DNA of 64,000 nt from assembly GCF_022482905.1 (NCBI RefSeq), contig NZ_JAKVOI010000001.1, positions 1,303,958-1,367,957 of the forward strand. The letters run 5' to 3'. Below, one piece after another: positions 1 to 64,000 of the stretch (position 1 is its first letter; every line of letters begins with the position of its first letter). The position numbers were made by a program, and so were the translations under genes. The DNA comes from Clostridium sp. GTDB taxonomy: Bacteria > Bacillota > Clostridia > Clostridiales > Clostridiaceae. Under the pieces are notes generated by a model. The model was not told the DNA's origin, searched no databases, and was given only the letters and a program-made list of their open reading frames with translations.

Positions 1-1
1 C

Positions 2-67
2 GGAACTAAAATCGAGACTAATGCAGAAAATGCTATAAATACTATTGATAATGAACCAACCATATGA
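2..67 (+). CDS. possible 3' end of an unidentified gene (partial)
   Basis: One frame is open from the left edge of the window to a TGA at 65-67, giving 21 residues that end in DNEPTI. The piece is too short to identify. It may be the C-terminus of a gene lying outside the window or simply chance. There is no terminator immediately after it. Confidence 0.2.
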   Translation, partial: GTKIETNAENAINTIDNEPTI

Positions 68-227
68 ATCCCCTCTGTTTTTAGTTTTACCTATATTTCA
101 AAGCAGCTAATAATTTAACAAGCCTTATTTATTGCTTTGATTTCGCAACATGAAACCTTTACGTCGATATTTTTTTGGCTTCTCTTCAAATCTTTGTCCC
201 TCATCCCTGTTGAAGGGAGGTAATACA

Positions 228-326
228 ATGAGTAATGACATCTTAATGTTACTTTTTGAGGCAGGATTATTCCTGATTTCACTGTTAACATTTGTAGTAT
301 TACTTATTAAAGAAATAAAAAAATAG
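228..326 (+). CDS. putative holin-like toxin (Hol-Tox family), 32 aa
   Basis: This small ORF encodes a 32-residue peptide: a short polar N-terminus (MSNDILML), one hydrophobic segment at about residues 6-27, and a basic tail (KEIKK). That layout matches the Hol-Tox family of tiny membrane peptides, several of which are toxins of type I toxin-antitoxin systems. A very strong ribosome-binding site (GAAGGGAGG, 212-220) sits 7 bases before the ATG. A hairpin with an 11-bp perfect stem starts just before the stop codon, so the mRNA would be short. An antisense RNA partner is expected for such a toxin but was not clearly identified. Family membership is judged from length and composition only. Confidence 0.6.
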   Translation: MSNDILMLLFEAGLFLISLLTFVVLLIKEIKK

Positions 327-360
327 TAGCCCTTCTGCAAATGGTAGCTACTATTTTCTA
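318..360 (+). terminator. hairpin terminator overlapping the toxin stop codon
   Basis: The arms AAAATAGTAGC (320-330) and GCTACTATTTT (347-357) are perfect inverted repeats, and the right arm ends in a short T run. The left arm contains the stop codon of the small toxin gene. Confidence 0.6.
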
Positions 361-383
361 ATTAAACATTAAATAGTGATATC

Positions 384-399
384 AGTTGCCTAGGCAACT
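384..399. repeat. 16-bp perfect palindrome
   Basis: AGTTGCCTAGGCAACT is a perfect palindrome in the gene-free stretch between the toxin gene and the AraC gene. It could be a protein-binding site or part of an RNA hairpin. Nothing else identifies it. Confidence 0.4.
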
Positions 400-411
400 A
401 GATTGTATACT

Positions 412-441
412 ACAGGATGCTGGGAACATCCTGTTTTTATT
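412..441 (+). terminator. rho-independent terminator
   Basis: ACAGGATG (412-419) pairs with CATCCTGT (427-434) and is followed by a T-rich run. No gene ends immediately before it. It may end a small RNA or act as a second terminator for the toxin transcript. The rest of 442-655 shows only AT-rich DNA with no supported gene. Confidence 0.6.
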
Positions 442-655
442 TTTCTTCTTTGTATTTATATTATAACACATTTTATAATTTAAAATCATATTTTCTTAAA
501 ATTTTAGTAAACATTATCTTTAGTATAATTTCTTAATCCCACTCATATCAATTCATTACACAAAAAGCCTCCATCATTTGTGGTAAGGTTCACTGTAACT
601 ATATAACCGGATAACTTAAAGGAGATATATTGACTATTTATGCTCTTCTACGTAG

Positions 656-1522
656 TTATTTTTTCTTAACAGAAATCCAAATTTCACTGTAGTAGTTTTC
701 ATCTTGATTACCTTGTGGGTAATCATCTATATTGGTGTACATTTCAATATTATAACCTGCTGCAATTTCATAATCCTTGCAATTAGGCAGCCATTCTGAA
801 AAAATTTTTCTGTTCACATCTTGCAGAGATTTCGGCATTTCGCCCTTGCAAACAAAAACAGCCCACGTGTGTTTAGGAATAATCTTTGTAACAAAACCAG
901 TAGGTATTTCTATAGACGGATTATAATTGTCTGCAATCAAATATTCAAACTCATCTGAACCCATGCTCTCATCTATGCATACTCCGTACATTCCGCATAC
1001 AAATTTCTCCTTTCCTGTTTGATAATGCTCTGTCCAAAACTGTGGAATTTCTGTAGTTGCACTATCATATTTAAACACCTTTGATACGCCCATGACAGTA
1101 AATGAATCTTTTTCAACAATTTTGTAATCCATAATATAACCGCCTTCCAATGAAAATTTGATTTTCAGAGGAGCAAACGATTTAATCATTGCTCCATCTT
1201 TTCGAACAGCAGTAGGTGTGACACCATGAAATCGAGTAAAAGCTCTTGTGAAACTATTAGGTGAGGCATAGCCATATTTCAGTGCAATATCAATTATTTT
1301 TTCATCAGTAGAAACAAGCTCACTACCGGCAATGGTAAGCCTGCGTTGTCTGATATACTCTCCCACCGTAAAACCACAAAGCATTGCAAAGCCTTTTTGG
1401 AAATAGAATGGAGACATAAATGTTCTTTTTGCAATATTTTTTATTGTGATTTCTTCAGTGATATTCTCCTCAATATAGTTAATAGCTTCACCAATTTCTT
1501 CAATCCATCCCATAATCATCAT
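656..1522 (-). CDS. AraC family regulator with GyrI-like effector domain
   Basis: This 288-aa protein has an N-terminal AraC-type double helix-turn-helix at about residues 10-108 (IAKRTFMSPFYFQKGF, then FTRAFTRFHGVTP). A C-terminal effector-binding domain of the GyrI/SbmC type runs from about residue 131 to the end. This Rob/BmrR-like architecture is typical of regulators that sense small hydrophobic drugs or metabolites. It is followed by unrelated small genes on the same strand, so its target is unclear. Several ATGs lie close together at the start (codons 1, 2 and 4) and the Shine-Dalgarno sequence is weak, so the true start may be a few codons downstream. Confidence 0.85.
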   Translation of the reverse strand: MMIMGWIEEIGEAINYIEENITEEITIKNIAKRTFMSPFYFQKGFAMLCGFTVGEYIRQRRLTIAGSELVSTDEKIIDIALKYGYASPNSFTRAFTRFHGVTPTAVRKDGAMIKSFAPLKIKFSLEGGYIMDYKIVEKDSFTVMGVSKVFKYDSATTEIPQFWTEHYQTGKEKFVCGMYGVCIDESMGSDEFEYLIADNYNPSIEIPTGFVTKIIPKHTWAVFVCKGEMPKSLQDVNRKIFSEWLPNCKDYEIAAGYNIEMYTNIDDYPQGNQDENYYSEIWISVKKK

Positions 1523-1738
1523 CCCACTGTTTGTAAATCTATCTTATCTATTTTCAAGCGGTTATTCCCGACTTTTTGTGTTATATTTTGTCCCGTCTAA
1601 AAGATTAAGCAGCATTTATTTTCTCAATATTTTCTGCATTGCTTTATCTTTTTGAAATTCTCCCTTGCTTTTTATAAAAAATAATTATCACATTTTACAA
1701 ATAATCATAAGTTCCAAACTGCAGCATAAATTTAGAAC

Positions 1739-2128
1739 TTATTTATTAAATGAACCAATCTCAATAAGATTACCCTCAGGGTCTGCAATATAACATGTCC
1801 TTTGACCCCAAGGTTCTGTTGTTGGTTTCATCACGGAATCTACTCCTTTAGAAATGATATTTTCATATGCTAAATCCACATCTTCATGTTTGGAAACACT
1901 TAAAGCAATCTCATAATGACCATTTATACCGTTAACATAATTGAATCGTTTATTTGTCATTTTTTCAAAATCATTTCTTCCGTAAAACATAAACAATACT
2001 CCATCTTTTTTTAACATTACATTTGGTTCTTTTCCATCCCAATGAATTTCAAATCCAAGAATATTTTTATAAAAATCAACCATAGTTCTCATATCACTAA
2101 CAAATATTCCAATGCCATCTAATTTCAT
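1739..2128 (-). CDS. VOC family (glyoxalase/bleomycin-resistance fold) protein
   Basis: At 129 aa this is the usual length for a single vicinal-oxygen-chelate unit. It starts with the typical strand (KLDGIGIFVSDMRTMVDFYKNILGFEI) and ends with the common motif DPEGNLIEIGSF. Family members bind a divalent metal and act as lyases, dioxygenases or drug-binding proteins. The substrate cannot be predicted. The ATG is preceded by an AAGGAAG ribosome-binding site. It lies among AraC-type and effector-binding genes, which hints at a xenobiotic-response neighbourhood. Confidence 0.8.
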   Translation of the reverse strand: MKLDGIGIFVSDMRTMVDFYKNILGFEIHWDGKEPNVMLKKDGVLFMFYGRNDFEKMTNKRFNYVNGINGHYEIALSVSKHEDVDLAYENIISKGVDSVMKPTTEPWGQRTCYIADPEGNLIEIGSFNK

Positions 2129-2219
2129 TTTAATCTTCCTTTCAGTAAATCTAATTGTCCAATAATAAAATCTAAATATTCCTGACTAGAAGCCATACCT
2201 TAACTCATCTACAAATTTA

Positions 2220-2480
2220 CTATTTATGTTTATGCCAATTATAAAAATCCTTTAGTTTTGCTTTACGTTCCTGTGGTAAAGCTGTTTTCTTAACACCGTG
2301 AATTGCACCTTCTAATGCCAGCAATCTATGAATACATGCAGAAATATCAATTTCTTGTATTTTCAGCCACGCCTGTTCCGCACCAATATCTTTTAATTCA
2401 TCATAAGTAAATATGCCTACTTCATTCAACTGCCTTTCAACTTCTTTTCCGATATTAGGCAGTTTTGATAATTCTCCCAT
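2220..2480 (-). CDS. TfoX C-terminal domain protein
   Basis: This 86-aa protein matches the stand-alone TfoX/Sxy C-terminal domain, a helix-hairpin-helix-like fold: LSKLPNIGKEVERQLNEVGI, then ELKDIGAEQAWLKI and a tail with HRLLALEGAIHG. In proteobacteria TfoX/Sxy activates competence genes, but the isolated domain in Firmicutes has no established role. It has a good AGAGGAAG ribosome-binding site. Read it as a small probable nucleic-acid- or protein-binding protein. A link to transformation in this organism would be speculation. Confidence 0.75.
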   Translation of the reverse strand: MGELSKLPNIGKEVERQLNEVGIFTYDELKDIGAEQAWLKIQEIDISACIHRLLALEGAIHGVKKTALPQERKAKLKDFYNWHKHK

Positions 2481-2538
2481 AATAAAACTTCCTCTCCTAT
2501 TTACTATTTTATGTTACTCAAATTCAAATTAGAGTTTA

Positions 2539-2968
2539 TCATTCTCTGTTAATTTTTTCATATTGCGTCATTCCCCACCAATTTGGAAGTAGTTCTTCTA
2601 AATGAATGGTTTTACGTTTTTCATAATCAGCCATAATCTCTATATCTCTATTTTTAAGTGAAAGTTGCATCAAAAATTCTCTACACGCTCCACATAGCAT
2701 CCCACTTACACCCGTTGGCAGCTCGTCACAAAAAGCAATTAATTTTTTAATTACAGTTTGTCCACTGTTTATATATATTAAGCGCAGCAACTCGTTCGGC
2801 ACATAGTGATACGACACCACTACAACTTTCAATACAAAAGCCTGTAAATATTCTTCCATCTTCACTCTCCAAAGCACAAACAACATGATGTGCATATATA
2901 AATGGTGATACATCTGTAGGATAATACTGCTCTTTCGCCTTATTATATAATTTCTCCCATATATCAAT
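2539..2968 (-). pseudogene. cytidine deaminase family gene, frameshifted
   Basis: Two overlapping frames together make one cytidine deaminase-like protein. The upstream frame supplies DIWEKLYNKAKEQYYPTDVS and the zinc-site segment LCAERVAALN. The downstream frame supplies SGMLCGACREFLMQLS and the tail LEELLPNWWG. The frames switch in a short TA repeat (ATATATATA) near 2775-2780, where the loss of one base or gain of two breaks the gene. The usual Pro of the PCGxC zinc motif is Leu here. A ribosome-binding site (AGGGAGGAG) precedes an ATT, and a TTG in another frame, but no in-frame ATG fits it. A sequencing error in the TA run cannot be excluded. The missing ATG and the altered zinc motif argue for real decay. 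Confidence 0.75.
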
Positions 2969-3077
2969 AGTTCTCCTCCCTCTATTTTTTACTTTTCTAC
3001 TTAAATGCATATAAACAATCTTTACTAATTGGAATTTGTCAGCTTTGTACTATGTTCACAATCTTATTTTTTTTATT

Positions 3078-3536
3078 CTACTTAATGGCAATATATAAAT
3101 AACAATGTGGTTTTCCATCTTTCGTATATTCGCCGGGAACGGTACTCTCATAATCTTGGGTAAATGCTCTCTTTATATTGCCTGATTTTTGTTCAAGCCA
3201 CACTTTTTTCCATGCCTTTCTTGTACATGCACCTATCTCTCCACTTTCATCTTTTTCATCATATTTTTTATATAGGCCTTTACTTACTGCTGTTTCCATT
3301 TTTCGAAAAAAGCCAGCTGTTACAGCCATTATTGTAAGGTCATAATCCCCACTTTCATCACTGGAATAATTACTGTATTTTGAAACTGGAGAAACGCCCT
3401 GTTGAAACATATGCTCGGTATCAAAAAGAATGGGTAGTTTTCCACTGACAATATCTTCCCAGATTTCACTAATTACTTTTGTTTCCTCTTCAGAATTATT
3501 CGTTCTTACTGTTACTTCCCTCAATTTATAAGCCAT
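3078..3536 (-). CDS. stand-alone effector-binding (GyrI/Cass2-like) domain protein
   Basis: This protein of about 152 aa resembles the single-domain effector-binding proteins of the AraC E-bind/Cass2 type: an N-terminal strand YKLREVTVRTNN, a central ISEIWEDIVSG helix, and a C-terminal AFTQDYESTVPGE...CYLYIAIK strand. Such proteins bind small cationic or hydrophobic molecules and have no DNA-binding domain. The ORF can begin at 3548, but that ATG touches the AAGGAG ribosome-binding site. The ATG at 3536 (MAYKLREV) is preferred, although its spacing is long. It is the second of three related effector domains within 5.3 kb. Confidence 0.6.
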   Translation of the reverse strand: MAYKLREVTVRTNNSEEETKVISEIWEDIVSGKLPILFDTEHMFQQGVSPVSKYSNYSSDESGDYDLTIMAVTAGFFRKMETAVSKGLYKKYDEKDESGEIGACTRKAWKKVWLEQKSGNIKRAFTQDYESTVPGEYTKDGKPHCYLYIAIK

Positions 3537-3663
3537 AGTTTTATTCATCTCCTTATATGGATAATTACCTTTTTATTTTTTATATAATATCACACTGAAT
3601 ATGACAGCAGTATGTCATAATAAATTACAAAGTCGTAATAGCATCTGTAAATATTATAGTATA

Positions 3664-5536
3664 GTCGAGTAGACTTACACCTCACAATGTAAGCCCCTCA
3701 CAGAATCCGTACGTGCGGCTTTCCCGCATACGGCTCCTCATAATAACATTCACAGTTAAAACAGTTTAAAATATATCTTTGGTCTTGCTAGCGGATAATA
3801 CTTTAGCATTTCTGTATATCCATCCCAGCAGTAGCTTTTCTTATCACTTCGTCTGTTAAGAGTCTTACATAGAAATTTCTGTACTCTATGCAAAAAGTTT
3901 GTTATCATCTTACCATTGAAAGATACGCCATAGTACCTATAATGCCCAACCAATTTCAGATTTAATGCCTTTATCATTTCTTTAACCGGCATAGTTCTAT
4001 TATCATATAGCCACTTTTTAGTATTCTTCAGCTTTTGTCTGAATTTCTTCCTACTTGTTTGCAGCTTGATACATGGATATCCTCTGCGACTTCTTCCACA
4101 GAAAAATGTAAATCCTAAGAAATCGAATGTTTCTGGTTTTCCCTCCCCCCTTGCTTTCCGATTACTTTCTGCATATTTGCCAAATTCAAGCAATCTACTT
4201 TTACTATCTTCAAGTTCTAGGTTAAACTTTGCCATTCTTATCTTAAGTTGTTCATAATATTTCTTTGCTTCCCATTTATACTGGAATCCTGCTATAAAAT
4301 CATCTGCGTAAACTACAAGGAAGCTATCTCCCTTAATTCCTTTTGAGAAAATAATCTTGTACCATAATATCAAAACATTGTGCATATAAATGTTTGCTAT
4401 TATTGGACTCATTATATTTCCTTGCCCAGAACCATCCATGCTTTCCTGAAATACTCCATCGGTCATTACACCAGCTTTCAAGTATTTCTTAATCAGCCAT
4501 AATACATTGGGGTCTTTTATGTACACTCCTAAAAATTTCATTATCCACTCATGATTCATATGGTTAAAGAATCCTTTGATATCTGCATCAACAATGTAGT
4601 TTATCTTTCCACTATGCATTCTGTTGTATACTTCCTTTATAGCATCATGACAACCACGTCTTGGTCTGAAACCATACATAATTCTTAGAAATCTTGGTTC
4701 ATAAATTGCCTCCAGTATTTTCTTAACCGCAAATTGTACTATCTTATCTTCATAGGATGAAATTCCTAACGGTCGCATTTTACCATTACCTTTTGGTATA
4801 AATACTCTTAATGATGGTAACGGCTTGTATGACTTATTCTTTAGTCTTGTTACTAGGTTTGATATATTTTCTTCTAGATTTACTTCATACTCTGCTTTTG
4901 TAACTTTATCAATGCCTACTGCCTTCTTCCCGTCCAGTTCTCTGTGACATTGTTTAAGCATTTCAGCATTAATATGATGATACAGTGAAGTAAATTCTGG
5001 TCTTCTTGTATGGGCTGATATTTCTGCTATTCTTTCTAATTTTGTTTCCATCATTTCTCCTGTCCCTGAGTACAGATGATGTGTCCTCAGAAAGATTGTT
5101 ATTATGTAGTCTCCTTCCCTCCACTGGCATTACCCAGTCTCATCAGTACTATGAGACTATCCGACTGCCTGTCATTCATTTGACATTCTCCGTTTTATTG
5201 TCGTTTGCCATACTTATTCTCAAGAAACAACAGGCTCTCCCCAGTTGATAATTAACCATAGTGTAATGCATGATTGGCCCTTTGACCCCGCAGTGCCACA
5301 TAGTTCTTGCCATTATGACTTATGTGATGTTGTTTTCCGCAGTAATTAATACGTCAACCATCTGGATGTATAAAATTTCGAGGCTCAATAGCTCTTCAAC
5401 CCTACTTTCTCGCTGTCTACGCTTAGCTCCCACCATTACTGATGATGACAACTCAAGACTCGCTACTGTTGGTTGGCTAGACCTTACTCAGACAGGATTT
5501 CCACCTGCTAGGTTAATTACCCTTTGCTGGGCGCAC
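3664..5536 (-). mobile_element. group II intron, apparently full length
   Basis: On the minus strand the element begins with the group II 5' consensus GTGCG at 5536. It ends with a recognisable domain V at 3703-3736 (GAGCCGTATGCGGG...CCGCACGTACGG, with the catalytic AGC) and a domain VI hairpin at about 3664-3700. The 3' end is placed at ...CTACTCGAC (3664) by analogy. The stretch 5055-5536 has no gene and would form domains I-III, while the reverse transcriptase ORF fills domain IV. The intron sits between genes, 24 bases downstream of the 151-aa effector-domain gene, so it interrupts no reading frame. The 3' boundary may be off by a base or two. Confidence 0.85.
3756..5054 (-). CDS. ltrA: group II intron-encoded reverse transcriptase/maturase
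   Basis: This 432-aa protein splices and mobilises its own intron. Visible are the reverse transcriptase blocks RVFIPKGNGKMRPLGI, the IVDADIKGFFNHMNH palm motif, the GSGQGNIMSPIIANIYM motif and the catalytic VVYADDF box. A maturase/X domain follows (WLYDNRTMPVKEMIKALN...GHYRYYGV) and ends in ARPKIYFKLF. No HNH endonuclease domain follows, so insertion would rely on routes that need no En domain. The ATG has an AGGAGA ribosome-binding site. The frame is intact, so the intron may be active. Confidence 0.93.
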   Translation of the reverse strand: MMETKLERIAEISAHTRRPEFTSLYHHINAEMLKQCHRELDGKKAVGIDKVTKAEYEVNLEENISNLVTRLKNKSYKPLPSLRVFIPKGNGKMRPLGISSYEDKIVQFAVKKILEAIYEPRFLRIMYGFRPRRGCHDAIKEVYNRMHSGKINYIVDADIKGFFNHMNHEWIMKFLGVYIKDPNVLWLIKKYLKAGVMTDGVFQESMDGSGQGNIMSPIIANIYMHNVLILWYKIIFSKGIKGDSFLVVYADDFIAGFQYKWEAKKYYEQLKIRMAKFNLELEDSKSRLLEFGKYAESNRKARGEGKPETFDFLGFTFFCGRSRRGYPCIKLQTSRKKFRQKLKNTKKWLYDNRTMPVKEMIKALNLKLVGHYRYYGVSFNGKMITNFLHRVQKFLCKTLNRRSDKKSYCWDGYTEMLKYYPLARPKIYFKLF

Positions 5537-5559
5537 AATTACTATTTATCTTAATATTT

Positions 5560-6015
5560 TTATAATATTGGAACACAAATTTCACAGTAATGCTTATTTA
5601 TCATCTTCATTGCATAGCGTTCAAGAATAGGTCTTCTATTGTCAAATCCATAATTTCTTTTTGATAACTCCGGAAATATCTCCATCCATGCTTTTTGCAT
5701 GGCATCTACCGTATGGTCTACCTTAAATACACAATATTTTCCACCAATAGTTTTTCCAAAATTAATATACTTATTTTCAATCTTAAATTCATTTGAAATA
5801 GCCAAACATACATCATAACGACAATCTTTAGGTTCTGTAAATTGAGGGTTATTTTGGGTTATTCCCAATATGATTGAACTTTCATCCAATAAGTTCTTTT
5901 CTCTAGCCCAATTTTTTAATTGTTCCATTATTTGTACATTCTCTGAACCGTAAGATCCTGTCCTTCGTATATAAGCAACTTTATATGATGGTATCATCTC
6001 AATCTTAGTATTCAC
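5560..6015 (-). CDS. GyrI-like small-molecule-binding domain protein
   Basis: This 151-aa single-domain protein begins with IEMIPSYKVAYIRRTGSYG, the standard opening of GyrI/SbmC domains, and includes CRYDVCLAISNEF and the closing strand EICVPIL. No DNA-binding domain is present. In other bacteria such proteins bind drugs or shield gyrase, and some hydrolyse cyclopropanoid compounds. The ligand here is unknown. The group II intron lies 24 bases downstream. With the AraC regulator and the 156-codon protein, it forms a local concentration of this fold. Confidence 0.75.
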   Translation of the reverse strand: MNTKIEMIPSYKVAYIRRTGSYGSENVQIMEQLKNWAREKNLLDESSIILGITQNNPQFTEPKDCRYDVCLAISNEFKIENKYINFGKTIGGKYCVFKVDHTVDAMQKAWMEIFPELSKRNYGFDNRRPILERYAMKMINKHYCEICVPIL

Positions 6016-6130
6016 AACTTACCTTCCTTTTAAATAAAGTACATCGATGTCTGAATTCATCATATAATGCTTTAAAATATATTTCAACTTATTTTTTAAA
6101 ATTGTCAAAATTTTAATTCACACTAAATAA

Positions 6131-6173
6131 GGCAGTAGCCATAATGATTTTTAATGTCATTGTGGCTACTGCC
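6131..6173 (-). terminator. terminator of the sigma/anti-sigma operon
   Basis: GGCAGTAGCCA and TGGCTACTGCC form a long hairpin (about 17 bp with one mismatch). On the minus strand it is followed by TTATTT. It lies about 85 bases after the anti-sigma stop. The remainder of 6016-6256 has no supported gene. Confidence 0.75.
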
Positions 6174-6256
6174 CTATACACAAAATCTAGCTACTCGCAG
6201 GAATATATAAAATGGACTTTTACTGAATATTGTCCCTCATATATACACTACCGTTT

Positions 6257-7033
6257 TTATTTAGTATTGATAACCTGCTGCGCCATTTTAACTAATTCAT
6301 CTTTTGATATATTAGAATCAGATGCCAAAAAAGAATAGTTAATTCCATCCTGCATCCAATTTAAATATTGAACTTGAGAGATTTCTTCCTTATCAGAATC
6401 AGATCCATAACTAAATACATACTTACCAGATAATTTATCCTTTTTATCTTGTTCTGTCATTTTATGATTTGCTGGCACAAGCTTGCTGGTATATGAACGA
6501 TAATATAAATCTATACCATTATAATTGGCAATAACAGTCTCTCTCTTTGAGCTTTCACCCAACCTTCCATTTTCCATATAAAGACTCAATTCATCACTCC
6601 CTTTTGTATAAGTAAAATCGAGTGATTTTGTCTTTCCTGCAAAGTTACCTTTATCATCAGTTCCTTTGTTGTCTACAATACATCCATTTACAAAAGTGTA
6701 TCCGTTGTCGAATTTATTGATTAATTTAGGATTAAATTTAAGTTTCTTGCTAACCTGTTCTACTGTAGGTATAGTAGTATATGTTGGTATACCACTCGAA
6801 TGTGAAGTTATAGAAGATATTTTCTCTGCAGCAAATACAGTTGTTCCTATTACCATAGTAGCTACCAATCCAACCAAGATTTTTTTCTTGATTGATCCTT
6901 TTTTAAAAATTTTTATATTTTCCATTTTATTATTCACCTCTTTATCTTGTAAACTATCCAATGTTGCACTTACCCTATTTTTAAAACCTTCTGGTGTATC
7001 CGGGAAGGCATTATTCCAATCATAGTTATTCAT
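6257..7033 (-). CDS. membrane-anchored anti-sigma factor-like protein (DUF4367 type)
   Basis: This 258-aa protein has a cytoplasmic N-terminus (NYDWNNAFPDTPEGFKNRVSATLDSL), one transmembrane segment at about residues 52-69 and an extracellular C-terminal domain. That domain ends in YLNWMQDGINYSFLASDSNISKDELVKMAQQVI, the hallmark of DUF4367. The gene overlaps the upstream ECF sigma gene by 8 bases, so the two are translationally coupled. By analogy it would hold the sigma factor at the membrane until an envelope signal arrives. Direct sequence evidence for sigma binding is limited to context and topology. Confidence 0.8.
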   Translation of the reverse strand: MNNYDWNNAFPDTPEGFKNRVSATLDSLQDKEVNNKMENIKIFKKGSIKKKILVGLVATMVIGTTVFAAEKISSITSHSSGIPTYTTIPTVEQVSKKLKFNPKLINKFDNGYTFVNGCIVDNKGTDDKGNFAGKTKSLDFTYTKGSDELSLYMENGRLGESSKRETVIANYNGIDLYYRSYTSKLVPANHKMTEQDKKDKLSGKYVFSYGSDSDKEEISQVQYLNWMQDGINYSFLASDSNISKDELVKMAQQVINTK

Positions 7034-7508
7034 AATTTACCTCCATATCCTCCAGCTTTATTTTTAATAACTTCCGTCCTCTTGCCAATCTACTTTTTAC
7101 AGTTCCTGCAGGTATTTCTAAAATCTCTTTAATTTCTTCTACTGAATATCCCTCTACATAATAAAGAACAATTGTAATGCGAATACGTTCTGGTAAATTC
7201 TGAATAGCCAAATATAATTCGCTGTAATCCTCTTTGTCATTAGCTTCAGCAGATTCAAAGTATTCTTCATAAGGTACCCGTAAACATTCTTTACGTTTCA
7301 AACAATAACATTCATTTATAAGTATTCTAACTAGCCACGTTTTAAAATATTGTTCTTTTTTTAGCGTATATAATTTATTATAGGCCTTTAAAATTGTCTC
7401 CTGAACTGCATCCTCACAATCTTGCTCATGAATCAAAATTGACTTAGATATATGATATAAAGTAGATTCAGCCTTAAGAACATTGACTATAAATGTATCT
7501 TTATTCAA
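7026..7508 (-). CDS. ECF-type RNA polymerase sigma factor
   Basis: About 160 aa, with a region 2 segment (CEDAVQETILKAYNKL...YFKTWLVRILINECY) and a C-terminal region 4 helix-turn-helix (LPERIRITIVLYYVEGYSVEEIKEIL...GTVKSRLARGRKLLK). This is the SigV/SigW-like extracytoplasmic function class. The frame can start at a TTG at 7532. A TTG at 7508 sits a better distance after AAAGGTAGG and gives MNKDTFIVNVLKAE, so that start is chosen. The gene overlaps its predicted anti-sigma partner. The regulon is unknown. A candidate self-regulated promoter lies about 60 bases upstream. Confidence 0.9.
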   Translation of the reverse strand: MNKDTFIVNVLKAESTLYHISKSILIHEQDCEDAVQETILKAYNKLYTLKKEQYFKTWLVRILINECYCLKRKECLRVPYEEYFESAEANDKEDYSELYLAIQNLPERIRITIVLYYVEGYSVEEIKEILEIPAGTVKSRLARGRKLLKIKLEDMEVNYE

Positions 7509-7565
7509 TTGACTTCCTACCTTTCTTAGCAAACTGCAGCGCTACTTTTTTTGCTTTACACTAAT

Positions 7566-7593
7566 TAGATGGATATATCTACTAAATGGTTCA
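7566..7593 (-). promoter_or_regulatory. candidate ECF-type autoregulatory promoter
   Basis: On the minus strand TGAACC (7588-7593) is followed after 16 bases by CATCTA (7566-7571). This resembles the TGAAAC-N16-CGTC pattern of Bacillus-type ECF sigma factors and lies upstream of the sigma gene. The match is partial, so it is only a candidate. Confidence 0.4.
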
Positions 7594-7620
7594 TTTAATT
7601 TTTGATTAAAATCAACATAA

Positions 7621-7659
7621 TAAAAAAGCTCGTCAATCTTAATTTAGATCAACGAGCTA
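7621..7659 (-). terminator. terminator after proC
   Basis: On the minus strand AGCTCGT (7652-7658) pairs with ACGAGCT (7627-7633), with further pairing inside. The stem is followed by TTTTTTA. It lies directly after the proC stop and marks the end of the hydroxyproline operon. Confidence 0.75.
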
Positions 7660-7665
7660 TAGGTA

Positions 7666-8466
7666 TTACATATTTCTATTTTTTTCTGCAGCTGCATGAA
7701 CAGTATCAATTACTGCTGATCTGAAGCCTTTTTCCTCCAGGACCTTTACAGCTTCCATGGTAGTACCTGCCGGTGAGCATACCATATCCTTTAATTCTCC
7801 AGGATGTTTTCCGGTTTCCAATACCATCTTGGCCGAGCCTAAAACTGCCTGAGCCGCAAATTCATAGGCCATGGCTCTTGGCATTCCCTCCAAAACGGCG
7901 CCATCTGCCAGAGCTTCAATAAACATATATACATATGCCGGTGAAGAGCCGCTGACACCTACCACAGCATCAATCAATTTCTCCTGGACAATCTGTGCCC
8001 TGCCAAAGCTTGAGAATATTGCCAGAGCTTTTTGCTGTTCTTCCTGTGATAAATTTTTATTAACAGCAACAGCCGACATTCCCTCACCAACAAGTGCCGG
8101 CGTGTTTGGCATGACTCTTACAAGCTTATGTTCCGGAGACAGCAGTTCTTCAAGCCTGCTTAAGGTTATACCTGCAGCAATGGAGATCACTATTTTATCC
8201 CTGGAAATATCTTCCCTGACTTCCTTTAAAACTGCTGGAAGTACGTTCGGCTTAACAGAAGCAATTAAAATCTCCGCATTTTCTACCAGTTTCCTGCTGT
8301 CGTCAACAGGATTGATTCCAAGTTCTTTCTGTAATCTTTCAAGAGCAGGAGCATAGACATCATAGACAAATATCTCTTCTGGCTTATAGAGCTTGGATTT
8401 AATTAACCCCCCTATAATTGCACCTCCCATGTTGCCTCCTCCAAAAAATCCAATTGTATTTTTCAT
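7666..8466 (-). CDS. proC: pyrroline-5-carboxylate reductase
   Basis: This 266-aa NAD(P)H-dependent enzyme reduces 1-pyrroline-5-carboxylate to L-proline. It starts with a Rossmann dinucleotide site (IGFFGGGNMGGAIIGGL). Family motifs follow: VRVMPNTPALVGEGM, GVSGSSPAYVYMFIEALADGAV and the signature SPAGTTMEAVKVLEEKGFRSAVIDTVHAA. Its gene is the third of an operon (54 bases after the glycyl radical enzyme gene) whose enzyme would produce this substrate from 4-hydroxyproline. That placement points to a fermentative role, using hydroxyproline-derived carbon as an electron acceptor, as well as proline synthesis. A terminator follows. Confidence 0.96.
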   Translation of the reverse strand: MKNTIGFFGGGNMGGAIIGGLIKSKLYKPEEIFVYDVYAPALERLQKELGINPVDDSRKLVENAEILIASVKPNVLPAVLKEVREDISRDKIVISIAAGITLSRLEELLSPEHKLVRVMPNTPALVGEGMSAVAVNKNLSQEEQQKALAIFSSFGRAQIVQEKLIDAVVGVSGSSPAYVYMFIEALADGAVLEGMPRAMAYEFAAQAVLGSAKMVLETGKHPGELKDMVCSPAGTTMEAVKVLEEKGFRSAVIDTVHAAAEKNRNM

Positions 8467-8520
8467 AAATAAATCCTTCTTCCCTTTATTATTTTCTATC
8501 CCTTTATTATTAAATTTTTC

Positions 8521-10923
8521 TCACGCAAAACTTTGCTCTGTACGATTGATAATTTCATCCTGAAGGGCTCTATCCAGATTGTTGAAATAATCACTGTACC
8601 CGGCAACCCTTACTATCAAATCCTCATATTCTTCAGGACGTTTCTGGGCATCCAGCAGGGTTTTGCGATCAACCACATTGAACTGGATATGATGGCCATC
8701 CATTGCAAAATATGAACGAATCAAAGTAGACAAATTAGATACGCCATCTTCGCCCTGGACAACTGCCGGCGTAAACTTTTGATTCAGCAGTGCTCCTCCA
8801 GTCTTCAGCTGATCAATTTTAGAAGCTGACTTGACTACGGCAGTCGGACCGTTTCTATCAGCACCCTTTTCAGGAGATATTCCATCCGGCAGCGGTACTC
8901 CGGCATGACGTCCATTAGGACTGGCCTCCATTACCTGTCCAAAATATACATGACAGGTTGTCGGCAGGAATTCAACTACAGTCCTTGACCCTTTAGGTGT
9001 AGTCCTTCCTGCAATAGCATCCTGAAGTGACCTGGAAACAGCTCTCAAGACATCATCTGCATAATCGTCATCATTACCATATTTCGGTGTATGATTATAA
9101 ACTATTTCAAATACTTCATCACAGTCTTCAAAATCAGCTTTACAAGCACTCAATAATTCATCCATGGAAAATTTTCTATCTTCAAATACATTTTTCTTTA
9201 CGGAGACAAGGGAGTCAGTTATAGTTGCTATACCTACACACTGTATATAGCTTGTATTATATCGGGCCCCACCAGCATTGTAATCAACACCGGATTTGAT
9301 GCAATCATCGGTGATAACGGATAATAGTGGAACCGGCATATATTCCATATACATACGTTCAATCAGGTTGTTTCCTGCAATTTTCACATTGACTACATAT
9401 TCCAGTTGCCTGTAGAATGCATTATAAACTTCCTCATAAGACTTGAATTTACGTGGATCTCCAAGATCTAATCCTACCTGTTTTTTAGTATAACTGTCAA
9501 ATCCCCGATTCAGTACCAGCTCAAAGATTTTTGGTATATTCAAATAACCGGTTAGAACATAAGCTTCTTTACCCGCTGTGCCGGTTTCCACGCATCCACT
9601 GGCAATTCCGCATTCTCTCGCATCATCAATAGATTTGCCAAGGAACAACAATTCCTGAATAATAGCTTCAGAATTGTAGAAAGCGGGCTGTCCCCATCCT
9701 TTACGTGAAATCTTCAATGCCTCACGGAGGAATTTTTCCGGGGTCTTGCGGGATATCTGTACATTTGAGCTTGGCTGCAGCAACTTCATCTCATCCATTA
9801 CTTCCAGAATCAGGTAGCTGACTTCATTTACACCTGTTGTTCCATCGGCACGCAGTGCACCTGTATTGATGTTGCAGAAATCCGTATAGGTTGCACTTTC
9901 TTTTAAAGTTATTCCAACCTTCGGGGGTGCCGGCTGATTATTGAACTGTATCCACAGATTTTCTAAAATTTCACGGGCACCTTCACGGGTCAGGCATCCC
10001 TCTTCAATATCTTTTTCGTAGAAAGATTCCAAATGCTGATCCAATTTTCCCGGAGAATAAGCATCCCAATTATTCATTTCAGTAGTAACTCCTATATGGG
10101 TAAACCAGTACATCTGTACCGCCTGACGGAAAGTTCTTGGCGCATGCTCTGGCACTACTTCGCAAACTTCAGCAAGATCCAGCAATTCCTGCTTCCATTG
10201 CAAATCATGTTCCACAGATGCCATGGCACGTGCCTTGTCTGCATAACGCCGTCCAAAAATAATCATGCCTTCACACACCAGCTTCATGCCTTCCAATTCC
10301 TCTTTTTTATTGAGTGCACGTACATCGTTATTATAATCCAGGTGATCAATCTCATATTGAATATCATTGATGAAATCAGCATATCCTTTATGATATATCT
10401 TGCCATCAGCTACAGTATGTCCCGGTCCACGCTGCATCAAGAATTCAGTGTACAGCCCTGCATCAAACAACCTGTGCCATTCATCCGGCAATAATTTGTT
10501 CATTCGCGTCATCAATGCACGATCTTTCCAGTAGGGAATAATTATTTCCTTCTGAATTTTCCTGTCTTCCCCGGAAACCTTGAAAAAAACTTTCTCCCTG
10601 TTATTCATATTTTCAAAATCTTCCATGGTATGACAGCACAGCTCCGGAAAAGTTGGTGCCGCCCAAGGCTTGTGTCCTTTTTCACCTACTATGATAGCAC
10701 CTTTTTCAATATAAAGTGTACGATTTTCCATGATATACTTAAAAGCCAATCCACGAAGGACTGGAATTGAAAATTTTCCTTCATACTTTTTGTAAGCTTC
10801 TGTTAATAGAACCGCCCTCTCCATGGAAATACTCGGTTTGCATTTTTTAGTACTTATCTCTCTCAATCGTCTTATACGTTCTGTTGAACCTCTCCCCGTC
10901 TCCTTTAATACCGATTCTGGCAT
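8521..10923 (-). CDS. hypD: glycyl radical enzyme, probable trans-4-hydroxy-L-proline dehydratase
   Basis: This 800-aa glycyl radical enzyme has the thiyl motif SGCVETG (Cys444, Glu446) and the C-terminal radical loop VRVAGYSDYF (Gly775). A Glu two residues after the Cys marks the dehydratase/C-N lyase branch and excludes pyruvate formate-lyase. Other positions match the active-site set I recall for Clostridioides difficile HypD at a constant offset of 9-10: Phe161, His169, Asp287, Ser343, Asp348 and Thr655. HypD removes water from trans-4-hydroxy-L-proline to give pyrroline-5-carboxylate, and the next gene is proC, which supplies the reductase. The activase gene precedes it by 46 bases. The alternatives (choline lyase, glycerol or propanediol dehydratase) fit the context less well. 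Confidence 0.88.
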   Translation of the reverse strand: MPESVLKETGRGSTERIRRLREISTKKCKPSISMERAVLLTEAYKKYEGKFSIPVLRGLAFKYIMENRTLYIEKGAIIVGEKGHKPWAAPTFPELCCHTMEDFENMNNREKVFFKVSGEDRKIQKEIIIPYWKDRALMTRMNKLLPDEWHRLFDAGLYTEFLMQRGPGHTVADGKIYHKGYADFINDIQYEIDHLDYNNDVRALNKKEELEGMKLVCEGMIIFGRRYADKARAMASVEHDLQWKQELLDLAEVCEVVPEHAPRTFRQAVQMYWFTHIGVTTEMNNWDAYSPGKLDQHLESFYEKDIEEGCLTREGAREILENLWIQFNNQPAPPKVGITLKESATYTDFCNINTGALRADGTTGVNEVSYLILEVMDEMKLLQPSSNVQISRKTPEKFLREALKISRKGWGQPAFYNSEAIIQELLFLGKSIDDARECGIASGCVETGTAGKEAYVLTGYLNIPKIFELVLNRGFDSYTKKQVGLDLGDPRKFKSYEEVYNAFYRQLEYVVNVKIAGNNLIERMYMEYMPVPLLSVITDDCIKSGVDYNAGGARYNTSYIQCVGIATITDSLVSVKKNVFEDRKFSMDELLSACKADFEDCDEVFEIVYNHTPKYGNDDDYADDVLRAVSRSLQDAIAGRTTPKGSRTVVEFLPTTCHVYFGQVMEASPNGRHAGVPLPDGISPEKGADRNGPTAVVKSASKIDQLKTGGALLNQKFTPAVVQGEDGVSNLSTLIRSYFAMDGHHIQFNVVDRKTLLDAQKRPEEYEDLIVRVAGYSDYFNNLDRALQDEIINRTEQSFA

Positions 10924-10969
10924 TTTATTTTCCCCCTTCTTAAAAATAAATTACAGCAACAAGCAACTG

Positions 10970-11743
10970 CTAACCACCAATTTTTACAGCATAACCTGCT
11001 TTTTCAAAATATTGTTTGATTTCATTTATACGTTCATCACCTGGCTTTTTGAAATTCTGAGTACATTCCCTGTTTAAGTTATGATACTTGTCCCTGCCAA
11101 AATCGTGATATGGCAGAAGATTAATGCTCTCAATAGAAATGTTTTGTTCTTCAAGCCAGGAGGAAATTCCACAGATTGATTCATCATCAGCATTGACATC
11201 ATTAATCAGAATCAGACGCAGATTGATCTTCCCTTCATGGCTGCTGATCAACTTGAGATTTTCCAATATAAGATCATTGGATACTCCTGTATATTTTTTG
11301 TGCATTTGTGGGTCAATTAGTTTTAAATCGTATAAAAAAAGATCCGTGTAGGGTAATATCCGTTTATAATTATCAGGCGGAACTACACCACATGTATCAA
11401 TTGCTACCGATATTCCTACCCTTTGAAGCTCTCTTGCCAATTTTTCAACATAGTCCATATCCTGAGTCATAACCTCTCCTCCGGATAAAGTCACCCCTCC
11501 GCCGGATTGATCATAAAAAATCTGATCTGCTTGAACTATTTTTACAAGTTCCTTTATGGCATACTGCCTTCCTATCATTTCTTCTTTTCCATCCTTGTTT
11601 TTCATCAATTCAGGTTCATATCTTTGACTTTCCGGATTGTGGCACCACATGCACTTGATTGGACAGCCTTTAAAGAAAACAGTAGTACGAACGCCTGGAC
11701 CGTCATGGACAGAAAATTTTTGAATATTAAATATATAAGGCAT
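10970..11743 (-). CDS. glycyl radical enzyme activating enzyme (HypD activase)
   Basis: About 257 aa. This is a radical SAM enzyme with the CxxxCxxC cluster motif (GCPIKCMWCHNPES; Cys27, Cys31, Cys34), preceded by FSVHDGPGVRTTVFFKG and followed by the GGGVTLSGGEVM motif. It would abstract a hydrogen from Gly775 of the adjacent dehydratase. No extra ferredoxin-like cysteine cluster is present, so it is the short form. The frame extends to a GTG at 11758, but that codon overlaps the AAGGGG ribosome-binding site. The ATG at 11743 (MPYIFNIQKF) is preferred. It is the first gene of the operon. Confidence 0.92.
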   Translation of the reverse strand: MPYIFNIQKFSVHDGPGVRTTVFFKGCPIKCMWCHNPESQRYEPELMKNKDGKEEMIGRQYAIKELVKIVQADQIFYDQSGGGVTLSGGEVMTQDMDYVEKLARELQRVGISVAIDTCGVVPPDNYKRILPYTDLFLYDLKLIDPQMHKKYTGVSNDLILENLKLISSHEGKINLRLILINDVNADDESICGISSWLEEQNISIESINLLPYHDFGRDKYHNLNRECTQNFKKPGDERINEIKQYFEKAGYAVKIGG

Positions 11744-11779
11744 GTTAATTGGAAACACCCCTTTCTTATTTTACTTTTA

Positions 11780-11808
11780 ATTGTAGTTCATAATAATAAA
11801 AATTTCAA
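11780..11808 (-). promoter_or_regulatory. promoter of the hydroxyproline operon
   Basis: On the minus strand TTGAAA (11803-11808) and TACAAT (11780-11785) are separated by 17 bases, a good sigma-A arrangement. The -10 box lies about 35 bases before the activase start. Confidence 0.55.
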
Positions 11809-11861
11809 TATATATAAGTATATTTCTTCATAATAATGATTTCAATTTATCAACTCCAAAT

Positions 11862-11890
11862 TTGTTATATTGGCTCATCAATGTTATAAT
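11862..11890 (+). promoter_or_regulatory. promoter of the XRE-cupin regulator
   Basis: TTGTTA (11862-11867) and a perfect TATAAT (11885-11890) are 17 bases apart, pointing towards the regulator. This implies a 5' untranslated region of roughly 125 bases. The two divergent promoters are about 55 bases apart, so one regulator could control both. Confidence 0.55.
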
Positions 11891-12021
11891 TAAAGCAATC
11901 ATATATGGATATACAGTAAACACTTTTTAAAAGAGCTAATTCATTTTTATGAATTTATGGCCTGGTATCCGCCAAAAATTTTTTTAGAACTCTGAACTTG
12001 CGAAAGGACTGATTACATTCC

Positions 12022-12564
12022 ATGAATATAGGAGAAAAAGTTAAAGAACTGCGCAACAAAAAAGGCCTGACATTAAAGGACATGTCTGAAAAGACGGGAT
12101 TATCTACCGGCTTTCTTTCTCAATTTGAACGTGGTATCACTACCATTGCAGTGGAAAACTTGTCCAATATTGCCGATGTACTTAAGGTGAAGATCAATTA
12201 TTTTTTTGACGATGAAGAAAAGGAACTTATAATCAGAAGTTATGATCAACCCTTTATCCGCGAATTAAATAAAACCATATATAAAAGTCTAAGTCGTTAT
12301 CCTGAAGATAAGATGTTTTCCCCCGAGCTGGTTGAACTTCTGCCAAAAAATGATCATCAATATCCAGATGTCTATTCACACCAGGGAGAAGAGTTTGTTT
12401 ACATTTTAGAGGGAATTTTAACATTAATAATTGAAAAGGATGTATTCAACCTATATCCGGGTGATTCCGCCCACTATCTGTCTACACAAAAACATAATTG
12501 GGACAATCAAACCAACAAGGTAGTAAAATTCATTGTTGTCCATTATCCCAAAGACTGCAGCTAG
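12022..12564 (+). CDS. XRE family transcriptional regulator with cupin domain
   Basis: This 180-aa protein has an N-terminal Cro/C1-type helix-turn-helix (about residues 6-60; GLTLKDMSEKTGLSTGFLSQFERG). Its C-terminal cupin barrel (about 100-176) contains SHQGEEFVYILEG. The cupin normally senses a small molecule, often an amino acid or derivative. The gene is divergent from the hydroxyproline operon with 278 bases between starts, the classic position for a local regulator. The link to hydroxyproline or proline is inferred from position only. The family includes both repressors and activators, so the direction of control cannot be read from sequence. A bidirectional terminator follows. Confidence 0.88.
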   Translation: MNIGEKVKELRNKKGLTLKDMSEKTGLSTGFLSQFERGITTIAVENLSNIADVLKVKINYFFDDEEKELIIRSYDQPFIRELNKTIYKSLSRYPEDKMFSPELVELLPKNDHQYPDVYSHQGEEFVYILEGILTLIIEKDVFNLYPGDSAHYLSTQKHNWDNQTNKVVKFIVVHYPKDCS

Positions 12565-12567
12565 TAC

Positions 12568-12601
12568 GACAAAAAAGGAGAAACAACCCTCCTTTTTTGT
12601 C
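12568..12601. terminator. bidirectional terminator
   Basis: GACAAAAAAGGAG (12568-12580) and CTCCTTTTTTGTC (12589-12601) form a perfect 13-bp stem with A and T runs in the arms. It serves the XRE-cupin gene on the plus strand and the aconitase-family gene on the minus strand, whose stop lies at 12608. Confidence 0.85.
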
Positions 12602-12607
12602 TGGTGA

Positions 12608-14899
12608 TCATGCATTCTTTTTATTGAAATTTATCAAACATCCTGACAACAGTATATTCACTTCATCTCCTGTCAGCCTGTCAATTTTCAAAGTAAACTT
12701 TTTAAGCCCGTCTTTTACTATATATGCAGGTATTTCAGAAATACCTGCATTGACAAATTTTCTTATATGAGGAATAAATATATAGTCACCACAGTTAAAT
12801 TCAGGCTCACTTTCCATGGTAAATGGCACTATTCCCCAATTGATCAAGTTGGATCTGTATCTCTTCGTGGCATACTCTTTTGCAATATTCGCATATCCTC
12901 CAAGAATTTTCTGGCAGCTGGCAGCCTGTTCTCTGGCAGAACCATCTCCCGGTTTTACCGCATATATTACACTTCCTATCCCCGTATTGTCGACAACTAT
13001 ACCATTACACTCCTTCTCAATTATAGCAAAGACTTCTTTTAGTTCTGCATTCTCATTGAAAGGAGACTTTCCTGCAATTCTGTCTGTTTCAGATTTCTGA
13101 ATCTGTTTTGCCCTGGATACATATTCGGGATCTTTACGTGATAATGTGAATTCAGAAAGCTTCAGCGGATTTGATCTATAAGAAGATGCATCTCCTGATG
13201 GTATCAATTCATCAGTTGTCGTTACAGGATCCTGAATAAAAGAACATACTTTCAAAAGCAGATTGTCAGAAAGCTCCGGCATTGTCGGCCAGTCCTTTAT
13301 ATTGGGCCCAAACCTAAGATCTTCACTGCTGTCAGACTTCCCAAATCCGTTGTATACACGGTTTTCATAGATTTTACTGTTGAAATAGTACTTGGGAATA
13401 TTGTAATTTGCATCTATTTCCGTTGCAGCGGTTATAAATCCCTTGTTCACTGCTGTAGCAGCTATTGAACGGGCATCCATGAGTGCGACACAGGAAAGCT
13501 GGTCATCATTTGGCTTCGAGCCCTCACGGTTTGGAAAATTCCTCGTTGTATGCCTTATACTGAGTGAGTTGTTTGCCGGAGTATCTCCTCCTCCAAAACA
13601 GGGACCGCAAAAAGCAGTTTTAAGTATAGTTCCCGTCTGCATCAAATCTGCTGCAATTCCATTTTTGACAAGGCTGTAATAAACAGGCTGGCTTGACGGA
13701 TAAACATTCAGTGTAAATTCATCATTTCCAATTGAATTTTCCTTCAATATGCTTGATGCCTCACAAATATTCTCATAATTGCCCCCTGCACATCCAGCTA
13801 TACATCCCTGTTCAACATATAACCTGTTTCCCTTTATCTTGTCCTTTAGAGAAAATTTTATATTTTTATTCGATACTCTGCCTTTTGCATCCTTTTCCAC
13901 CTTATCCAATATGTCATGGAGATTTTCATTGAACTCGTCAATAGTATATATATTGCTCGGGTGAAATGGCATTGCAATCATAGGTTTTATTTCCGACATG
14001 TCTACGCATATCATTCCATCATAGTATGCAATACTACCCGGCTTCAATTCTTTATAGTCATCTTTTCTTCCATGGAGCTCAAGATATTCCCCGACTCTGC
14101 CATCAGTTTTCCATATTGAACTCAGACATGCAGTTTCCGTAGTCATTACATCAATTCCATTTCTATACTCTACGGACAAATTTTCTATTCCAGGCCCTAC
14201 AAACTCCATTATCTTATTCTTGACAAAACTATTTTTGAAAACTTTTCCAATTATTGAGAGGGCAACATCCTGAGGTCCAACACCCTCCTGTGGTTTTCCA
14301 GTAAGGTACACGCCTATGACGTCAGGATAAGCTATGTCATATGTCTTGGACAACAATTGTTTAACAAGTTCTCCACCGCCCTCACCTATTGCCATAGTAC
14401 CAAGAGCACCATAACGCGTATGACTGTCCGATCCCAAAATCATCCTTCCGCATCCTGCCATCATCTCACGCATGTACTGATGAATAACTGCAAGATGAGG
14501 GGGTACGTATATTCCTCCATATTTCTTCGCAGCAGACAGGCCAAACAGATGGTCATCTTCGTTTATTGTACCGCCAACAGCACAGAGACTATTGTGACAA
14601 TTTGTAAGAACATATGGTATTGGAAATTTTTCAATGCCACTGGCACGTGCTGTCTGTATAATTCCCACAAAAGTAATGTCATGTGATGCCAGTGCATCAA
14701 ATTTGATATTGAGATTTTCAATGTCTTCCGATTTATTATGTGCCTTCAAAATCGAATACGCTATGGTATTCTTCCTGGCTTCTTCCCTGTCAATTTTTTT
14801 TCCTGTTTTAGATTCAATTTGCACATCAGATTCTTTAATGTCAAAATATATTTCACTTCCATTTAATAAATATGCACCTTCACTATGTAGATTAATCAT
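12608..14899 (-). CDS. aconitase-family hydratase (YbhJ-like)
   Basis: This 763-aa aconitase superfamily protein has its cluster ligands in place: Cys370 in [14 protein letters not shown], and Cys431/Cys434 in [10 protein letters not shown]. The substrate motif [12 protein letters not shown] is near residue 156 and the C-terminal swivel domain includes [10 protein letters not shown]. The layout and length fit the YbhJ-type branch better than AcnA or LeuC. The cluster should be a [4Fe-4S]. The substrate is unknown, so citrate cycle activity should not be assumed. It stands alone, convergent with the XRE-cupin regulator gene. Confidence 0.85.
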
Positions 14900-15008
14900 G
14901 ATTACCTCCCCAATTAAAATCGACCAGAATACATTTTCTCAATTATAGTTAATTATATTTTTTAATCAGGTCCTAGTCAAGACTCCATCGTTATTTTGAT
15001 GTTCAAAT

Positions 15009-15563
15009 TCACATATCCGTGCTGATTGAGACTTCTTGAAGCTTCTCATCTTCATTCTCACATTTATTTTTTGCCTTTATATGATATATATCACCATTGA
15101 AGGTATATTCCTTCAAGTCAAAATACCTGCTTATAATGTCCAGTGTATTTTCTTTTGAATCATCCTCAACAGGGTTAAAATTTCTCACCTTTATCTTTTT
15201 CAGTTTTTTGCCCGGAACAAGTATTTTTATATCGCCATTGAAAATTTTACCTATCTTTTTGTCTATATCCCATATATACAGCATGCCATTTCCATTTAAA
15301 TATCTGTGTATATGCTCTATAGCAGTCTTTTTTTTGGTTTTGGGCCATATGGTACTGAATGAGAAGAGCAGTATACACAGATCATAATATCCTTCCAAAA
15401 TATTTTTTCCCTGATCTTCTCCACTTATATATTCCAAATTTATATTGTGATTGAATTCCTTGTATATGTTATATACTATTCCGTTATTCTCCAATCCAAC
15501 GTCCAGCAAATTTCCATGAAAAACTTCATTTTCCATATTTATAAAGATCTCTTTTTTGAACAT
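15009..15563 (-). CDS. probable class I SAM-dependent methyltransferase-like protein
   Basis: The 184-aa product shows a degenerate Rossmann methyltransferase pattern. NLLDVGLENNGIVYNIYKEF resembles motif I. YYDLCILLFSFSTIW and HIHRYLNGNGMLYIWDIDK resemble motifs IV-VI. The glycine-rich loop is weak, so SAM binding may be lost. It precedes genes for a phospholipase C-like protein and a beta-propeller, read in the same direction, though the gaps (about 76 and 33 bases) leave an operon uncertain. No substrate can be suggested. Confidence 0.55.
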   Translation of the reverse strand: MFKKEIFINMENEVFHGNLLDVGLENNGIVYNIYKEFNHNINLEYISGEDQGKNILEGYYDLCILLFSFSTIWPKTKKKTAIEHIHRYLNGNGMLYIWDIDKKIGKIFNGDIKILVPGKKLKKIKVRNFNPVEDDSKENTLDIISRYFDLKEYTFNGDIYHIKAKNKCENEDEKLQEVSISTDM

Positions 15564-15639
15564 AAAATACCTCCTAATTACATAATAGTAAATATATTCT
15601 ATATGTTATTTTCTCTAAAAATAAAAAAAATCCTTCAAA

Positions 15640-16356
15640 TTAATGAAGAATTTTTAAAGATTTCATATCCGAATAATAATCCAGCATAAATCCTGAAGTA
15701 GTTCTCTGTGCTTCCTGCAATATGGAAGTTGCGATTTTCCAATATCTTTCATCTCTGGACTTTATATCAATATTCTTTATATATGTGCTGTTTGCCATTA
15801 TAGCATTGTTTTTTATATATTCATCCAGGCTATCATATCTTACTGTGCCATCGATTGCAATAAATGAATAATCCGACATCAGTTTACTTATAATCCACAA
15901 TTCAAATTTCCTATGACTTTTCAAAAGTCTGTTGTTTACATGCTGTGGAACCGTTACATCCTGGACCAGGTGACATGCTGCTCCAAAATAAAAAATTGAT
16001 TTGCTTTTATCTCCATCTTTTGCTAGAGATATGGATTTGGAATAATATTTTTTGCATTCCGTAAGTGCATCTGAAAACCCATAGAGCCCCTTTTGCCTGC
16101 TTACATGATAGAAATGATTGGAACTTTTAAAATCCTGATCCGCCCAGCTGACTCCCAAATTCAAATTTACAATATTATTTCTAAAATAATCGGCTTGTCT
16201 TTCATATCCATCATTTTTCAGTATTTCAATGGATCTTATCATTATAAACTTATGAACAGTGCAGTTGGTCTTCATTATCTTTTTCTTCAGAGGATTTACA
16301 GCAAAAAATAACTTTTTAACCGCTCCGCCATAGGTTTTTTCGAGTTTTCCCTTCAT
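15640..16356 (-). CDS. zinc-dependent phospholipase C family protein, no signal peptide
   Basis: The 238-aa protein has the metal-ligand pattern of the zinc-dependent phospholipase C/S1-P1 nuclease fold: His35, then GVSWADQDF (Trp71, Asp73), HFYHVSRQKG, ACHLVQDVTVPQHV (His129, Asp133, His139) and SHRKFELW (His148, Glu152). Clostridial alpha-toxin belongs here but is secreted. This protein opens with MKGKLEKTYGGAVKKLFF and no convincing export signal, and it lacks the C-terminal C2-like domain of alpha-toxin. It may act inside the cell or during sporulation. Activity is inferred from the ligands. Confidence 0.8.
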   Translation of the reverse strand: MKGKLEKTYGGAVKKLFFAVNPLKKKIMKTNCTVHKFIMIRSIEILKNDGYERQADYFRNNIVNLNLGVSWADQDFKSSNHFYHVSRQKGLYGFSDALTECKKYYSKSISLAKDGDKSKSIFYFGAACHLVQDVTVPQHVNNRLLKSHRKFELWIISKLMSDYSFIAIDGTVRYDSLDEYIKNNAIMANSTYIKNIDIKSRDERYWKIATSILQEAQRTTSGFMLDYYSDMKSLKILH

Positions 16357-16389
16357 CTTAAGAATAATTCCTTCCTTCCATAATTTATT

Positions 16390-17697
16390 TTAATCCCTTT
16401 TTACCCTCAAAATTAAAATTATAGTAAATACAATTACTGAAATTAGATAGATGTATATATTGTTATATTGCTTGAACTTTTTTATAGATTCATGTTCATG
16501 TCCATTTATACTGTACAGATATCCGTTTTGGCCGTCCAGTATCATAAGGCTTTTACCATATATTTTAATATTTTCAATTGAAGAATTCCTGTCAAATTCA
16601 ATTTCATTTTTTTCAACCTTTGGAGACTTAAAACTATACAATGAATTATCTGCCTTATTGTAAAAAAATATACAGTTTTTCTCACCTATGTTTCCTGAAG
16701 TATCCACAGCAACAGCTCCTAAACTGGATACTCTGTCGTTTTGATATATAGGCGACGGTGGATTCATTGTTGGATGATTTTCAAGTAAAAAGCCGAGATT
16801 ATTTTTGCCTCTAAATTTAGGCGACAACACAGGATCTCCTCCGCTGTAATCAGGCCATCCATACCAGAACCCCTTTTTCACTTCATATATATAGTCATTA
16901 TCGCCTGATACAGGGCGTTCACCTCTGTTCTCCATTCCTCCTACAGAACACACAAGATTGTTGTTTCCATTGAAATCCATTCCTTCAACATTTCTTATTC
17001 CCCATGCAAACGTACTTCCATGTCCATTATTCATATTATATGCTATAATTGAAGCATTGCCGGGAAAATGTCCTGGTATTACCTGACCATTTATACTCTT
17101 GGTTCCAGAACTTTGAAATGCTCCCGTACTTCCGCCGTCAAAATTTATCCCCTTCAAAGTTATATCTTTTGGAGTTACATCATGTACATATGGTTTTTCA
17201 CTCCTCCACTTATTGTCTTTCCCCACCACTCCTGAATTCGTGGCTGCTCCAACTGAAACATAAAGGTAGTTTCCCCTTGTTCTTACCATACTTCTATTAT
17301 AATCTCCATAATTGGGAATTCCAGAAACAAATACTGTGTTTTTATGGTCATTTATGCTGTAGCAATATATTTTATCCCTGGAAGCATAATATAATTTTCC
17401 ATCTTTATAATCTATACTGCTTATATCAAAATTTTTATTTTCTATTATATTGTAACTCCTTCCACTATTATCTATGAATTGAATTTTAAATTTATATGCT
17501 ATGTAATAATTTCCATATTGGTCCGAAGTAAAATCTACCGCACCCTTCAAATCCTTGTATTTCAGCTCACAGTTCAATCCATTATTTTTCAGTTTAACAC
17601 CGGCCTCCATATGGTTCTTATAATAATATAGTTGGGCTGCATAGGCAAATGCAAATGCAACAAGTACCAAAATCAAAATTCTAATCAATCTTTTCAT
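16390..17697 (-). CDS. membrane-anchored beta-propeller, sugar/sorbosone dehydrogenase-like
   Basis: This 435-aa protein has a hydrophobic signal/anchor at residues 4-22 and a second transmembrane helix near the C-terminus (about 410-430). Between them is an extracellular domain of the PQQ-type glucose/sorbosone dehydrogenase fold: FAWGIRNVEGMDF, VGGMENRGERPVSGDNDYIY and GFWYGWPDYSGGDPV. Clostridia are not known to make PQQ, so it may bind a different ligand or act structurally. It is 33 bases upstream of the phospholipase-like gene. Confidence 0.75.
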   Translation of the reverse strand: MKRLIRILILVLVAFAFAYAAQLYYYKNHMEAGVKLKNNGLNCELKYKDLKGAVDFTSDQYGNYYIAYKFKIQFIDNSGRSYNIIENKNFDISSIDYKDGKLYYASRDKIYCYSINDHKNTVFVSGIPNYGDYNRSMVRTRGNYLYVSVGAATNSGVVGKDNKWRSEKPYVHDVTPKDITLKGINFDGGSTGAFQSSGTKSINGQVIPGHFPGNASIIAYNMNNGHGSTFAWGIRNVEGMDFNGNNNLVCSVGGMENRGERPVSGDNDYIYEVKKGFWYGWPDYSGGDPVLSPKFRGKNNLGFLLENHPTMNPPSPIYQNDRVSSLGAVAVDTSGNIGEKNCIFFYNKADNSLYSFKSPKVEKNEIEFDRNSSIENIKIYGKSLMILDGQNGYLYSINGHEHESIKKFKQYNNIYIYLISVIVFTIILILRVKRD

Positions 17698-17901
17698 CTA
17701 TACAATCTCCCAAAATTATAACTCTTAGGATATATATATTTATCGAATTGTACATATATGAATGATTATTTGTAATATATTATAATGCATTTTCAGTGAA
17801 ATTTACAAAGATAAATTTAAGAATATATTTATTTTGCCTTTCATACCTTTTAATAAGCATGTATTAAACTACAGCTTCAATTTCAAATTCAGGAGTTTTT
17901 T

Positions 17902-19233
17902 ATGAAAAGAGATAGATTTTTAAAGAGTTCACTTATTTTGATATGTTCAAATTTAATTACAAGCATATTTGCATTTGTATTTTCAATAATACTTTCAAAA
18001 TATCTGGGTGCGGAGGGTATGGGACTGTATGATCTAATAATGCCTGTATATGATCTTTTTATCTGCCTTATATGCGGCGGCATGGTAACTGCAATATCAA
18101 AAGTCGCAGCAATATATTTCGGAAAAGATGACTTTTCAAATTTGGAGAGTTCAATTTCTGTCTCTCTGCTGTTTGATTCAATATGGTCACTTATTGTAAT
18201 ATGTTTTGTATTTATAAACGCCAAATACATAGGAATGAACATCATAGACGATGTAAGATCTATTCATGCTATTCAGGTTATATGTCCTGCAATGTTCTTT
18301 ATAGCATTATCCTGCATATTCAAGGGATATTTCTACGGTACCTCCGATGTAAAAATTCCCGCACTTGTAGATGTATTTGAAAAATTTCTCAGAATAGTTA
18401 TAATAACAACTATAATTGTATCCTTTTCATTAAAAGATGTAAAAAGCACGGTAACTGCAGCATATTTGACTCTTGCCTTCGGAGAATTAATAAGCCTTGT
18501 CTGCCTTTATTGCATATATAAAATAAAGAGGAGCAAATACATTATTCCATCAGATTACATACCGGACAAGTTTCAGCTTCTGTTCAACATACTAGTTGTA
18601 TCATTTCCTCTATGCATAAATGGTTTTCTGTCTACTGCACTGTCTGCCCTGTCTGCACTTATAATACCAAGGAGACTCGTTTCTTCCGGTATAGACTATA
18701 ATATGGCACTTGCAATGATAGGTAAATTTAAAGCGATGTCTGCCAGTATTGTATTCTTTCCAACTAATATATTGAATTCAATATCAATAGTTCTGATTCC
18801 TGACCTATCGGAAAAGCTGAGCAGTAAAGATTATTTTTCAGTGGAAAACAGGATATCTCAGGTTCTAAAAGTATCCACAGTACTTGGAATACTCACAATG
18901 ATACTTTGCCTCTGTATTCCCGACTACCTCGGCCAAATATTCTATAAAAGAAACGATCTTGGAAATTATATAAAATTTATGGCAGTATGTGCCCCTGTAA
19001 GCTTTATTGCCACAGCTACTTTCGGTATTCTGAACGGGATAGGCAAGCAGAATATACTGCTCAGAAATTCCCTGATAGTATCTGTAGAAGAATTGATACT
19101 CATATACATATTCACAGGAATACACTCTATAAATATATATGGCTGTGGAATAAGCCTTATAATAACCTCCATTACAAGTTTGATCCTGAATATGCGGGAA
19201 ATAATAAAAAATAACTTCTATAATCCGTTCTAG
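17902..19233 (+). CDS. SpoVB-like flippase (oligosaccharide flippase superfamily)
   Basis: The 443-aa polytopic membrane protein has about 12-14 hydrophobic helices. The N-terminal signature is LKSSLILICSNLITSIFAFVFSIILSKYLGAEGMGLYDLIMPVYDL, typical of SpoVB/Wzx/MurJ-like exporters that flip lipid-linked sugars. The family assignment is firm but the substrate is not. It ends 3 bases from the stop of a second, larger flippase on the opposite strand. An AGGAG ribosome-binding site precedes the ATG. Confidence 0.85.
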   Translation: MKRDRFLKSSLILICSNLITSIFAFVFSIILSKYLGAEGMGLYDLIMPVYDLFICLICGGMVTAISKVAAIYFGKDDFSNLESSISVSLLFDSIWSLIVICFVFINAKYIGMNIIDDVRSIHAIQVICPAMFFIALSCIFKGYFYGTSDVKIPALVDVFEKFLRIVIITTIIVSFSLKDVKSTVTAAYLTLAFGELISLVCLYCIYKIKRSKYIIPSDYIPDKFQLLFNILVVSFPLCINGFLSTALSALSALIIPRRLVSSGIDYNMALAMIGKFKAMSASIVFFPTNILNSISIVLIPDLSEKLSSKDYFSVENRISQVLKVSTVLGILTMILCLCIPDYLGQIFYKRNDLGNYIKFMAVCAPVSFIATATFGILNGIGKQNILLRNSLIVSVEELILIYIFTGIHSINIYGCGISLIITSITSLILNMREIIKNNFYNPF

Positions 19234-19244
19234 AAGTTATTTTA
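19207..19244. terminator. bidirectional terminator covering two stop codons
   Basis: AAAATAACTTCTA (19208-19220) pairs with TAGAAGTTATTTT (19231-19243). The right arm contains the TAG of the plus-strand flippase (19231-19233) and the TAA of the minus-strand flippase (19237-19239). Confidence 0.75.
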
Positions 19245-20832
19245 TTCTTGCAAGTATAAATTGAGGGATGAATTTTTTCATGCTCTCAGGCATGTTTGCA
19301 AGGTCTTTGGCAGTTATTCCCCCTATTATCACCATCATAAAAGTATATGCCAGTATTCCAACAATAATCGATAAAATCGTGGAAACAGCATTTGAAACAT
19401 AGGCTATGCTTATAAGTCCCGTGATTCTATTCAATACATAATATGTAACAAAAACTATGGCTCCCATGGCACCCGACGAGATTACAGGCCTGACAGCATG
19501 TGCTGCCATATTTATCCTTATACCAAGGGATTTCTTTATCATTCTATGGTTTAAAATTATCGGTATCAAATATCCTATGACGGTTCCAACTATGGCCCCA
19601 AGTATATTTATACCTGGAATTGCAATCAAATAGTAATTAACTGCTATTTTACAGGCTATACCTATTACTGAATAAATAGTAGCCGCATAGAGCCTGCCTA
19701 TTCCCTGGAGTATTGTAGTCTGTATCTGCATAACTGCCATCAATACAAGTACTATGGAACCACATGCCATTATATAAGAACCTATTCCAAACTTCAGCAG
19801 ATAAAATATGGGATCACTCAACACCGCCAGACCTACAGCACATGGGATTGCTATGAGAAAACACAGCCTGAAGGAATAGTTTATACGATTTCTAACTCCA
19901 TTTTCATCTTTTACAACTGCAGCTGCCGATATGGCTGGAAGTATTGCAGCAGACAGTGAAGATATAATGGCTATGGGAACATTCAAAAGCTGCTGATATT
20001 TGGTTAAAAGACCATACAATATAGTTGCACTGTCATCTGTAAAACCTCCAAACATGAGTCTGGACTTTGTATTGTACAAATCAACTATATTTCCTGCATA
20101 AGTCATGCCTACACAGAGAGTTATGGGAATTCCATAGTTTATGATCTTTCTCACAATCTGCTTCTGGCTTATTCTCTTTATCCCCTCCGCCATATTCTGT
20201 CTCTTTCTATATCTGTTATAACAGAACATAAGAAATGAAGCTGACATCAGTGCTCCAAGAGAAGTACCTATAGTACTTCCCGCACATCCTGCCTCGACTC
20301 CATATTTCATCAGAAAGGCTGCAAAGGCCAGTGAAAATGCTATATTTAAAAATTGTTCTATAACCTGTGATACTGCAGTAGGTGTCATATTTCCATTTCC
20401 CTGGAAATATCCTCTGTAGGCAGAGGATAGGGATGTGAACAATATGGCAGGAGCCAGGGAAATAAGTGATAGATACGCATTCTTGTATTTTGTCAAAGTT
20501 GCCAGCGGCATTGCAAAAACAATAAGCAGAACACACATCAATGAACCCATCACAACAAGCATCAACCTCGCTATTTTGAAACTTTTTACTGCATCTTTGT
20601 AATTCCCAACTGCCGTCAATTCGGATATTAATTTCGATATGGCTACAGGTATTCCCGAGTTGGTCATTACAAACATAAAAGTATATATCTGGTATGACGC
20701 CCCGTATATTCCATATCCCACATCTCCAATTATCTTTAATAAAAATGGAATATACAAAAGTGATAGTACCTTGGTAATCATTCCTGCTGCAGACAATACA
20801 GCAAATCCTCTTGTTGTTGACTGTTCTTTCAT
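19237..20832 (-). CDS. MurJ/YtgP-type lipid flippase (MVF family)
   Basis: The 531-aa polytopic protein has about 14 helices. It begins with TRGFAVLSAAGMITKVLSLLYIPFLLKIIGDVGYGIYGASYQIY and carries SSAYRGYFQGNGNMTPTAVSQVIEQ, matching Firmicute YtgP/MurJ-like flippases that translocate lipid II. Length fits the Bacillus MurJ (about 540 aa). It is upstream-linked by 22 bases to an RluA pseudouridine synthase. A MurJ role is plausible, but SpoVB paralogues look very similar, so the symbol is left empty. Confidence 0.85.
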   Translation of the reverse strand: MKEQSTTRGFAVLSAAGMITKVLSLLYIPFLLKIIGDVGYGIYGASYQIYTFMFVMTNSGIPVAISKLISELTAVGNYKDAVKSFKIARLMLVVMGSLMCVLLIVFAMPLATLTKYKNAYLSLISLAPAILFTSLSSAYRGYFQGNGNMTPTAVSQVIEQFLNIAFSLAFAAFLMKYGVEAGCAGSTIGTSLGALMSASFLMFCYNRYRKRQNMAEGIKRISQKQIVRKIINYGIPITLCVGMTYAGNIVDLYNTKSRLMFGGFTDDSATILYGLLTKYQQLLNVPIAIISSLSAAILPAISAAAVVKDENGVRNRINYSFRLCFLIAIPCAVGLAVLSDPIFYLLKFGIGSYIMACGSIVLVLMAVMQIQTTILQGIGRLYAATIYSVIGIACKIAVNYYLIAIPGINILGAIVGTVIGYLIPIILNHRMIKKSLGIRINMAAHAVRPVISSGAMGAIVFVTYYVLNRITGLISIAYVSNAVSTILSIIVGILAYTFMMVIIGGITAKDLANMPESMKKFIPQFILARIK

Positions 20833-20854
20833 CTTTAAAACTCCCTGTCAAAGG

Positions 20855-21814
20855 TTAAAATTTTTCGAATATGTCATTTTTTATCTTTTTGAGCACAGGC
20901 GGAAGTGCTGCAGTAACGGTTCTGCCTTTCATATAATCAAGCTTCCCGCTGCAATTTTTAAAATACAATTTATGTGCATACAAGTATTGATAACTCAAAT
21001 TGTATTTATTGTTGAAAAAACTGTTCAGGTTTGGATTCCCATATTTGGGATCTCCTATAATTGGATTTCCGAGATAGGCCAGATGTGTTCTCAACTGATG
21101 ACTCCTGCCGGTAAGTAAATTCAATTCCAGGAAAGAATAAAGTCCGCAATTTTTCATGGTTTTAACTTCCATGGATATTTCCTTTGTATTTTTTCCCGGA
21201 GTATCGTATACCGTTGATATGTTTTCATCTTTATCCTTGTGTATGTATGCTGTATACAGGCCATCCTTCAGGCTTCCCTTCACTATGGCACTATAATATT
21301 TCTCCACCATTCTCTCACGTATCATTTCATTTAATATTTTAAGCATTTCATAGTTTTTTCCATATATGACCATTCCAGAGGTATTTCTGTCCAGCCTGTT
21401 GCATGGTGAAGGCGTAAAAGTAACGGATTCCTCAGGATCATACTCCCCCTTGTCATACAGATAGGACAACACATAATCTGTCAGCGTATAATTGCCGCCT
21501 TTATTATCGGCATGTACGAGTACCCCTGGCCATTTTTCCACTATTATCATATTTTCGTCCTCATATACTGTCTTCAGGAATCCGCTTTCTATACCTTTGA
21601 ATTTACTTTTTTTACTGTTTGAAATAATATATTCTGCATCTACCATATCTCCCTGCTGCAAAAAATATTTTCCCTTTTCCCTTTTACCGTTTACTTTTAT
21701 GTCCCCCTTTCTTATTGACTTGTATATGGCACCAAGCGGTACATCCTTGAGCCATTTCCTCAAAAATTTGTCCAGTCTTTGTCCCGATTCGTTGACTCCT
21801 ATTTCTATTTTCAT
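20855..21814 (-). CDS. RluA family pseudouridine synthase
   Basis: This 319-aa enzyme isomerises uridine to pseudouridine in rRNA. It has an N-terminal S4 RNA-binding domain (about residues 1-70; GQRLDKFLRKWLKDVPLGAIYKSIRKGDIKVNGKR). The catalytic domain carries the motif NRLDRNTSGMVIYGKN with the essential Asp, and later LLTGRSHQLRTHLAYLGNPIIGDPKYG. The S4-containing, RluC/RluD-like arrangement suggests a large-subunit rRNA target. It is 22 bases from the downstream flippase gene and 40 from the upstream amidohydrolase gene, a likely operon. Confidence 0.93.
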   Translation of the reverse strand: MKIEIGVNESGQRLDKFLRKWLKDVPLGAIYKSIRKGDIKVNGKREKGKYFLQQGDMVDAEYIISNSKKSKFKGIESGFLKTVYEDENMIIVEKWPGVLVHADNKGGNYTLTDYVLSYLYDKGEYDPEESVTFTPSPCNRLDRNTSGMVIYGKNYEMLKILNEMIRERMVEKYYSAIVKGSLKDGLYTAYIHKDKDENISTVYDTPGKNTKEISMEVKTMKNCGLYSFLELNLLTGRSHQLRTHLAYLGNPIIGDPKYGNPNLNSFFNNKYNLSYQYLYAHKLYFKNCSGKLDYMKGRTVTAALPPVLKKIKNDIFEKF

Positions 21815-21854
21815 TTACTCACTCCTATAAAATACAAGCAATTACGCAATTAGT

Positions 21855-23027
21855 TTACCTCAAGAAATTGTACACCGATCTGCACTGAATTGCAACTCCT
21901 ATTGGAATACAGTTCTCGTCTACATCGAAAAGATTTCCATGTGCAGGATGAACTATGCCCTTGTTTTCATTTCTGCTTCCAAGGTAATAAAAGGCTGCAG
22001 GCCTTTCCATTGAAAAATATGCAAAACTTTCAACCCCCATGCTGGGGTTTTCCAGGTTTATTATATTTTGACTTCCTATAATTTCTGAAGCTGCAGAAAC
22101 TATATCCTTAATGGCAGAATCGTTGTTGTAGAGACATGGGTAGCTCTCCTCTATTTCTATTTCACAGTTTCCCCTCATGGAAGCCACTACTCCCTCTACG
22201 ACCTCACGAAGTCTCTTTTTTACATAGGACCTGTGTTCCGTTTTCATGGTTCTTATTATTCCGCTCAAAATAACCTCAGATGGAATTATATTCCCGGCAG
22301 TTCCACCATGAATAGAACCTATTGTAATAAGTGCACCATCTGTTGGAGGCAGCTCCCTGCTTATTATTTCCTGAAGTGCCAGAATCACATAGCTGCTCAT
22401 AACTACAGGATCAACGCCTGTGTGCGGTCTTGCTCCATGAGATCCTATTCCATTTATTTTTATGGTAAATGGATTGGAGGCTGCATTTACAACACCATAT
22501 CTGACTCCTATTTTCCCGACTTCTATATTTTCCTCCACATGTAACCCTATAACTCTATCCACATGTGGATTCTCGAGAACCCCTTCTTTTATCATTACCT
22601 TTGCTCCGCCTGTAGTTTCTTCGGCAGGTTCAAAGAACAATTTTACATTTCCATTTAGTTTATCCTTTATACTGTTTAATATTCTAGTCGCACCGAGAAG
22701 TATGGTAGTGTGTGCATCATGTCCGCATGCATGCATTTTCCCCTTGACTTTGGATGAATACTGACATTTTTTCATATCCTGGATTGGAAGGGCATCCATA
22801 TCCGCTCTAAGACCAATGGTTTTATCTCCATTTCCTCTTATTATGGCACATATTCCGGTACCGGCTACTTCTGTATAATCTATACCTTCATTTTTCAAAA
22901 ATTCTTTTATTTTCCCCTGCGTTCTGAATACATCATAATCAAGTTCAGGATGCATATGAAAGTCTCTTCTGATTTCAATCAACTCGTCTTTTATATCCTG
23001 TGCCATTTTCAAAAAGTCAAATTCCAT
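21855..23027 (-). CDS. M20 family amidohydrolase
   Basis: This 390-aa zinc peptidase-family enzyme hydrolyses N-acyl amino acids or related amides. The motif GLRADMDALPIQD holds the first metal Asp, GKMHACGHDAHT the Cys/His pair typical of the hippurate hydrolase/IAA-amino acid hydrolase subgroup, and EPAEETTGGAKVMIKEG the catalytic Glu. The dimerisation domain lies in the middle. The C-terminus has HPAHGNLFDVDE. It sits between the FtsA-like gene (20 bases upstream) and the pseudouridine synthase gene. The physiological substrate is unknown. Confidence 0.9.
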   Translation of the reverse strand: MEFDFLKMAQDIKDELIEIRRDFHMHPELDYDVFRTQGKIKEFLKNEGIDYTEVAGTGICAIIRGNGDKTIGLRADMDALPIQDMKKCQYSSKVKGKMHACGHDAHTTILLGATRILNSIKDKLNGNVKLFFEPAEETTGGAKVMIKEGVLENPHVDRVIGLHVEENIEVGKIGVRYGVVNAASNPFTIKINGIGSHGARPHTGVDPVVMSSYVILALQEIISRELPPTDGALITIGSIHGGTAGNIIPSEVILSGIIRTMKTEHRSYVKKRLREVVEGVVASMRGNCEIEIEESYPCLYNNDSAIKDIVSAASEIIGSQNIINLENPSMGVESFAYFSMERPAAFYYLGSRNENKGIVHPAHGNLFDVDENCIPIGVAIQCRSVYNFLR

Positions 23028-23047
23028 GTATATCCTCCAATACTATA

Positions 23048-25108
23048 TTATTTTTCCCATCCTATTTCTATTATATCTCCCTCGGAAAGTTCATCGTAAT
23101 ATCCTGCATTTCTTCCATTCAAATGAAGATACAATCTGCCCTTTGGGCGAGATAAATCAAACTGTATATGATTGAATACATCTACAAATATATATTTTTC
23201 CTTTCCCTTTAAAACTATGGAACTGCCATTTGCAGTCACTGCAATATCATTTTTGATGGTTTTATTGTCATCTTTGTTTTTATTCACTTCCGTATGTTTT
23301 ACAGGCTCTGTTTCTATAAAATTCTTGTGTTCAATTTTTTCATCCAACGTATCAATGGCTGCTTCTGCAGATATTCTGTACAATCTATCTCCTTCTTTTA
23401 TTTCATAATCATCCTCCAATCTATTGCCATTCAGGAAATATGCCGCCTCATCGCCATAATCTGCAAAATATTTCTTGTAATCGCCCAAACTTTTAGGTAT
23501 TATTATTTTCACATCATCATTCTCATGTATAGGACAATCCAGCTCAATCTTCTTGTCATTTAAATATGCTACAGGCTCAAGATTGTCTATTACATCATTT
23601 ACAAAGAAACTTATTGAATAGGCCTCGCTAATATAATCTACTATCTTGGGATCTGCATCTCTGCCGTTTACAGAATAATTAAGTTCTATATTATCCCCCT
23701 CTTTTACTTCCTCATCAATACTCTTTTCAAATCCATTTATAGTTATACTTGCATTGGAACCAAGTGATCCAAATGCCACCCTTTTTATCCCGTTCAGGGT
23801 AAATCTTATATTTTTCCCGTTTCTCCCTATAAGAAGCTTTGGATTTATACCTGCCTGCATCATTACGTCCATAATAGTATGTGTATGTGAATTGAACAGA
23901 CTTATTACATTTCCATTCAACATGACATCTATAAAATCGTGTCCAAGTCTTCTTATTGATACCAGGGCAATTCCAAGTACTGTTACTCCCGTACTTCCAA
24001 GAGAATTATCCGTACATACGCATTCCTTTACCGAATCCCTGCCTTTTATAGCTATTCTCTGAAGTGGTATATTCAGATTCTCAGACAGGAACTCCTCAAT
24101 TTGGGGAGTATGTGCTCCTCCTCCTACGAGGAAAACTGCATTCGGTGGCTTGTCTCCGTTCAAATCTATTATCTTTGAAGCTATTTCCTCCGCTATCTTT
24201 TTAATCGTAGGAATCACAAGCTTGACTACTTCGTCACAGGATATTTTATTCTCTATTCCAAGTACATCCACATAGGTTATTTCCTTACCCCCATCATACT
24301 GTCTCTTTATCTTTTCTGCCGAATTAAAATCCACAAGATAATTCTGGGCTATAATTTCTGTAACTTCATCTCCAGCTTTAGGAACCATTCCATAGGCACT
24401 TATAGTACCATTGCTGCTTATAGCTATATCTGAAGTGCCTGCCCCTATATCTACAAGTGCCAGATTCAAAAGTCTCAAATTTTTTGGAACAGCTGCCTCC
24501 ATTGCGGCTATAGGCTCCAATGTCAAGCTTATAACCCTCAATCCAACTTTTTTCATGACGGAATATAAACTATCCACTACGGATCTTGGAAGAAATGTTG
24601 CAATAATCTCTGCAGATATATCCTCTCCTTTTTGTGACAGCAGATTTCCTATCAAATATCCATTCAAATAATAACTTTTTACGCTGTAGCCTACACAGTA
24701 CAACTTCCCACCCGTATCCTTCCTGACTTTGTCTTCCGCTGATTTAACCGCTGTCAATTCAAGGCTTCTTATTGTATTTTTGTCTATTTCCCTGTCATAT
24801 TCAATTTTCATACTTTCCTTCGAAATTACAGTTCTCAAGAACCTGCCTGCAGCAGCTATGACTACATTTTCCATCTTCATGTTCAGGTCTTTTTCTATCT
24901 TTTGTTTTATGACATCTACAGTACCTGCCACAAGTTCAACATCATGTATCTGTCCATCTATCATGGCTCTCTCCGTATGTTCAAGGCAGTACTCCGATAT
25001 TACGTTGAATTTTTTATTCTTGACTATTCCGGCAGTGCCTATTACCGTACGCGTACCTATATCTAATGCAAATATTACATCCTGTGGGTTAAGTTTAGCA
25101 GCTTTCAT
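23048..25108 (-). CDS. FtsA-like actin-fold cell division protein with long C-terminal extension
   Basis: This 686-aa protein has an FtsA/PilM-type actin fold in the first 400 residues: phosphate-1 loop VIFALDIGTRTVIGTAG, LALVDIGAGTSDIAI (phosphate 2) and AVFLVGGGAHTPQIEEFL (adenosine). The remaining 280 residues include repeated small beta-rich units such as FTLNGIKRVAFGSLGSNASITINGFEKSI and KGRLYLHLNGRNAGYYDELSEGDIIEIGW, and lack the FtsZ-binding/amphipathic tail of classic FtsA. Similar large FtsA-domain proteins occur across clostridia. It heads the run of genes down to the flippase gene at 19237. Confidence 0.85.
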   Translation of the reverse strand: MKAAKLNPQDVIFALDIGTRTVIGTAGIVKNKKFNVISEYCLEHTERAMIDGQIHDVELVAGTVDVIKQKIEKDLNMKMENVVIAAAGRFLRTVISKESMKIEYDREIDKNTIRSLELTAVKSAEDKVRKDTGGKLYCVGYSVKSYYLNGYLIGNLLSQKGEDISAEIIATFLPRSVVDSLYSVMKKVGLRVISLTLEPIAAMEAAVPKNLRLLNLALVDIGAGTSDIAISSNGTISAYGMVPKAGDEVTEIIAQNYLVDFNSAEKIKRQYDGGKEITYVDVLGIENKISCDEVVKLVIPTIKKIAEEIASKIIDLNGDKPPNAVFLVGGGAHTPQIEEFLSENLNIPLQRIAIKGRDSVKECVCTDNSLGSTGVTVLGIALVSIRRLGHDFIDVMLNGNVISLFNSHTHTIMDVMMQAGINPKLLIGRNGKNIRFTLNGIKRVAFGSLGSNASITINGFEKSIDEEVKEGDNIELNYSVNGRDADPKIVDYISEAYSISFFVNDVIDNLEPVAYLNDKKIELDCPIHENDDVKIIIPKSLGDYKKYFADYGDEAAYFLNGNRLEDDYEIKEGDRLYRISAEAAIDTLDEKIEHKNFIETEPVKHTEVNKNKDDNKTIKNDIAVTANGSSIVLKGKEKYIFVDVFNHIQFDLSRPKGRLYLHLNGRNAGYYDELSEGDIIEIGWEK

Positions 25109-25218
25109 AATATTTACCTCTTTTTATCTTTCTAATGATTTCTATCTTAATAAATATTATAATTAATTATAAAATATTTGTAAACCAATTCCTAATCGTG
25201 GAAGCTGTCTGCATACAA

Positions 25219-25271
25219 AAAACTCTCTAAACCGATCATTGCAAAATTCCAGAATCAGCATAGAGAGTTTT
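25219..25271 (-). terminator. terminator after the 102-aa gene
   Basis: AAAACTCTCT (25219-25228) and AGAGAGTTTT (25262-25271) pair across a 33-base loop that itself contains short pairing. It lies after the 102-aa gene on the minus strand. On that strand the descending arm is followed by TGTATGC rather than a T run, so the call is moderate. Confidence 0.5.
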
Positions 25272-25309
25272 AAATTTTTCAGTCAATCTGTGAAAACATA
25301 CTCTGAGCA

Positions 25310-25618
25310 TTAACAACATTTTTCTGATATCTTCAAACTTCCCTCGTTTTCATTTATATATGGAAGTCTCTTCAGTATATCATATACGAGTTTTTTACCC
25401 GAGCCCTCTTCTTTAAGTATTTCTTCTTCATCAATCTTATTCAGACATACAAGACTGCACCAGAAATCCACAAAATCCTGTTTTGTCAAAAAGTGCGTAT
25501 CTGAGCCTTCCTTTACTACAAAACCATTTTTAAAATTTTCTACTATATCAATATCCTTTATTTCCCCATTTGATATTACACTACATACATCATCCCATAT
25601 CTTCTTGAATGCAATCAC
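25310..25618 (-). CDS. conserved hypothetical small acidic protein
   Basis: The 102-aa product is soluble and acidic. It opens with IAFKKIWDDVCSVISNGEIKDIDIVENF and ends in a Cys-Cys pair (ISEKCC). The family is not recognised. Coding potential is supported by a strong ribosome-binding site (AAGGAGG) before a GTG start, by base composition like the neighbours, and by a hairpin after the stop. No function is proposed. The gap 25619-25864 shows nothing beyond AT-rich promoter-like DNA. Confidence 0.65.
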   Translation of the reverse strand: MIAFKKIWDDVCSVISNGEIKDIDIVENFKNGFVVKEGSDTHFLTKQDFVDFWCSLVCLNKIDEEEILKEEGSGKKLVYDILKRLPYINENEGSLKISEKCC

Positions 25619-25864
25619 AATAATTCCTCCTTATAACGTATACAATATATACATAGTATATCATATATTCTGCATAATTAAAATATGTGTACTGAAATCA
25701 TCTAATAGTATATCATATTTGTAATATTGTTTTTTGTTTACATTTAATTTAATTTATATAATATTTTTACTGTTTACTAGATTAAATATAATGATATTCT
25801 TCTTAACATATATAGATGAATATGCATAAATTATAGAAAAAATATTTTTCAGGAGGAATTTCAT

Positions 25865-26764
25865 TTGTTTTTTTCTTATCCTTATTTAAGTTATATAACC
25901 CAGTGCAAAAAAGTTCCCATAGCATTTCCACCCCAGCATCAATCTGTTCAACCAGGCCTTGAGTATATAATGAGACCGCAGCCAATATTTGACAATCCTG
26001 ATTATACAGGCAGCTGTAAGTTAGAGGATAAAATCGCCTTGATTACCGGCGGAGACAGCGGAATCGGGAGAGCCGTATCACTGGCATTTGCCAAAGAAGG
26101 TGCCGATATTGTCATAGTATATTTAAATGAACACAAAGATGCAAGAAAGACAAAAGAATTAGTTGAAGCTCAAGGGCGTAGATGCCTTTTAATTGCAGGA
26201 GATTTGAGGGAGGAGTTTTTTTGTAAAAAAATAATCGAAGATACCATATCAACATTTGGCAGTCTTGATATTTTAATCAACAATGCCGCAGTACAATTTC
26301 CTCAGAAGGGACTTGAAGACATTACTACAGAGCAGTGGGATGATACATTTCATACAAATATATATCCGCTGTTCCATGTAACCAAGGCAGCTTTGCCTTA
26401 TCTCGGATGTGGGTCCTCAATTATAAATACAACTTCAATTGTAGCTTACCGCGGAAACAGATTATTAATCGACTACTCGGCTACAAAAGGTGCTATTATC
26501 AGTTTTACACGTTCGTTGGCTCTCTCACTTGTCTCAAAGGGAATCCGTGTCAACGGCGTGGCTCCGGGCCCTATCTGGACACCTCTGCAGCCTGCAAGTT
26601 ATCCAGCAGATTATATAGCAACTTTCGGAACAAATACTCCCATGAAAAGAGCCGGTCAGCCCGTAGAACTCGCACCTACTTACGTATACCTGGCATCAGA
26701 TGATTCCACTTATGTTACCGGCCAAATTCTACATGTAAATGGTGGAGACTATATAGGTTCATGA
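25865..26764 (+). CDS. SDR family oxidoreductase (general stress protein 39-like)
   Basis: This 299-aa short-chain dehydrogenase has an N-terminal extension of about 50 residues (HQSVQPGLEYIMRPQPIFDNPDY) typical of the YdaD/YhxC/Gsp39 subgroup. The NAD(P) site is ALITGGDSGIGRAVSLAFAKEGAD, NNAA appears in ILINNAAVQFPQ, and the catalytic Ser/Tyr/Lys are in NTTSIVAYRGNRLLIDYSATKGA. The C-terminus LASDDSTYVTGQILHVNGGDY is standard. The start is a TTG eight bases after AGGAGG. The substrate is unknown. A stress or aldehyde-reducing role is usual for this subgroup. Confidence 0.92.
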   Translation: MFFSYPYLSYITQCKKVPIAFPPQHQSVQPGLEYIMRPQPIFDNPDYTGSCKLEDKIALITGGDSGIGRAVSLAFAKEGADIVIVYLNEHKDARKTKELVEAQGRRCLLIAGDLREEFFCKKIIEDTISTFGSLDILINNAAVQFPQKGLEDITTEQWDDTFHTNIYPLFHVTKAALPYLGCGSSIINTTSIVAYRGNRLLIDYSATKGAIISFTRSLALSLVSKGIRVNGVAPGPIWTPLQPASYPADYIATFGTNTPMKRAGQPVELAPTYVYLASDDSTYVTGQILHVNGGDYIGS

Positions 26765-26788
26765 ATATCCATCATTTATAGTTTAAAC

Positions 26789-26825
26789 AGGCCATATGCT
26801 TGAATTAATATTCACCATATGGCCT
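26789..26825. terminator. bidirectional terminator
   Basis: AGGCCATATG (26789-26798) and CATATGGCCT (26816-26825) form a perfect 10-bp stem between the convergent SDR and nitroreductase genes. Confidence 0.75.
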
Positions 26826-26831
26826 TGAAAT

Positions 26832-27419
26832 TTATTTAACATAAGTAACGATATTGCCTGTTCTTTTAAGAGGTTCCATCTCTGACATCCGGGAATATCC
26901 AAGCGCAAGTCCTCCACAGATTGTTTCATTTTCTTTTAAACCCAGTTTCATTATATATTCACGGATATACTTATTATCATCAAGCCAGTGGAGCTGATTT
27001 ATCCAGCAAGAGCCTATACTTAAAGATGCTGCCGCCAGCATCATGTTTTCCAGTGCAACCGAGCAGTCTGCCATCGCATTGCCATATTCTTTTTGGTTTG
27101 CAGCTACAATCAATGTAGGGGCATTGTATATAAAATCATAGCCTCCCTTTCTCGAAGCTAAAATTGAGTTCTTTATACTCTTGTAGGTATTTTCTTCAAT
27201 CTCCATTTTTGCAAATTCTCTTTCCACCAGCAATTTCAGTTTCTGAAGTCTCTCTCTATTTTGTATTACGATAAAATGACTTGTTTGATTATTTCCCCCG
27301 CTTGGAGCAAAACGACCGGCTTCAATAATTAGAGAAAGTTTTTCATCCGGGACCTGTTCCTTTCCATATTTACGTATACTTCTGCGTTTATTAATGACCT
27401 CCAGCACTTGATTTTCCAT
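26832..27419 (-). CDS. nitroreductase family protein
   Basis: This 195-aa FMN-dependent oxidoreductase opens with the FMN-binding stretch INKRRSIRKYGKEQVPDEKLSLIIEAGRFAPSGGNNQTSHFIVIQN and has the later SCWINQLHWLDD and CGGLALGYSRM segments of the family. It would use NAD(P)H to reduce nitro-, quinone- or enone-type compounds. It lies at the promoter-distal end of a group of flavin-related genes on the minus strand. Confidence 0.92.
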   Translation of the reverse strand: MENQVLEVINKRRSIRKYGKEQVPDEKLSLIIEAGRFAPSGGNNQTSHFIVIQNRERLQKLKLLVEREFAKMEIEENTYKSIKNSILASRKGGYDFIYNAPTLIVAANQKEYGNAMADCSVALENMMLAAASLSIGSCWINQLHWLDDNKYIREYIMKLGLKENETICGGLALGYSRMSEMEPLKRTGNIVTYVK

Positions 27420-27461
27420 AAGATCAACCTCCGATATTTAAAATCACAATGTTTCTTTATA

Positions 27462-27998
27462 CTATTCAATAATGTATGCACTAACAATCTCTCCATAATA
27501 AGCAATATGAAAATCCTTGTTTGCGCCATGAAACAAGCTATCGACATCCTGGGGATAAAATATTTTCTTATTTTCTTCTGAAATTGCAGCACTATCTTGT
27601 CTTTGCTTATATATAACTTTACACTCAAGTGTTAGGGGAAGCTCCTTAATAGCAGGAACAGAAATATTATCAGGTGCTTCAAGTGTTAAATTAAGTTCTT
27701 TGATCTTATCAATTTCACGGCCAGATTTTGCTCCACAGATTTTTAATATATTTTTGTCAAAATCACCATATGGTATATTTATTGTAAATTCAGGATTCTT
27801 TTCAAGTTGATGTTTTGTAAAACGATTTTCTCTGACAAAAGCTATAAAAACCGGTTTTGCCCATTTAATTCCAAGTGTACCCCATCCAATAGTCATAGAG
27901 TTAACTTTATCATCCGTCTTTGTAGTCAATAAAACACCTGTTTTGACTGCATTTATAATTTCATTGGCATAGTCAAATACTTTAATTTGCTTTTTCAT
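27462..27998 (-). CDS. flavin reductase-like (FMN-binding split barrel) protein
   Basis: The 178-aa product resembles FMN-binding split-barrel flavoproteins of the flavin reductase family. VLLTTKTDDKVNSMTIGWGTLGIKWAKPVFIAFVRENRFTKHQLEKN is the usual flavin-contacting region, followed by ICGAKSGREIDKIKELNL. Members in anaerobes reduce flavins or act as flavoredoxin-like electron carriers. It is 42 bases upstream of the nitroreductase gene and 97 bases downstream of a flavodoxin-fold gene, suggesting co-expression. Confidence 0.88.
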   Translation of the reverse strand: MKKQIKVFDYANEIINAVKTGVLLTTKTDDKVNSMTIGWGTLGIKWAKPVFIAFVRENRFTKHQLEKNPEFTINIPYGDFDKNILKICGAKSGREIDKIKELNLTLEAPDNISVPAIKELPLTLECKVIYKQRQDSAAISEENKKIFYPQDVDSLFHGANKDFHIAYYGEIVSAYIIE

Positions 27999-28095
27999 AA
28001 TGCTATCCCTCCATAAAATTTTGTTATTTATATGATATTATAGTATAAATGAAAATAAATCCCAAAGTAAAATATATTAATTTATTTTCAATAAT

Positions 28096-28749
28096 CTATA
28101 TACTAGCTTGTTCTACAAATCTTACTCCCATATCAAAGGCAGCTTTACAATCTCTGGGAAATTGTTCCTTCCTCACTTTGGCTTTTTTATTTTCGTCAAA
28201 CAATGTGGCATTATATTTCGAATAATCATCAAATTGATATGTGTCATTAACAGTTAATGATTCACATATACCAAAAATTCTTTCCATATCCTCTTCCATA
28301 AATCTAAGATTTTCCCTATATCTAAATTTTTTCATTTGTTCGTTGGTTACGTTCATAGTATAAATAAATCCTGTTGATATTTTTCTTCCAAAAATACTGG
28401 AATGATTTTTATCGTATTTTAAATATGGGAATATAAGTCTTTCTAAAAATGATTTCATAACTCCCGTAATTCCTTGAAGATAAATTGGTGAACCAAGAAT
28501 AATTGCATCGGCTTTTTCAGCTTTTTGAAGAACAGATGTCAAATCGTCATTAAACCCGCATCTACCATGATTTATTCCATTTTTTATTTTACAGGCGAAA
28601 CAACTTACACAGCCTTTGTAATTCAATTCATAAAGATGTATAAGTTCTGTTTCGGCACCTTTTGAAGCTGCTCCCTCAAGTGCTTTATTAAGAAGAGTAG
28701 CAGTGTTCTTATTTTTCCTTGGGCTTCCGTTAACAGCGATTACTTTCAT
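28096..28749 (-). CDS. flavodoxin-fold NAD(P)H-dependent FMN reductase with cysteine motif
   Basis: This 217-aa protein has the phosphate loop VIAVNGSPRKNKNTATLLNKALEG and the iron-sulfur-flavoprotein-like cysteines in YKGCVSCFACKIKNG...RCGF. The GSPIYLQGITGVMKSFLERL segment is typical of clostridial flavodoxin-family reductases. The cysteines may bind a metal or cluster. It is adjacent to a paralogue (28785-29411) with the same layout. Confidence 0.88.
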   Translation of the reverse strand: MKVIAVNGSPRKNKNTATLLNKALEGAASKGAETELIHLYELNYKGCVSCFACKIKNGINHGRCGFNDDLTSVLQKAEKADAIILGSPIYLQGITGVMKSFLERLIFPYLKYDKNHSSIFGRKISTGFIYTMNVTNEQMKKFRYRENLRFMEEDMERIFGICESLTVNDTYQFDDYSKYNATLFDENKKAKVRKEQFPRDCKAAFDMGVRFVEQASI

Positions 28750-28784
28750 AAACTTTTCCTCCTAGAATATTTTCACATAACAAA

Positions 28785-29411
28785 TTATCTAATAAAATTT
28801 GTCATAATGCGATTTTCATCATCAGGCAAAGGAAATTTCTCCTTTCCATTATTGATTACTTTGAGAAGCCAGGCCATGGCTCTTGCATTTTTACGAAGTG
28901 TCTGTATGCCCTCATCATCCTTCATGACCTCACCTTTATCCATGCCATAGGCTGATGTCCAATATTGAGACGGTGGTAAAATCGTTTCCGCAAGATTGAG
29001 ATAGTTGTTCAATTGATGTACTACATCCACACCACCTGCACGTCTGACAACCGAAATTGAAGTTGCCACTTTAAACTTGAAATAACCTGAACTAGTATAA
29101 AAAATCCTGTCCAAGAAAGATTTCATGGTCCCCGCAATTCCGGCATAATAAGTAGGTGATGCCAAAATAAATCCATCTGCCCATCTCATCTTTTCTGCTG
29201 CCTCATTGACAATATCCTTCTTAAAAACACATCTGTTTTTCTCTGAAGTCGAACAGTACCCACATCCTATGCATCCATGGATATCCAAATGTCCAATTTG
29301 AATAATTTCCACTTCTATATTTTGCTTTTGCAACTCATCTGCCATTACATTTAAAGCCTGACTTGTATTTCCGCCTTTTCGCGGACTTCCGTTGATAGCT
29401 ACAACCTTCAT
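28785..29411 (-). CDS. flavodoxin family protein (NADPH-dependent FMN reductase)
   Basis: At 208 aa this is a paralogue of the next gene. It has VVAINGSPRKGGNTSQALNVMADEL, the cysteine group HGCIGCGYCSTSEKNRCVFK and ILASPTYYAGIAGTMKSFLDRI. It heads the flavin/redox run on the minus strand. Its promoter has a 19-base spacer characteristic of MerR control, and a MerR gene lies divergently next to it. A redox or electrophile-stress response is the simplest reading. Confidence 0.9.
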   Translation of the reverse strand: MKVVAINGSPRKGGNTSQALNVMADELQKQNIEVEIIQIGHLDIHGCIGCGYCSTSEKNRCVFKKDIVNEAAEKMRWADGFILASPTYYAGIAGTMKSFLDRIFYTSSGYFKFKVATSISVVRRAGGVDVVHQLNNYLNLAETILPPSQYWTSAYGMDKGEVMKDDEGIQTLRKNARAMAWLLKVINNGKEKFPLPDDENRIMTNFIR

Positions 29412-29447
29412 AATTCAACCTTCTTTCAAATATTCATCATTATTACA

Positions 29448-29478
29448 ACTATAAACCTTTTAGGTAACTGTAAGTCAA
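29448..29478 (-). promoter_or_regulatory. MerR-type promoter of the flavodoxin gene (19-bp spacer)
   Basis: On the minus strand TTGACT (29473-29478) and TATAGT (29448-29453) are exactly 19 bases apart. The spacer contains the small dyad ACCTAAAAGGT. Over-long 19-base spacers with a central dyad are the hallmark of promoters activated by MerR-family proteins. Confidence 0.65.
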
Positions 29479-29513
29479 TAGTATACAACAAAAAAATTTA
29501 TTTATTCTTGCAT

Positions 29514-29544
29514 TTGCCTTAGAGTTAACTATAAGATGTATAAT
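29514..29544 (+). promoter_or_regulatory. MerR-type promoter of the MerR gene (19-bp spacer)
   Basis: TTGCCT (29514-29519) and TATAAT (29539-29544) are 19 bases apart. The spacer contains AGAGTTAACTATA, a near-palindrome centred on GTTAAC. This suggests autoregulation by the downstream MerR protein. Confidence 0.6.
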
Positions 29545-29576
29545 AATAAAATAGAATATGATTTGAGGTGATTAAT

Positions 29577-29996
29577 TTGGAATACACTATTTCCCAGGCA
29601 GCCAAAAAAATGAATTTAACCACATATACATTAAGATATTATGACCGGGAAGGATTGCTGCCTTCTATCAAAAGAAACGAATGGGGAAACCGCATTTTTA
29701 CCCCAGATGACTTGGAAATGCTTTCTGTGGTCTGTTGTCTGAAAAATACAGGAATGAGCATAAAAGATATAAAAAAGTTTACAGACTGGCAGAATCAAGG
29801 AAATTATACACTACATGCCCGTAATGACATGCTCCTAAGACACAAAGAAAATGTACTAAAACAAATAGACTCCTTAAAGAAAAATCTCCATTTAATTGAC
29901 CGTAAACTCAGCTACTACCAAAATGCCTGCAATGCTTATGATTCAGGTTTGCCTGTTCCTCATTGCTGCAGCTGTGAAGAGAAAATTTCGGATTAA
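29577..29996 (+). CDS. MerR family transcriptional regulator
   Basis: This protein of about 139 aa has an N-terminal winged helix (MEYTISQAAKKMNLTTYTLRYYDREGLLPSIKRNEWGNRIFTPDDLEML) and a C-terminal coiled coil (about 85-125), with cysteines at the end (HCCSCEEK). The frame could begin at a GTG at 29568, but that lies inside the GAGGTGA ribosome-binding site. The TTG at 29577 is preferred. It is divergent from the flavodoxin/nitroreductase genes, and both promoters have MerR-type spacing. The terminal Cys cluster might sense metal or thiol stress, which is inference. Confidence 0.9.
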   Translation: MEYTISQAAKKMNLTTYTLRYYDREGLLPSIKRNEWGNRIFTPDDLEMLSVVCCLKNTGMSIKDIKKFTDWQNQGNYTLHARNDMLLRHKENVLKQIDSLKKNLHLIDRKLSYYQNACNAYDSGLPVPHCCSCEEKISD

Positions 29997-30034
29997 AAAT
30001 CGGACTAAAGATGGTGTCTATCTTTTATATATGA

Positions 30035-30634
30035 TTACTTAGGGAATCTAAAATGACCTGTTATTCTGGGCATCCAGTACATAATTTCATCACCTTCTCT
30101 GGCATAGGGCGGCGTACTATGTATTATATATGGGATGCCATCTGATCTCCTTTTATCGGAAACTATCGCTATGTGTTCAGTGTGATCAAAAGTCAAGATA
30201 TCCCCCGGCTGCCACTGTCTTAAGTTTTCAAAATCATTAGGTTTCAGCTTGGTAGTAATACCGGCTGAATGATTTTTAAAATAAACATAGAGAACAGATA
30301 CTCTTCTGAAGTCTATATTTGAATCCGGTCTGCTCTGAATTGCCTTATAGTTTCCAGGATTCTCCCTCATATCCTCATCCACCATATCCTTGAGATTATA
30401 CCCTGCATCCTTAAAAGCCCTCTAGACCAGGTCGGTACACACCCCTTCATCTTCCGGAGGGTATCCGCCCAAATAATAACCTGACTTATATTTTACTTTC
30501 TTGTCTGCTTCTTTTCTCGCTCCAAAAAGTATATCCTCCTGATCCTTTATGCCATCTCCGTCTTTATCCGAATTTTCAAACACTATTGTTTTCCTTAGTT
30601 TTTCATTAATTGTCTCATGTTTCTCATTTATCAA
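30035..30634 (-). pseudogene. DUF1287 family gene broken by an in-frame amber stop
   Basis: Two open segments in the same frame together make a DUF1287 protein. The first ends YYLGGYPPEDEGVCTDLV then TAG at 30422-30424. The next continues without shift as RAFKDAGYNLKDMVDEDM...PNDFENLRQWQPGDILTFDHTEHIAIVSD to the normal end. Family members usually have Trp where the TAG sits, so TGG to TAG is a likely nonsense mutation. The family is thought to have an NlpC/P60-like cysteine peptidase fold. An acidic DKDGDGIKDQED stretch near the N-terminus resembles a calcium-binding repeat. A TTG at 30634, 7 bases after AAGGAG and overlapping the MerR stop, is the best start. Confidence 0.75.
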
Positions 30635-30998
30635 CCTCTTGCTCCTTAATTTTTTCTTTATAAATGCCAATTTTTTGCTCCAAATGCAGTATATTATCCT
30701 CTATATTGCTTTTTTGAATATGCAGTCTATCCATCTGCTTTTCCAACAGTTTCAAGCGCTCTTTCAAAGTGGTATCTCCCATATATCGAAGCTTGGAATA
30801 ATATTGGATTTGTTTAATCGGCATATTTGTATCTTTTAATCTAAATATAAAATTGAGCCATGATATATCTCTTTCACAATATATCCGCCTATTGATCCCA
30901 TCTCTCTTGGGATGGATCAAGCCAATTTTTTCATAATATCGTAACGTATCAATACTTAATCCAACTTTTTTAGAAAATTCTCCAATATGGTAATTCAA
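30624..30998 (-). CDS. MerR family transcriptional regulator
   Basis: About 124 aa. It has a winged helix ([46 protein letters not shown]), then the linker [27 protein letters not shown] and a coiled coil to the end. The open frame runs upstream to 31157, but nothing there resembles MerR. The TTG at 30998 follows GGCAGGTG at the right spacing. It is divergent from a carboxymuconolactone decarboxylase-like gene and faces a perfect MerR operator. This pair resembles known MerR/AhpD-like redox modules. Confidence 0.88.
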
Positions 30999-31015
30999 AT
31001 ATATACACCTGCCTA

Positions 31016-31046
31016 TTGACATGGAGTTAACTCCAGCATGTAACAT
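31016..31046 (+). promoter_or_regulatory. MerR-activated promoter with perfect palindromic operator
   Basis: TTGACA (31016-31021) and TAACAT (31041-31046) are 19 bases apart. The spacer holds the perfect 14-bp palindrome TGGAGTTAACTCCA (31022-31035). It sits 33 bases before the start of the carboxymuconolactone decarboxylase-like gene and next to the divergent MerR gene. Confidence 0.8.
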
Positions 31047-31078
31047 AATCTTATCAAACACAAGGAGGTAATTCAACC

Positions 31079-31453
31079 ATGAAAAGTCGTTATGAACTAG
31101 GAATAAATAAACTAAGTGAAGTTGACGGAACAGGAGGCACAGAAGTAGTAGAATCACTTAATGATATTGCCCCGGATCTAGGAAAATATATTATAGAGTT
31201 TGCTTTCGGCGATATTTATACCAGGCCGTCATTGGATTTAAAACAGAGAGAACTGGTTACCCTATCTACACTTGCGGCACTAGGCGGATGTGAAAAACAA
31301 TTAGATGTTCATATTAACGGAGCATTAAATGTGGGAATATCAAAGAAGGAAATAATTGAAGTTTTTATACAGTGTATTCCTTATATCGGATTTCCAAAAG
31401 TATTAAATGCCGTTTCAGCTGCAAAGGATGTTTTCCTGAGTAGAGATCTATAA
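31079..31453 (+). CDS. carboxymuconolactone decarboxylase (AhpD-like) family protein
   Basis: The 124-aa all-helical protein matches the CMD family: [38 protein letters not shown], then [42 protein letters not shown]. The CxxC of true AhpD is absent (only one Cys precedes the HINGALN His), so this is the gamma-carboxymuconolactone decarboxylase-like subgroup, often of unknown function. It has a strong AAGGAGG ribosome-binding site and a MerR-type promoter. Confidence 0.9.
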
Positions 31454-31463
31454 AATAATCACT

Positions 31464-31506
31464 GAGCACCGTAACATTCATATTTGAATTCTACGGTGCT
31501 CTTTAG
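31464..31506 (+). terminator. terminator after the CMD-family gene
   Basis: GAGCACCGTA (31464-31473) pairs with TACGGTGCTC (31492-31501) and is followed by TTTAGTGTTT. Confidence 0.75.
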
Positions 31507-31524
31507 TGTTTCAAACAAATAGTA

Positions 31525-31588
31525 TAATTTTAAATTTTCCATAAAGCTGCTTTAAGCAATAGTAGTATAAATGATATAATGAGTATGG
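31525..31588 (-). pseudogene. 3' remnant of an APC-family permease gene
   Basis: Bases 31538-31588 match 33554-33604, the 3' part of the intact permease gene, at about 45 of 50 positions in the same orientation. On the minus strand this copy reads ILIISFILLLLKAALW followed by a stop (TAA), against ILIISFVLLLLKAALW in the intact protein. No other part of the gene is visible, and proX begins 47 bases further on. It is best read as the decayed end of a second permease copy. Confidence 0.6.
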
Positions 31589-31634
31589 AATAAGTAAAGA
31601 AATTAACCAAGTAAAAGAGAGGTTTAATTAACTA

Positions 31635-32192
31635 ATGTCAAAAATATATATCGATCCAACTATTTATACTACAAAACCATCCGGTTCTCGATTATCCAAG
31701 GAAATGGCAGTTTACAATTTGCTGGAAAAGCTTGATATACCCTATATTCGTATAGATCATGATGCAACAGCAAGTATCGATGACTGCCACGATGTAGATA
31801 AGCTTTTGGACATTACCATCTGTAAAAATTTATTTTTATGCAATAGCCGGAAAAACAATTTTTATCTGCTTATGATATCAGGAAACAAAAGATTTAAAGC
31901 AAAGGAATTATCTTCACAGATTCAATCTTCCCGTCTCTCATTTGCACCAGCAGAATATATGGAAAAATATCTTGATATCACACCAGGATCCGTGAGTGTT
32001 ATGGGACTTATGAACGATACAGGACATAAAGTACGACTTTTAATCGATGAAGATGTAATAAAGGAAGAATATCTGGGATGTCATCCCTGTATTAATACTT
32101 CAAGCCTTAAAATTATGACAAAAAACATTATAGATAAATTTCTTCCTTATACAGGGCATTCTCCTGAATATGTAAAGTTAACAGGAGAATAA
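31635..32192 (+). CDS. ProX/YbaK-type aminoacyl-tRNA editing protein
   Basis: This 185-aa free-standing trans-editing protein of the YbaK/ProX (prolyl-tRNA synthetase-associated) family has KEMAVYNLLEKLDIPYIRIDHDA, CKNLFLCNSRKNNFYLLMISGNKRFKAKEL, and the SFAPAEYMEKYLDITPGSVSVMGLMND motif with later LGCHPCINTSSLKI. It would hydrolyse mischarged Ala- or Cys-tRNA(Pro). It starts with an ATG after AGAGG. Its promoter region overlaps a remnant of a permease gene. Confidence 0.88.
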   Translation: MSKIYIDPTIYTTKPSGSRLSKEMAVYNLLEKLDIPYIRIDHDATASIDDCHDVDKLLDITICKNLFLCNSRKNNFYLLMISGNKRFKAKELSSQIQSSRLSFAPAEYMEKYLDITPGSVSVMGLMNDTGHKVRLLIDEDVIKEEYLGCHPCINTSSLKIMTKNIIDKFLPYTGHSPEYVKLTGE

Positions 32193-33041
32193 CTATCCTT
32201 TCTTTTCCCTAAGGCACAAATAAGTCAATCCCCAGAAAATAATAAATCCAAAGCCGGTCAACACTGCCGAGGTAATTTTTCCATTACTGCTTGACATCCA
32301 GTTTTCCGTCATGGGCAGCCTTGAAGCAATTCCAATAAGGCCTGAAATCCATACAAAAGGTAGAAAAGGCCACCACATCCGCCCATCCTGTTTACTGTGG
32401 ATAAGTACCAGAACAACACTTCCAATAAGCAGCATAGATATTATTAAAATTGCCGGTATATTTGACAAATGCAGTGTAAACAGAGGGGGAATAAATCTCT
32501 CAATCAATATAAATGAACCAATAATCAGAGAACATATTAGCCACGTAAACAGGAAGGATGCAACTTTCCCTTTAATGATTTTTGTATAGATACTCCTGTG
32601 TATTATAAAAAATACAATTCCCACAAATAAAAAGCTCAACATGCCATATATAATCAATACGAGAAGATTTATTCCCTTATCTGGAGAAGTCAATGCACCC
32701 AGAAGTTCAAAAAAGGAGCTGATGCCAAAAACAAGGCCTACCAATTTCAATGTTTCTTTCCTGCTTGCTTTGCCAAGATTGTGAATCAATTCATCCACCG
32801 CCAGCTGAGGCCTTTTCCCAAAGAATTCTTCAGCAGATTGTCCATCCTCCTGAGCAGAAATTATATCCTGCAAAATCTGCAGCAACAAGTTTTCTATCTC
32901 ACAATCATCATAAAATAGTCCGGCACTGCGGATGTATACCAGGAGTTGTTCATAATACTCCTTATTTTCATCCGTTAATTTTTTTCGTAATTGATTATTC
33001 GTTTCAATAGCTTTTTTTACAGAATTATTTTGTTTATTCAT
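32193..33041 (-). CDS. DUF1129-like membrane protein
   Basis: The 282-aa product has a soluble N-terminal helical region (about 1-95; NKQNNSVKKAIETNNQLRKKL...GKRPQLAVDELIHNLGKASRKE) and about six or seven transmembrane helices. The gene overlaps the upstream PadR gene by 8 bases, so the two are translationally coupled. Such PadR-membrane protein pairs are common in Firmicutes and respond to envelope or antimicrobial stress. The exact function is unknown. Confidence 0.75.
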   Translation of the reverse strand: MNKQNNSVKKAIETNNQLRKKLTDENKEYYEQLLVYIRSAGLFYDDCEIENLLLQILQDIISAQEDGQSAEEFFGKRPQLAVDELIHNLGKASRKETLKLVGLVFGISSFFELLGALTSPDKGINLLVLIIYGMLSFLFVGIVFFIIHRSIYTKIIKGKVASFLFTWLICSLIIGSFILIERFIPPLFTLHLSNIPAILIISMLLIGSVVLVLIHSKQDGRMWWPFLPFVWISGLIGIASRLPMTENWMSSSNGKITSAVLTGFGFIIFWGLTYLCLREKKG

Positions 33042-33372
33042 CCAATTTTTCTCCTTTTAAACTTATCAGATCATCAACCTTTGACACCAAATCCTTCCAC
33101 TGTTCAATAAAATCCCTGCAGTGAGCCTTCCCCTCCGGGGTTATACAATAATATCTTCTATCGGGGCCTTCCGGGGAAGGTTTTATCATACTGGAAAGAT
33201 AACCTTGCTTCTCTAATTTTTGCAGCAGCGGATATACGGTACCAGCAACTATTTCCTTAAACCCGTGTTTTTTTAGCAGCTGAATCATCTCATATCCGTA
33301 TACCTGATTCTCTAAAACAATCAAAAGCACGCATCCTTCCAGCACACCCTTCAAGAGCTGAGTCTGCTTCAA
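33034..33372 (-). CDS. PadR family transcriptional repressor
   Basis: The 112-aa winged-helix protein has LLKGVLEGCVLLIVLENQVYGYEMIQLLKKHGF, then GTVYPLLQKLEKQGYLSSMIKPSPEGPDRRYYCITPEGKAH, the usual PadR pattern, and a short C-terminal dimerisation helix. The start is a TTG following GGAGGG. It heads an operon with the DUF1129-like gene and is preceded by two copies of an inverted repeat that are likely its operator. Confidence 0.92.
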   Translation of the reverse strand: MKQTQLLKGVLEGCVLLIVLENQVYGYEMIQLLKKHGFKEIVAGTVYPLLQKLEKQGYLSSMIKPSPEGPDRRYYCITPEGKAHCRDFIEQWKDLVSKVDDLISLKGEKLDE

Positions 33373-33387
33373 ATTATCCCTCCTACC

Positions 33388-33464
33388 TCATCTATTGTGC
33401 AATGCATATTAGTGCTGATATTATTATATATTAATTCATCTATTATGTAAAGCATAATAGATGA
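33388..33464 (-). promoter_or_regulatory. two inverted-repeat operators upstream of padR
   Basis: A perfect 12-bp inverted repeat, TCATCTATTATG-TAAAG-CATAATAGATGA, occupies 33436-33464. A degenerate copy (TCATCTATTGTG...CATATTAGTG) lies at 33388-33414 beside the start codon. The AT-rich minus-strand promoter lies between them. This is the arrangement expected for PadR autorepression. Confidence 0.6.
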
Positions 33465-33491
33465 AAAAGTATTATCCTCAAGCAATAAATA

Positions 33492-34703
33492 TTATGATAC
33501 AATTTTATTAGTATATATAGATAAAAGTATCACTGAAATTAGAAGTAAAAGACTCCATAACGCTGCTTTAAGCAATAATAGCACAAATGATATGATGAGT
33601 ATGAAAATCGCAATTTTCAGCTTGATATTGTGCAGCAGCTTAAATCCAGCAGCTAATCCAATTATTGCATTGGATAGGAAAAATACATTGGCACAGGTTA
33701 TAATTTTATCCAGATTTATAAAGTCTGCAGCAGACAGAGATAAGACTACAAAATGTATACATACAAGTGTTATGATAGCATTAATGGGACTTCCATATCT
33801 GTTTACATATGACAGATATGCAGGCAGTTTATTGTTTGCCCCACGCTGTGCACTCATTCTTGAAACTCCCCCGACTACCATAAGGTAGGTGCACATGCAT
33901 AATCCTGATGCAGCAACAGTGATTACAGGCAAAGAAAACGAGCCAAACAGAGGCGTCATGATTGCCAGTATATCGTGATTACCGGCAGACACATTTTGTA
34001 TGGAAAGGGCAATAATAATATATAAGCTGATAATTACTATTAAGCTTACAGTCATTGCTTCAACAAGCGTTTTTTTAGGATTTTTTATATCTTCAATATA
34101 GCTGCCTACAATTTCCCATCCTATGATTGCCCAAAATAAAATCAGGAGAGTATATTCAAATTTGGAAATGGAAAAGGAGGTTTGATGTACATGTACATTT
34201 GAAGCAAAAATCAGTGTATACATACCTCCGCAAAATAGTAGTACAGCTGTAAATCCCGTTAAGATTAAAGTGAATTTTCCCAGGGCTTTTACTCCATACA
34301 TAAGAATTATGGTACATATGATTTCCATTCCAACTGCGATTATCTCCACCTTTATATTTGAAAAAAGGCTAAAGTTTTTTAAAAATTCTGAAGCTGTAAT
34401 CAAAACTGCTGTAGGGCCAAAACAAACTGCCGCTGTGAGAAAATTTGAAGTCAGTTCTCGAAAAAAACCTCCGAAAGCATTTCCAACTGCAATTGCAACG
34501 CCTTCATTTCCAGGACTTTTCAAACTCAAGAATATAAAAACATAGGCAAATATAACACCAAGCAGCATTATAATAATCCAGGCAGCTACTGCCCATCTCC
34601 CGACCAGCTTGTAGGCAATGGGCGGCAGCAGTATTATTCCCGATCCCAGTACCGAGCCTGATATGAGGCCGGAAAGTGTTATTGTTCCAATATTTTTACT
34701 CAT
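33492..34703 (-). CDS. APC family amino-acid permease/exporter (YjeH-like)
   Basis: The 403-aa membrane protein has about 12 transmembrane helices. The first helix region ITLSGLISGSVLGSGIILLPPIAYKLVG matches the APC superfamily, and ILFWAIIGWEIVGSYIEDIKNPKKTL is the conserved mid-protein motif. It is closest in style to the YjeH/branched-chain amino acid efflux type, but the substrate is uncertain. It is divergent from a LysR regulator gene (174 bases between starts). A 3' fragment of a related gene lies 2 kb away. Confidence 0.85.
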   Translation of the reverse strand: MSKNIGTITLSGLISGSVLGSGIILLPPIAYKLVGRWAVAAWIIIMLLGVIFAYVFIFLSLKSPGNEGVAIAVGNAFGGFFRELTSNFLTAAVCFGPTAVLITASEFLKNFSLFSNIKVEIIAVGMEIICTIILMYGVKALGKFTLILTGFTAVLLFCGGMYTLIFASNVHVHQTSFSISKFEYTLLILFWAIIGWEIVGSYIEDIKNPKKTLVEAMTVSLIVIISLYIIIALSIQNVSAGNHDILAIMTPLFGSFSLPVITVAASGLCMCTYLMVVGGVSRMSAQRGANNKLPAYLSYVNRYGSPINAIITLVCIHFVVLSLSAADFINLDKIITCANVFFLSNAIIGLAAGFKLLHNIKLKIAIFILIISFVLLLLKAALWSLLLLISVILLSIYTNKIVS

Positions 34704-34818
34704 ATTTTACCTCCTATCTTTTTTTAATTTGATTACAGCCGGCTGTGCTTTTTTAAAAATTCAATCAAAAATTCATTGAATTTCCAATGGATTTATATTA
34801 GCATAAGATTAACTATTA

Positions 34819-34856
34819 ATAAAATTGAATTATTTGAAAATACAATTCGATTTTAT
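34819..34856. promoter_or_regulatory. LysR-type operator (inverted repeat)
   Basis: ATAAAATTGAATT (34819-34831) and AATTCGATTTTAT (34844-34856) are inverted repeats with 12 of 13 positions pairing. They lie 21 bases before the LysR start, in the space shared with the divergent permease gene. Confidence 0.55.
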
Positions 34857-34877
34857 TGAAGTGATTGGAGGTATATT

Positions 34878-35753
34878 ATGGAGTTTAGAAATCTGATAAC
34901 ATTTTCAGAAATTGCCCATTTGAAAAGTTACACCAGGGCAGCAGAGGAATTGGGATATGCCCAGTCCACTATTACAACCCAGATTAAACTTTTGGAGGAG
35001 GCGCTTGGTGTAAAACTGTTTGAAAAAATCGGAAGAAAAATACACCTTACTTTAAAAGGCCAAGTATTTCTCAAATATACAGAAAACATAATAAGTCTTA
35101 CAGAGGAGGCAATAGAAGCAGTGGGTGGCATAGGTATTCCCTGTGGAATTTTAAGAATAGGAATTGTGGAGTCCCTGTGTACTATGAGGCTTCCAGAACT
35201 ACTTAAAAACTATCATATGAAATATCCTGAAGTAGAGATCATAATTAAAGTTGGAGTTTGTTCGGATTTAAGAAGTATGCTCAAAAACAATATAGTTGAT
35301 CTTGCATTCATTCTGGATAAAAAAACTGTTGATCCGGATTTGATATGCTGTGTATCCTGCAATGAACCCATGATATTTCTGGCCTCTCCAGTAAACAGAC
35401 TTGCCGGCAAAAGACAGGTTACAATGGAGGATATTAAAGATGAGCCTTTGATTGTAACAGAAAAGGGCTGCAGCTACAGAAATATTTTTGAGAAAATGTT
35501 TCAAAAATCAGGTCTAAAACCTAATATAGCTTTGGAAGTTGGAAGTATTGAAGCAATTAAAAGTTTTACCATGAGTAATCTTGGAATAACCCTGCTTCCC
35601 GTTATGACTGTAGAGAAAGAAATTCAAAATGGACGACTTGTGGGGTTTGATCTGGATGGATGTGAATTTAATATGGCAACACAAATACTATACCACAAGA
35701 ATAAGTGTCTAACAGCTGCAATGAGAGCTTTTATATCAGAGGCTAAAGGTTAA
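34878..35753 (+). CDS. LysR family transcriptional regulator
   Basis: The 291-aa protein has an N-terminal winged helix (EFRNLITFSEIAHLKSYTRAAEELGYAQSTITTQIKLLEEALGVKLFEKIGRK) and a periplasmic-binding-like effector domain (about residues 90-290; LRIGIVESLCTMRLPELLKNYHMKYPEVEI). It has an AGGAGG-type site before the ATG. Its divergent partner is an amino-acid permease gene, which it probably controls in response to the transported compound. The effector is unknown. Confidence 0.93.
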   Translation: MEFRNLITFSEIAHLKSYTRAAEELGYAQSTITTQIKLLEEALGVKLFEKIGRKIHLTLKGQVFLKYTENIISLTEEAIEAVGGIGIPCGILRIGIVESLCTMRLPELLKNYHMKYPEVEIIIKVGVCSDLRSMLKNNIVDLAFILDKKTVDPDLICCVSCNEPMIFLASPVNRLAGKRQVTMEDIKDEPLIVTEKGCSYRNIFEKMFQKSGLKPNIALEVGSIEAIKSFTMSNLGITLLPVMTVEKEIQNGRLVGFDLDGCEFNMATQILYHKNKCLTAAMRAFISEAKG

Positions 35754-35767
35754 GTACTCAATACTTG

Positions 35768-35802
35768 GAGCCAGCAGGCAATATCAACTTGACTGCTGGC
35801 TC
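35768..35802. terminator. bidirectional terminator
   Basis: GAGCCAGCAG (35768-35777) and CTGCTGGCTC (35793-35802) form a perfect 10-bp stem between the convergent lysR and nitroreductase genes. Confidence 0.75.
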
Positions 35803-35807
35803 TAATT

Positions 35808-36335
35808 TCACTGAGTATTAAAAGTATTGTGGACCACAGTTTTCGCTAGATCAAAGCGCTTATTGTGATTAGGATTTGGAATACTTATCTCATTTAGGTA
35901 GCCAATCGGCAGTACCACAACCGGAACGATATTCTCTGGCATAAAAAAAGCTGTCTTTGCTTTTTCAGGATCAAAATGGCCAACCCATGTGCTTCCTAAT
36001 CCAAGATTGGCTGCTTCTAGTATAATATGGGTAGCTACAATACTTGCATCCACAATTCCCATATCCTGATTGTCAAATGTCCTTTTCCAACTGGTTATTT
36101 TATCATAACAAACAATTAAAGCTAATGGAGCATCAAATGTAAATGGAGTACAGACTTTTAGTTTGTCCATATCTTCCTTTGTATTCAGAACAAGGATTCT
36201 TTGTGGCTGATTATTACATGCTGTGGGAGCAAGCCTACCAGCCTCCAGAATCAAGTCCACTTTTTCTTGTTCTACTTGTTTTGTATCAAAATTCCGAACC
36301 GAATAGCGTTTCTTAGCCAACTCTAAAAAATCCAT
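35808..36335 (-). CDS. nitroreductase family protein
   Basis: About 175 aa. It has DFLELAKKRYSVRNFDTKQVEQEKVDLILEAGRLAPTACNNQPQRILVLN (FMN-binding start) and EAANLGLGSTWVGHFDPEKAKTAF. The frame begins at a GTG at 36344 that overlaps the upstream TGA, but the ATG at 36335 is better placed after AAAGGTGAG. Coupled with the old yellow enzyme gene upstream, it probably reduces electrophilic compounds. Confidence 0.9.
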   Translation of the reverse strand: MDFLELAKKRYSVRNFDTKQVEQEKVDLILEAGRLAPTACNNQPQRILVLNTKEDMDKLKVCTPFTFDAPLALIVCYDKITSWKRTFDNQDMGIVDASIVATHIILEAANLGLGSTWVGHFDPEKAKTAFFMPENIVPVVVLPIGYLNEISIPNPNHNKRFDLAKTVVHNTFNTQ

Positions 36336-36340
36336 TATTC

Positions 36341-37384
36341 TCACCTTTCACTTTCCGCCGCTTTTGTCGCCTGGCGTTTTAGCAGCAGCCGTGCAGGACA
36401 TTTTTCACCATTTGTAAACCACTGGCAGTTACCGCATTCAAAGCACGGCTTGTAGTCCATATTTCCAATGGAGTGCTTTACAAACGCACCATCGGCTAAA
36501 AACGGCTTTCCATATGCAGCAAAATCACAGCAACCATTTTCAATAAGCTTGTTTCCTCTTCCAAGCGTCTTAATGTCATTCACTACAATTATAGGGACAC
36601 CTACATGCTTTTTTACATGACATCCAGTATAAACTACATCATTGTATTCAAAGGACTGAGGCAGTTCCAATTTCCGATCTTCCGGGATGCCGGTGGATAC
36701 ATGGAGCATGTCAATTCCAATTTTCTCCAGAAGCTGAGCAGTTTGTACATCAGTATCCAGGCTGTCACACCATCCCATTCGATAGGATACGATGAAGTTG
36801 TCCCCGGCAAAACTTTTGATTCCCTCAATGATCTCCTTTGCCAAAGTCAATCTGCCAAAAAGATCGCCGCCATAAATATCCTGACGTCTATTAGAACAGA
36901 CCGAGGACATCATGTTCAGGAAAAAAGTATGGGCTCCATGCATCTCTATCCCATCCAGTCCGGCCTTTTTACAAATTTCTGCGGCATGGATAAATTTGTC
37001 CCGTATTTTGATTAAATCCTGTGTTGTCAAGCTGTTGACGTCTTTCATAAAATTGTCATAAAATGCATAACCTGGCATACCGAGTTGTGCAAAAAAACAG
37101 CTTCCGTTCCTATGTCCGGCTTCAGCCATCTTGTGGAGATAACCGATATGATCCTCTGAATAGGCGCCGGCTCCACCTGCAGTTTTTGCATCGGGCGATA
37201 CACAAAGCACCTGACTTATCATCAAGCCTATGTCTTTGTCTGCCCGCTCCAAATATTCCTGCAACAACTTTTCACCCATGATTCCATTCTTGCAAGAAAA
37301 GCCAAAGCGAACCATAGGAGCCATCACAATCCTATTTGTAAAATGGACATCTTTTACTTGAAGTGGAGAAAAAATATTCGACAT
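36341..37384 (-). CDS. NADH:flavin oxidoreductase (old yellow enzyme family)
   Basis: The 347-aa FMN-binding TIM barrel opens with FSPLQVKDVHFTNRIVMAPMVRFG. It has the AEICKKAGLDGIEMHGAHTFFLNMM motif and a C-terminal cysteine group (CFECGNCQWFTNGEKCPA) that suggests an iron-sulfur cluster, as in enoate reductase/2,4-dienoyl-CoA reductase relatives. It lacks the long C-terminal FAD/NAD domains of those enzymes. It may reduce enones or enoates. Its gene ends as the nitroreductase gene starts. Confidence 0.9.
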   Translation of the reverse strand: MSNIFSPLQVKDVHFTNRIVMAPMVRFGFSCKNGIMGEKLLQEYLERADKDIGLMISQVLCVSPDAKTAGGAGAYSEDHIGYLHKMAEAGHRNGSCFFAQLGMPGYAFYDNFMKDVNSLTTQDLIKIRDKFIHAAEICKKAGLDGIEMHGAHTFFLNMMSSVCSNRRQDIYGGDLFGRLTLAKEIIEGIKSFAGDNFIVSYRMGWCDSLDTDVQTAQLLEKIGIDMLHVSTGIPEDRKLELPQSFEYNDVVYTGCHVKKHVGVPIIVVNDIKTLGRGNKLIENGCCDFAAYGKPFLADGAFVKHSIGNMDYKPCFECGNCQWFTNGEKCPARLLLKRQATKAAESER

Positions 37385-37453
37385 AATATCGACCCCCTAA
37401 GTCTTGCACCTATAATTATATTTTTTATTATAATCGTTGTAACAGAAAAAGGA

Positions 37454-37478
37454 AGTACGCACTTTTAAGTGTGATACT
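37454..37478. promoter_or_regulatory. inverted repeat upstream of the old yellow enzyme gene
   Basis: AAGTACGCACTT and AAGTGTGATACTT face each other across 37454-37478 in the promoter region of the flavoenzyme gene. It resembles HxlR/YodB-type sites, and an HxlR gene lies 0.8 kb away. The assignment is tentative. Confidence 0.35.
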
Positions 37479-37578
37479 TACAATAAGCAGAGTATAGACT
37501 GAAAGAATACATGTCGAAACAATCAAGCTTCATTTCTAAATACACTTTTTATCATAGGAGACAACTGAAAGCCTGGAA

Positions 37579-38112
37579 TCATGTATTATATTTTAAAATA
37601 TACTCAACATAATCTTTTGCACTCTGATCTACTTCATCATCCGTAGCCTGAAATGAAGAACCGAAGAATGCAAAATGAGGTAGTACAATAGCACCTACAT
37701 GATTAGCAGATGCCTTAAAGGGTGTAATCACTTCATCAACAGTAAATCCTACAGAACCGGTATGAGAGTAATTTTCCCTTTTGTCACCAATGGACAGAGC
37801 CAGTCCGAATTTTTTGCCTTCCAGTTTGTGCCCATTTGAACCGTAAGCCCAACCGTGGGTAAACACATCATCCAACCACTTTTTTAGCAGCGGCGGATAA
37901 CTATACCAATATACCGGAAATTGAAAAATAATATAATTGTGTATATCTAACAACCCCTGCTCTTTTTCAACATCAATTTTCCAATCCGGATAGTCTCTGT
38001 AGAGTTCATGGATTTCAATATCATCAGGATATTTGACCAATTCCTGCTTCCAGATTTTATTTACCCTCGAATTTTCAATGTCCGGGTGAGTTAAAATTAC
38101 AAGAGCTTTCAT
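37579..38112 (-). CDS. NAD(P)H dehydrogenase (quinone), flavodoxin-2 fold
   Basis: The 177-aa FMN-binding quinone reductase (KefF/MdaB-like) has ALVILTHPDIENSRVNKIWKQEL at the phosphate site, IIFQFPVYWYSYPPLLKKWLDDVFTHGWAYGSNGHKLEGKKFGLALSIG, and the C-terminal ATDDEVDQSAKDYVEYI. It is divergent from an HxlR regulator gene (173 bases between starts), the usual pairing in which the regulator senses quinones or reactive aldehydes and the reductase removes them. Confidence 0.93.
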   Translation of the reverse strand: MKALVILTHPDIENSRVNKIWKQELVKYPDDIEIHELYRDYPDWKIDVEKEQGLLDIHNYIIFQFPVYWYSYPPLLKKWLDDVFTHGWAYGSNGHKLEGKKFGLALSIGDKRENYSHTGSVGFTVDEVITPFKASANHVGAIVLPHFAFFGSSFQATDDEVDQSAKDYVEYILKYNT

Positions 38113-38285
38113 ATAATTATCAGTCCTTTCTTTACCAACAAATATGCAATATTGGTTTCATATTTATTATCAACTCCAAATTCAAAAATGTAAATACGCA
38201 CAATAAAGTAAGCAAGATACTAACTTTTAGGTATGTATAACAATTGCTTGCACAGACATGCTAAAATAATAGTGGAGGCGATACT

Positions 38286-38633
38286 GTGAAACAATATAAT
38301 TTGGGAATCGAAGCAACACTTGAAATTCTAGGTGGCAAGTGGAAGGCTTTAATAGTATGTTTGTTGATGTCCGGTCCAAAGAGAACCAGCGAATTGCAAC
38401 GGCTAATTCCTACCGTATCCGAGAAAGTTCTAATACAACAGCTCCGTAATTTAGAACGGGACGGAATCGTTGGAAAAACAAGATATAACCAAATGCCCCC
38501 GAAAGTTGAATACTATATCACCGAATATGGAAAAACTGCAAATAAGATCATTGACATTATGTGTCAATGGGGACGAAAAAATATTGAAATACGTAAACAA
38601 CACGGTGAAGATGTATGCTTGTTAGATAAATAG
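38286..38633 (+). CDS. HxlR family transcriptional regulator
   Basis: The 115-aa winged-helix protein has YNLGIEATLEILGGKWKALIVCLLMSGPKRTSELQRLIPTVSEKVLIQQLRNLERDGIV, the standard HxlR pattern. The GTG start follows GGAGGCG. A TACT-N7-AGGTA near-palindrome at 38217-38235 lies before it and resembles the YodB/HxlR consensus. It probably represses the divergent quinone reductase gene and perhaps itself. Confidence 0.92.
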   Translation: MKQYNLGIEATLEILGGKWKALIVCLLMSGPKRTSELQRLIPTVSEKVLIQQLRNLERDGIVGKTRYNQMPPKVEYYITEYGKTANKIIDIMCQWGRKNIEIRKQHGEDVCLLDK

Positions 38634-38707
38634 AATTAAGAAATATTTCATTGTAATCATGACATGAAGAATAAAAAAGCCATTCCTTAACAAATACTCC
38701 ATATATT

Positions 38708-38749
38708 AAATTCCAATAAATCAACCTAGCAGTAGATTTATTGGAATTT
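38708..38749. terminator. bidirectional terminator
   Basis: AAATTCCAATAAATC (38708-38722) and GATTTATTGGAATTT (38735-38749) are a perfect 15-bp inverted repeat following the HxlR gene. Confidence 0.75.
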
Positions 38750-38753
38750 ATCT

Positions 38754-38906
38754 TTATAACTCCAATTTCTTAATATCATATCCCCTGGCTTTTACCCGTC
38801 TTACAATGGCAACGTTACGTTCATCTTTTCTGTCAATTTCCATCTGCTTTTTAATGTCAGTATAATCCTTTATAGCTCTGCGACGGCAGAATTTTAAGTA
38901 TTCCAT
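38754..38906 (-). CDS. small hypothetical ORF, possibly a gene remnant
   Basis: This 50-residue frame reads MEYLKFCRRRAIKDYTD then a charged helical stretch (IKKQMEIDRKDERNVAIVRRV) and ends GYDIKKLEL. The amino-acid make-up looks like real protein, but the ribosome-binding site is weak. It could be the C-terminus of a lost gene whose upstream part has gone. No family is recognised. It lies in the 345-base gap between the HxlR and XRE genes. Confidence 0.35.
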   Translation of the reverse strand: MEYLKFCRRRAIKDYTDIKKQMEIDRKDERNVAIVRRVKARGYDIKKLEL

Positions 38907-38978
38907 AAGGTTCAATAATAACCGTCTTGACAAGATATACTCCTATGCTCACCAACTACAGTCATGACATAATAAATG

Positions 38979-39188
38979 CTATTTTTCATTCTCCTCCCCC
39001 TCATAAATAAAAATATCTTCAATACTCATGTTAAAATATCTTGCTATTTTAAAAGCCAGTATTATTGATGGATTATATCTGCCATTTTCAAGAGACCCTA
39101 TTGTCTGCCTCGATACTTCAAGAGCCGCCGCCAGATCTTCCTGTTTTAACCCATGTTTCTTTCGTATTTCTTCCAGCCGGTTTTTCAC
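38979..39188 (-). CDS. small XRE family regulator
   Basis: The 69-aa protein is essentially one Cro/C1 helix-turn-helix: LEEIRKKHGLKQEDLAAALEVSRQTIGSLENGRYNPSIILAFKIARYFNMSIEDIF, a type common in Firmicutes. The start is a GTG after AGGAGG; an ATG two bases upstream reads straight into a stop. It has a good sigma-A promoter with an inverted repeat overlapping the transcript start. No linked membrane partner gene remains. Confidence 0.88.
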   Translation of the reverse strand: MKNRLEEIRKKHGLKQEDLAAALEVSRQTIGSLENGRYNPSIILAFKIARYFNMSIEDIFIYEGEENEK

Positions 39189-39202
39189 ATTTTAATCCTC
39201 CT

Positions 39203-39270
39203 TATGGAAAGCAAGCTTTCCATATATCAAGTATACCAAAATCCACTTGAATGTCAAATAAACTTTCCAT
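39203..39270 (-). promoter_or_regulatory. promoter and operator of the small XRE gene
   Basis: On the minus strand TTGACA (39252-39257) and TATACT (39230-39235) are 16 bases apart. A perfect 10-bp inverted repeat, TATGGAAAGC-AA-GCTTTCCATA (39203-39224), lies between the -10 box and the gene. A third half-site, CTTTCCAT, lies at 39263-39270. This is a likely autorepression site. Confidence 0.6.
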
Positions 39271-39360
39271 GAAGTCTTTGTGGCTAATTTAATTTTTTAA
39301 ATTAATTTCGATTTTTTTACAATTTATAGAGGAAATTTTAAATTATTGTAGAATGTATAA

Positions 39361-39383
39361 AATAATGTATTATTTACATTATT
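39361..39383. repeat. inverted repeat upstream of agrD
   Basis: AATAATGTA-TTATT-TACATTATT is a perfect 9-bp inverted repeat 23 bases before the agrD start. It may be a regulator site. It does not resemble the direct-repeat AgrA/LytTR sites known from staphylococci. Confidence 0.4.
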
Positions 39384-39406
39384 AAAACTTATGGGAGGTT
39401 GTTAAA

Positions 39407-39550
39407 ATGAAAAACGTCAAAGGATTCATAACAAAAAATTTAATGAAAGGCATTGGTTCTTTAGCATTGGTATTGGGGGCATTGGTTATATTCCCTAATT
39501 CCCTTGCTAGTGGTTATCAGCCAAAATGCCCTGATGAACTGCTGAAGTAA
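39407..39550 (+). CDS. agrD: AgrD-like cyclic autoinducer precursor peptide, 47 aa
   Basis: This 47-codon ORF lies directly before agrC and agrB. It has an amphipathic/hydrophobic N-terminus (FITKNLMKGIGSLALVLGALVIF) and an acidic C-terminal recognition segment, YQPKCPDELLK, that matches the YQPK/QPExP-EL motif of clostridial AgrD. The ring Cys usually found six residues before QP is Ser32 here (SLASG-YQPK), so the product may be a lactone rather than a thiolactone. The only Cys (Cys41) lies inside the recognition segment. The ribosome-binding site GGGAGG is 9 bases before the ATG. Confidence 0.82.
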   Translation: MKNVKGFITKNLMKGIGSLALVLGALVIFPNSLASGYQPKCPDELLK

Positions 39551-39557
39551 TTTAAAT

Positions 39558-39612
39558 TAGGCTTTTCTATAGATATTTCTAATTTGTAATATGATATCTA
39601 CAGGAAAGCCTA
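39558..39612 (+). promoter_or_regulatory. large hairpin between agrD and agrC
   Basis: TAGGCTTTTCTATAGATAT (39558-39576) pairs with ATATCTACAGGAAAGCCTA (39594-39612) with two mismatches. No T run follows, so it is not a standard terminator. It may stabilise the agrD message or lower transcription into agrC and agrB. Confidence 0.5.
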
Positions 39613-39636
39613 GATCAACTATATTAGGAGAAAAGT

Positions 39637-40965
39637 ATGTACATTATAAGAGAACTAATAACAGATAGTATAGAATCTATACTTTTTTTAGTAACTTTTG
39701 AAGCCTTATATAACAACAAAAAATTTATACAAGAAAATAAACTTAAAACTATTTATTTTTGTATATTATATATTATTGCTAATTATTTTAGTACTTTTTA
39801 TATTAGTAAAGTATACCACACAATATTTCTTTCAATATTTTGCATCTTACTATTATCATATATTGCAAAGATACGAATTTTTGCTTCGTGTGTAATATTT
39901 TTCCTATTTCTTTCCATAATTTTTGTTACAGAAAATTTTATCCAAGCAGTTGGAATATTTATATATAATATAAATTTAAATACATTCTTATCAATTAAAG
40001 AATATTACGTGATTTTTTTAATTACTTCAAAATTACTTCAAATATTTATCGTGATACTCATTTTTAGGTTTAATAAAATCTTTATTAAACTTAAATTATT
40101 TAATTCAAAAGATAAAATGTTATCAGAGTCAATAATTCAATTTGGTATTTTCGGTCTTATTATATTTATTATGAGTTTTGGTATTTTTAATGTAAAATAT
40201 ATTAAAATTTACAACTGTACTGTATTTATTTTATACTTTATATTTTTAATACTTCAATTAAAAGAGATAAACAGATACAAAAAGATGCTAAACATAGAAT
40301 CCAGATATAAAATCCAAGAAAGTCAAATAAGCAACATGGAAGAAATAATCAGTATCATCAGGCAGGAAAAGCATGATTTTGCAAATCATATCAATGTTAT
40401 ATGGGGACTTTGCTCATTAAACAGACCAGATACCGTTGAAAAAATAAAAAATTATATAAACGGAATATCAGGTAATCTCCATTCATCATTTAAATTTATA
40501 AATACAGGCAATGCCTATTTAGACGGATTATTATCCATTAAAAATAATTTTGCCGATAAAAACAATATAGACCTTGATATAATGATTGATGAGCCCTTCA
40601 GCAAATTAAACATTAAAGAAAATGAATTGATAAGCATTGTAAGCAATCTTATAGACAATGCATTTGAAGCATTTCAGTCCAATCCCAATACTGAAAATAA
40701 AAAAATAACCTTTGATACTTTTATTGAAGGCAGTAAATTTTATATTGAAATTTCCGACAATGCAGGTATGATCCCTAAAAATATTCAAGATAGAATTTTT
40801 GAAAGAGGTTTTTCTACAAAGACTGAAAAATCGGATGATCATGGATTTGGTCTGTACATTACCAGGCAGTTGATAGAGCAAAATAATGGATGCATATCCC
40901 TGGAAAGTAATCTTGAAACCACAAAATTTTTAGTTGCATTTAACTTGGAGGAGGCAGATAAATGA
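39637..40965 (+). CDS. agrC: AgrC-like sensor histidine kinase (GHKL type)
   Basis: The 442-aa protein has an N-terminal membrane domain of six or seven helices (about residues 1-205), a linker coiled coil, the phosphoacceptor helix IIRQEKHDFANHINVIWGL and a GHKL ATPase domain (NELISIVSNLIDNAFEAF, then EISDNAGMIPKNI and DDHGFGLYITRQLIEQNNG). It would detect the secreted cyclic peptide. It overlaps agrB by 4 bases. The partner response regulator AgrA is not in this window. Confidence 0.9.
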   Translation: MYIIRELITDSIESILFLVTFEALYNNKKFIQENKLKTIYFCILYIIANYFSTFYISKVYHTIFLSIFCILLLSYIAKIRIFASCVIFFLFLSIIFVTENFIQAVGIFIYNINLNTFLSIKEYYVIFLITSKLLQIFIVILIFRFNKIFIKLKLFNSKDKMLSESIIQFGIFGLIIFIMSFGIFNVKYIKIYNCTVFILYFIFLILQLKEINRYKKMLNIESRYKIQESQISNMEEIISIIRQEKHDFANHINVIWGLCSLNRPDTVEKIKNYINGISGNLHSSFKFINTGNAYLDGLLSIKNNFADKNNIDLDIMIDEPFSKLNIKENELISIVSNLIDNAFEAFQSNPNTENKKITFDTFIEGSKFYIEISDNAGMIPKNIQDRIFERGFSTKTEKSDDHGFGLYITRQLIEQNNGCISLESNLETTKFLVAFNLEEADK

Positions 40966-41513
40966 ACACTTTCATAACTTGTTTGGTAAAAAAAATTTCC
41001 GAGTCAAATCCTGAATTCTCAAAACTTCAATTAAAAAAGATGGAATATGGTTTGATTTGTTTCTTTGATGAAATTACAAAATTAGTCCCTTACTTTATTA
41101 TATTCTGGATATTTTCTGTTCAGGACTATTATCTGATTGCCCTTTTGTTTTTTTGTCCAATTAGATTGTTTTCAGGCGGTTACCATGCAAAAACTTATTG
41201 GGGCTGCTTTTGCATTAGTTTTATCGTATTTCTATCAATAATTACTTTAGGCAGATATCTGTCAATAAATATTGTGGTCTTGATATTATTATTGACTATT
41301 TCTTTTGTATTAATTTGTATTTTTTCACCAGTAGACAATATCAACAAAAAAATAAAAAGTGAAAAAAGAAAGGTTTTACTTAACCACCTTTCTATATTAG
41401 CTGCCTTATCTCTAATTGTAGCTTGCTATTTTATTCCGGATAAGTTTCTGAATACCGCTGTAATATCAATTCTCAGCTCAACAATAATGATGATGCTTGG
41501 AAAAATAATTTAG
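40962..41513 (+). CDS. agrB: AgrB-like peptidase and exporter
   Basis: The 183-aa membrane protein (about five helices) processes AgrD and forms the ring. The conserved stretch PIRLFSGGYHAKTYWGCFCISF supplies the catalytic His and Cys. The N-terminus has YGLICFFDEITKLVPYFIIFW. It begins within the agrC stop (ATGA overlap), which confirms co-translation. The order here, agrD-agrC-agrB, differs from staphylococcal agrBDCA. Confidence 0.95.
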   Translation: MNTFITCLVKKISESNPEFSKLQLKKMEYGLICFFDEITKLVPYFIIFWIFSVQDYYLIALLFFCPIRLFSGGYHAKTYWGCFCISFIVFLSIITLGRYLSINIVVLILLLTISFVLICIFSPVDNINKKIKSEKRKVLLNHLSILAALSLIVACYFIPDKFLNTAVISILSSTIMMMLGKII

Positions 41514-41528
41514 GATAGTTCTTTGAAT

Positions 41529-43343
41529 TTAAATGTATGGAACACATTCATTTATAAATCTGGATACTTTTTTTGGCTTTCCTCCAAATGTTTCTACGGA
41601 ACACAGATGCAGATTATCTATGGCCCTTGTAATTCCAACATAAAATAGCCTCCTTTCCTCTTCTATGTTTCCTGGTATGCTGTTTACATGTGGAATTATT
41701 CCTTCATTACAGTTCACCATAAACACATTGGCAAATTCCATACCCTTCACACCGTGAATAGTACTCAGTACAATGCCTTCATTTGAGGACAAGCTTTTAG
41801 CTGTGGCATTTGAAAATTTGTCTATATATTTCAGAAGTTCATCTATACTGGAAAATTTCTTTGACACTTCCCTGAATTCTTCCACAATATATTCAATTTT
41901 AGAAATATCTTCATCAATCTTGCTGCAGTATACTTTAAGATATTGCATATACCCTATATCATACATTATAAAATCAACAGTTTTCTGTAATGGCATCTTA
42001 TTCAACTTTTCCACTTTTCTTTTAAGTTTATGTACAACCTTTATTTGCGAATTTGAAATCCCTCCCATATCTTTCAATATATCAAAGCAGTTGTCCCTTA
42101 TAGGGTTCTCCCTAACCTTTCCTATATTTATCCTGCTTATATATCTGTATGGTCTGTTTGCAATTCTCTCAAAACTTTTTCTATCATATCCATCAACAGA
42201 AAGTTTCAAATAGGCAATTATGTCTCTGCAGACATAATGTTCAAAAAAATTATATGGTTCATTCAGAAATCTGAATTTTATACCATGTGCTAGAAAACTG
42301 TCTATTATGCTCCTTGACTCCATATTGCTCCTGTAAAAAACGGCTGTGTCTTCAAAGTTATATCTATTTCCAGTTGTTTTAAATGAAATATAATCTGATT
42401 CTTCATTAACACTTTTAAAAGTCATAAATTCCATATTGCCATGTTTTTTTCTATGAGGCTTTATAATTTTGTCATTTCGGTTTTTATTATTTGATATGAG
42501 TACTTTGGAAAGTTCAACTATATTTTCCACACTTCTATAATTCATGTTCAGAAAAAGTTTTCTACCTCTGTCAAAGTACATGTCAAAATTCACCATACAT
42601 TCCGGGTTCGAGCCTCTGAAGCCATATATGCATTGATCTTCATCCCCTACTGCAAATATTGAATTCCCATATGCTATAAGTTTCAAAAGTTCCATCTGTA
42701 TTCTGTCGGAATCCTGAAATTCATCAATCAATATATATTTGAATATATTTCTGCATTTATTCAAAATATAGCTGTTCTCAAGGAATAATTCCCTAGCCTT
42801 AAATTGAAGATCGTCAAAATCCATTAGGCAGTGCTTTTTCTTGTATTCTTCATATACGTTGAAACAATGCTTAAAAATACTTTTATCTACCTTGCTCTTA
42901 AAATCATCCATATTGCAGCTCTCACTTTTTAAATGGGAAATATCATTTAAAATATACTTCACTTTCTGTGATTCAACCTGATCCATATACAATCGCAGAA
43001 TACCGGTAATAAGCTTCTGAGCCCCGTCTTCACTTATTATATCAATTTTGTTTCCGTATTTGGATAATATTCTATAAAAGAGAGAATGAAAAGTTCCAAA
43101 AAAAGGAGTCCTGTTCCTGCCTGATGATATTTTCAAATATCTATACTTCATATTTTCCGCCGCAGATTTAGTGAAAGTTATCACCAGTATATTGGACGGA
43201 TCTATTCCTCTATTTTCCACAAGATTGTATACCCTGTTTATAATAACGGTAGTTTTTCCTGAGCCGGGCGGCGCACAAACTACCACATTTCTGTAGTCTG
43301 TATAAACAGCTTTTTCCTGCATTGGGTCCAATTCCATTTTCAT
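41529..43343 (-). CDS. UvrD/Rep family DNA helicase
   Basis: About 604 aa, a superfamily 1A ATP-dependent 3'-5' helicase. The motifs are in order: Walker A VVCAPPGSGKTTVIINRVY, DEFQDSDRIQMELL (Walker B), GDEDQCIYGFRGSNP, LNMNYRSVENIVELS, IVLSTIHGVKGMEFANVFM and FYVGITRAIDNLHL. It is shorter than PcrA (about 740 aa), so it is a compact paralogue rather than the main PcrA. A TTG at 43358 opens the frame, but the ATG at 43343 follows AGGAG better. It converges with agrB. Confidence 0.92.
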   Translation of the reverse strand: MKMELDPMQEKAVYTDYRNVVVCAPPGSGKTTVIINRVYNLVENRGIDPSNILVITFTKSAAENMKYRYLKISSGRNRTPFFGTFHSLFYRILSKYGNKIDIISEDGAQKLITGILRLYMDQVESQKVKYILNDISHLKSESCNMDDFKSKVDKSIFKHCFNVYEEYKKKHCLMDFDDLQFKARELFLENSYILNKCRNIFKYILIDEFQDSDRIQMELLKLIAYGNSIFAVGDEDQCIYGFRGSNPECMVNFDMYFDRGRKLFLNMNYRSVENIVELSKVLISNNKNRNDKIIKPHRKKHGNMEFMTFKSVNEESDYISFKTTGNRYNFEDTAVFYRSNMESRSIIDSFLAHGIKFRFLNEPYNFFEHYVCRDIIAYLKLSVDGYDRKSFERIANRPYRYISRINIGKVRENPIRDNCFDILKDMGGISNSQIKVVHKLKRKVEKLNKMPLQKTVDFIMYDIGYMQYLKVYCSKIDEDISKIEYIVEEFREVSKKFSSIDELLKYIDKFSNATAKSLSSNEGIVLSTIHGVKGMEFANVFMVNCNEGIIPHVNSIPGNIEEERRLFYVGITRAIDNLHLCSVETFGGKPKKVSRFINECVPYI

Positions 43344-43477
43344 ATCTATCTCCTGCAACTCATGTAATCCATTTAAATGTTGCTATTGTAATAATTTCAT
43401 TAAAGTATTACAATATTCATATATTGATTATTGTCATAATTTATATGATTAAAACATAAACAGAGGAGATTTTATTT

Positions 43478-44959
43478 ATGGAATACATAAAAAATTTCGA
43501 TATAAGAACCAGCAGAAATCTCACCATGCTTGTTGATTTCTACGAACTCACCATGTCCAATGGATATCTGGAAAGTAATATAGGAAATAGAATAGCTTAT
43601 TTTGATATGTTTTTCAGAAAAATACCCGATGAAGGCGGATATTGCATTATGGCAGGTGTTCAACAGGTAATAGAATATTTGTCCAATCTAAACTTTTCAA
43701 AAGACGATATAGATTATTTAAGAAGCAAAGAGGATTTTTCAGAAAAGTTTTTAGACTACTTAGAAAATTTTAAATTCACCTGCGATGTATGGGCAATTCC
43801 AGAAGGAAATCCTGTTTTCCCGAATGAACCTCTTATAACTGTCAGAGGCCCGGCTATACAAGCCCAGTTTGTAGAGACCATGATACTCTTGACTATAAAC
43901 CATCAGACTTTAATTGCCACAAAGGCAAACAGGATCTGCAAAGCAGCCAAGGGAAGACCTGTCATGGAATTTGGCTCAAGACGTGCCCAGGGATATGACG
44001 GTGCAATATATGGTGCCAGAGCTGCCGTCATAGGCGGCTGCAGTTCAACAGCCTGCACTATATCAGAACAGATGTTTGGAATACCGGCCGTAGGAACAAT
44101 GGCACACAGCTGGGTACAGCTTTTCTCATCAGAATATGAGTCCTTCAAGGCATGGGCGGAGATATACCCGGACAACTGCGTACTTTTAATCGATACCTAT
44201 AATGTACTCAAATCTGGACTTCCAAATGCCATACGGGTCTTTAAAGAAATACTTCTTCCAAACGGGAAAAGGCCTAAAGGAATAAGAATAGACAGCGGTG
44301 ATATAACCTACCTTACCAAAAAGTGCAGAAAAATACTTGATGATGCAGGTTTCAATGATGTTAAAATAGTAATTTCAAATTCTCTGGATGAATTCATCAT
44401 AAGGGATGTACTTAGTCAGGGTGCATACATTGATTCTTTCGGCGTGGGAGAAAGACTCATAACCGCAAGATCGGAACCTGTCTTTGGAGGGGTATACAAA
44501 CTGGTTGCCGTAGAAGCTGAGAATGGAAATATAATCCCAAAGATAAAGATAAGTGAAAATGAAGAAAAGATAACAAATCCTGGATTCAAAAAAATCTACA
44601 GATTGTATGACAAGGATGAAAACAAGGCAATAGCCGACTTGATAACTTTAAGAGATGAGAAACTGGATGCTTCAAATTCTCTAGAAATATTTGATCCGGT
44701 CTTTACATGGAAAAAGAAGAAATTGAAGAACTACTACATCAAAGATTTGATGGTAAAAATATTTGATCACGGAAAATTGATATATGAAAGTCCTGACGTA
44801 ATGGATATCAGAAATATTGTAAAAGAGGAAACGGAAAAAATGTGGCCTGAGGTCTTAAGATTTGAGAATCCTCACAATTACTACGTAGATTTGTCTACAA
44901 AACTCTGGAATCTAAAACAGGATCTACTTCACAAATATTCATCAACCTATGAAGAGTAA
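43478..44959 (+). CDS. pncB: nicotinate phosphoribosyltransferase
   Basis: This 493-aa enzyme of NAD salvage makes nicotinate mononucleotide from nicotinate and PRPP with ATP use. It has LTMLVDFYELTMSNGYLESN near the start, VWAIPEGNPVFPNEPLITVRGP, the substrate region VMEFGSRRAQGYDGAIYGARAAVIGGCSSTACTISEQ and GTMAHSWVQLF, and the PRPP-contacting GIRIDSGDITYLTKK. The length fits the long bacterial form. An AGAGGAGA site precedes the ATG. Confidence 0.95.
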   Translation: MEYIKNFDIRTSRNLTMLVDFYELTMSNGYLESNIGNRIAYFDMFFRKIPDEGGYCIMAGVQQVIEYLSNLNFSKDDIDYLRSKEDFSEKFLDYLENFKFTCDVWAIPEGNPVFPNEPLITVRGPAIQAQFVETMILLTINHQTLIATKANRICKAAKGRPVMEFGSRRAQGYDGAIYGARAAVIGGCSSTACTISEQMFGIPAVGTMAHSWVQLFSSEYESFKAWAEIYPDNCVLLIDTYNVLKSGLPNAIRVFKEILLPNGKRPKGIRIDSGDITYLTKKCRKILDDAGFNDVKIVISNSLDEFIIRDVLSQGAYIDSFGVGERLITARSEPVFGGVYKLVAVEAENGNIIPKIKISENEEKITNPGFKKIYRLYDKDENKAIADLITLRDEKLDASNSLEIFDPVFTWKKKKLKNYYIKDLMVKIFDHGKLIYESPDVMDIRNIVKEETEKMWPEVLRFENPHNYYVDLSTKLWNLKQDLLHKYSSTYEE

Positions 44960-44979
44960 ATTTATTGCGGAGAGGAAAT

Positions 44980-45594
44980 TTATAATTTTCCCCCGCATTT
45001 TACTATATCCGCAAATCTTTTCAATACAAGTGCAGTAAACCCCCATATGACATAGTCTTCATATCTATAAAAATAATCTCTTACACTTCCCTTTCTGAAT
45101 TTGTAATTTTTGCCGTCATTTATGAGGTGATATGGAAATTTTTCATCCAATTCTTGAACCAGTGGAAGTTCATAAGCATCAGGCCTGGTATCTATAAAGA
45201 ATTTCAGCGGTACCTTGAAAACATGATCCACCTCAGATTTATTTGGGACTATATTATAATCTCCTTTTAATCTTGATACAAAGGGAAACATCATAAAGTT
45301 GAATGGTGTAACTACATAATCCATGTCTCCTATAAAATCAATGTCTTCTCTGTTCAAATTCAATTCTTCCATGGTTTCCCTTATAGCAGCATCTTTTGGG
45401 AATTCATCCTTCTCTATCTTTCCACCTGGAAGGCATATATCTCCTGGTTGATGTGATAAATTCATTGATCTCACTTCAAATATTACCTGTGGATCACAAT
45501 TACTTTCTGTCAAAAGAAGCATAACTGATGCCCTGTTGAAATTTCCTATTATAGTCGGCTTCCTATTTTTAAATATATTATATATATTATCCAT
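44980..45594 (-). CDS. Nudix hydrolase, CoA pyrophosphatase type
   Basis: The 204-aa protein has the Nudix box GGKIEKDEFPKDAAIRETMEELN. The preceding MLLLTESNCDPQVIFEVRSMNLSHQPGDICLPGG fits the NuCoA motif of CoA/NADH pyrophosphatases (MutT/YeaB group). It would cleave CoA or related dinucleotides. It converges with the nicotinate phosphoribosyltransferase gene, with 20 bases between stops. The AAGGAGTG site precedes the ATG. Confidence 0.9.
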   Translation of the reverse strand: MDNIYNIFKNRKPTIIGNFNRASVMLLLTESNCDPQVIFEVRSMNLSHQPGDICLPGGKIEKDEFPKDAAIRETMEELNLNREDIDFIGDMDYVVTPFNFMMFPFVSRLKGDYNIVPNKSEVDHVFKVPLKFFIDTRPDAYELPLVQELDEKFPYHLINDGKNYKFRKGSVRDYFYRYEDYVIWGFTALVLKRFADIVKCGGKL

Positions 45595-45730
45595 TTGGAT
45601 TCACTCCTTTTCAAAAATTCTTGCAATTGTAAAATACTATTCTTAATGATATACTTTTAGTATTATATTCATATTATAATATTGTTCAACATAAAGTACA
45701 TATAAATTCAGACAATTGGAGTGATTCATT

Positions 45731-46954
45731 TTGAAGAAAAATAAACTTTGTTTAGTCTTGATGCTTATTATCGTTTTCTTTGCTAATTCCATTGTATTTT
45801 CAAAAGAAACCGGAAATGTTGCTCCTCAAATATATGGTCAGTCGGCAATTACAGTGGACATGCAGACTGGTGAAATAATATACGAAAAAAACATAGATAC
45901 AAGAAGATACCCTGCAAGCACTACAAAACTTATGACTGCAATATTGCTTGCAGAGAACAAAGATAAAAATTCAACTTTAAAATATACCAAAAATGCAAAG
46001 ATGCAGCCGGCTGCATCCTTGAATGACGACATACATCCAATAGATATAGGTGATACCATGACTGCACTCTCTGCAATGGATGCTCTCCTACTATATTCTG
46101 CAAATGATATAGCCTATATGATAGCAGATAATATTGGAAATGGTACTTCTTCTTTTTCAGATGAAATGAATAAAAAAGTACATGAATTTGGCTTGAAAAA
46201 CACCCATTTTGTCACTCCAAATGGGCTTCATAATGCAGATCACTATTCTACAGCTTATGATATGAGTATTATAGCCAAGCATGCTTTTGAAAATCCATGG
46301 ATAAGAGAAACCATGTCAAAACCCACCAGCAGCATAAAAACTTCAAAGGGCCTCACATTTCCTCTCGAAAATAGGAACAAGCTACTTGGGAAAAATGGGT
46401 GTATAGCGGGGAAAACCGGATATACCATACCTGCCGGAAGATGCCTTGTAGCCATATATGAACGTTCCGGCAGAAAAATGCTTGGTGTAGTCATGAAATC
46501 AGTTTATGATGCAGATGATACCAATGTATTCAATGACATGGAAAAAATAATAGATTGGAGTTACAATAAAGAACCTTCCACAATATTTAAAAAGGATTCC
46601 ATTATAACCTACAAAAATCTAAAATACAAACCTCTTGGCTTTGGCCCAAGCGTAAAGCTATCTGTTCCTGTAATTGTATCTGAAAATGTAGGATACTATG
46701 ATAACTCCATAAACAAAAAAGAGCTGAAGGAAAACATATCCTTCAATAGCATAAATTCAGACACGCTTGAAGGAATTTCTCCTATAGGAACTTTAAACGT
46801 GAGTCAGAGGGATTGCACAAAGAACTACAAGCTTTATTCAAATCTCTCTAAAACAGATATATTAAAAAAGAGTTTTCATGTTTATGCAATGGCAATTATT
46901 GCTGCCGCTCTCTTAATATATATATTAGTTAGGAAACTGAGACATTTGCAATAA
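45731..46954 (+). CDS. D-alanyl-D-alanine carboxypeptidase (DacF/DacB type)
   Basis: This 407-aa penicillin-binding protein 5/6-type enzyme trims stem peptides of peptidoglycan. It has an N-terminal signal segment (about 1-26), the active-site STTK motif (Ser63, Lys66 in YPASTTKLMTAILLAENK), YSANDIAYM (SxN) and the IAGKTGYTIPAGRC (KTG) box. A second, C-terminal domain is followed by a membrane anchor (VYAMAIIAAALLIYILVRKLRH). The start is a TTG after GGAGTG. Which Dac protein it replaces is not certain. Confidence 0.93.
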   Translation: MKKNKLCLVLMLIIVFFANSIVFSKETGNVAPQIYGQSAITVDMQTGEIIYEKNIDTRRYPASTTKLMTAILLAENKDKNSTLKYTKNAKMQPAASLNDDIHPIDIGDTMTALSAMDALLLYSANDIAYMIADNIGNGTSSFSDEMNKKVHEFGLKNTHFVTPNGLHNADHYSTAYDMSIIAKHAFENPWIRETMSKPTSSIKTSKGLTFPLENRNKLLGKNGCIAGKTGYTIPAGRCLVAIYERSGRKMLGVVMKSVYDADDTNVFNDMEKIIDWSYNKEPSTIFKKDSIITYKNLKYKPLGFGPSVKLSVPVIVSENVGYYDNSINKKELKENISFNSINSDTLEGISPIGTLNVSQRDCTKNYKLYSNLSKTDILKKSFHVYAMAIIAAALLIYILVRKLRHLQ

Positions 46955-46973
46955 AATATACAAATGTCTCAGT
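46936..46973. terminator. inverted repeat after dac gene
   Basis: ACTGAGACATTTG (46936-46948) and CAAATGTCTCAGT (46961-46973) are perfect inverted repeats spanning the stop codon of the carboxypeptidase gene. No T run follows on the plus strand, so it might also be a binding site. Confidence 0.5.
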
Positions 46974-47016
46974 CAAAATAGATATTATAATTTTATAGCA
47001 TGAAGGGGGAATCGAA

Positions 47017-48534
47017 TTGAAAATAGAATTTTACGGTGCTGCAGGATGTGTTACCGGTTCCTGTCATCTACTAAAAATAGGAGATAAAAATATACTGCTC
47101 GACTGTGGTATGTATCAAGGTACAGATGAAAAAGAAAGAGGAAACGAAACCTTTAATTTCAATCCTAAGGTAATCGATTACGTAATTCTGAGCCATGCAC
47201 ATATAGACCACAGCGGGAGAATTCCGCTCCTGTATAAACAGGGTTTTAAAGGAACTGTCGTCTGCACGGAAGGTACAAAAGACCTCTGCAGTATAATGCT
47301 TGCTGACAGCGGCCATATTATGGAATCCGATGCTGAATGGAAAAACAGGAGGAGAATACGTCAGGGAATCAATCAGCCAATTGAACCTCTCTATACTGTA
47401 AAGCTCGCCCAGGTGTCCATGTACCTGTTCAAGGGATATCCCTATGATCAATGGATAGAACTGTTTGACGGCTTCAAGCTAAGATTCAGGGATGCCGGAC
47501 ATCTTCTGGGATCAGCCATAATTGAAATGCTAATATCAGAGGATTCCAAAGACATCAAGCTTGTATACACCGGCGATCTTGGAAATAAATGCATTCCAAT
47601 TTTGAAAGATCCAACTTTAGTAGATTACGGTGATTATTTGATAATGGAAAGTACCTATGGTGACAGGCTCCACACCAACCTGACTGATGATATAAAAAAT
47701 CTATCGCAGATTATACTTGACACTTTTAAACGGGGTGGAAATGTAATAATACCTTCTTTTGCAGTGGGCAGAACCCAGGAGGTCATATATTCTCTCAATA
47801 AATATGTCTCGGAAAATACACTTAAGGACATAAAAGTATATATAGACAGTCCTCTGGCCGCAGAATCCACTTCTATATTTTCAAAATATAAGAAATACTA
47901 CGACAGTGAGGCAGCAGGTCTTTTGGAGAAAGGCATAAATCCATTGAATTTTAATGGACTGACTTTTGTCAGATCCCCTGAAGAATCCATTAAATTAAAT
48001 AAAATAAATCAAGGTGCCGTCATAATATCAGCCAGCGGAATGTGTGAGGCAGGCAGAATAAAACACCACCTGAAGCACAACCTCTGGAGAAAAGAATGTT
48101 CCATAGTATTTGTAGGCTACCAGGCAGAAGGTACCCTTGGAAGAAAAATACTGGATGGTTCTAAAAAGGTAAAAATATTTGGTGAAGAAATAGCTGTAAA
48201 TGCCAAGATATATAACCTTCAGGGATTATCAGGTCATGCAGACAGGGATGGTCTATTCAACTGGCTCTGCAAATTCAAAACCAAGCCTGAAAAAATCATA
48301 CTGGTTCATGGTGACAGCCAGCCGCTGGAAAACTTGAGCAACTTTTTGAAATCCCATGACTATTCAACTTTTATAGCACATCCAGGTGATACTTTTACAC
48401 CTGGAATGATTCCACAAAAATTCAGTATAGTAAGAAATAAAATACTATCCATAATAAACTCCATAGAGGATCTTGATTCTTTCGACAGAGAAACTCTGAT
48501 AAAAAAAATAGACTCGGAAATAAAGGATATATAA
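47017..48534 (+). CDS. metallo-beta-lactamase/beta-CASP family nuclease
   Basis: The 505-aa protein has the zinc motif LSHAHIDHSGRIPLL (His60, His62, Asp64, His65). It also has the GDLGN metal Asp, the beta-CASP segment IIPSFAVGRTQEVIYSL...IYIDSPLA, and the C-terminal RNA-specificity part SGMCEAGRIKHHLKHNL, VGYQAEGTLGRKI and SGHADRDGL. It belongs to the CPSF73/YSH1-like branch of RNA-processing exonucleases, distinct from RNase J. The start is a TTG after GGGGG. The RNA target is unknown. Confidence 0.93.
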   Translation: MKIEFYGAAGCVTGSCHLLKIGDKNILLDCGMYQGTDEKERGNETFNFNPKVIDYVILSHAHIDHSGRIPLLYKQGFKGTVVCTEGTKDLCSIMLADSGHIMESDAEWKNRRRIRQGINQPIEPLYTVKLAQVSMYLFKGYPYDQWIELFDGFKLRFRDAGHLLGSAIIEMLISEDSKDIKLVYTGDLGNKCIPILKDPTLVDYGDYLIMESTYGDRLHTNLTDDIKNLSQIILDTFKRGGNVIIPSFAVGRTQEVIYSLNKYVSENTLKDIKVYIDSPLAAESTSIFSKYKKYYDSEAAGLLEKGINPLNFNGLTFVRSPEESIKLNKINQGAVIISASGMCEAGRIKHHLKHNLWRKECSIVFVGYQAEGTLGRKILDGSKKVKIFGEEIAVNAKIYNLQGLSGHADRDGLFNWLCKFKTKPEKIILVHGDSQPLENLSNFLKSHDYSTFIAHPGDTFTPGMIPQKFSIVRNKILSIINSIEDLDSFDRETLIKKIDSEIKDI

Positions 48535-48565
48535 AAATGAAGCAGCCATAAGCTGCTTCATTTTT
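48533..48565. terminator. bidirectional terminator
   Basis: AAAAATGAAGCAGC (48533-48546) and GCTGCTTCATTTTT (48552-48565) form a perfect 14-bp stem with a 5-base loop between the convergent nuclease and chemoreceptor genes. Confidence 0.85.
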
Positions 48566-48571
48566 ATATAT

Positions 48572-49750
48572 CTAAACGCCAATACTATTTAATTGCATTA
48601 TACTGCTGTTTACTTTTACAGACAAATTTGAAAGTTCTTCTGTCGTTGTCAACAGTTCTTCAGATGATGCTGCTATTTCCTCCGAAGCTGCTGAAACATT
48701 CTGTGAAGCTTCAGAAACATTCTCCACCTTTTTGAGGACTTCATCATTTTTAGATAAAGTTCCATCAAGAGACTCATTGGTGTCATTTATCAAATTAGGT
48801 ATGGACTTTACAGCATCCATAATGTCTTCAAATGATATTATGGTATCATTGGCTGCAGTAGCTTGATTTTCAAGCAAGGAGCCTATTTCACTTGAATTTT
48901 TAATGACAGCTTGCGTTTCAGCAGTTATAGAAGTAACTAGATTTATTACCTTCTCTGAAGATGTTTTCGATTTTTCGGCTAGCTTTCTGACCTCATCTGC
49001 AACCACTGTAAATCCCTTTCCATGCTCTCCCGCTCTTGCTGCTTCTATAGAAGCATTCAAAGCAAGCAAATTGGTCTGTTCGGATATACCGGATATTACA
49101 TCTGTTATCTTCCCTATTTCTGAAACCGTCCCTGACAGACTGTTTACCTTCTCCATGACTATATCAAATGAACCTTTTATTTTCACTATAAAGTCTATAA
49201 GGTCATATATCTTGTTTTCGCCATCTTTTGCCTTTTCTTCAGTATCTGAAGTACCCTCCGAAACTACACCGAGTTTTTGCTTTACCTTGTCAATTTCAGT
49301 TTTCAAATTATCAATAATGGTCACTATATCCACTATTTCATCCGCCTGAACCTGCGAATCCTTTGATATGTCCTGTATGGAATGGGCCACATCATTTGCG
49401 GATGCTACTATTACCTTCGAACTATTCTCAAGATTATCCGTCAAGGATTTAAGTTTTTGAATTTTATCAGATAAAGACTCTTTACCCTCATCAATATTAT
49501 CCAAAGCTCCTGAATCTGCTCCATATAAAACGTCTTCATGTATAGGCTTCACATACTCCAAATTGCTGCCCATACTTCTTCCCACAATAAAAGCTGCAAT
49601 TAAAAATACAATTCCTATTACCACCGAACTTTCCAGAAAATAACTGGCATTTCCAAAATTATTGGATTGGAAAATATAATAAATGATATTGGAAACCAAA
49701 ATCGGAATAATAGAAAAACATGCTAACATTACTACAAGTTTTTTTTTCAT
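48572..49750 (-). CDS. methyl-accepting chemotaxis protein without an extracellular sensor domain
   Basis: This 392-aa receptor has two adjacent transmembrane helices (about residues 5-26 and 39-61) with only a short loop, so ligand sensing outside the cell is unlikely. The rest is a long helical signalling domain. The hairpin tip is [44 protein letters not shown], which contacts CheA and CheW. No clear HAMP domain is visible. It may sense membrane or energy state. No other chemotaxis gene lies nearby. Confidence 0.93.
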
Positions 49751-49998
49751 TTTTTATTTACCCCCAAAAGTTACAAAGTTTTGTATGTATATGATTATTG
49801 TACCAAAAATCAGTTGAGTTTTAAAGCGGGACTTAAATGTACGCACTTCTGCTCCTATATAGGATTATAGTATAATATGGATATGAAATTACCTTGACAC
49901 AAAAACCTAACTATTATATTATTTAAGAGTGATTGATTTTGACCTTTCGTCTTTCTGATGAGAGGTTTTTACTTTAAAATAATGGGAGTGAATATATA

Positions 49999-51456
49999 AT
50001 GTCCAAAGTCAGAACAAGATTTGCACCAAGTCCTACAGGCTATATGCACGTTGGTAATCTAAGGACTGCTCTTTATGCTTATTTAATAGCAAAACATGAA
50101 TCTGGAGATTTTATACTTAGAATAGAGGATACAGATCAGGATAGATTTGTGGAAGGTGCTTTAGATATAATTTACGATACTTTAAAAATTACAGGCCTGA
50201 AATATGATGAGGGTCCGGATATAGGTGGTTCCGTAGGTCCTTATGTCCAAAGCAGGAGAACAAACATATACCTGGAATATGCAAAAAAATTGATAGAGAA
50301 AGGGGAAGCTTATTACTGTTTTTGTTCAAAAGACAGACTGGAAAAACTCAGAGAGGATGCTGAATCTAAAAAAGCTACATACAAATATGACAAACACTGT
50401 CTAAGTCTTTCCAGAGAGGAAGTAGAAAATAACCTGAAGGCCGGCATTCCACATATAATAAGACAAAATAATCCAGAAACTGGAACTACGATTTTTCACG
50501 ATGAAATATACGGTGATATATCCGTAGACAATTCAGAACTGGATGACATGATATTGATAAAATCAGATGGATTCCCTACATACAATTTTGCAAATGTAGT
50601 AGATGATCATTTAATGGGTATCACCCATGTAGTGCGCGGGAGTGAATATCTATCCTCCTCCCCGAAGTACAATAGATTATATGAAGCTTTTGGCTGGAAA
50701 GTTCCAATTTATGTCCATTGTCCACCAATAATGAAGGATGCCCACCATAAATTGAGCAAGCGAAATGGAGATGCATCTTTTGAAGATCTTCTCAAAAAGG
50801 GCTATTTAAAGGATGCAGTACTTAACTATATAGCCCTTCTTGGATGGAATCCCGGTGGAGAAAATGAGATATTTGACCTTGAAGAACTTGTAAAAGTATT
50901 TGACTATAAAAATATAAATAAATCACCGGCAATATTTGACGATACGAAACTGAAGTGGATGAATGGAGAATACATCAGGAAAATGGATATCCAGGAATTT
51001 ACACAAATTGCTATGCCTTATTATAAGAGTACAATTTCAAGAGATCTGGACTTTATGAAGATAAGCCAGCTAGTTCAGCCTAGAGTTGAGCTGCTGAGCG
51101 AAATACCTGATCTCATAGCTTTCTTTGATTCTCTTCCAGATTATTCTGCTGATCTATATATTCATAAAAAGATGAAGACCAATTTGGAAAATTCCCTTTT
51201 TACTCTTGAAAAAATTATTCCTGTATTTGAGTCAATTAAAAACTGGGACATAGAAAATATAGAAAAGGCATGCATGGATATGGTTCATGAACTCGGTGTT
51301 AAAAATGGAATAGTTCTCTGGCCAGTAAGAACTGCACTCTCCGGAAAGAAATCATCTGCCGGAGGCGCCTACGAAATTGCAGATATAATAGGCAGGGAAG
51401 AATCAATAAAGAGGTTAAATATAGGTCTCAAAAAGCTAAAAGATGCATTGAACTAA
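49999..51456 (+). CDS. gltX: glutamyl-tRNA synthetase
   Basis: This 485-aa class I synthetase has [25 protein letters not shown] (HIGH variant), [44 protein letters not shown] and the KMSKS region [12 protein letters not shown]. The C-terminal anticodon-binding part follows, ending in [19 protein letters not shown]. Length is typical of bacterial GluRS. No zinc-binding Cys motif is seen. Whether the protein also charges tRNA(Gln) (non-discriminating) cannot be read from the sequence. A strong GGGAG site precedes the ATG. Confidence 0.97.
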
Positions 51457-51500
51457 TTTTAAAGCTTCAGAGGGTATATACTCCCTGAAGCTTTAAAATT
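51457..51500. terminator. bidirectional terminator
   Basis: TTTTAAAGCTTCAGAGGG (51457-51474) pairs with CCCTGAAGCTTTAAAA (51483-51498). It serves gltX on the plus strand and the thioesterase gene on the minus strand. Confidence 0.8.
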
Positions 51501-51513
51501 TATTTTGTATTGA

Positions 51514-52419
51514 CTACCGCAGTAATTGAAGCTTATCCCATAGCTCCGGATATTTTTTCTTGAGATTAACTATTTTAAATTTCTTATCTATAAAAGTTTG
51601 GGTTGTCTTCCCCTTTGCAAGAAGTTGACTGTTTTTTTCATTCAATACCCTGTAGTTAAATGATATTTTAACTGGATTGAAATCTGCTATGGAAGCCTCT
51701 ATTATTAAATCATCATCATATTTTGCAGCCTTTGAGTATTTGCAGTAGGTTTCTACAAGCGGCATCATTATTCCTTTATCCTCAATGTCCTTGTAAGTAA
51801 TACCTGCTTTTTTAATAAAATCTCCTCTGGCAGCTTCAAACCATATATAATAATTTGAATGATGAGCTATTCCCATCTTATCTGTTTCTGCATATCTGAC
51901 TTTTATTCTTGTGCTGCTGGTATACATAATATTTTTATTCTCCTCTTTGCTTTCATCTTTATGCTGCGGGACATCATTTTTGGCAGGATCTTTATGGCTG
52001 TCACCATTGTCCTTTTTGGGACTCCTGTCGTGATCTGCAGTCATTGTATTATCAATAGCCTTGTCCAATATTTTATCTGCCTTCTCCATTCCCTTTTTCA
52101 ATATAGTGTCATCAGGATTGTGCTTGTTTGACAGCTTACTTTTTTTACTGCCCTTTTCTTCGCCTGATAATGCATCTTTTTGATCAAAGAGATTTTTCTT
52201 TATAATATCCATTAACATCTTTTTATCTACAAACTCATCAAGAAAAAAATTCTCTTTTTTATCCTCTTTATCTTTATGATGATGAAATTCTTTTTCTTTT
52301 TTTATATATATCTTATCATATCTCCTTTTATATCTTTCAATTCTTCTAATATATCTAGGGAGCATATAAAGTGCAAATTCTATAAAATCGTCTGTATTAC
52401 CCGCGTATCTTCTTCCCAT
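51514..52419 (-). CDS. YbgC-type thioesterase with lysine-rich N-terminal extension
   Basis: The 301-aa frame has two parts. The last 137 residues are a hotdog-fold acyl-CoA thioesterase of the YbgC/4HBT family: RIKVRYAETDKMGIAHHSNYYIWFEAARGDFIKKAG, with the catalytic Asp in ETDKMG. The first 165 are highly charged and low-complexity (FHHHKDKEDKKENFF, KKDNGDSHKDPAKND), preceded by an arginine-rich start (YMLPRYIRRIERYKRRYDKIY). Ordinary YbgC proteins begin at the MYTSS position. An in-frame ATG at 51927 with AGAGGAG 12 bases upstream could give the enzyme alone. The ATG at 52419 follows AGGAGG at the best spacing. Confidence 0.85.
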   Translation of the reverse strand: MGRRYAGNTDDFIEFALYMLPRYIRRIERYKRRYDKIYIKKEKEFHHHKDKEDKKENFFLDEFVDKKMLMDIIKKNLFDQKDALSGEEKGSKKSKLSNKHNPDDTILKKGMEKADKILDKAIDNTMTADHDRSPKKDNGDSHKDPAKNDVPQHKDESKEENKNIMYTSSTRIKVRYAETDKMGIAHHSNYYIWFEAARGDFIKKAGITYKDIEDKGIMMPLVETYCKYSKAAKYDDDLIIEASIADFNPVKISFNYRVLNEKNSQLLAKGKTTQTFIDKKFKIVNLKKKYPELWDKLQLLR

Positions 52420-52502
52420 TTTCATTCCTCCTATACACTCTCTGTATAGTATATACTATGGAAACTGTTATGTTCAGTTGCACTTTATATATAAGTGACA
52501 AA

Positions 52503-53948
52503 TTATTTTTTTATATTCATAATATCAACTCTGCTTGCCCTCTTTGGGAGTATTGACGATCCAGGTCCCCTCTTTTTCACCTGTTCTTCCGGAATTTTTA
52601 GCTCTCTTGCTATGATCTTTCTAACTCTCGGTCCGCAGAACATACCCTGGCACATTCCCATTCCTGCTCTTGTACGCCTTTTTATTCCATCTATGGAATC
52701 TGTCTTAACAGTTCTGTGCAGCGCATCCACGATTTCCGATTCTGTCACTTTTTCACATCTGCATATAATATGTTTTTCGGGATCTTCAGAATCTATATCT
52801 CCCCTGAAATTTCCATCCTTTTTGACTATTATAGGTTTTCTAAATGGATTGAATTTTTCATCTCTATCCAGCTTTAATCCAGCCTTATACAATACATCAA
52901 CCACTTTAAGCGCTATTGCAGGTGAAGATGTAATCCCAGGTGAGTCAATACCCGCTACATTTATAAAGCCCCTAACTTCCGTCTCTTCTATTATAAAATC
53001 CTTTGTACTGCTCGTGGGTCTGATTCCTGCAAAAGAAGTTATAGCCTTTTTCATATTGAATCCAGACACTGATTTTTTAGCTGTCTCTACAATATACTTC
53101 AATATCTCTTCATCAGTGGACACATCTCCCCTGTCTGATACTTCCTGTGCATTTGGTCCAATCATCAGGTTGCCATGATAGGTTGTAGTTACAAGTATCC
53201 CCTTTCCTTTCTCTGTAGGAACCTGAAATATTACACTGTTAACAAGATAGGACTGATCCTTGTTAAAGATAATATATTCACCCTTTCGTGGAACAATAGT
53301 GAAATAATCCAGTCCTACCATGTCAGATATTCTGTCACTATATGCACCTGCAGCATTTATTATATATCTGCTTTCCACTTTTTCTCCACCGCTTGACACC
53401 TGAAATGTTCCATTCTTTTTAACTATAGATGTTACTTCATGCCCTAATTTTAAATCCACTCCGTTTTCTACGGCATTTTCTGCCAGAGCAATAGTCATTT
53501 CATAAGGTGAACATACCCCTGCATTTTTACAATACAATGCCCATTTTACACGTTTATTCACATGTGGTTCCATTTCAAGTACCTTTTTCCCGTCAATTAT
53601 CTCCATTCCGTCTACACCATTTTTTATTCCATTATCGTATAGCTTTTCAATATGTTTCTTTTCCTCATCATTAAATGCCAGCACAAGAGATCCAGTTTCT
53701 CTATAACCAAAATTCAATTCACGGTTCAAGCTTTCATACATCCTGTTTCCCCTGATACAAAGCTTGGCTTTTAATGTTCCAGGTTCATCTGAATATCCTC
53801 CATGGACTATACCACTGTTAGCCTTAGATGCACCACATGAAACATCATCATTTTTCTCCAGTATGCATATTTTCAACTTATATTTGGAGAGTTCCCTTGC
53901 AATTGCACATCCAACTGCACCTGCACCTATAATTACAATATCATACAT
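52503..53948 (-). CDS. FAD-dependent oxidoreductase with BFD-like [2Fe-2S] domain (GlpA-like)
   Basis: About 481 aa. It starts with a dinucleotide-binding motif (MYDIVIIGAGAVGCAIARELSKY) and continues as a DAO/GlpA-type FAD domain (SGASKANSGIVHGGY-like CGASKANSGIVHGGY). It ends in a bacterioferritin-associated ferredoxin-like domain, HIICRCEKVTESEIVDAL...GMGMCQGMFCGPRV, whose cysteines would carry a cluster. The family includes anaerobic glycerol-3-phosphate dehydrogenases and L-2-hydroxyacid oxidases. The ATG at 53963 contains the ribosome-binding site (GGGGGGAA), so 53948 is preferred. There are no other glycerol genes nearby. Confidence 0.88.
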   Translation of the reverse strand: MYDIVIIGAGAVGCAIARELSKYKLKICILEKNDDVSCGASKANSGIVHGGYSDEPGTLKAKLCIRGNRMYESLNRELNFGYRETGSLVLAFNDEEKKHIEKLYDNGIKNGVDGMEIIDGKKVLEMEPHVNKRVKWALYCKNAGVCSPYEMTIALAENAVENGVDLKLGHEVTSIVKKNGTFQVSSGGEKVESRYIINAAGAYSDRISDMVGLDYFTIVPRKGEYIIFNKDQSYLVNSVIFQVPTEKGKGILVTTTYHGNLMIGPNAQEVSDRGDVSTDEEILKYIVETAKKSVSGFNMKKAITSFAGIRPTSSTKDFIIEETEVRGFINVAGIDSPGITSSPAIALKVVDVLYKAGLKLDRDEKFNPFRKPIIVKKDGNFRGDIDSEDPEKHIICRCEKVTESEIVDALHRTVKTDSIDGIKRRTRAGMGMCQGMFCGPRVRKIIARELKIPEEQVKKRGPGSSILPKRASRVDIMNIKK

Positions 53949-53987
53949 ATAAATTCCCCCCATAATCCATTTTAAAGTACATATAAC

Positions 53988-55418
53988 CTAAACATTTATT
54001 TCAACCTTTTCTCCAAGCAGTTCTTTATTTTTCTGCAGCAAGGGTTTTATTTCACGATCTATGAATTCTTTCACCTGTCCGCCTGCCCTTCCCGTGAACT
54101 TTTCAGGATCTACAAGTTCAAGTATTTCATCTCTTGTCAATTTGAAGAATGGATCTTCTATTATCCTATCTATGAGATCATTTTCTGCCCCTTCCATTTT
54201 TACTCTTCTTGCAGACTCCATAGAATGCTTTCTTATTCTCTCGTGAAGTTCCTGTCTATCTCCTCCTCTTTTAACTGACTCCATTATTATATTTTCCGTA
54301 GCCATAAAAGGTAGCTCTCTCTTTACATGAGATTCAATTACTTTGTCATATACAACCATATTTTCCGATACATTAATATATAGATTAAGGACTCCATCCA
54401 GTGCAAGAAAAGCTTCAGGTATTGATATTCTCTTGTTTGCTGAATCATCCAGCGTTCTTTCAAACCATTGAGTCGAAGCTGTTATTGCCGGATTCAGTGC
54501 ATCCACTATTATGTATCTGGCAAGAGATCCCATTCTCTCACATCTCATAGGATTTCTCTTGTATGCCATTGCCGAAGAACCAATTTGATTTTTTTCAAAA
54601 GGTTCCTCCATTTCCTTCATACTTTGAAGCAGCCTTATATCATTACTGAATTTGTATGCACTCTGTGCAATTTCCGAAAGCGTGTTTGTTATTATGGAAT
54701 CCACCTTTCTAGTGTAGGTCTGCCCCGTAACCATGAACTCCTTTTTAAATCCCATTTTTTCCGTTACCATACTGTCAAGTCTCTTAACTTTTTCTTCATC
54801 CCCATTAAAAAGCTCCATGAAGCTGGCCTGTGTCCCAGTAGTACCTTTTACGCCCCTGAATCTCATATTATCTATTACAAATTGAAGATTTTCCAGATCA
54901 AGATAAAGATCCTGTATCCACAGTGTAGCCCTTTTCCCAACTGTTGTCAGCTGTGCAGGTTGAAAATGCGTAAATCCCAAGGTCGGGAGATCTTTGTATT
55001 TTATGGCAAACTTTGAAAGAAGATTTATAACATTAAGTACCTTTTTTTTGATAAGTTCAAGGCCCTCCCTCATAATTATCAAATCCGTGTTGTCACCTAC
55101 ATAACAGCTCGTTGCCCCGAGATGAATTATTCCCTTTGCCTTAGGGCACTGAAGCCCATAGGCATATACATGACTCATTACATCATGCCTTACTTCCTTC
55201 TCCCTTTTCTGTGCATCCTCATAATTTATATTATCGACATTGGCTTTTAATTCTTCTATCTGTTCATCAGTTATATTAAGTCCAAGCTTGCTCTCACATT
55301 CTGCAAGTGCAACCCATAATCTTCTCCATGTTTTGAATTTTTTGTCCTCCGAAAATATATAACTCATTTCTTCTGATGCATATCTTGTATTGAGCGGTGT
55401 ATTATATGTATCTCTCAT
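53988..55418 (-). CDS. purB: adenylosuccinate lyase
   Basis: This 476-aa enzyme of the fumarase/aspartase superfamily makes AMP from adenylosuccinate and also acts in IMP synthesis. It has HDVMSHVYAYG, LGATSCYVGDNTDLIIMREGL, GFTHFQPAQLTTVGKRATLWIQDL and the signature loop QIGSSAMAYKRNPMRCERMGSLARY. The length matches clostridial PurB. It lies alone; 39 bases separate it from the oxidoreductase gene. No purine riboswitch is seen upstream. Confidence 0.96.
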   Translation of the reverse strand: MRDTYNTPLNTRYASEEMSYIFSEDKKFKTWRRLWVALAECESKLGLNITDEQIEELKANVDNINYEDAQKREKEVRHDVMSHVYAYGLQCPKAKGIIHLGATSCYVGDNTDLIIMREGLELIKKKVLNVINLLSKFAIKYKDLPTLGFTHFQPAQLTTVGKRATLWIQDLYLDLENLQFVIDNMRFRGVKGTTGTQASFMELFNGDEEKVKRLDSMVTEKMGFKKEFMVTGQTYTRKVDSIITNTLSEIAQSAYKFSNDIRLLQSMKEMEEPFEKNQIGSSAMAYKRNPMRCERMGSLARYIIVDALNPAITASTQWFERTLDDSANKRISIPEAFLALDGVLNLYINVSENMVVYDKVIESHVKRELPFMATENIIMESVKRGGDRQELHERIRKHSMESARRVKMEGAENDLIDRIIEDPFFKLTRDEILELVDPEKFTGRAGGQVKEFIDREIKPLLQKNKELLGEKVEINV

Positions 55419-55574
55419 ATTTAAAATTCCTCCACAAGTATTTTTAGTTTGTTTTCGTTCATATTATATCACACAACAATCCAGCATTTAAATATACTAT
55501 ATTTAAAAAGCAGTTCTATATTTTTAAAAATTTAATATACTTTAATAAAAAGCAGTTAAGGGGGATATAAATTA

Positions 55575-55799
55575 ATGTACAAATTCAGTATTATAGATAA
55601 GATTTCTCTTTTTTTAATAGTTTTGACCGGAATAAACACCGGTATATCAGGGATATGCGGTTTCAATCCAATTGGAATTATATTTGGCGATCCACTTAAT
55701 TTAATAGGAAGAATTCTTTACATAATTATAGGTGTAGCGGGAGTAGATATGATAATATTCTTGTTTAAAACAAAATCGGCTTATAAAACCCATAAATAA
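55575..55799 (+). CDS. DUF378 family small membrane protein
   Basis: The 74-aa product has two hydrophobic helices (about 9-27 and 42-62). Between them is the conserved GINTGISGICGFNPIGIIFGD segment of DUF378 (YuzA-like). Its function is unknown. A GGGGG site precedes the ATG. It converges with the HPr gene, sharing a terminator. Confidence 0.88.
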   Translation: MYKFSIIDKISLFLIVLTGINTGISGICGFNPIGIIFGDPLNLIGRILYIIIGVAGVDMIIFLFKTKSAYKTHK

Positions 55800-55823
55800 A
55801 AGACCTCAAAAGGTCTTTTATTT
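55794..55823. terminator. bidirectional terminator
   Basis: AAATAAAAGACCT (55794-55806) and AGGTCTTTTATTT (55811-55823) form a perfect 13-bp stem overlapping the DUF378 stop codon; the HPr gene ends 21 bases beyond it. Confidence 0.85.
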
Positions 55824-55843
55824 ACGTGAAACATATATCATTA

Positions 55844-56101
55844 TTATTCTAATGAATCTATCAACTTGACTATTTCTTCAACAGCAAGAGACTCATCATC
55901 ACCTGATGCGATAACCTTTACTGTTGAATTTTTTGTAACACCTAATGATAATACTCCTATCAAACTTTTAATATTAGCTTTCTTTCCATCAAACTCTATA
56001 GACATATCTGATTTAAATGAAGAAGCCTTTTTGACTAATAGTGTAGCAGGTCTTGCATGAAGCCCTGTAGCGCTTTTTACTGTTACTTCCTTAGATACCA
56101 T
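55844..56101 (-). CDS. ptsH: HPr phosphocarrier protein
   Basis: This 85-aa HPr of the sugar phosphotransferase system has the His15 site in TGLHARPATLLVKKA. The regulatory Ser46 is in NIKSLIGVLSLGV, which suggests that HPr kinase control of catabolite repression operates. The rest has the normal beta-alpha fold (AVEEIVKLIDSLE). It is monocistronic and no PTS enzyme I gene lies next to it. Confidence 0.95.
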   Translation of the reverse strand: MVSKEVTVKSATGLHARPATLLVKKASSFKSDMSIEFDGKKANIKSLIGVLSLGVTKNSTVKVIASGDDESLAVEEIVKLIDSLE

Positions 56102-56173
56102 TCAATTCACCCCTAATTATAAGTATATTAACATTTTAAAACTTCTTCAACAATTATACCATTTTTTTAATAA

Positions 56174-57370
56174 TCACTTCAACTCTTTTATAAACTTTTC
56201 TATTCTGTCAAGTCCCTCAACTATGTTGTCCATAGAAGTAGCATAGGACAATCTTACGTAATTTTCAACTCCAAAGCCGGCTCCCGGAATTACTGCAACC
56301 TTTTCCTTTTCTAAAAGTAATTTTGAAAAGCCCAGCGAATCTTCAATCAAAGTTCCATTACATCTTCTGCCAAATATCCTTGATATATTGAGCAGTACAT
56401 AAAATGCACCTTCAGGTATAAATGCAGACAGACCGTCTATTTTATCTATTTTTTGAAGCATATATTTTCTTCTTTTGTCAAACTGTTCTATCATATTCTT
56501 TACATCAGGGCTGTCATATTTTAACGCAGCCACACCGGCATATTGCGTAATTGAATTTGGATTTGCAGTAGTATGGCTTTGGATATTTGACATCAATTTT
56601 ATTACCTTCTCATTTCCAGATGCCGCATAACCAAGTCTCCAGCCAGTCATGGCATAAGTTTTTGAAAATCCATTTACAACAATAGTTCTATTGTATGCGT
56701 CCTCGGATATACCTGCTATGCTTACATGTTTGTTAGCATCATATATTAATTTCTCATATATTTCATCGGATACTATAAATATATCTTCCTTTTTCGCAAA
56801 TTCCGCTATATCTTCAAGTTCTTCTTTAGTATACACAGTACCTGTTGGATTGTTCGGACTATTTATTATGATAAGCTTAGTTTTGTCTGTAACAGCTTTT
56901 TCAAGATCTTCTATGGTGTACTTGAAGCCGTTCTCCTCTCTTGTATTCACAAAAACTGGTGTCCCGTCAGCCAGCTTTATAAGTTCAGGATAACTTACCC
57001 AGTAAGGTACTGCTACAATCACCTCATCTCCCGGATTGAGGACTGCAGATAATACATTTGCCAGACATTGTTTGGCTCCTGTAGAAACTATAATCTGATT
57101 TTCACTGTAGCTTAATTTATTATCTTTCTCAAATTTCTTTTTTATGGCACTTTTTAATTCCAGAATTCCAGAAGCAGGAGTATACTTTGTAAATCCATCC
57201 TTCATAGCCTTAACTGCAGCATTTTGAATATACTCAGGTGTATTGAAATCCGGTTCCCCTGCTCCAAAACCTATTACGTCAATACCGTCTGCTTTCATTT
57301 GCTTTGCCTTGGCTGTAATGGCCAAAGTTATGGATGGCTCAATTTTCTCAGCTTTTTTTGACAGAATCAT
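56174..57370 (-). CDS. class I/II aspartate-type aminotransferase
   Basis: This 398-aa PLP enzyme of the AspB/AspC group has IDVIGFGAGEPDFNTPEYI, TVAVPYWVSYPEL-like EVIVAVPYWVSYPELIKL, LIIINSPNNPTGTVYTKEEL, and NGFSKTYAMTGWRLGYAASG with the PLP lysine. The C-terminal Arg in NYVRLSYATS binds substrate carboxylate. It probably uses aspartate/glutamate and 2-oxoglutarate. It is 33 bases downstream of the small EamA-like gene. Confidence 0.95.
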   Translation of the reverse strand: MILSKKAEKIEPSITLAITAKAKQMKADGIDVIGFGAGEPDFNTPEYIQNAAVKAMKDGFTKYTPASGILELKSAIKKKFEKDNKLSYSENQIIVSTGAKQCLANVLSAVLNPGDEVIVAVPYWVSYPELIKLADGTPVFVNTREENGFKYTIEDLEKAVTDKTKLIIINSPNNPTGTVYTKEELEDIAEFAKKEDIFIVSDEIYEKLIYDANKHVSIAGISEDAYNRTIVVNGFSKTYAMTGWRLGYAASGNEKVIKLMSNIQSHTTANPNSITQYAGVAALKYDSPDVKNMIEQFDKRRKYMLQKIDKIDGLSAFIPEGAFYVLLNISRIFGRRCNGTLIEDSLGFSKLLLEKEKVAVIPGAGFGVENYVRLSYATSMDNIVEGLDRIEKFIKELK

Positions 57371-57403
57371 TTTATTTCCTCCTCGTAGGTAAATTCTAAT
57401 TTT

Positions 57404-57760
57404 TTAGCTTCGTGAAATCAACACAACGCCTACTATTATAAAAAACATTCCCAATACCCTTATAAAGGTTATGTTTTCTTTAAATACAAAATAAGAAAAA
57501 ATCATCACTATTATATATCCAAGGCTTACCATTGGATATGCATAACTGAGCTCGGTTTTACTCAAAACTTTTATCCATATAAGAAAACTTACACCATAAG
57601 ATATTATTCCCATCATCACAGGCAGATTTTTTACTATGTTTAAAATACTTGGAATTAAATATTTAAGTGTAAAATTGATTTCCAGATTTGCTGAACCATA
57701 TTTAACAAGTATCTGACCAAATGCACCTAGAAATATTGAAATTAATATTAATAAAATCAT
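57404..57760 (-). CDS. EamA/SMR-type four-helix membrane protein
   Basis: The 118-aa protein has four transmembrane helices and family features of the small multidrug resistance/EamA half-unit: ILISIFLGAFGQILVKYG at the start, TELSYAYPMVSLGYIIVMIFSYFVFKENITFIRVLGMFFIIVGVVLIS at the end. The ArnE/ArnF-type subunits of this fold flip polyprenyl-linked sugars. It is between a GT39-like glycosyltransferase gene and the aminotransferase gene, so a flippase role is plausible but unproven. Confidence 0.8.
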   Translation of the reverse strand: MILLILISIFLGAFGQILVKYGSANLEINFTLKYLIPSILNIVKNLPVMMGIISYGVSFLIWIKVLSKTELSYAYPMVSLGYIIVMIFSYFVFKENITFIRVLGMFFIIVGVVLISRS

Positions 57761-57778
57761 ATACTTACTTCCATTCTA

Positions 57779-59101
57779 TCAATTATTCTTTTTTATTGTT
57801 CTAAATATAATTCTACCAATTGACATGTAAAAACAATATACAAATAAAAATATTATGGGAAAAGAATATCTTCCCTGACCCTCCGTTATAAAATACACAC
57901 CTGTAAACATGAAAAATAGAATTACAGAATATATATTGAATTTATCAATGGAATCACTCCTGCCTTTTACTAACTGTATAAGTATATATACACTATAAAT
58001 CAATATATATATTATAGCCGGCAGAAAGATTATTTCTCTAGTTAAATTTGCATATACTATGAGAAATTTTCTAAATTCATCGGTTATTCCACTTGCATAT
58101 GTACTATATACTATATCGTCCCCTACAAAATATGTATTAAAAAGTCTCATGGAACCCAGTTTTATAAAATCTGCAGGATGCGATTTTATCCACTTTTTGG
58201 CAGATGAACTCAACATTTTATTTTTCTCAGTCATATTTGCATTTTTGTATTCCTGTGTATTTACAACTGAATTTTCAACATTGGCGGCAGGCATCCATCT
58301 TCCCTTGTGGTTTTGGGAATTATTATTTATATAAAGTACTATCCCTCCGTTGTTGGATACATAGGTAAATTGCCCCATCAACTTTGAATTTCTATATATC
58401 CACGGTGAAATCACAATTGCACTCAATATCAATACAATAATTGAATTTTCTATTGAAAGCAGCAATTTTTTATGTTTTAAAACATCCACCAGGAATACTA
58501 GCAAAAAGAAGGCTATAAAAAACGGCTTAACCATTGTATTAAGACCCACAAGCACACCTATTAAAATATATTTGAATCTCATATTTCCCATATATATATC
58601 GGTTATAATCAATAAAAGTGCTGTAAATAAAAGTTCCGTTCCAAGTATACTGTTGTAGAATATATTATTTGGCATGAATACAAATATAGTAAATATTATC
58701 TTTCTATCTATTTCCTCCAGATCAAGTCTGAATAAAATCGATCTGAAAAAAATATAATTCACAATAGTTAAAACTATATTAAATATTTTTGCAGTAAGAA
58801 CACTGGCCCCGAATATTTTAAATATACCTCCCAATACTATTGAATAACCCATGGATGTATATGTGTTCCCCCAGGAACCTCCGTTTGCTATACTTACAGC
58901 CATATTATAATAATAGTCAAAATCCGAAAATGGCATGGAATTTACAAATATTACCCATAGTATGGATACTGCCGTACCAAGCATCATAACTATCAGATAA
59001 TAGTCCAGACTTATTTTATAATTGCTATCTGTCTTATTTTTTTTCGAAAAAGCTTCACTTTTTTTGAAAGATCCACCTTTAAAAAGGCTATTTATTTCCA
59101 T
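57779..59101 (-). CDS. GT39/ArnT-like membrane glycosyltransferase
   Basis: The 440-aa polytopic protein has about 10-11 helices. The first external loop carries the catalytic-type acidic motif MPFSDFDYYYNMAVSIANGGSWGNTYTSMGYSIVLGG, as in Pmt/ArnT enzymes that transfer a sugar from a polyprenyl phosphate. IFGASVLTAKIFNIVLTIVNYIFF follows. The acceptor cannot be told from the sequence. It is 18 bases from the phosphoribosyltransferase gene and 18 bases from the EamA-type gene. Confidence 0.8.
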   Translation of the reverse strand: MEINSLFKGGSFKKSEAFSKKNKTDSNYKISLDYYLIVMMLGTAVSILWVIFVNSMPFSDFDYYYNMAVSIANGGSWGNTYTSMGYSIVLGGIFKIFGASVLTAKIFNIVLTIVNYIFFRSILFRLDLEEIDRKIIFTIFVFMPNNIFYNSILGTELLFTALLLIITDIYMGNMRFKYILIGVLVGLNTMVKPFFIAFFLLVFLVDVLKHKKLLLSIENSIIVLILSAIVISPWIYRNSKLMGQFTYVSNNGGIVLYINNNSQNHKGRWMPAANVENSVVNTQEYKNANMTEKNKMLSSSAKKWIKSHPADFIKLGSMRLFNTYFVGDDIVYSTYASGITDEFRKFLIVYANLTREIIFLPAIIYILIYSVYILIQLVKGRSDSIDKFNIYSVILFFMFTGVYFITEGQGRYSFPIIFLFVYCFYMSIGRIIFRTIKKNN

Positions 59102-59119
59102 ATAAAAATGACATCCTCT

Positions 59120-59977
59120 CTAAAGCTTCAAATATATTATAGCCATAATACTTAAACTCCAGAAAATTATATTTACCAGAAAAGGTCTGTCTTTTGCAAA
59201 TACATCTTCCGGTTTTCCACCTATATTTTTTTTATCCATCAAATATTCATATCTAAGTATTCCATATAGTACAAATGGAATAGTAAATATCATGGTCCTG
59301 CTTTGAGTAGAACTGAAAGTATAAAGGCAATATGCCATCAACACGGATGGATCAACTATGGTAAGCATTTTATCTATACTATTTACAGAATACTCCTCCA
59401 ATATCTTTCTGTGCTCTCCACTTCTGTCCTGCAAAGTTATAATCTCACTCTTGCGCTTATTAAGTGCCAGAAACAGAGAAAGCAGAACAGTACATAAAAA
59501 AAGCCACGGTGAAACTTCAACTCCTGTAGCAATACTTCCACTTTCCACTCTCAATACAAATCCGAAAGTTATTGTCATCACATCTATTATAACTATGTTT
59601 TTTAATTTAAAACAGTATAATACATTGATAATTATATACAGCAGCATTATATAAAGTATCTTTACATCAACACCATATCCCAGCAAAATAACCACCATAA
59701 AAAGCAGAATATCCAAAATTACAGCTGACCTTTTGCTCACACGTCCGCTGGGAAGAGGTCTGTTCTTCTTGTCTGGATGGCATCTGTCCTTTTCTATATC
59801 AACTATGTCGTTCAATATGTATATTATAGAAGAAGTAATACAAAACAGTATAAAAGTCTCTATATTTATACCAAGCATATAGGGATTTAAAAAATTTCCG
59901 GAAAATATAATTGCTGCAAATACAAAAAAATTCTTAATCCATTGTTTTGGTCTCATCATTTCTAGCAGACTCTTCAT
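59120..59977 (-). CDS. decaprenyl-phosphate phosphoribosyltransferase-like UbiA family protein
   Basis: About 285 aa, with eight or nine transmembrane helices. It has the aspartate-rich motif SSIIYILNDIVDIEKDRCHPDKKNRPLPSGRVSK of the UbiA superfamily, which in this subgroup binds PRPP. Mycobacterial Rv3806c, which makes decaprenyl-phosphoryl-phosphoribose, has the same LNDxxDxExDRxHPxKxxRP style. The frame extends to 60046, but AGGGGGAG is positioned for the ATG at 59977 (MKSLLEMMRPKQW). Confidence 0.85.
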   Translation of the reverse strand: MKSLLEMMRPKQWIKNFFVFAAIIFSGNFLNPYMLGINIETFILFCITSSIIYILNDIVDIEKDRCHPDKKNRPLPSGRVSKRSAVILDILLFMVVILLGYGVDVKILYIMLLYIIINVLYCFKLKNIVIIDVMTITFGFVLRVESGSIATGVEVSPWLFLCTVLLSLFLALNKRKSEIITLQDRSGEHRKILEEYSVNSIDKMLTIVDPSVLMAYCLYTFSSTQSRTMIFTIPFVLYGILRYEYLMDKKNIGGKPEDVFAKDRPFLVNIIFWSLSIMAIIYLKL

Positions 59978-60096
59978 GAAACTCCCCCTATATAAGTTGT
60001 ACATCTTTTTACATTTTAACATAGTATATAATATAGTCAATATCAAATTGTTTTATACAGGAATCTATTGAAACAATTACTATATACTAACAAACA

Positions 60097-60122
60097 AGGA
60101 CTTGATAACCTTCTCAAGTCCT
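60097..60122 (-). terminator. terminator after spoVS
   Basis: AGGACTTGA (60097-60105) and TCAAGTCCT (60114-60122) form a perfect 9-bp stem just after the spoVS stop. On the minus strand a TTGTTTG tract follows. Confidence 0.7.
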
Positions 60123-60132
60123 GTAAATTAAA

Positions 60133-60393
60133 TTATCTGGGTTGAATAATTAGTTTTATTGCAGTTCTCTCCTCACCATCTATTTCAACATCTGTAAAAG
60201 CCGGAATGCATATTAAATCGATTCCACTGGGTGCCACAAAGCCTCTAGCAATAGCTACTGCCTTGATAGCCTGATTCAGCGCTCCAGCCCCTATAGCCTG
60301 TATTTCAGCTTCCCCACGTTCTCTCAACACTCCTGCTAGTGCTCCTGCTACAGAATTTGGACTTGATTTTGCTGAAACTTTTAATACTTCCAT
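60133..60393 (-). CDS. spoVS: stage V sporulation protein S
   Basis: This 86-aa protein belongs to the highly conserved SpoVS family: VLKVSAKSSPNSVAGALAGVLRERGEAEIQAIGAGALNQAIKAVAIARGFVAPSGIDL, then IPAFTDVEIDGEERTAIKL. It affects sporulation progression and has an Alba-like fold thought to bind nucleic acid. It has AGGAGGG before the ATG and a probable sigma-H promoter upstream. Location next to rny is common in clostridia. Confidence 0.97.
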   Translation of the reverse strand: MEVLKVSAKSSPNSVAGALAGVLRERGEAEIQAIGAGALNQAIKAVAIARGFVAPSGIDLICIPAFTDVEIDGEERTAIKLIIQPR

Positions 60394-60441
60394 AATAACC
60401 CTCCTATATATTAACTTTATTTAGTGCTGCTATTGTATAAT

Positions 60442-60468
60442 ATTCTACAAAAATTTAAAAATTCCTTT
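60442..60468 (-). promoter_or_regulatory. sigma-H-type promoter of spoVS
   Basis: On the minus strand AAAGGAATT (60460-60468) and GTAGAAT (60442-60448) are 11 bases apart. This fits the sigma-H pattern RnAGGAwWW-N11-12-RnnGAAT completely. The -10 element lies about 50 bases before the spoVS start. spoVS of Bacillus subtilis is known to be sigma-H-dependent. Confidence 0.7.
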
Positions 60469-60513
60469 TAGATTTCATAAAGGCTTACAATTTTAAGAAA
60501 ATCCAAAAGGAAT
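60461..60513 (-). terminator. terminator of rny
   Basis: On the minus strand ATTCCTTTTGGATTT (60499-60513) pairs with AAATCTAAAAGGAAT (60461-60475) with one mismatch. A T-rich run follows (TTTTTAAATTTTT). The downstream arm contains the -35 element of the spoVS promoter. Confidence 0.7.
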
Positions 60514-60540
60514 ATGTGTATTTTTGACTACCTATATTTA

Positions 60541-62085
60541 CTATTTTGCATATTCAACTGCACGAGTCTCTCTAATTACATTTACTTTGATCTGACCAGG
60601 ATACTCCAATTCTCCTTCTACTCTTTTTACTATGTTCCTTGCCATTTCAACGGCTCCTGCATCATCAACTTCTTCTGGTTTAACCATAATTCTAAGTTCT
60701 CTTCCCGCTTGAATGGCATATGACTTTTCTACGCCTTCACATGTATTTGCTATTTCTTCCAATTTCTCCAGACGCTTAATATAGGCTTCAAGGGTCTCTC
60801 GCCTAGCTCCAGGTCTTGCAGCTGAAATTGCATCCGCTGCTTGTACAAGCACTGCCTCTAAAGATTGAAATTCCATATCCCCATGATGTGCCCCTATGGC
60901 ATTTATAATTACAGGGGACTCATGATATTTCTTGGCAACCTCTGCCCCTATAACGGCATGAGGACCTTCAACTTCATGATCTACTGCCTTCCCTATATCA
61001 TGGAGCAATCCAGCTCTTTTTGCTATAGTTGGATCTATTCCTATTTCTGACGCCATAAGACCTGCCAGATATGAAACTTCTATAGAATGTTTCAGCACAT
61101 TTTGACCATAACTAGTTCTATACTTCAACCTTCCAAGCAATTTTATCATTTCAAGGTGAAGACCATGTACACCCGTCTCAAATGTTGCCTGTTCACCTTC
61201 TTCTTTAATATCACTTTCCAATTCCTTTTTAGCTTTCTCTACCATTTCCTCTATTCTTGCCGGATGTATTCTTCCATCAATTATAAGCTTTTCAAGCGCT
61301 ATTCTTGCAACTTCCCTTCGTATCGGATCAAATCCTGACAATATTACTGCTTCAGGTGTATCATCAATAATCAAATCAACACCTGTCAAGGTTTCAAGAG
61401 TTCTTATATTCCTACCTTCCCTTCCTATTATTCTGCCCTTCATTTCGTCATTGGGAAGAGTTACTACATGAACTGTAGTTTCAGCTACATGATCGGCTGC
61501 ACACCTTTGGATCGCACAGGTTATAATCTCCCTTGCCTTCTTGTCAGCTTCCTCTTTAGCTCTCATTTCAACTTCCTTGATCATAACTGCAGATTCATGC
61601 TTAATTTCCTTTTTAACCTTTTCCAATAAAATTTCCTTTGCTTCCTCTGAACTAAGTCCCGATAGCCTTTGAAGCTCTTCATTTTGCTTTTTATAAAGTT
61701 CCTCTACGCTTACCTGCAGTCGTGCAATTTCCTGCTGCTTTTTATCCAGACTGCCCTCTCTTTTTTCAAAGGCCGCACTTTTTTTATCCAATAGTTCTTC
61801 CCTTTGAATCAACCTTCTCTCAAATCTTTGAGACTCATTTCTTCTGTCTCTTGATTCTCTTTCAAGATCGTTCCTTAATCTGTGGACTTCTTCTTTAGCT
61901 TCTAATATAGTTTCCTTTTTTATAGATTCAGCTTCCTTTTTTGCTTCTTCCTTCAATCTATTAGATTCCTCAATAGCTCCTGCTTTTATTGCAGATGATT
62001 TATTCTTTATAACATAAAACTCAACTAGTATAATAACTGCAATTATTATACCAGCAATAATTTCATATATTAATACAGAATTCAC
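60541..62085 (-). CDS. rny: ribonuclease Y
   Basis: The 514-aa membrane-anchored endoribonuclease initiates mRNA decay. It has an N-terminal transmembrane helix (about 5-25), a long charged coiled coil (about 30-190; [22 protein letters not shown]), a KH domain ([47 protein letters not shown]) and an HD domain ([28 protein letters not shown]). The start is a GTG following AAGGAGG. It lies between recA and spoVS. Confidence 0.97.
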
Positions 62086-62291
62086 ATGAACACCTCCTTT
62101 GCTCTTCTTTATGTATCTATAATTTTAGCAAAATATACAAGCATAGAAATGGTGTCATATTTATTCAATTGGTAATTCTAATACATGATAAACCAGAATT
62201 TGTCTTAATTTTATATTATATTTTATCCATTGTCAAGTTTGTAACTCCAATTTCACAGCCTAAATATTATCGCTTTAATGCAGGCACAAAA

Positions 62292-63374
62292 TTATTTTGC
62301 CTGAGTTTTTGTTCCCTGCTTTTCTCCATCTGTCTTGCTGTTTTTCAATTCCTTATTTTCATCTTCAGGCTTTGCCAGAGGCAAATTATATTTTTTCCTT
62401 ATCTTGTTCTCTATTTCATATCTTATATCAGGATTTTCCTTTAAAAACTGCTTGGAATTTTCCCTGCCCTGTCCCAATCTAGTTTCACCATAGGAAAACC
62501 ATGCCCCGCTTTTTTGAACTAATTCTTCTCTAACCCCTACATCAAGGACATTACCCTCTCTGGATATTCCCTGATTGTACATTATATCGAATTCAGCCTG
62601 CTTGAAGGGAGGTGCCACTTTGTTTTTAATAACTTTGGCCTTGGTTCTGTTTCCAACTACAGCATCACCCTGCTTTATAGCATCAGATCTTCTTACATCT
62701 ATTCTGACAGATGAATAGAATTTCAATGCCCTGCCGCCAGGTGTAACCTCAGGGTTGCCAAACATGATCCCTACTTTTTCCCTCAATTGATTTATAAATA
62801 CAGTTACACATCTGGATTTGTTTATAGATGCTGTCAGCTTTCTGAGTGCCTGCGACATAAGTCTTGCCTGAAGTCCTACATGAGAATCCCCCATTTCGCC
62901 TTCTATTTCTGCTTTCGGCACAAGTGCCGCTACAGAATCAATTACTATTACATCAATAGCATTGGATCTTACAAGAGCTTCAACTATTTCAAGCGCCTGT
63001 TCTCCCGTATCCGGCTGTGAGACAATCAAATTTTCAATATCCACTCCCAAATTTTTTGCATAGGCTGGATCCAATGCATGCTCTGCATCGATAAATGCAG
63101 CAGCACCTCCTGATTTTTGAGCTTCCGCCACTATATGGAGTGCCACAGTTGTTTTTCCTGATGATTCAGGTCCAAAGATCTCAACTACCCTTCCTCTCGG
63201 TACTCCGCCTATACCAAGCGCTATATCCAGATCCAGGCATCCTGTTGAAATAGAATCTATGTTCAATTTACTGTTTTCTCCCAATTTCATTATAGAACCC
63301 TTCCCAAATTGCTTTTCTATTTGTCCCATAGCTGATTCTATAGCTTTCAATTTTTCACTATCAAAACTTGTCAA
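62292..63374 (-). CDS. recA: recombinase RecA
   Basis: The 360-aa protein carries out homologous recombination and SOS induction. Visible are the Walker A motif [20 protein letters not shown], the Walker B region [72 protein letters not shown] and a C-terminal acidic/lysine tail ([18 protein letters not shown]). The start is a TTG after GAGGATG. An SOS box lies 23 bases upstream of the gene. Confidence 0.98.
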
Positions 63375-63396
63375 AACTTCACATCCTCTCTTATAA

Positions 63397-63408
63397 GAAC
63401 TTACGTTC
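63397..63408 (-). promoter_or_regulatory. LexA (SOS) box upstream of recA
   Basis: GAAC-TTAC-GTTC at 63397-63408 matches the Gram-positive LexA consensus GAACN4GTTC exactly. The symmetry extends outwards to AAGAAC...GTTCTT (63395-63410). Confidence 0.85.
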
Positions 63409-63552
63409 TTAATAATTATATATCATGGTTTATGTTTAGTCAATAGTACGTTTTATAAAAATGTACTAACTATATTATAGTATATTTTCAATTAAAGGTA
63501 TATAAAGTTATGTTTGTGTTTATACACCATTCTTAATTATAGACATAATTTT

Positions 63553-63604
63553 AGAGTTTTAATCCATTGATTTTACAAATTAAAAACCAATGGACTGAAA
63601 CTCT
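63553..63604 (-). terminator. terminator of pgsA
   Basis: On the minus strand AGAGTTT...CCATTG pairs with CAATGG...AAACTCT (arms around 63553-63569 and 63588-63604). The upstream arm touches the pgsA stop codon. Confidence 0.65.
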
Positions 63605-64000
63605 ATCTGTCGGATTTCATTACTTCCTTATTTTTAACAAAATAATCCACACCGGATACTATGGTTATTATTATCGCCATGCCCATAGCAATATATGTTA
63701 TTAAATTCAATACTTTGTGGGGATGATCTACAAATACTTTAAAAATCGACATTGATACATGATTATAGTTCAAATTTATAAGCGCCAGTATAATGGCAAT
63801 TATCTGTGTTACCGTCTTTGCCTTACCCCATGGACTTGCAGCTATTACTATTCCTTCCGCTGCAGCAACCGTCCTTAGTCCGGTTACTGCAAATTCTCTC
63901 GCTATTATTATCATGGCTACCCAGGACGGTATTATATGATATTCTACAAGACAGACAAGAGCAGCTGTAACCAAAAGCTTATCCGCTAAAGGATCCATAA
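63603..64000 (-). CDS. pgsA: CDP-diacylglycerol--glycerol-3-phosphate 3-phosphatidyltransferase (partial)
   Basis: This is the C-terminal 131 residues of a CDP-alcohol phosphatidyltransferase; the N-terminus lies beyond the right edge. The last part of the CDP-alcohol motif (MDPLADKLLVTAALVCLVEY) is present. The IIAREFAVTGLRTVAAAEGIVIAASPWGKAKTVTQIIA stretch is the PgsA signature, and helices follow. It makes phosphatidylglycerophosphate for membrane lipids. The pgsA-recA order is frequent in Firmicutes. Confidence 0.93.
   Translation of the reverse strand, partial: MDPLADKLLVTAALVCLVEYHIIPSWVAMIIIAREFAVTGLRTVAAAEGIVIAASPWGKAKTVTQIIAIILALINLNYNHVSMSIFKVFVDHPHKVLNLITYIAMGMAIIITIVSGVDYFVKNKEVMKSDR

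Follow-up and report, generated by a model that had tools for sequence, protein, structure and literature searches.

Autoinducing peptides (AIPs) closed through serine are already known. In Clostridium thermocellum an AgrD-type serine lactone pentapeptide is reported to have been confirmed by LC-MS/MS, and consequently a five-residue ring closed by serine is known clostridial chemistry and a serine ring alone is not new (PMC5322536). That system resembles the locus described here in the serine-closed five-residue ring, the Tyr at +1 and the Pro at +6, whereas its AgrD is reported not to lie in any apparent agr operon. Likewise, serine replaces the ring cysteine in the AIP of S. pseudintermedius, which however belongs to a staphylococcal agr (PMC3673130, PMC12312760), and in the GBAP of E. 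faecalis, which differs in its nine-residue ring and fsrBDCA locus (PMC12312760). The agrBDCA system of S. aureus shares with the present locus the catalytic-type residues of AgrB, the architecture of AgrD and a kinase receptor, but has a cysteine ring, an adjacent agrA and RNAIII, and another gene order. Agr System 1 of C. autoethanogenum, a type also reported for C. ljungdahlii and others, has the order agrD-agrC-agrB, no agrA and a Pro-X-X-Pro tail (PMC8748961), as does the locus studied here; this comparison rests on the published description, and the words serine, SigH and hairpin do not appear in the main text of that paper. In contrast to the genome studied here, in which a single agrD of this type is found, C. 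autoethanogenum possesses an additional agrD-agrC pair, which shares one AgrB, and its spo0E is placed downstream of agrB (PMC8748961), whereas in the relatives surveyed here Spo0E-like genes lie upstream of agrD and none was found beside our locus.

The window, i.e. the whole stretch of 64,000 nucleotides of Clostridium sp. DNA that was analysed, holds the following features at this locus.

39328..39354, + strand: SigH-type promoter motif, a strict match 52 bases 5' of the agrD start
39407..39550, + strand: agrD, a 47-residue signal precursor matching TIGR04223 and kept in relatives
39500-39514, + strand: predicted ring Ser32-Gly36, placed by the AgrD register
39558..39612, + strand: stem-loop between agrD and agrC, from folding against shuffles
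39637..40965, + strand: agrC-type histidine kinase (SPOB_a 43.1 bits, HATPase_c 59.3 bits)
40962..41513, + strand: agrB, protease/cyclase (PF04647 131 bits)

The three genes agrD, agrC and agrB are a real operon and one tight unit, in which the end of agrC runs 4 bases into agrB and the 47-codon agrD ORF has a strong Shine-Dalgarno sequence (GGGAGG); the peptide, the gene order and the spacing recur in relatives, which is more than chance. No AgrA-type regulator adjoins agrDCB, no LytTR match occurs anywhere in the window and no Rfam match at the gathering score was found near agr; the locus is not a canonical agr operon (agrBDCA with RNAIII). While agr is an ordinary kind of system, this is a distinct variant of it, and we give a probability of about 0.7 to the reading that the locus is the signal-and-receptor half of agr, transcribed by SigH and producing an SLASG lactone through Ser32, with the tail that bears Cys41 being discarded. 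The complete genome (3.57 Mb, single contig) contains three LytTR matches, one of which adjoins a second, divergent agr locus (G000:C1:1057000-1059800; L005:3024-5775), where agrA (LytTR)-agrC faces agrB-agrD on the opposite strand. The precursor of this second locus, AgrD2, reads SFVFL|GEPKPPKSLLK, so that both AgrD precursors found in the genome are Ser-type, and its counterparts in three relatives (L042, L043 and L044) have Ser, Cys and Ser, respectively, as ring residue. A small HTH_3 regulator (38979-39188, - strand) is divergent from agrD.

That an agr-type locus with a Ser-type AgrD-like peptide lies before agrC and agrB had been claimed in an earlier note on this DNA, and the ORFs agree with it, as do the TIGR04223 and PF04647 matches. 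Alignment with the AgrD family, the check proposed there, gives 31.8 bits against TIGR04223 quorum_AgrD (cut-off 19), with residues 10-47 on model positions 1-38 and leader, ring and tail in register; the small ORF is conserved, AgrD being kept in relatives. The C-terminus, NSLASGYQPKCPDELLK, carries the tail YQPKCPDELLK and is read as SLASG|YQPKCPDELLK, where Ser32 (TCC at 39500) stands six residues ahead of QP, just as the note had placed it, and five ahead of Tyr37; Cys41 (TGC, 39527-39529) is the sole cysteine. Other AgrDs of the family share this register, e.g. CWWFV|YQPEEPKCL, and those sampled across it mostly read SAC-xxxx|YQPEEPxxL, an agreement with Cys-ring AgrDs that bears out the small-residue ring SLASG predicted by the note. 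In a survey of 110 loci, 3 of them unparsable, the residue at -5 was Cys in 84 of the remaining 107, Ser in 7, Thr in 1 and another in 15, several of these 15 having Cys one place earlier and some arising from the parser taking another frame. With Ser32 in the place of the ring Cys at -5, the precursor is not of the thiolactone type, and the ring of the signal, as judged from its register, is probably a lactone formed through serine and not through the usual cysteine.

The tail of this peptide defines a group. Cys is kept at +5, the position of Cys41, in 52/52 AgrDs of the type, while their ring residue is Ser in 37, Thr in 6 and Cys in 9. The first 36 were chosen by a rule that requires this Cys; their ring residue is Ser in 28 and Cys in 8, and their +5 codon is TGT in 27 and TGC in 9. 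A subsequent set came from an alignment search built from 16 +5-Cys AgrDs in which the Cys itself was not demanded, and which matched 28/215 genomes of the order and 24/391 of the class (E 0.001); in the order it gave 42 matches scoring at least 54 bits, and in the class another 9 scoring at least 42 bits. All of these, plus one metagenome AgrD found via its AgrB, keep the Cys, including three AgrDs without Pro at +3 (QQVKC twice, QQIKC once). Where weaker matches were readable, the Cys was absent and the AgrDs were ordinary ones of other types, such as the order matches L267-L270, which have a Cys ring and Glu at +5; L271, L284, L289, L291, L295, L296 and a few more weak matches fall, wholly or in part, outside this reading. 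Outside the type the ring residue is Ser in 4 and Cys in 84 among 103 (one of the 4, L228, also has Cys one place earlier), so Ser/Thr to Cys is 43:9 in the type vs 4:84 outside (Fisher p 2e-22), a p value not to be taken literally because few origins lie behind the contrast, and each member of a nearly identical pair is counted (G001 a and b, and CTFSG from two genomes). The earlier note's point that a serine ring departs from the usual thiolactones is incomplete: in this lineage Ser/Thr is the rule, and a Ser lactone AIP had already been reported in C. thermocellum. The Cys that it called unusual and unexplained is a mark of the entire clade. Thr occupies the ring position in TMVLS, TFFTS, TLWFF, TLILS, TFFLT and TMFLM (L274, L276, L280, L281, L282 and L236), predicting Thr lactones.

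The partner AgrB (183 residues) scores 131 bits against a PF04647 cut-off of 23, and its catalytic-type Arg68, His75 and Cys82 are found in 75/75 AgrBs aligned; they share the 7-and-7 spacing of R70, H77 and C84 of S. aureus AgrB, numbers taken from PMC10196373 and not from an alignment. The AgrBs partnering +5-Cys AgrDs are one clade (support 100/94), to which, by AgrD +5 Cys, AgrB Cys33 and tree position, the window locus is assigned. Cys33 (codon at 41058) is present in 33/33 clade AgrBs, at pairwise identities down to 30%, vs 1/42 others, and the lone outsider (G012_B3) partners CVLSA|YQPKEPEC, with Glu at +5. Tyr44 sets the clade apart more cleanly still (33/33 vs 0/42), and Lys40, Phe48 and Tyr79 mark it likewise. 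The 33 include the AgrB of C. luticellarii (G008), whose agrD lies beyond the contig end; a duplicate C. psychrophilum row and one G019 row were left out of the tree, a broken second agrB of G011 was not used and the AgrB of G378 was not found. Another candidate partner for Cys41, AgrB Cys65, was perfect in 20 AgrBs and was rejected once far relatives were added, as it is missing in 7/33, and only Cys33 remains; it is the natural partner on grounds of chemistry only, the association of Cys33 with Cys41 being a correlation in one clade with one evolutionary origin. Neither phmmer nor a profile search found a solved AgrB structure, the one match being unrelated (E 0.56). The order D-C-B is usual in the clade, though not universal (D-B in G019).

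AgrC (442 residues) combines SPOB_a and HATPase_c domains with a membrane half that is polytopic as judged by eye, and carries the probable phosphoacceptor His246 in HDFANH; against the NCBIfam staphylococcal AgrC it scores 33.2 bits, far under the cut-off of 500. In a midpoint-rooted tree of 34 AgrCs, 27 beside Ser rings and 7 beside Cys rings, the ring label must change 5 times, well-supported branches forcing at least 3 of these changes, and 36-38 of 500 shuffles are equally low in label changes. The 7 Cys rows nest within a group of kluyveri- and ljungdahlii-like genomes (a Cys-ring pair from another family of the order, G207 with CTLAG, is not included in this tree), and in the deep half of the AgrB clade every ring is Ser or Thr (11/11); on these trees Cys rings appear to be derived. 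Three genomes each have one intact agrB of the type found alongside mixed AgrDs of the type: five in G004 (three Ser, two Cys), three in G007 (two Ser, one Cys) and five in G011 (one Ser, four Cys). If all these AgrDs are processed, one AgrB would close both Ser and Cys rings in each of them. In one relative (L088:1348-2628) a transposase-like ORF, identified by eye, takes the agrC place of an agrD-agrC pair.

The promoter motif before agrD, AGAGGAAAT-N11-GTAGAAT, has a spacing of 17 nt between AGGA and GAAT, and SigH promoters are described as having these two elements 17-18 nt apart (PMC12456013). A strict match occurs within 150 nt of 27/37 agrDs, the window's included, against a mean of 0.1 and a maximum of 1 in shuffles; 8 of the 10 agrDs lacking it miss one of 16 positions, and the boxes are better conserved than spacer and flanks. 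Among control ORFs, which include loci fetched twice, 13/258 have the motif, and all 13 encode small membrane proteins ahead of a different type of agrB. Within the clade it precedes 31/41 agrDs of the window's half (a further 4/4 included) and 0/11 of the deep half, which rules it out as a mark of the clade as a whole. The genome encodes SigH (375.7 bits, cut-off 294.8), and the agrD promoter would be under SigH control; a SigA-type -10 overlapping the motif is possible. The strict motif occurs twice in the 64-kb window (0.39 expected; 10/100 shuffles reach 2), the second copy (60442-60468, - strand) lying 48 bases before an 86-residue ORF (60133-60393) that is SpoVS-like by eye, and spoVS is reported among the SigH-dependent genes of C. 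difficile (PMC7438776). The stem-loop folds at -22.6 kcal/mol (z -3.9 vs dinucleotide shuffles), and a z below -2 against mononucleotide shuffles was obtained for 25/29 agrD-agrC spacers, the window's among them, although their sequences differ; three spacers, one above 300 bases and two below 25, were not folded.

Based on these features, we hypothesize that SigH RNA polymerase would transcribe agrD-agrC-agrB at the transition to stationary phase, as the promoter motif suggests, and that the stem-loop 3' of agrD may keep the agrD message above that of agrC-agrB. AgrB would cut AgrD after Gly36 by means of Arg68, His75 and Cys82 and hold the peptide as an acyl-enzyme, whereupon the hydroxyl of Ser32 would take the acyl group and close the five-residue lactone, a step modelled on homology and on the C. 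thermocellum lactone. The product is expected to be cyclo(SLASG), either bare or extended by a short N-terminal tail (calculated [M+H]+ 416.21, or 530.26 with Asn31), whereas YQPKCPDELLK would act as the AgrB recognition part before being discarded. Cys41 would then be a lineage-wide non-ring residue that may go with AgrB Cys33 by packing or thiol chemistry. The lactone would be sensed by AgrC, with the response regulator encoded elsewhere, although receptor binding is hard to picture because the C-terminal Gly and the LASG ring offer no bulky residues such as many known AIPs have.

A ring located elsewhere, either with Cys41 as nucleophile, the alternative that the earlier note had raised, or as a six-residue Ser32-Tyr37 ring, is highly unlikely. 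Cys41 is the only cysteine of the window AgrD, and PMC12312760 mentions AIPs with rings of six residues; yet Cys41 falls on the C-terminal side of the predicted cleavage site, in the tail that would be removed, and stays fixed while the ring residue varies, even in the 9/52 relatives that already have a ring Cys, and for these reasons a ring through Cys41 was rejected. Against the larger ring, position +1 varies among Tyr, His and Gln in the type, and Cys-ring AgrDs mostly have Tyr or His there. Slightly less probable still is a decaying agrD from which no signal is made: the small, low-bulk ring, the absence of agrA and the broken second agrB of relative G011 would fit it, but the frames are intact, the Shine-Dalgarno sequence is good, and promoter motif, hairpin and tail are conserved, while in C. 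autoethanogenum the double agrD deletion is reported to give a phenotype (PMC8748961).

A far more serious contender, which we place only somewhat short of even odds, is that Cys41 has no thiol-specific role and marks the lineage neutrally, being an ordinary part of the tail that AgrB recognises. Position +5 is mostly Glu and also Met, Ile, Val or Pro in other AgrDs, which indicates that the family tolerates many residues there, and Cys33 is one among several marks of its AgrB clade. Against this, Cys41 is invariant through two different codons and stays where Pro at +3 is lost, and Cys33 is fixed down to 30% identity. A broader and rather doubtful proposal goes beyond the serine lactone reading, namely that an old agr lineage makes Ser/Thr lactones, that the thiol pair of AgrD Cys(+5) and AgrB Cys33 serves AgrB in binding, gating or driving the cut and the lactonisation, that one AgrB is thereby able to close Ser, Thr or Cys rings, and that this allowed agrD-agrC pairs to multiply in relatives as several private channels behind a single enzyme.

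As to output, Spo0E-like genes lie upstream of agrD in 10/36 loci by a text rule, three of which were tested and confirmed by PF09388; no spo0E-like ORF was found beside the window locus, the genome having four elsewhere, and such a neighbor was therefore rejected as a fixed part of the locus. Together with the SigH motif, these neighbors suggest an output at the stationary-phase/sporulation switch; that Spo0A connects the system with the sporulation/solvent switch would be a guess. In C. autoethanogenum, deletion of both agrDs is reported to shift the ethanol:acetate ratio and to lower several Wood-Ljungdahl proteins (PMC8748961); the clade includes gas-fermenting clostridia, in which agr signalling is thus described as already affecting product ratios. 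Judged from the sequences compared, what is new is the clade context, with its fixed Cys pair and its switching among Ser, Thr and Cys, more than the Ser ring; a search for clostridial Ser/Thr AgrD rings among titles and abstract openings in the open-licence literature found no description of this clade, which is weak evidence of absence. The switching of the ring nucleophile while the tail stays constant, with what is apparently a single AgrB in some genomes, offers a natural experiment on how AgrB builds its high-energy ring and on the reason for lactones among AIPs, and the invariant Cys pair is a concrete and testable candidate for an AgrD-AgrB contact.

The genus sample comprised 13 genomes. 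Across the loci surveyed, a third agrB type (L080, L082, L084, L085, L087 and L089) is preceded by two or three membrane proteins of about 155 residues (MLKLHWIEIFLR...) with SigH-type motifs; its AgrDs, where read, follow the pattern CxWxx|YQPEEPECLRK, and a protein of about 620 residues is encoded downstream. Elsewhere in the window, 3664-3738 and 5276-5501 (- strand) match group II intron domains (Rfam RF00029 and RF02005).
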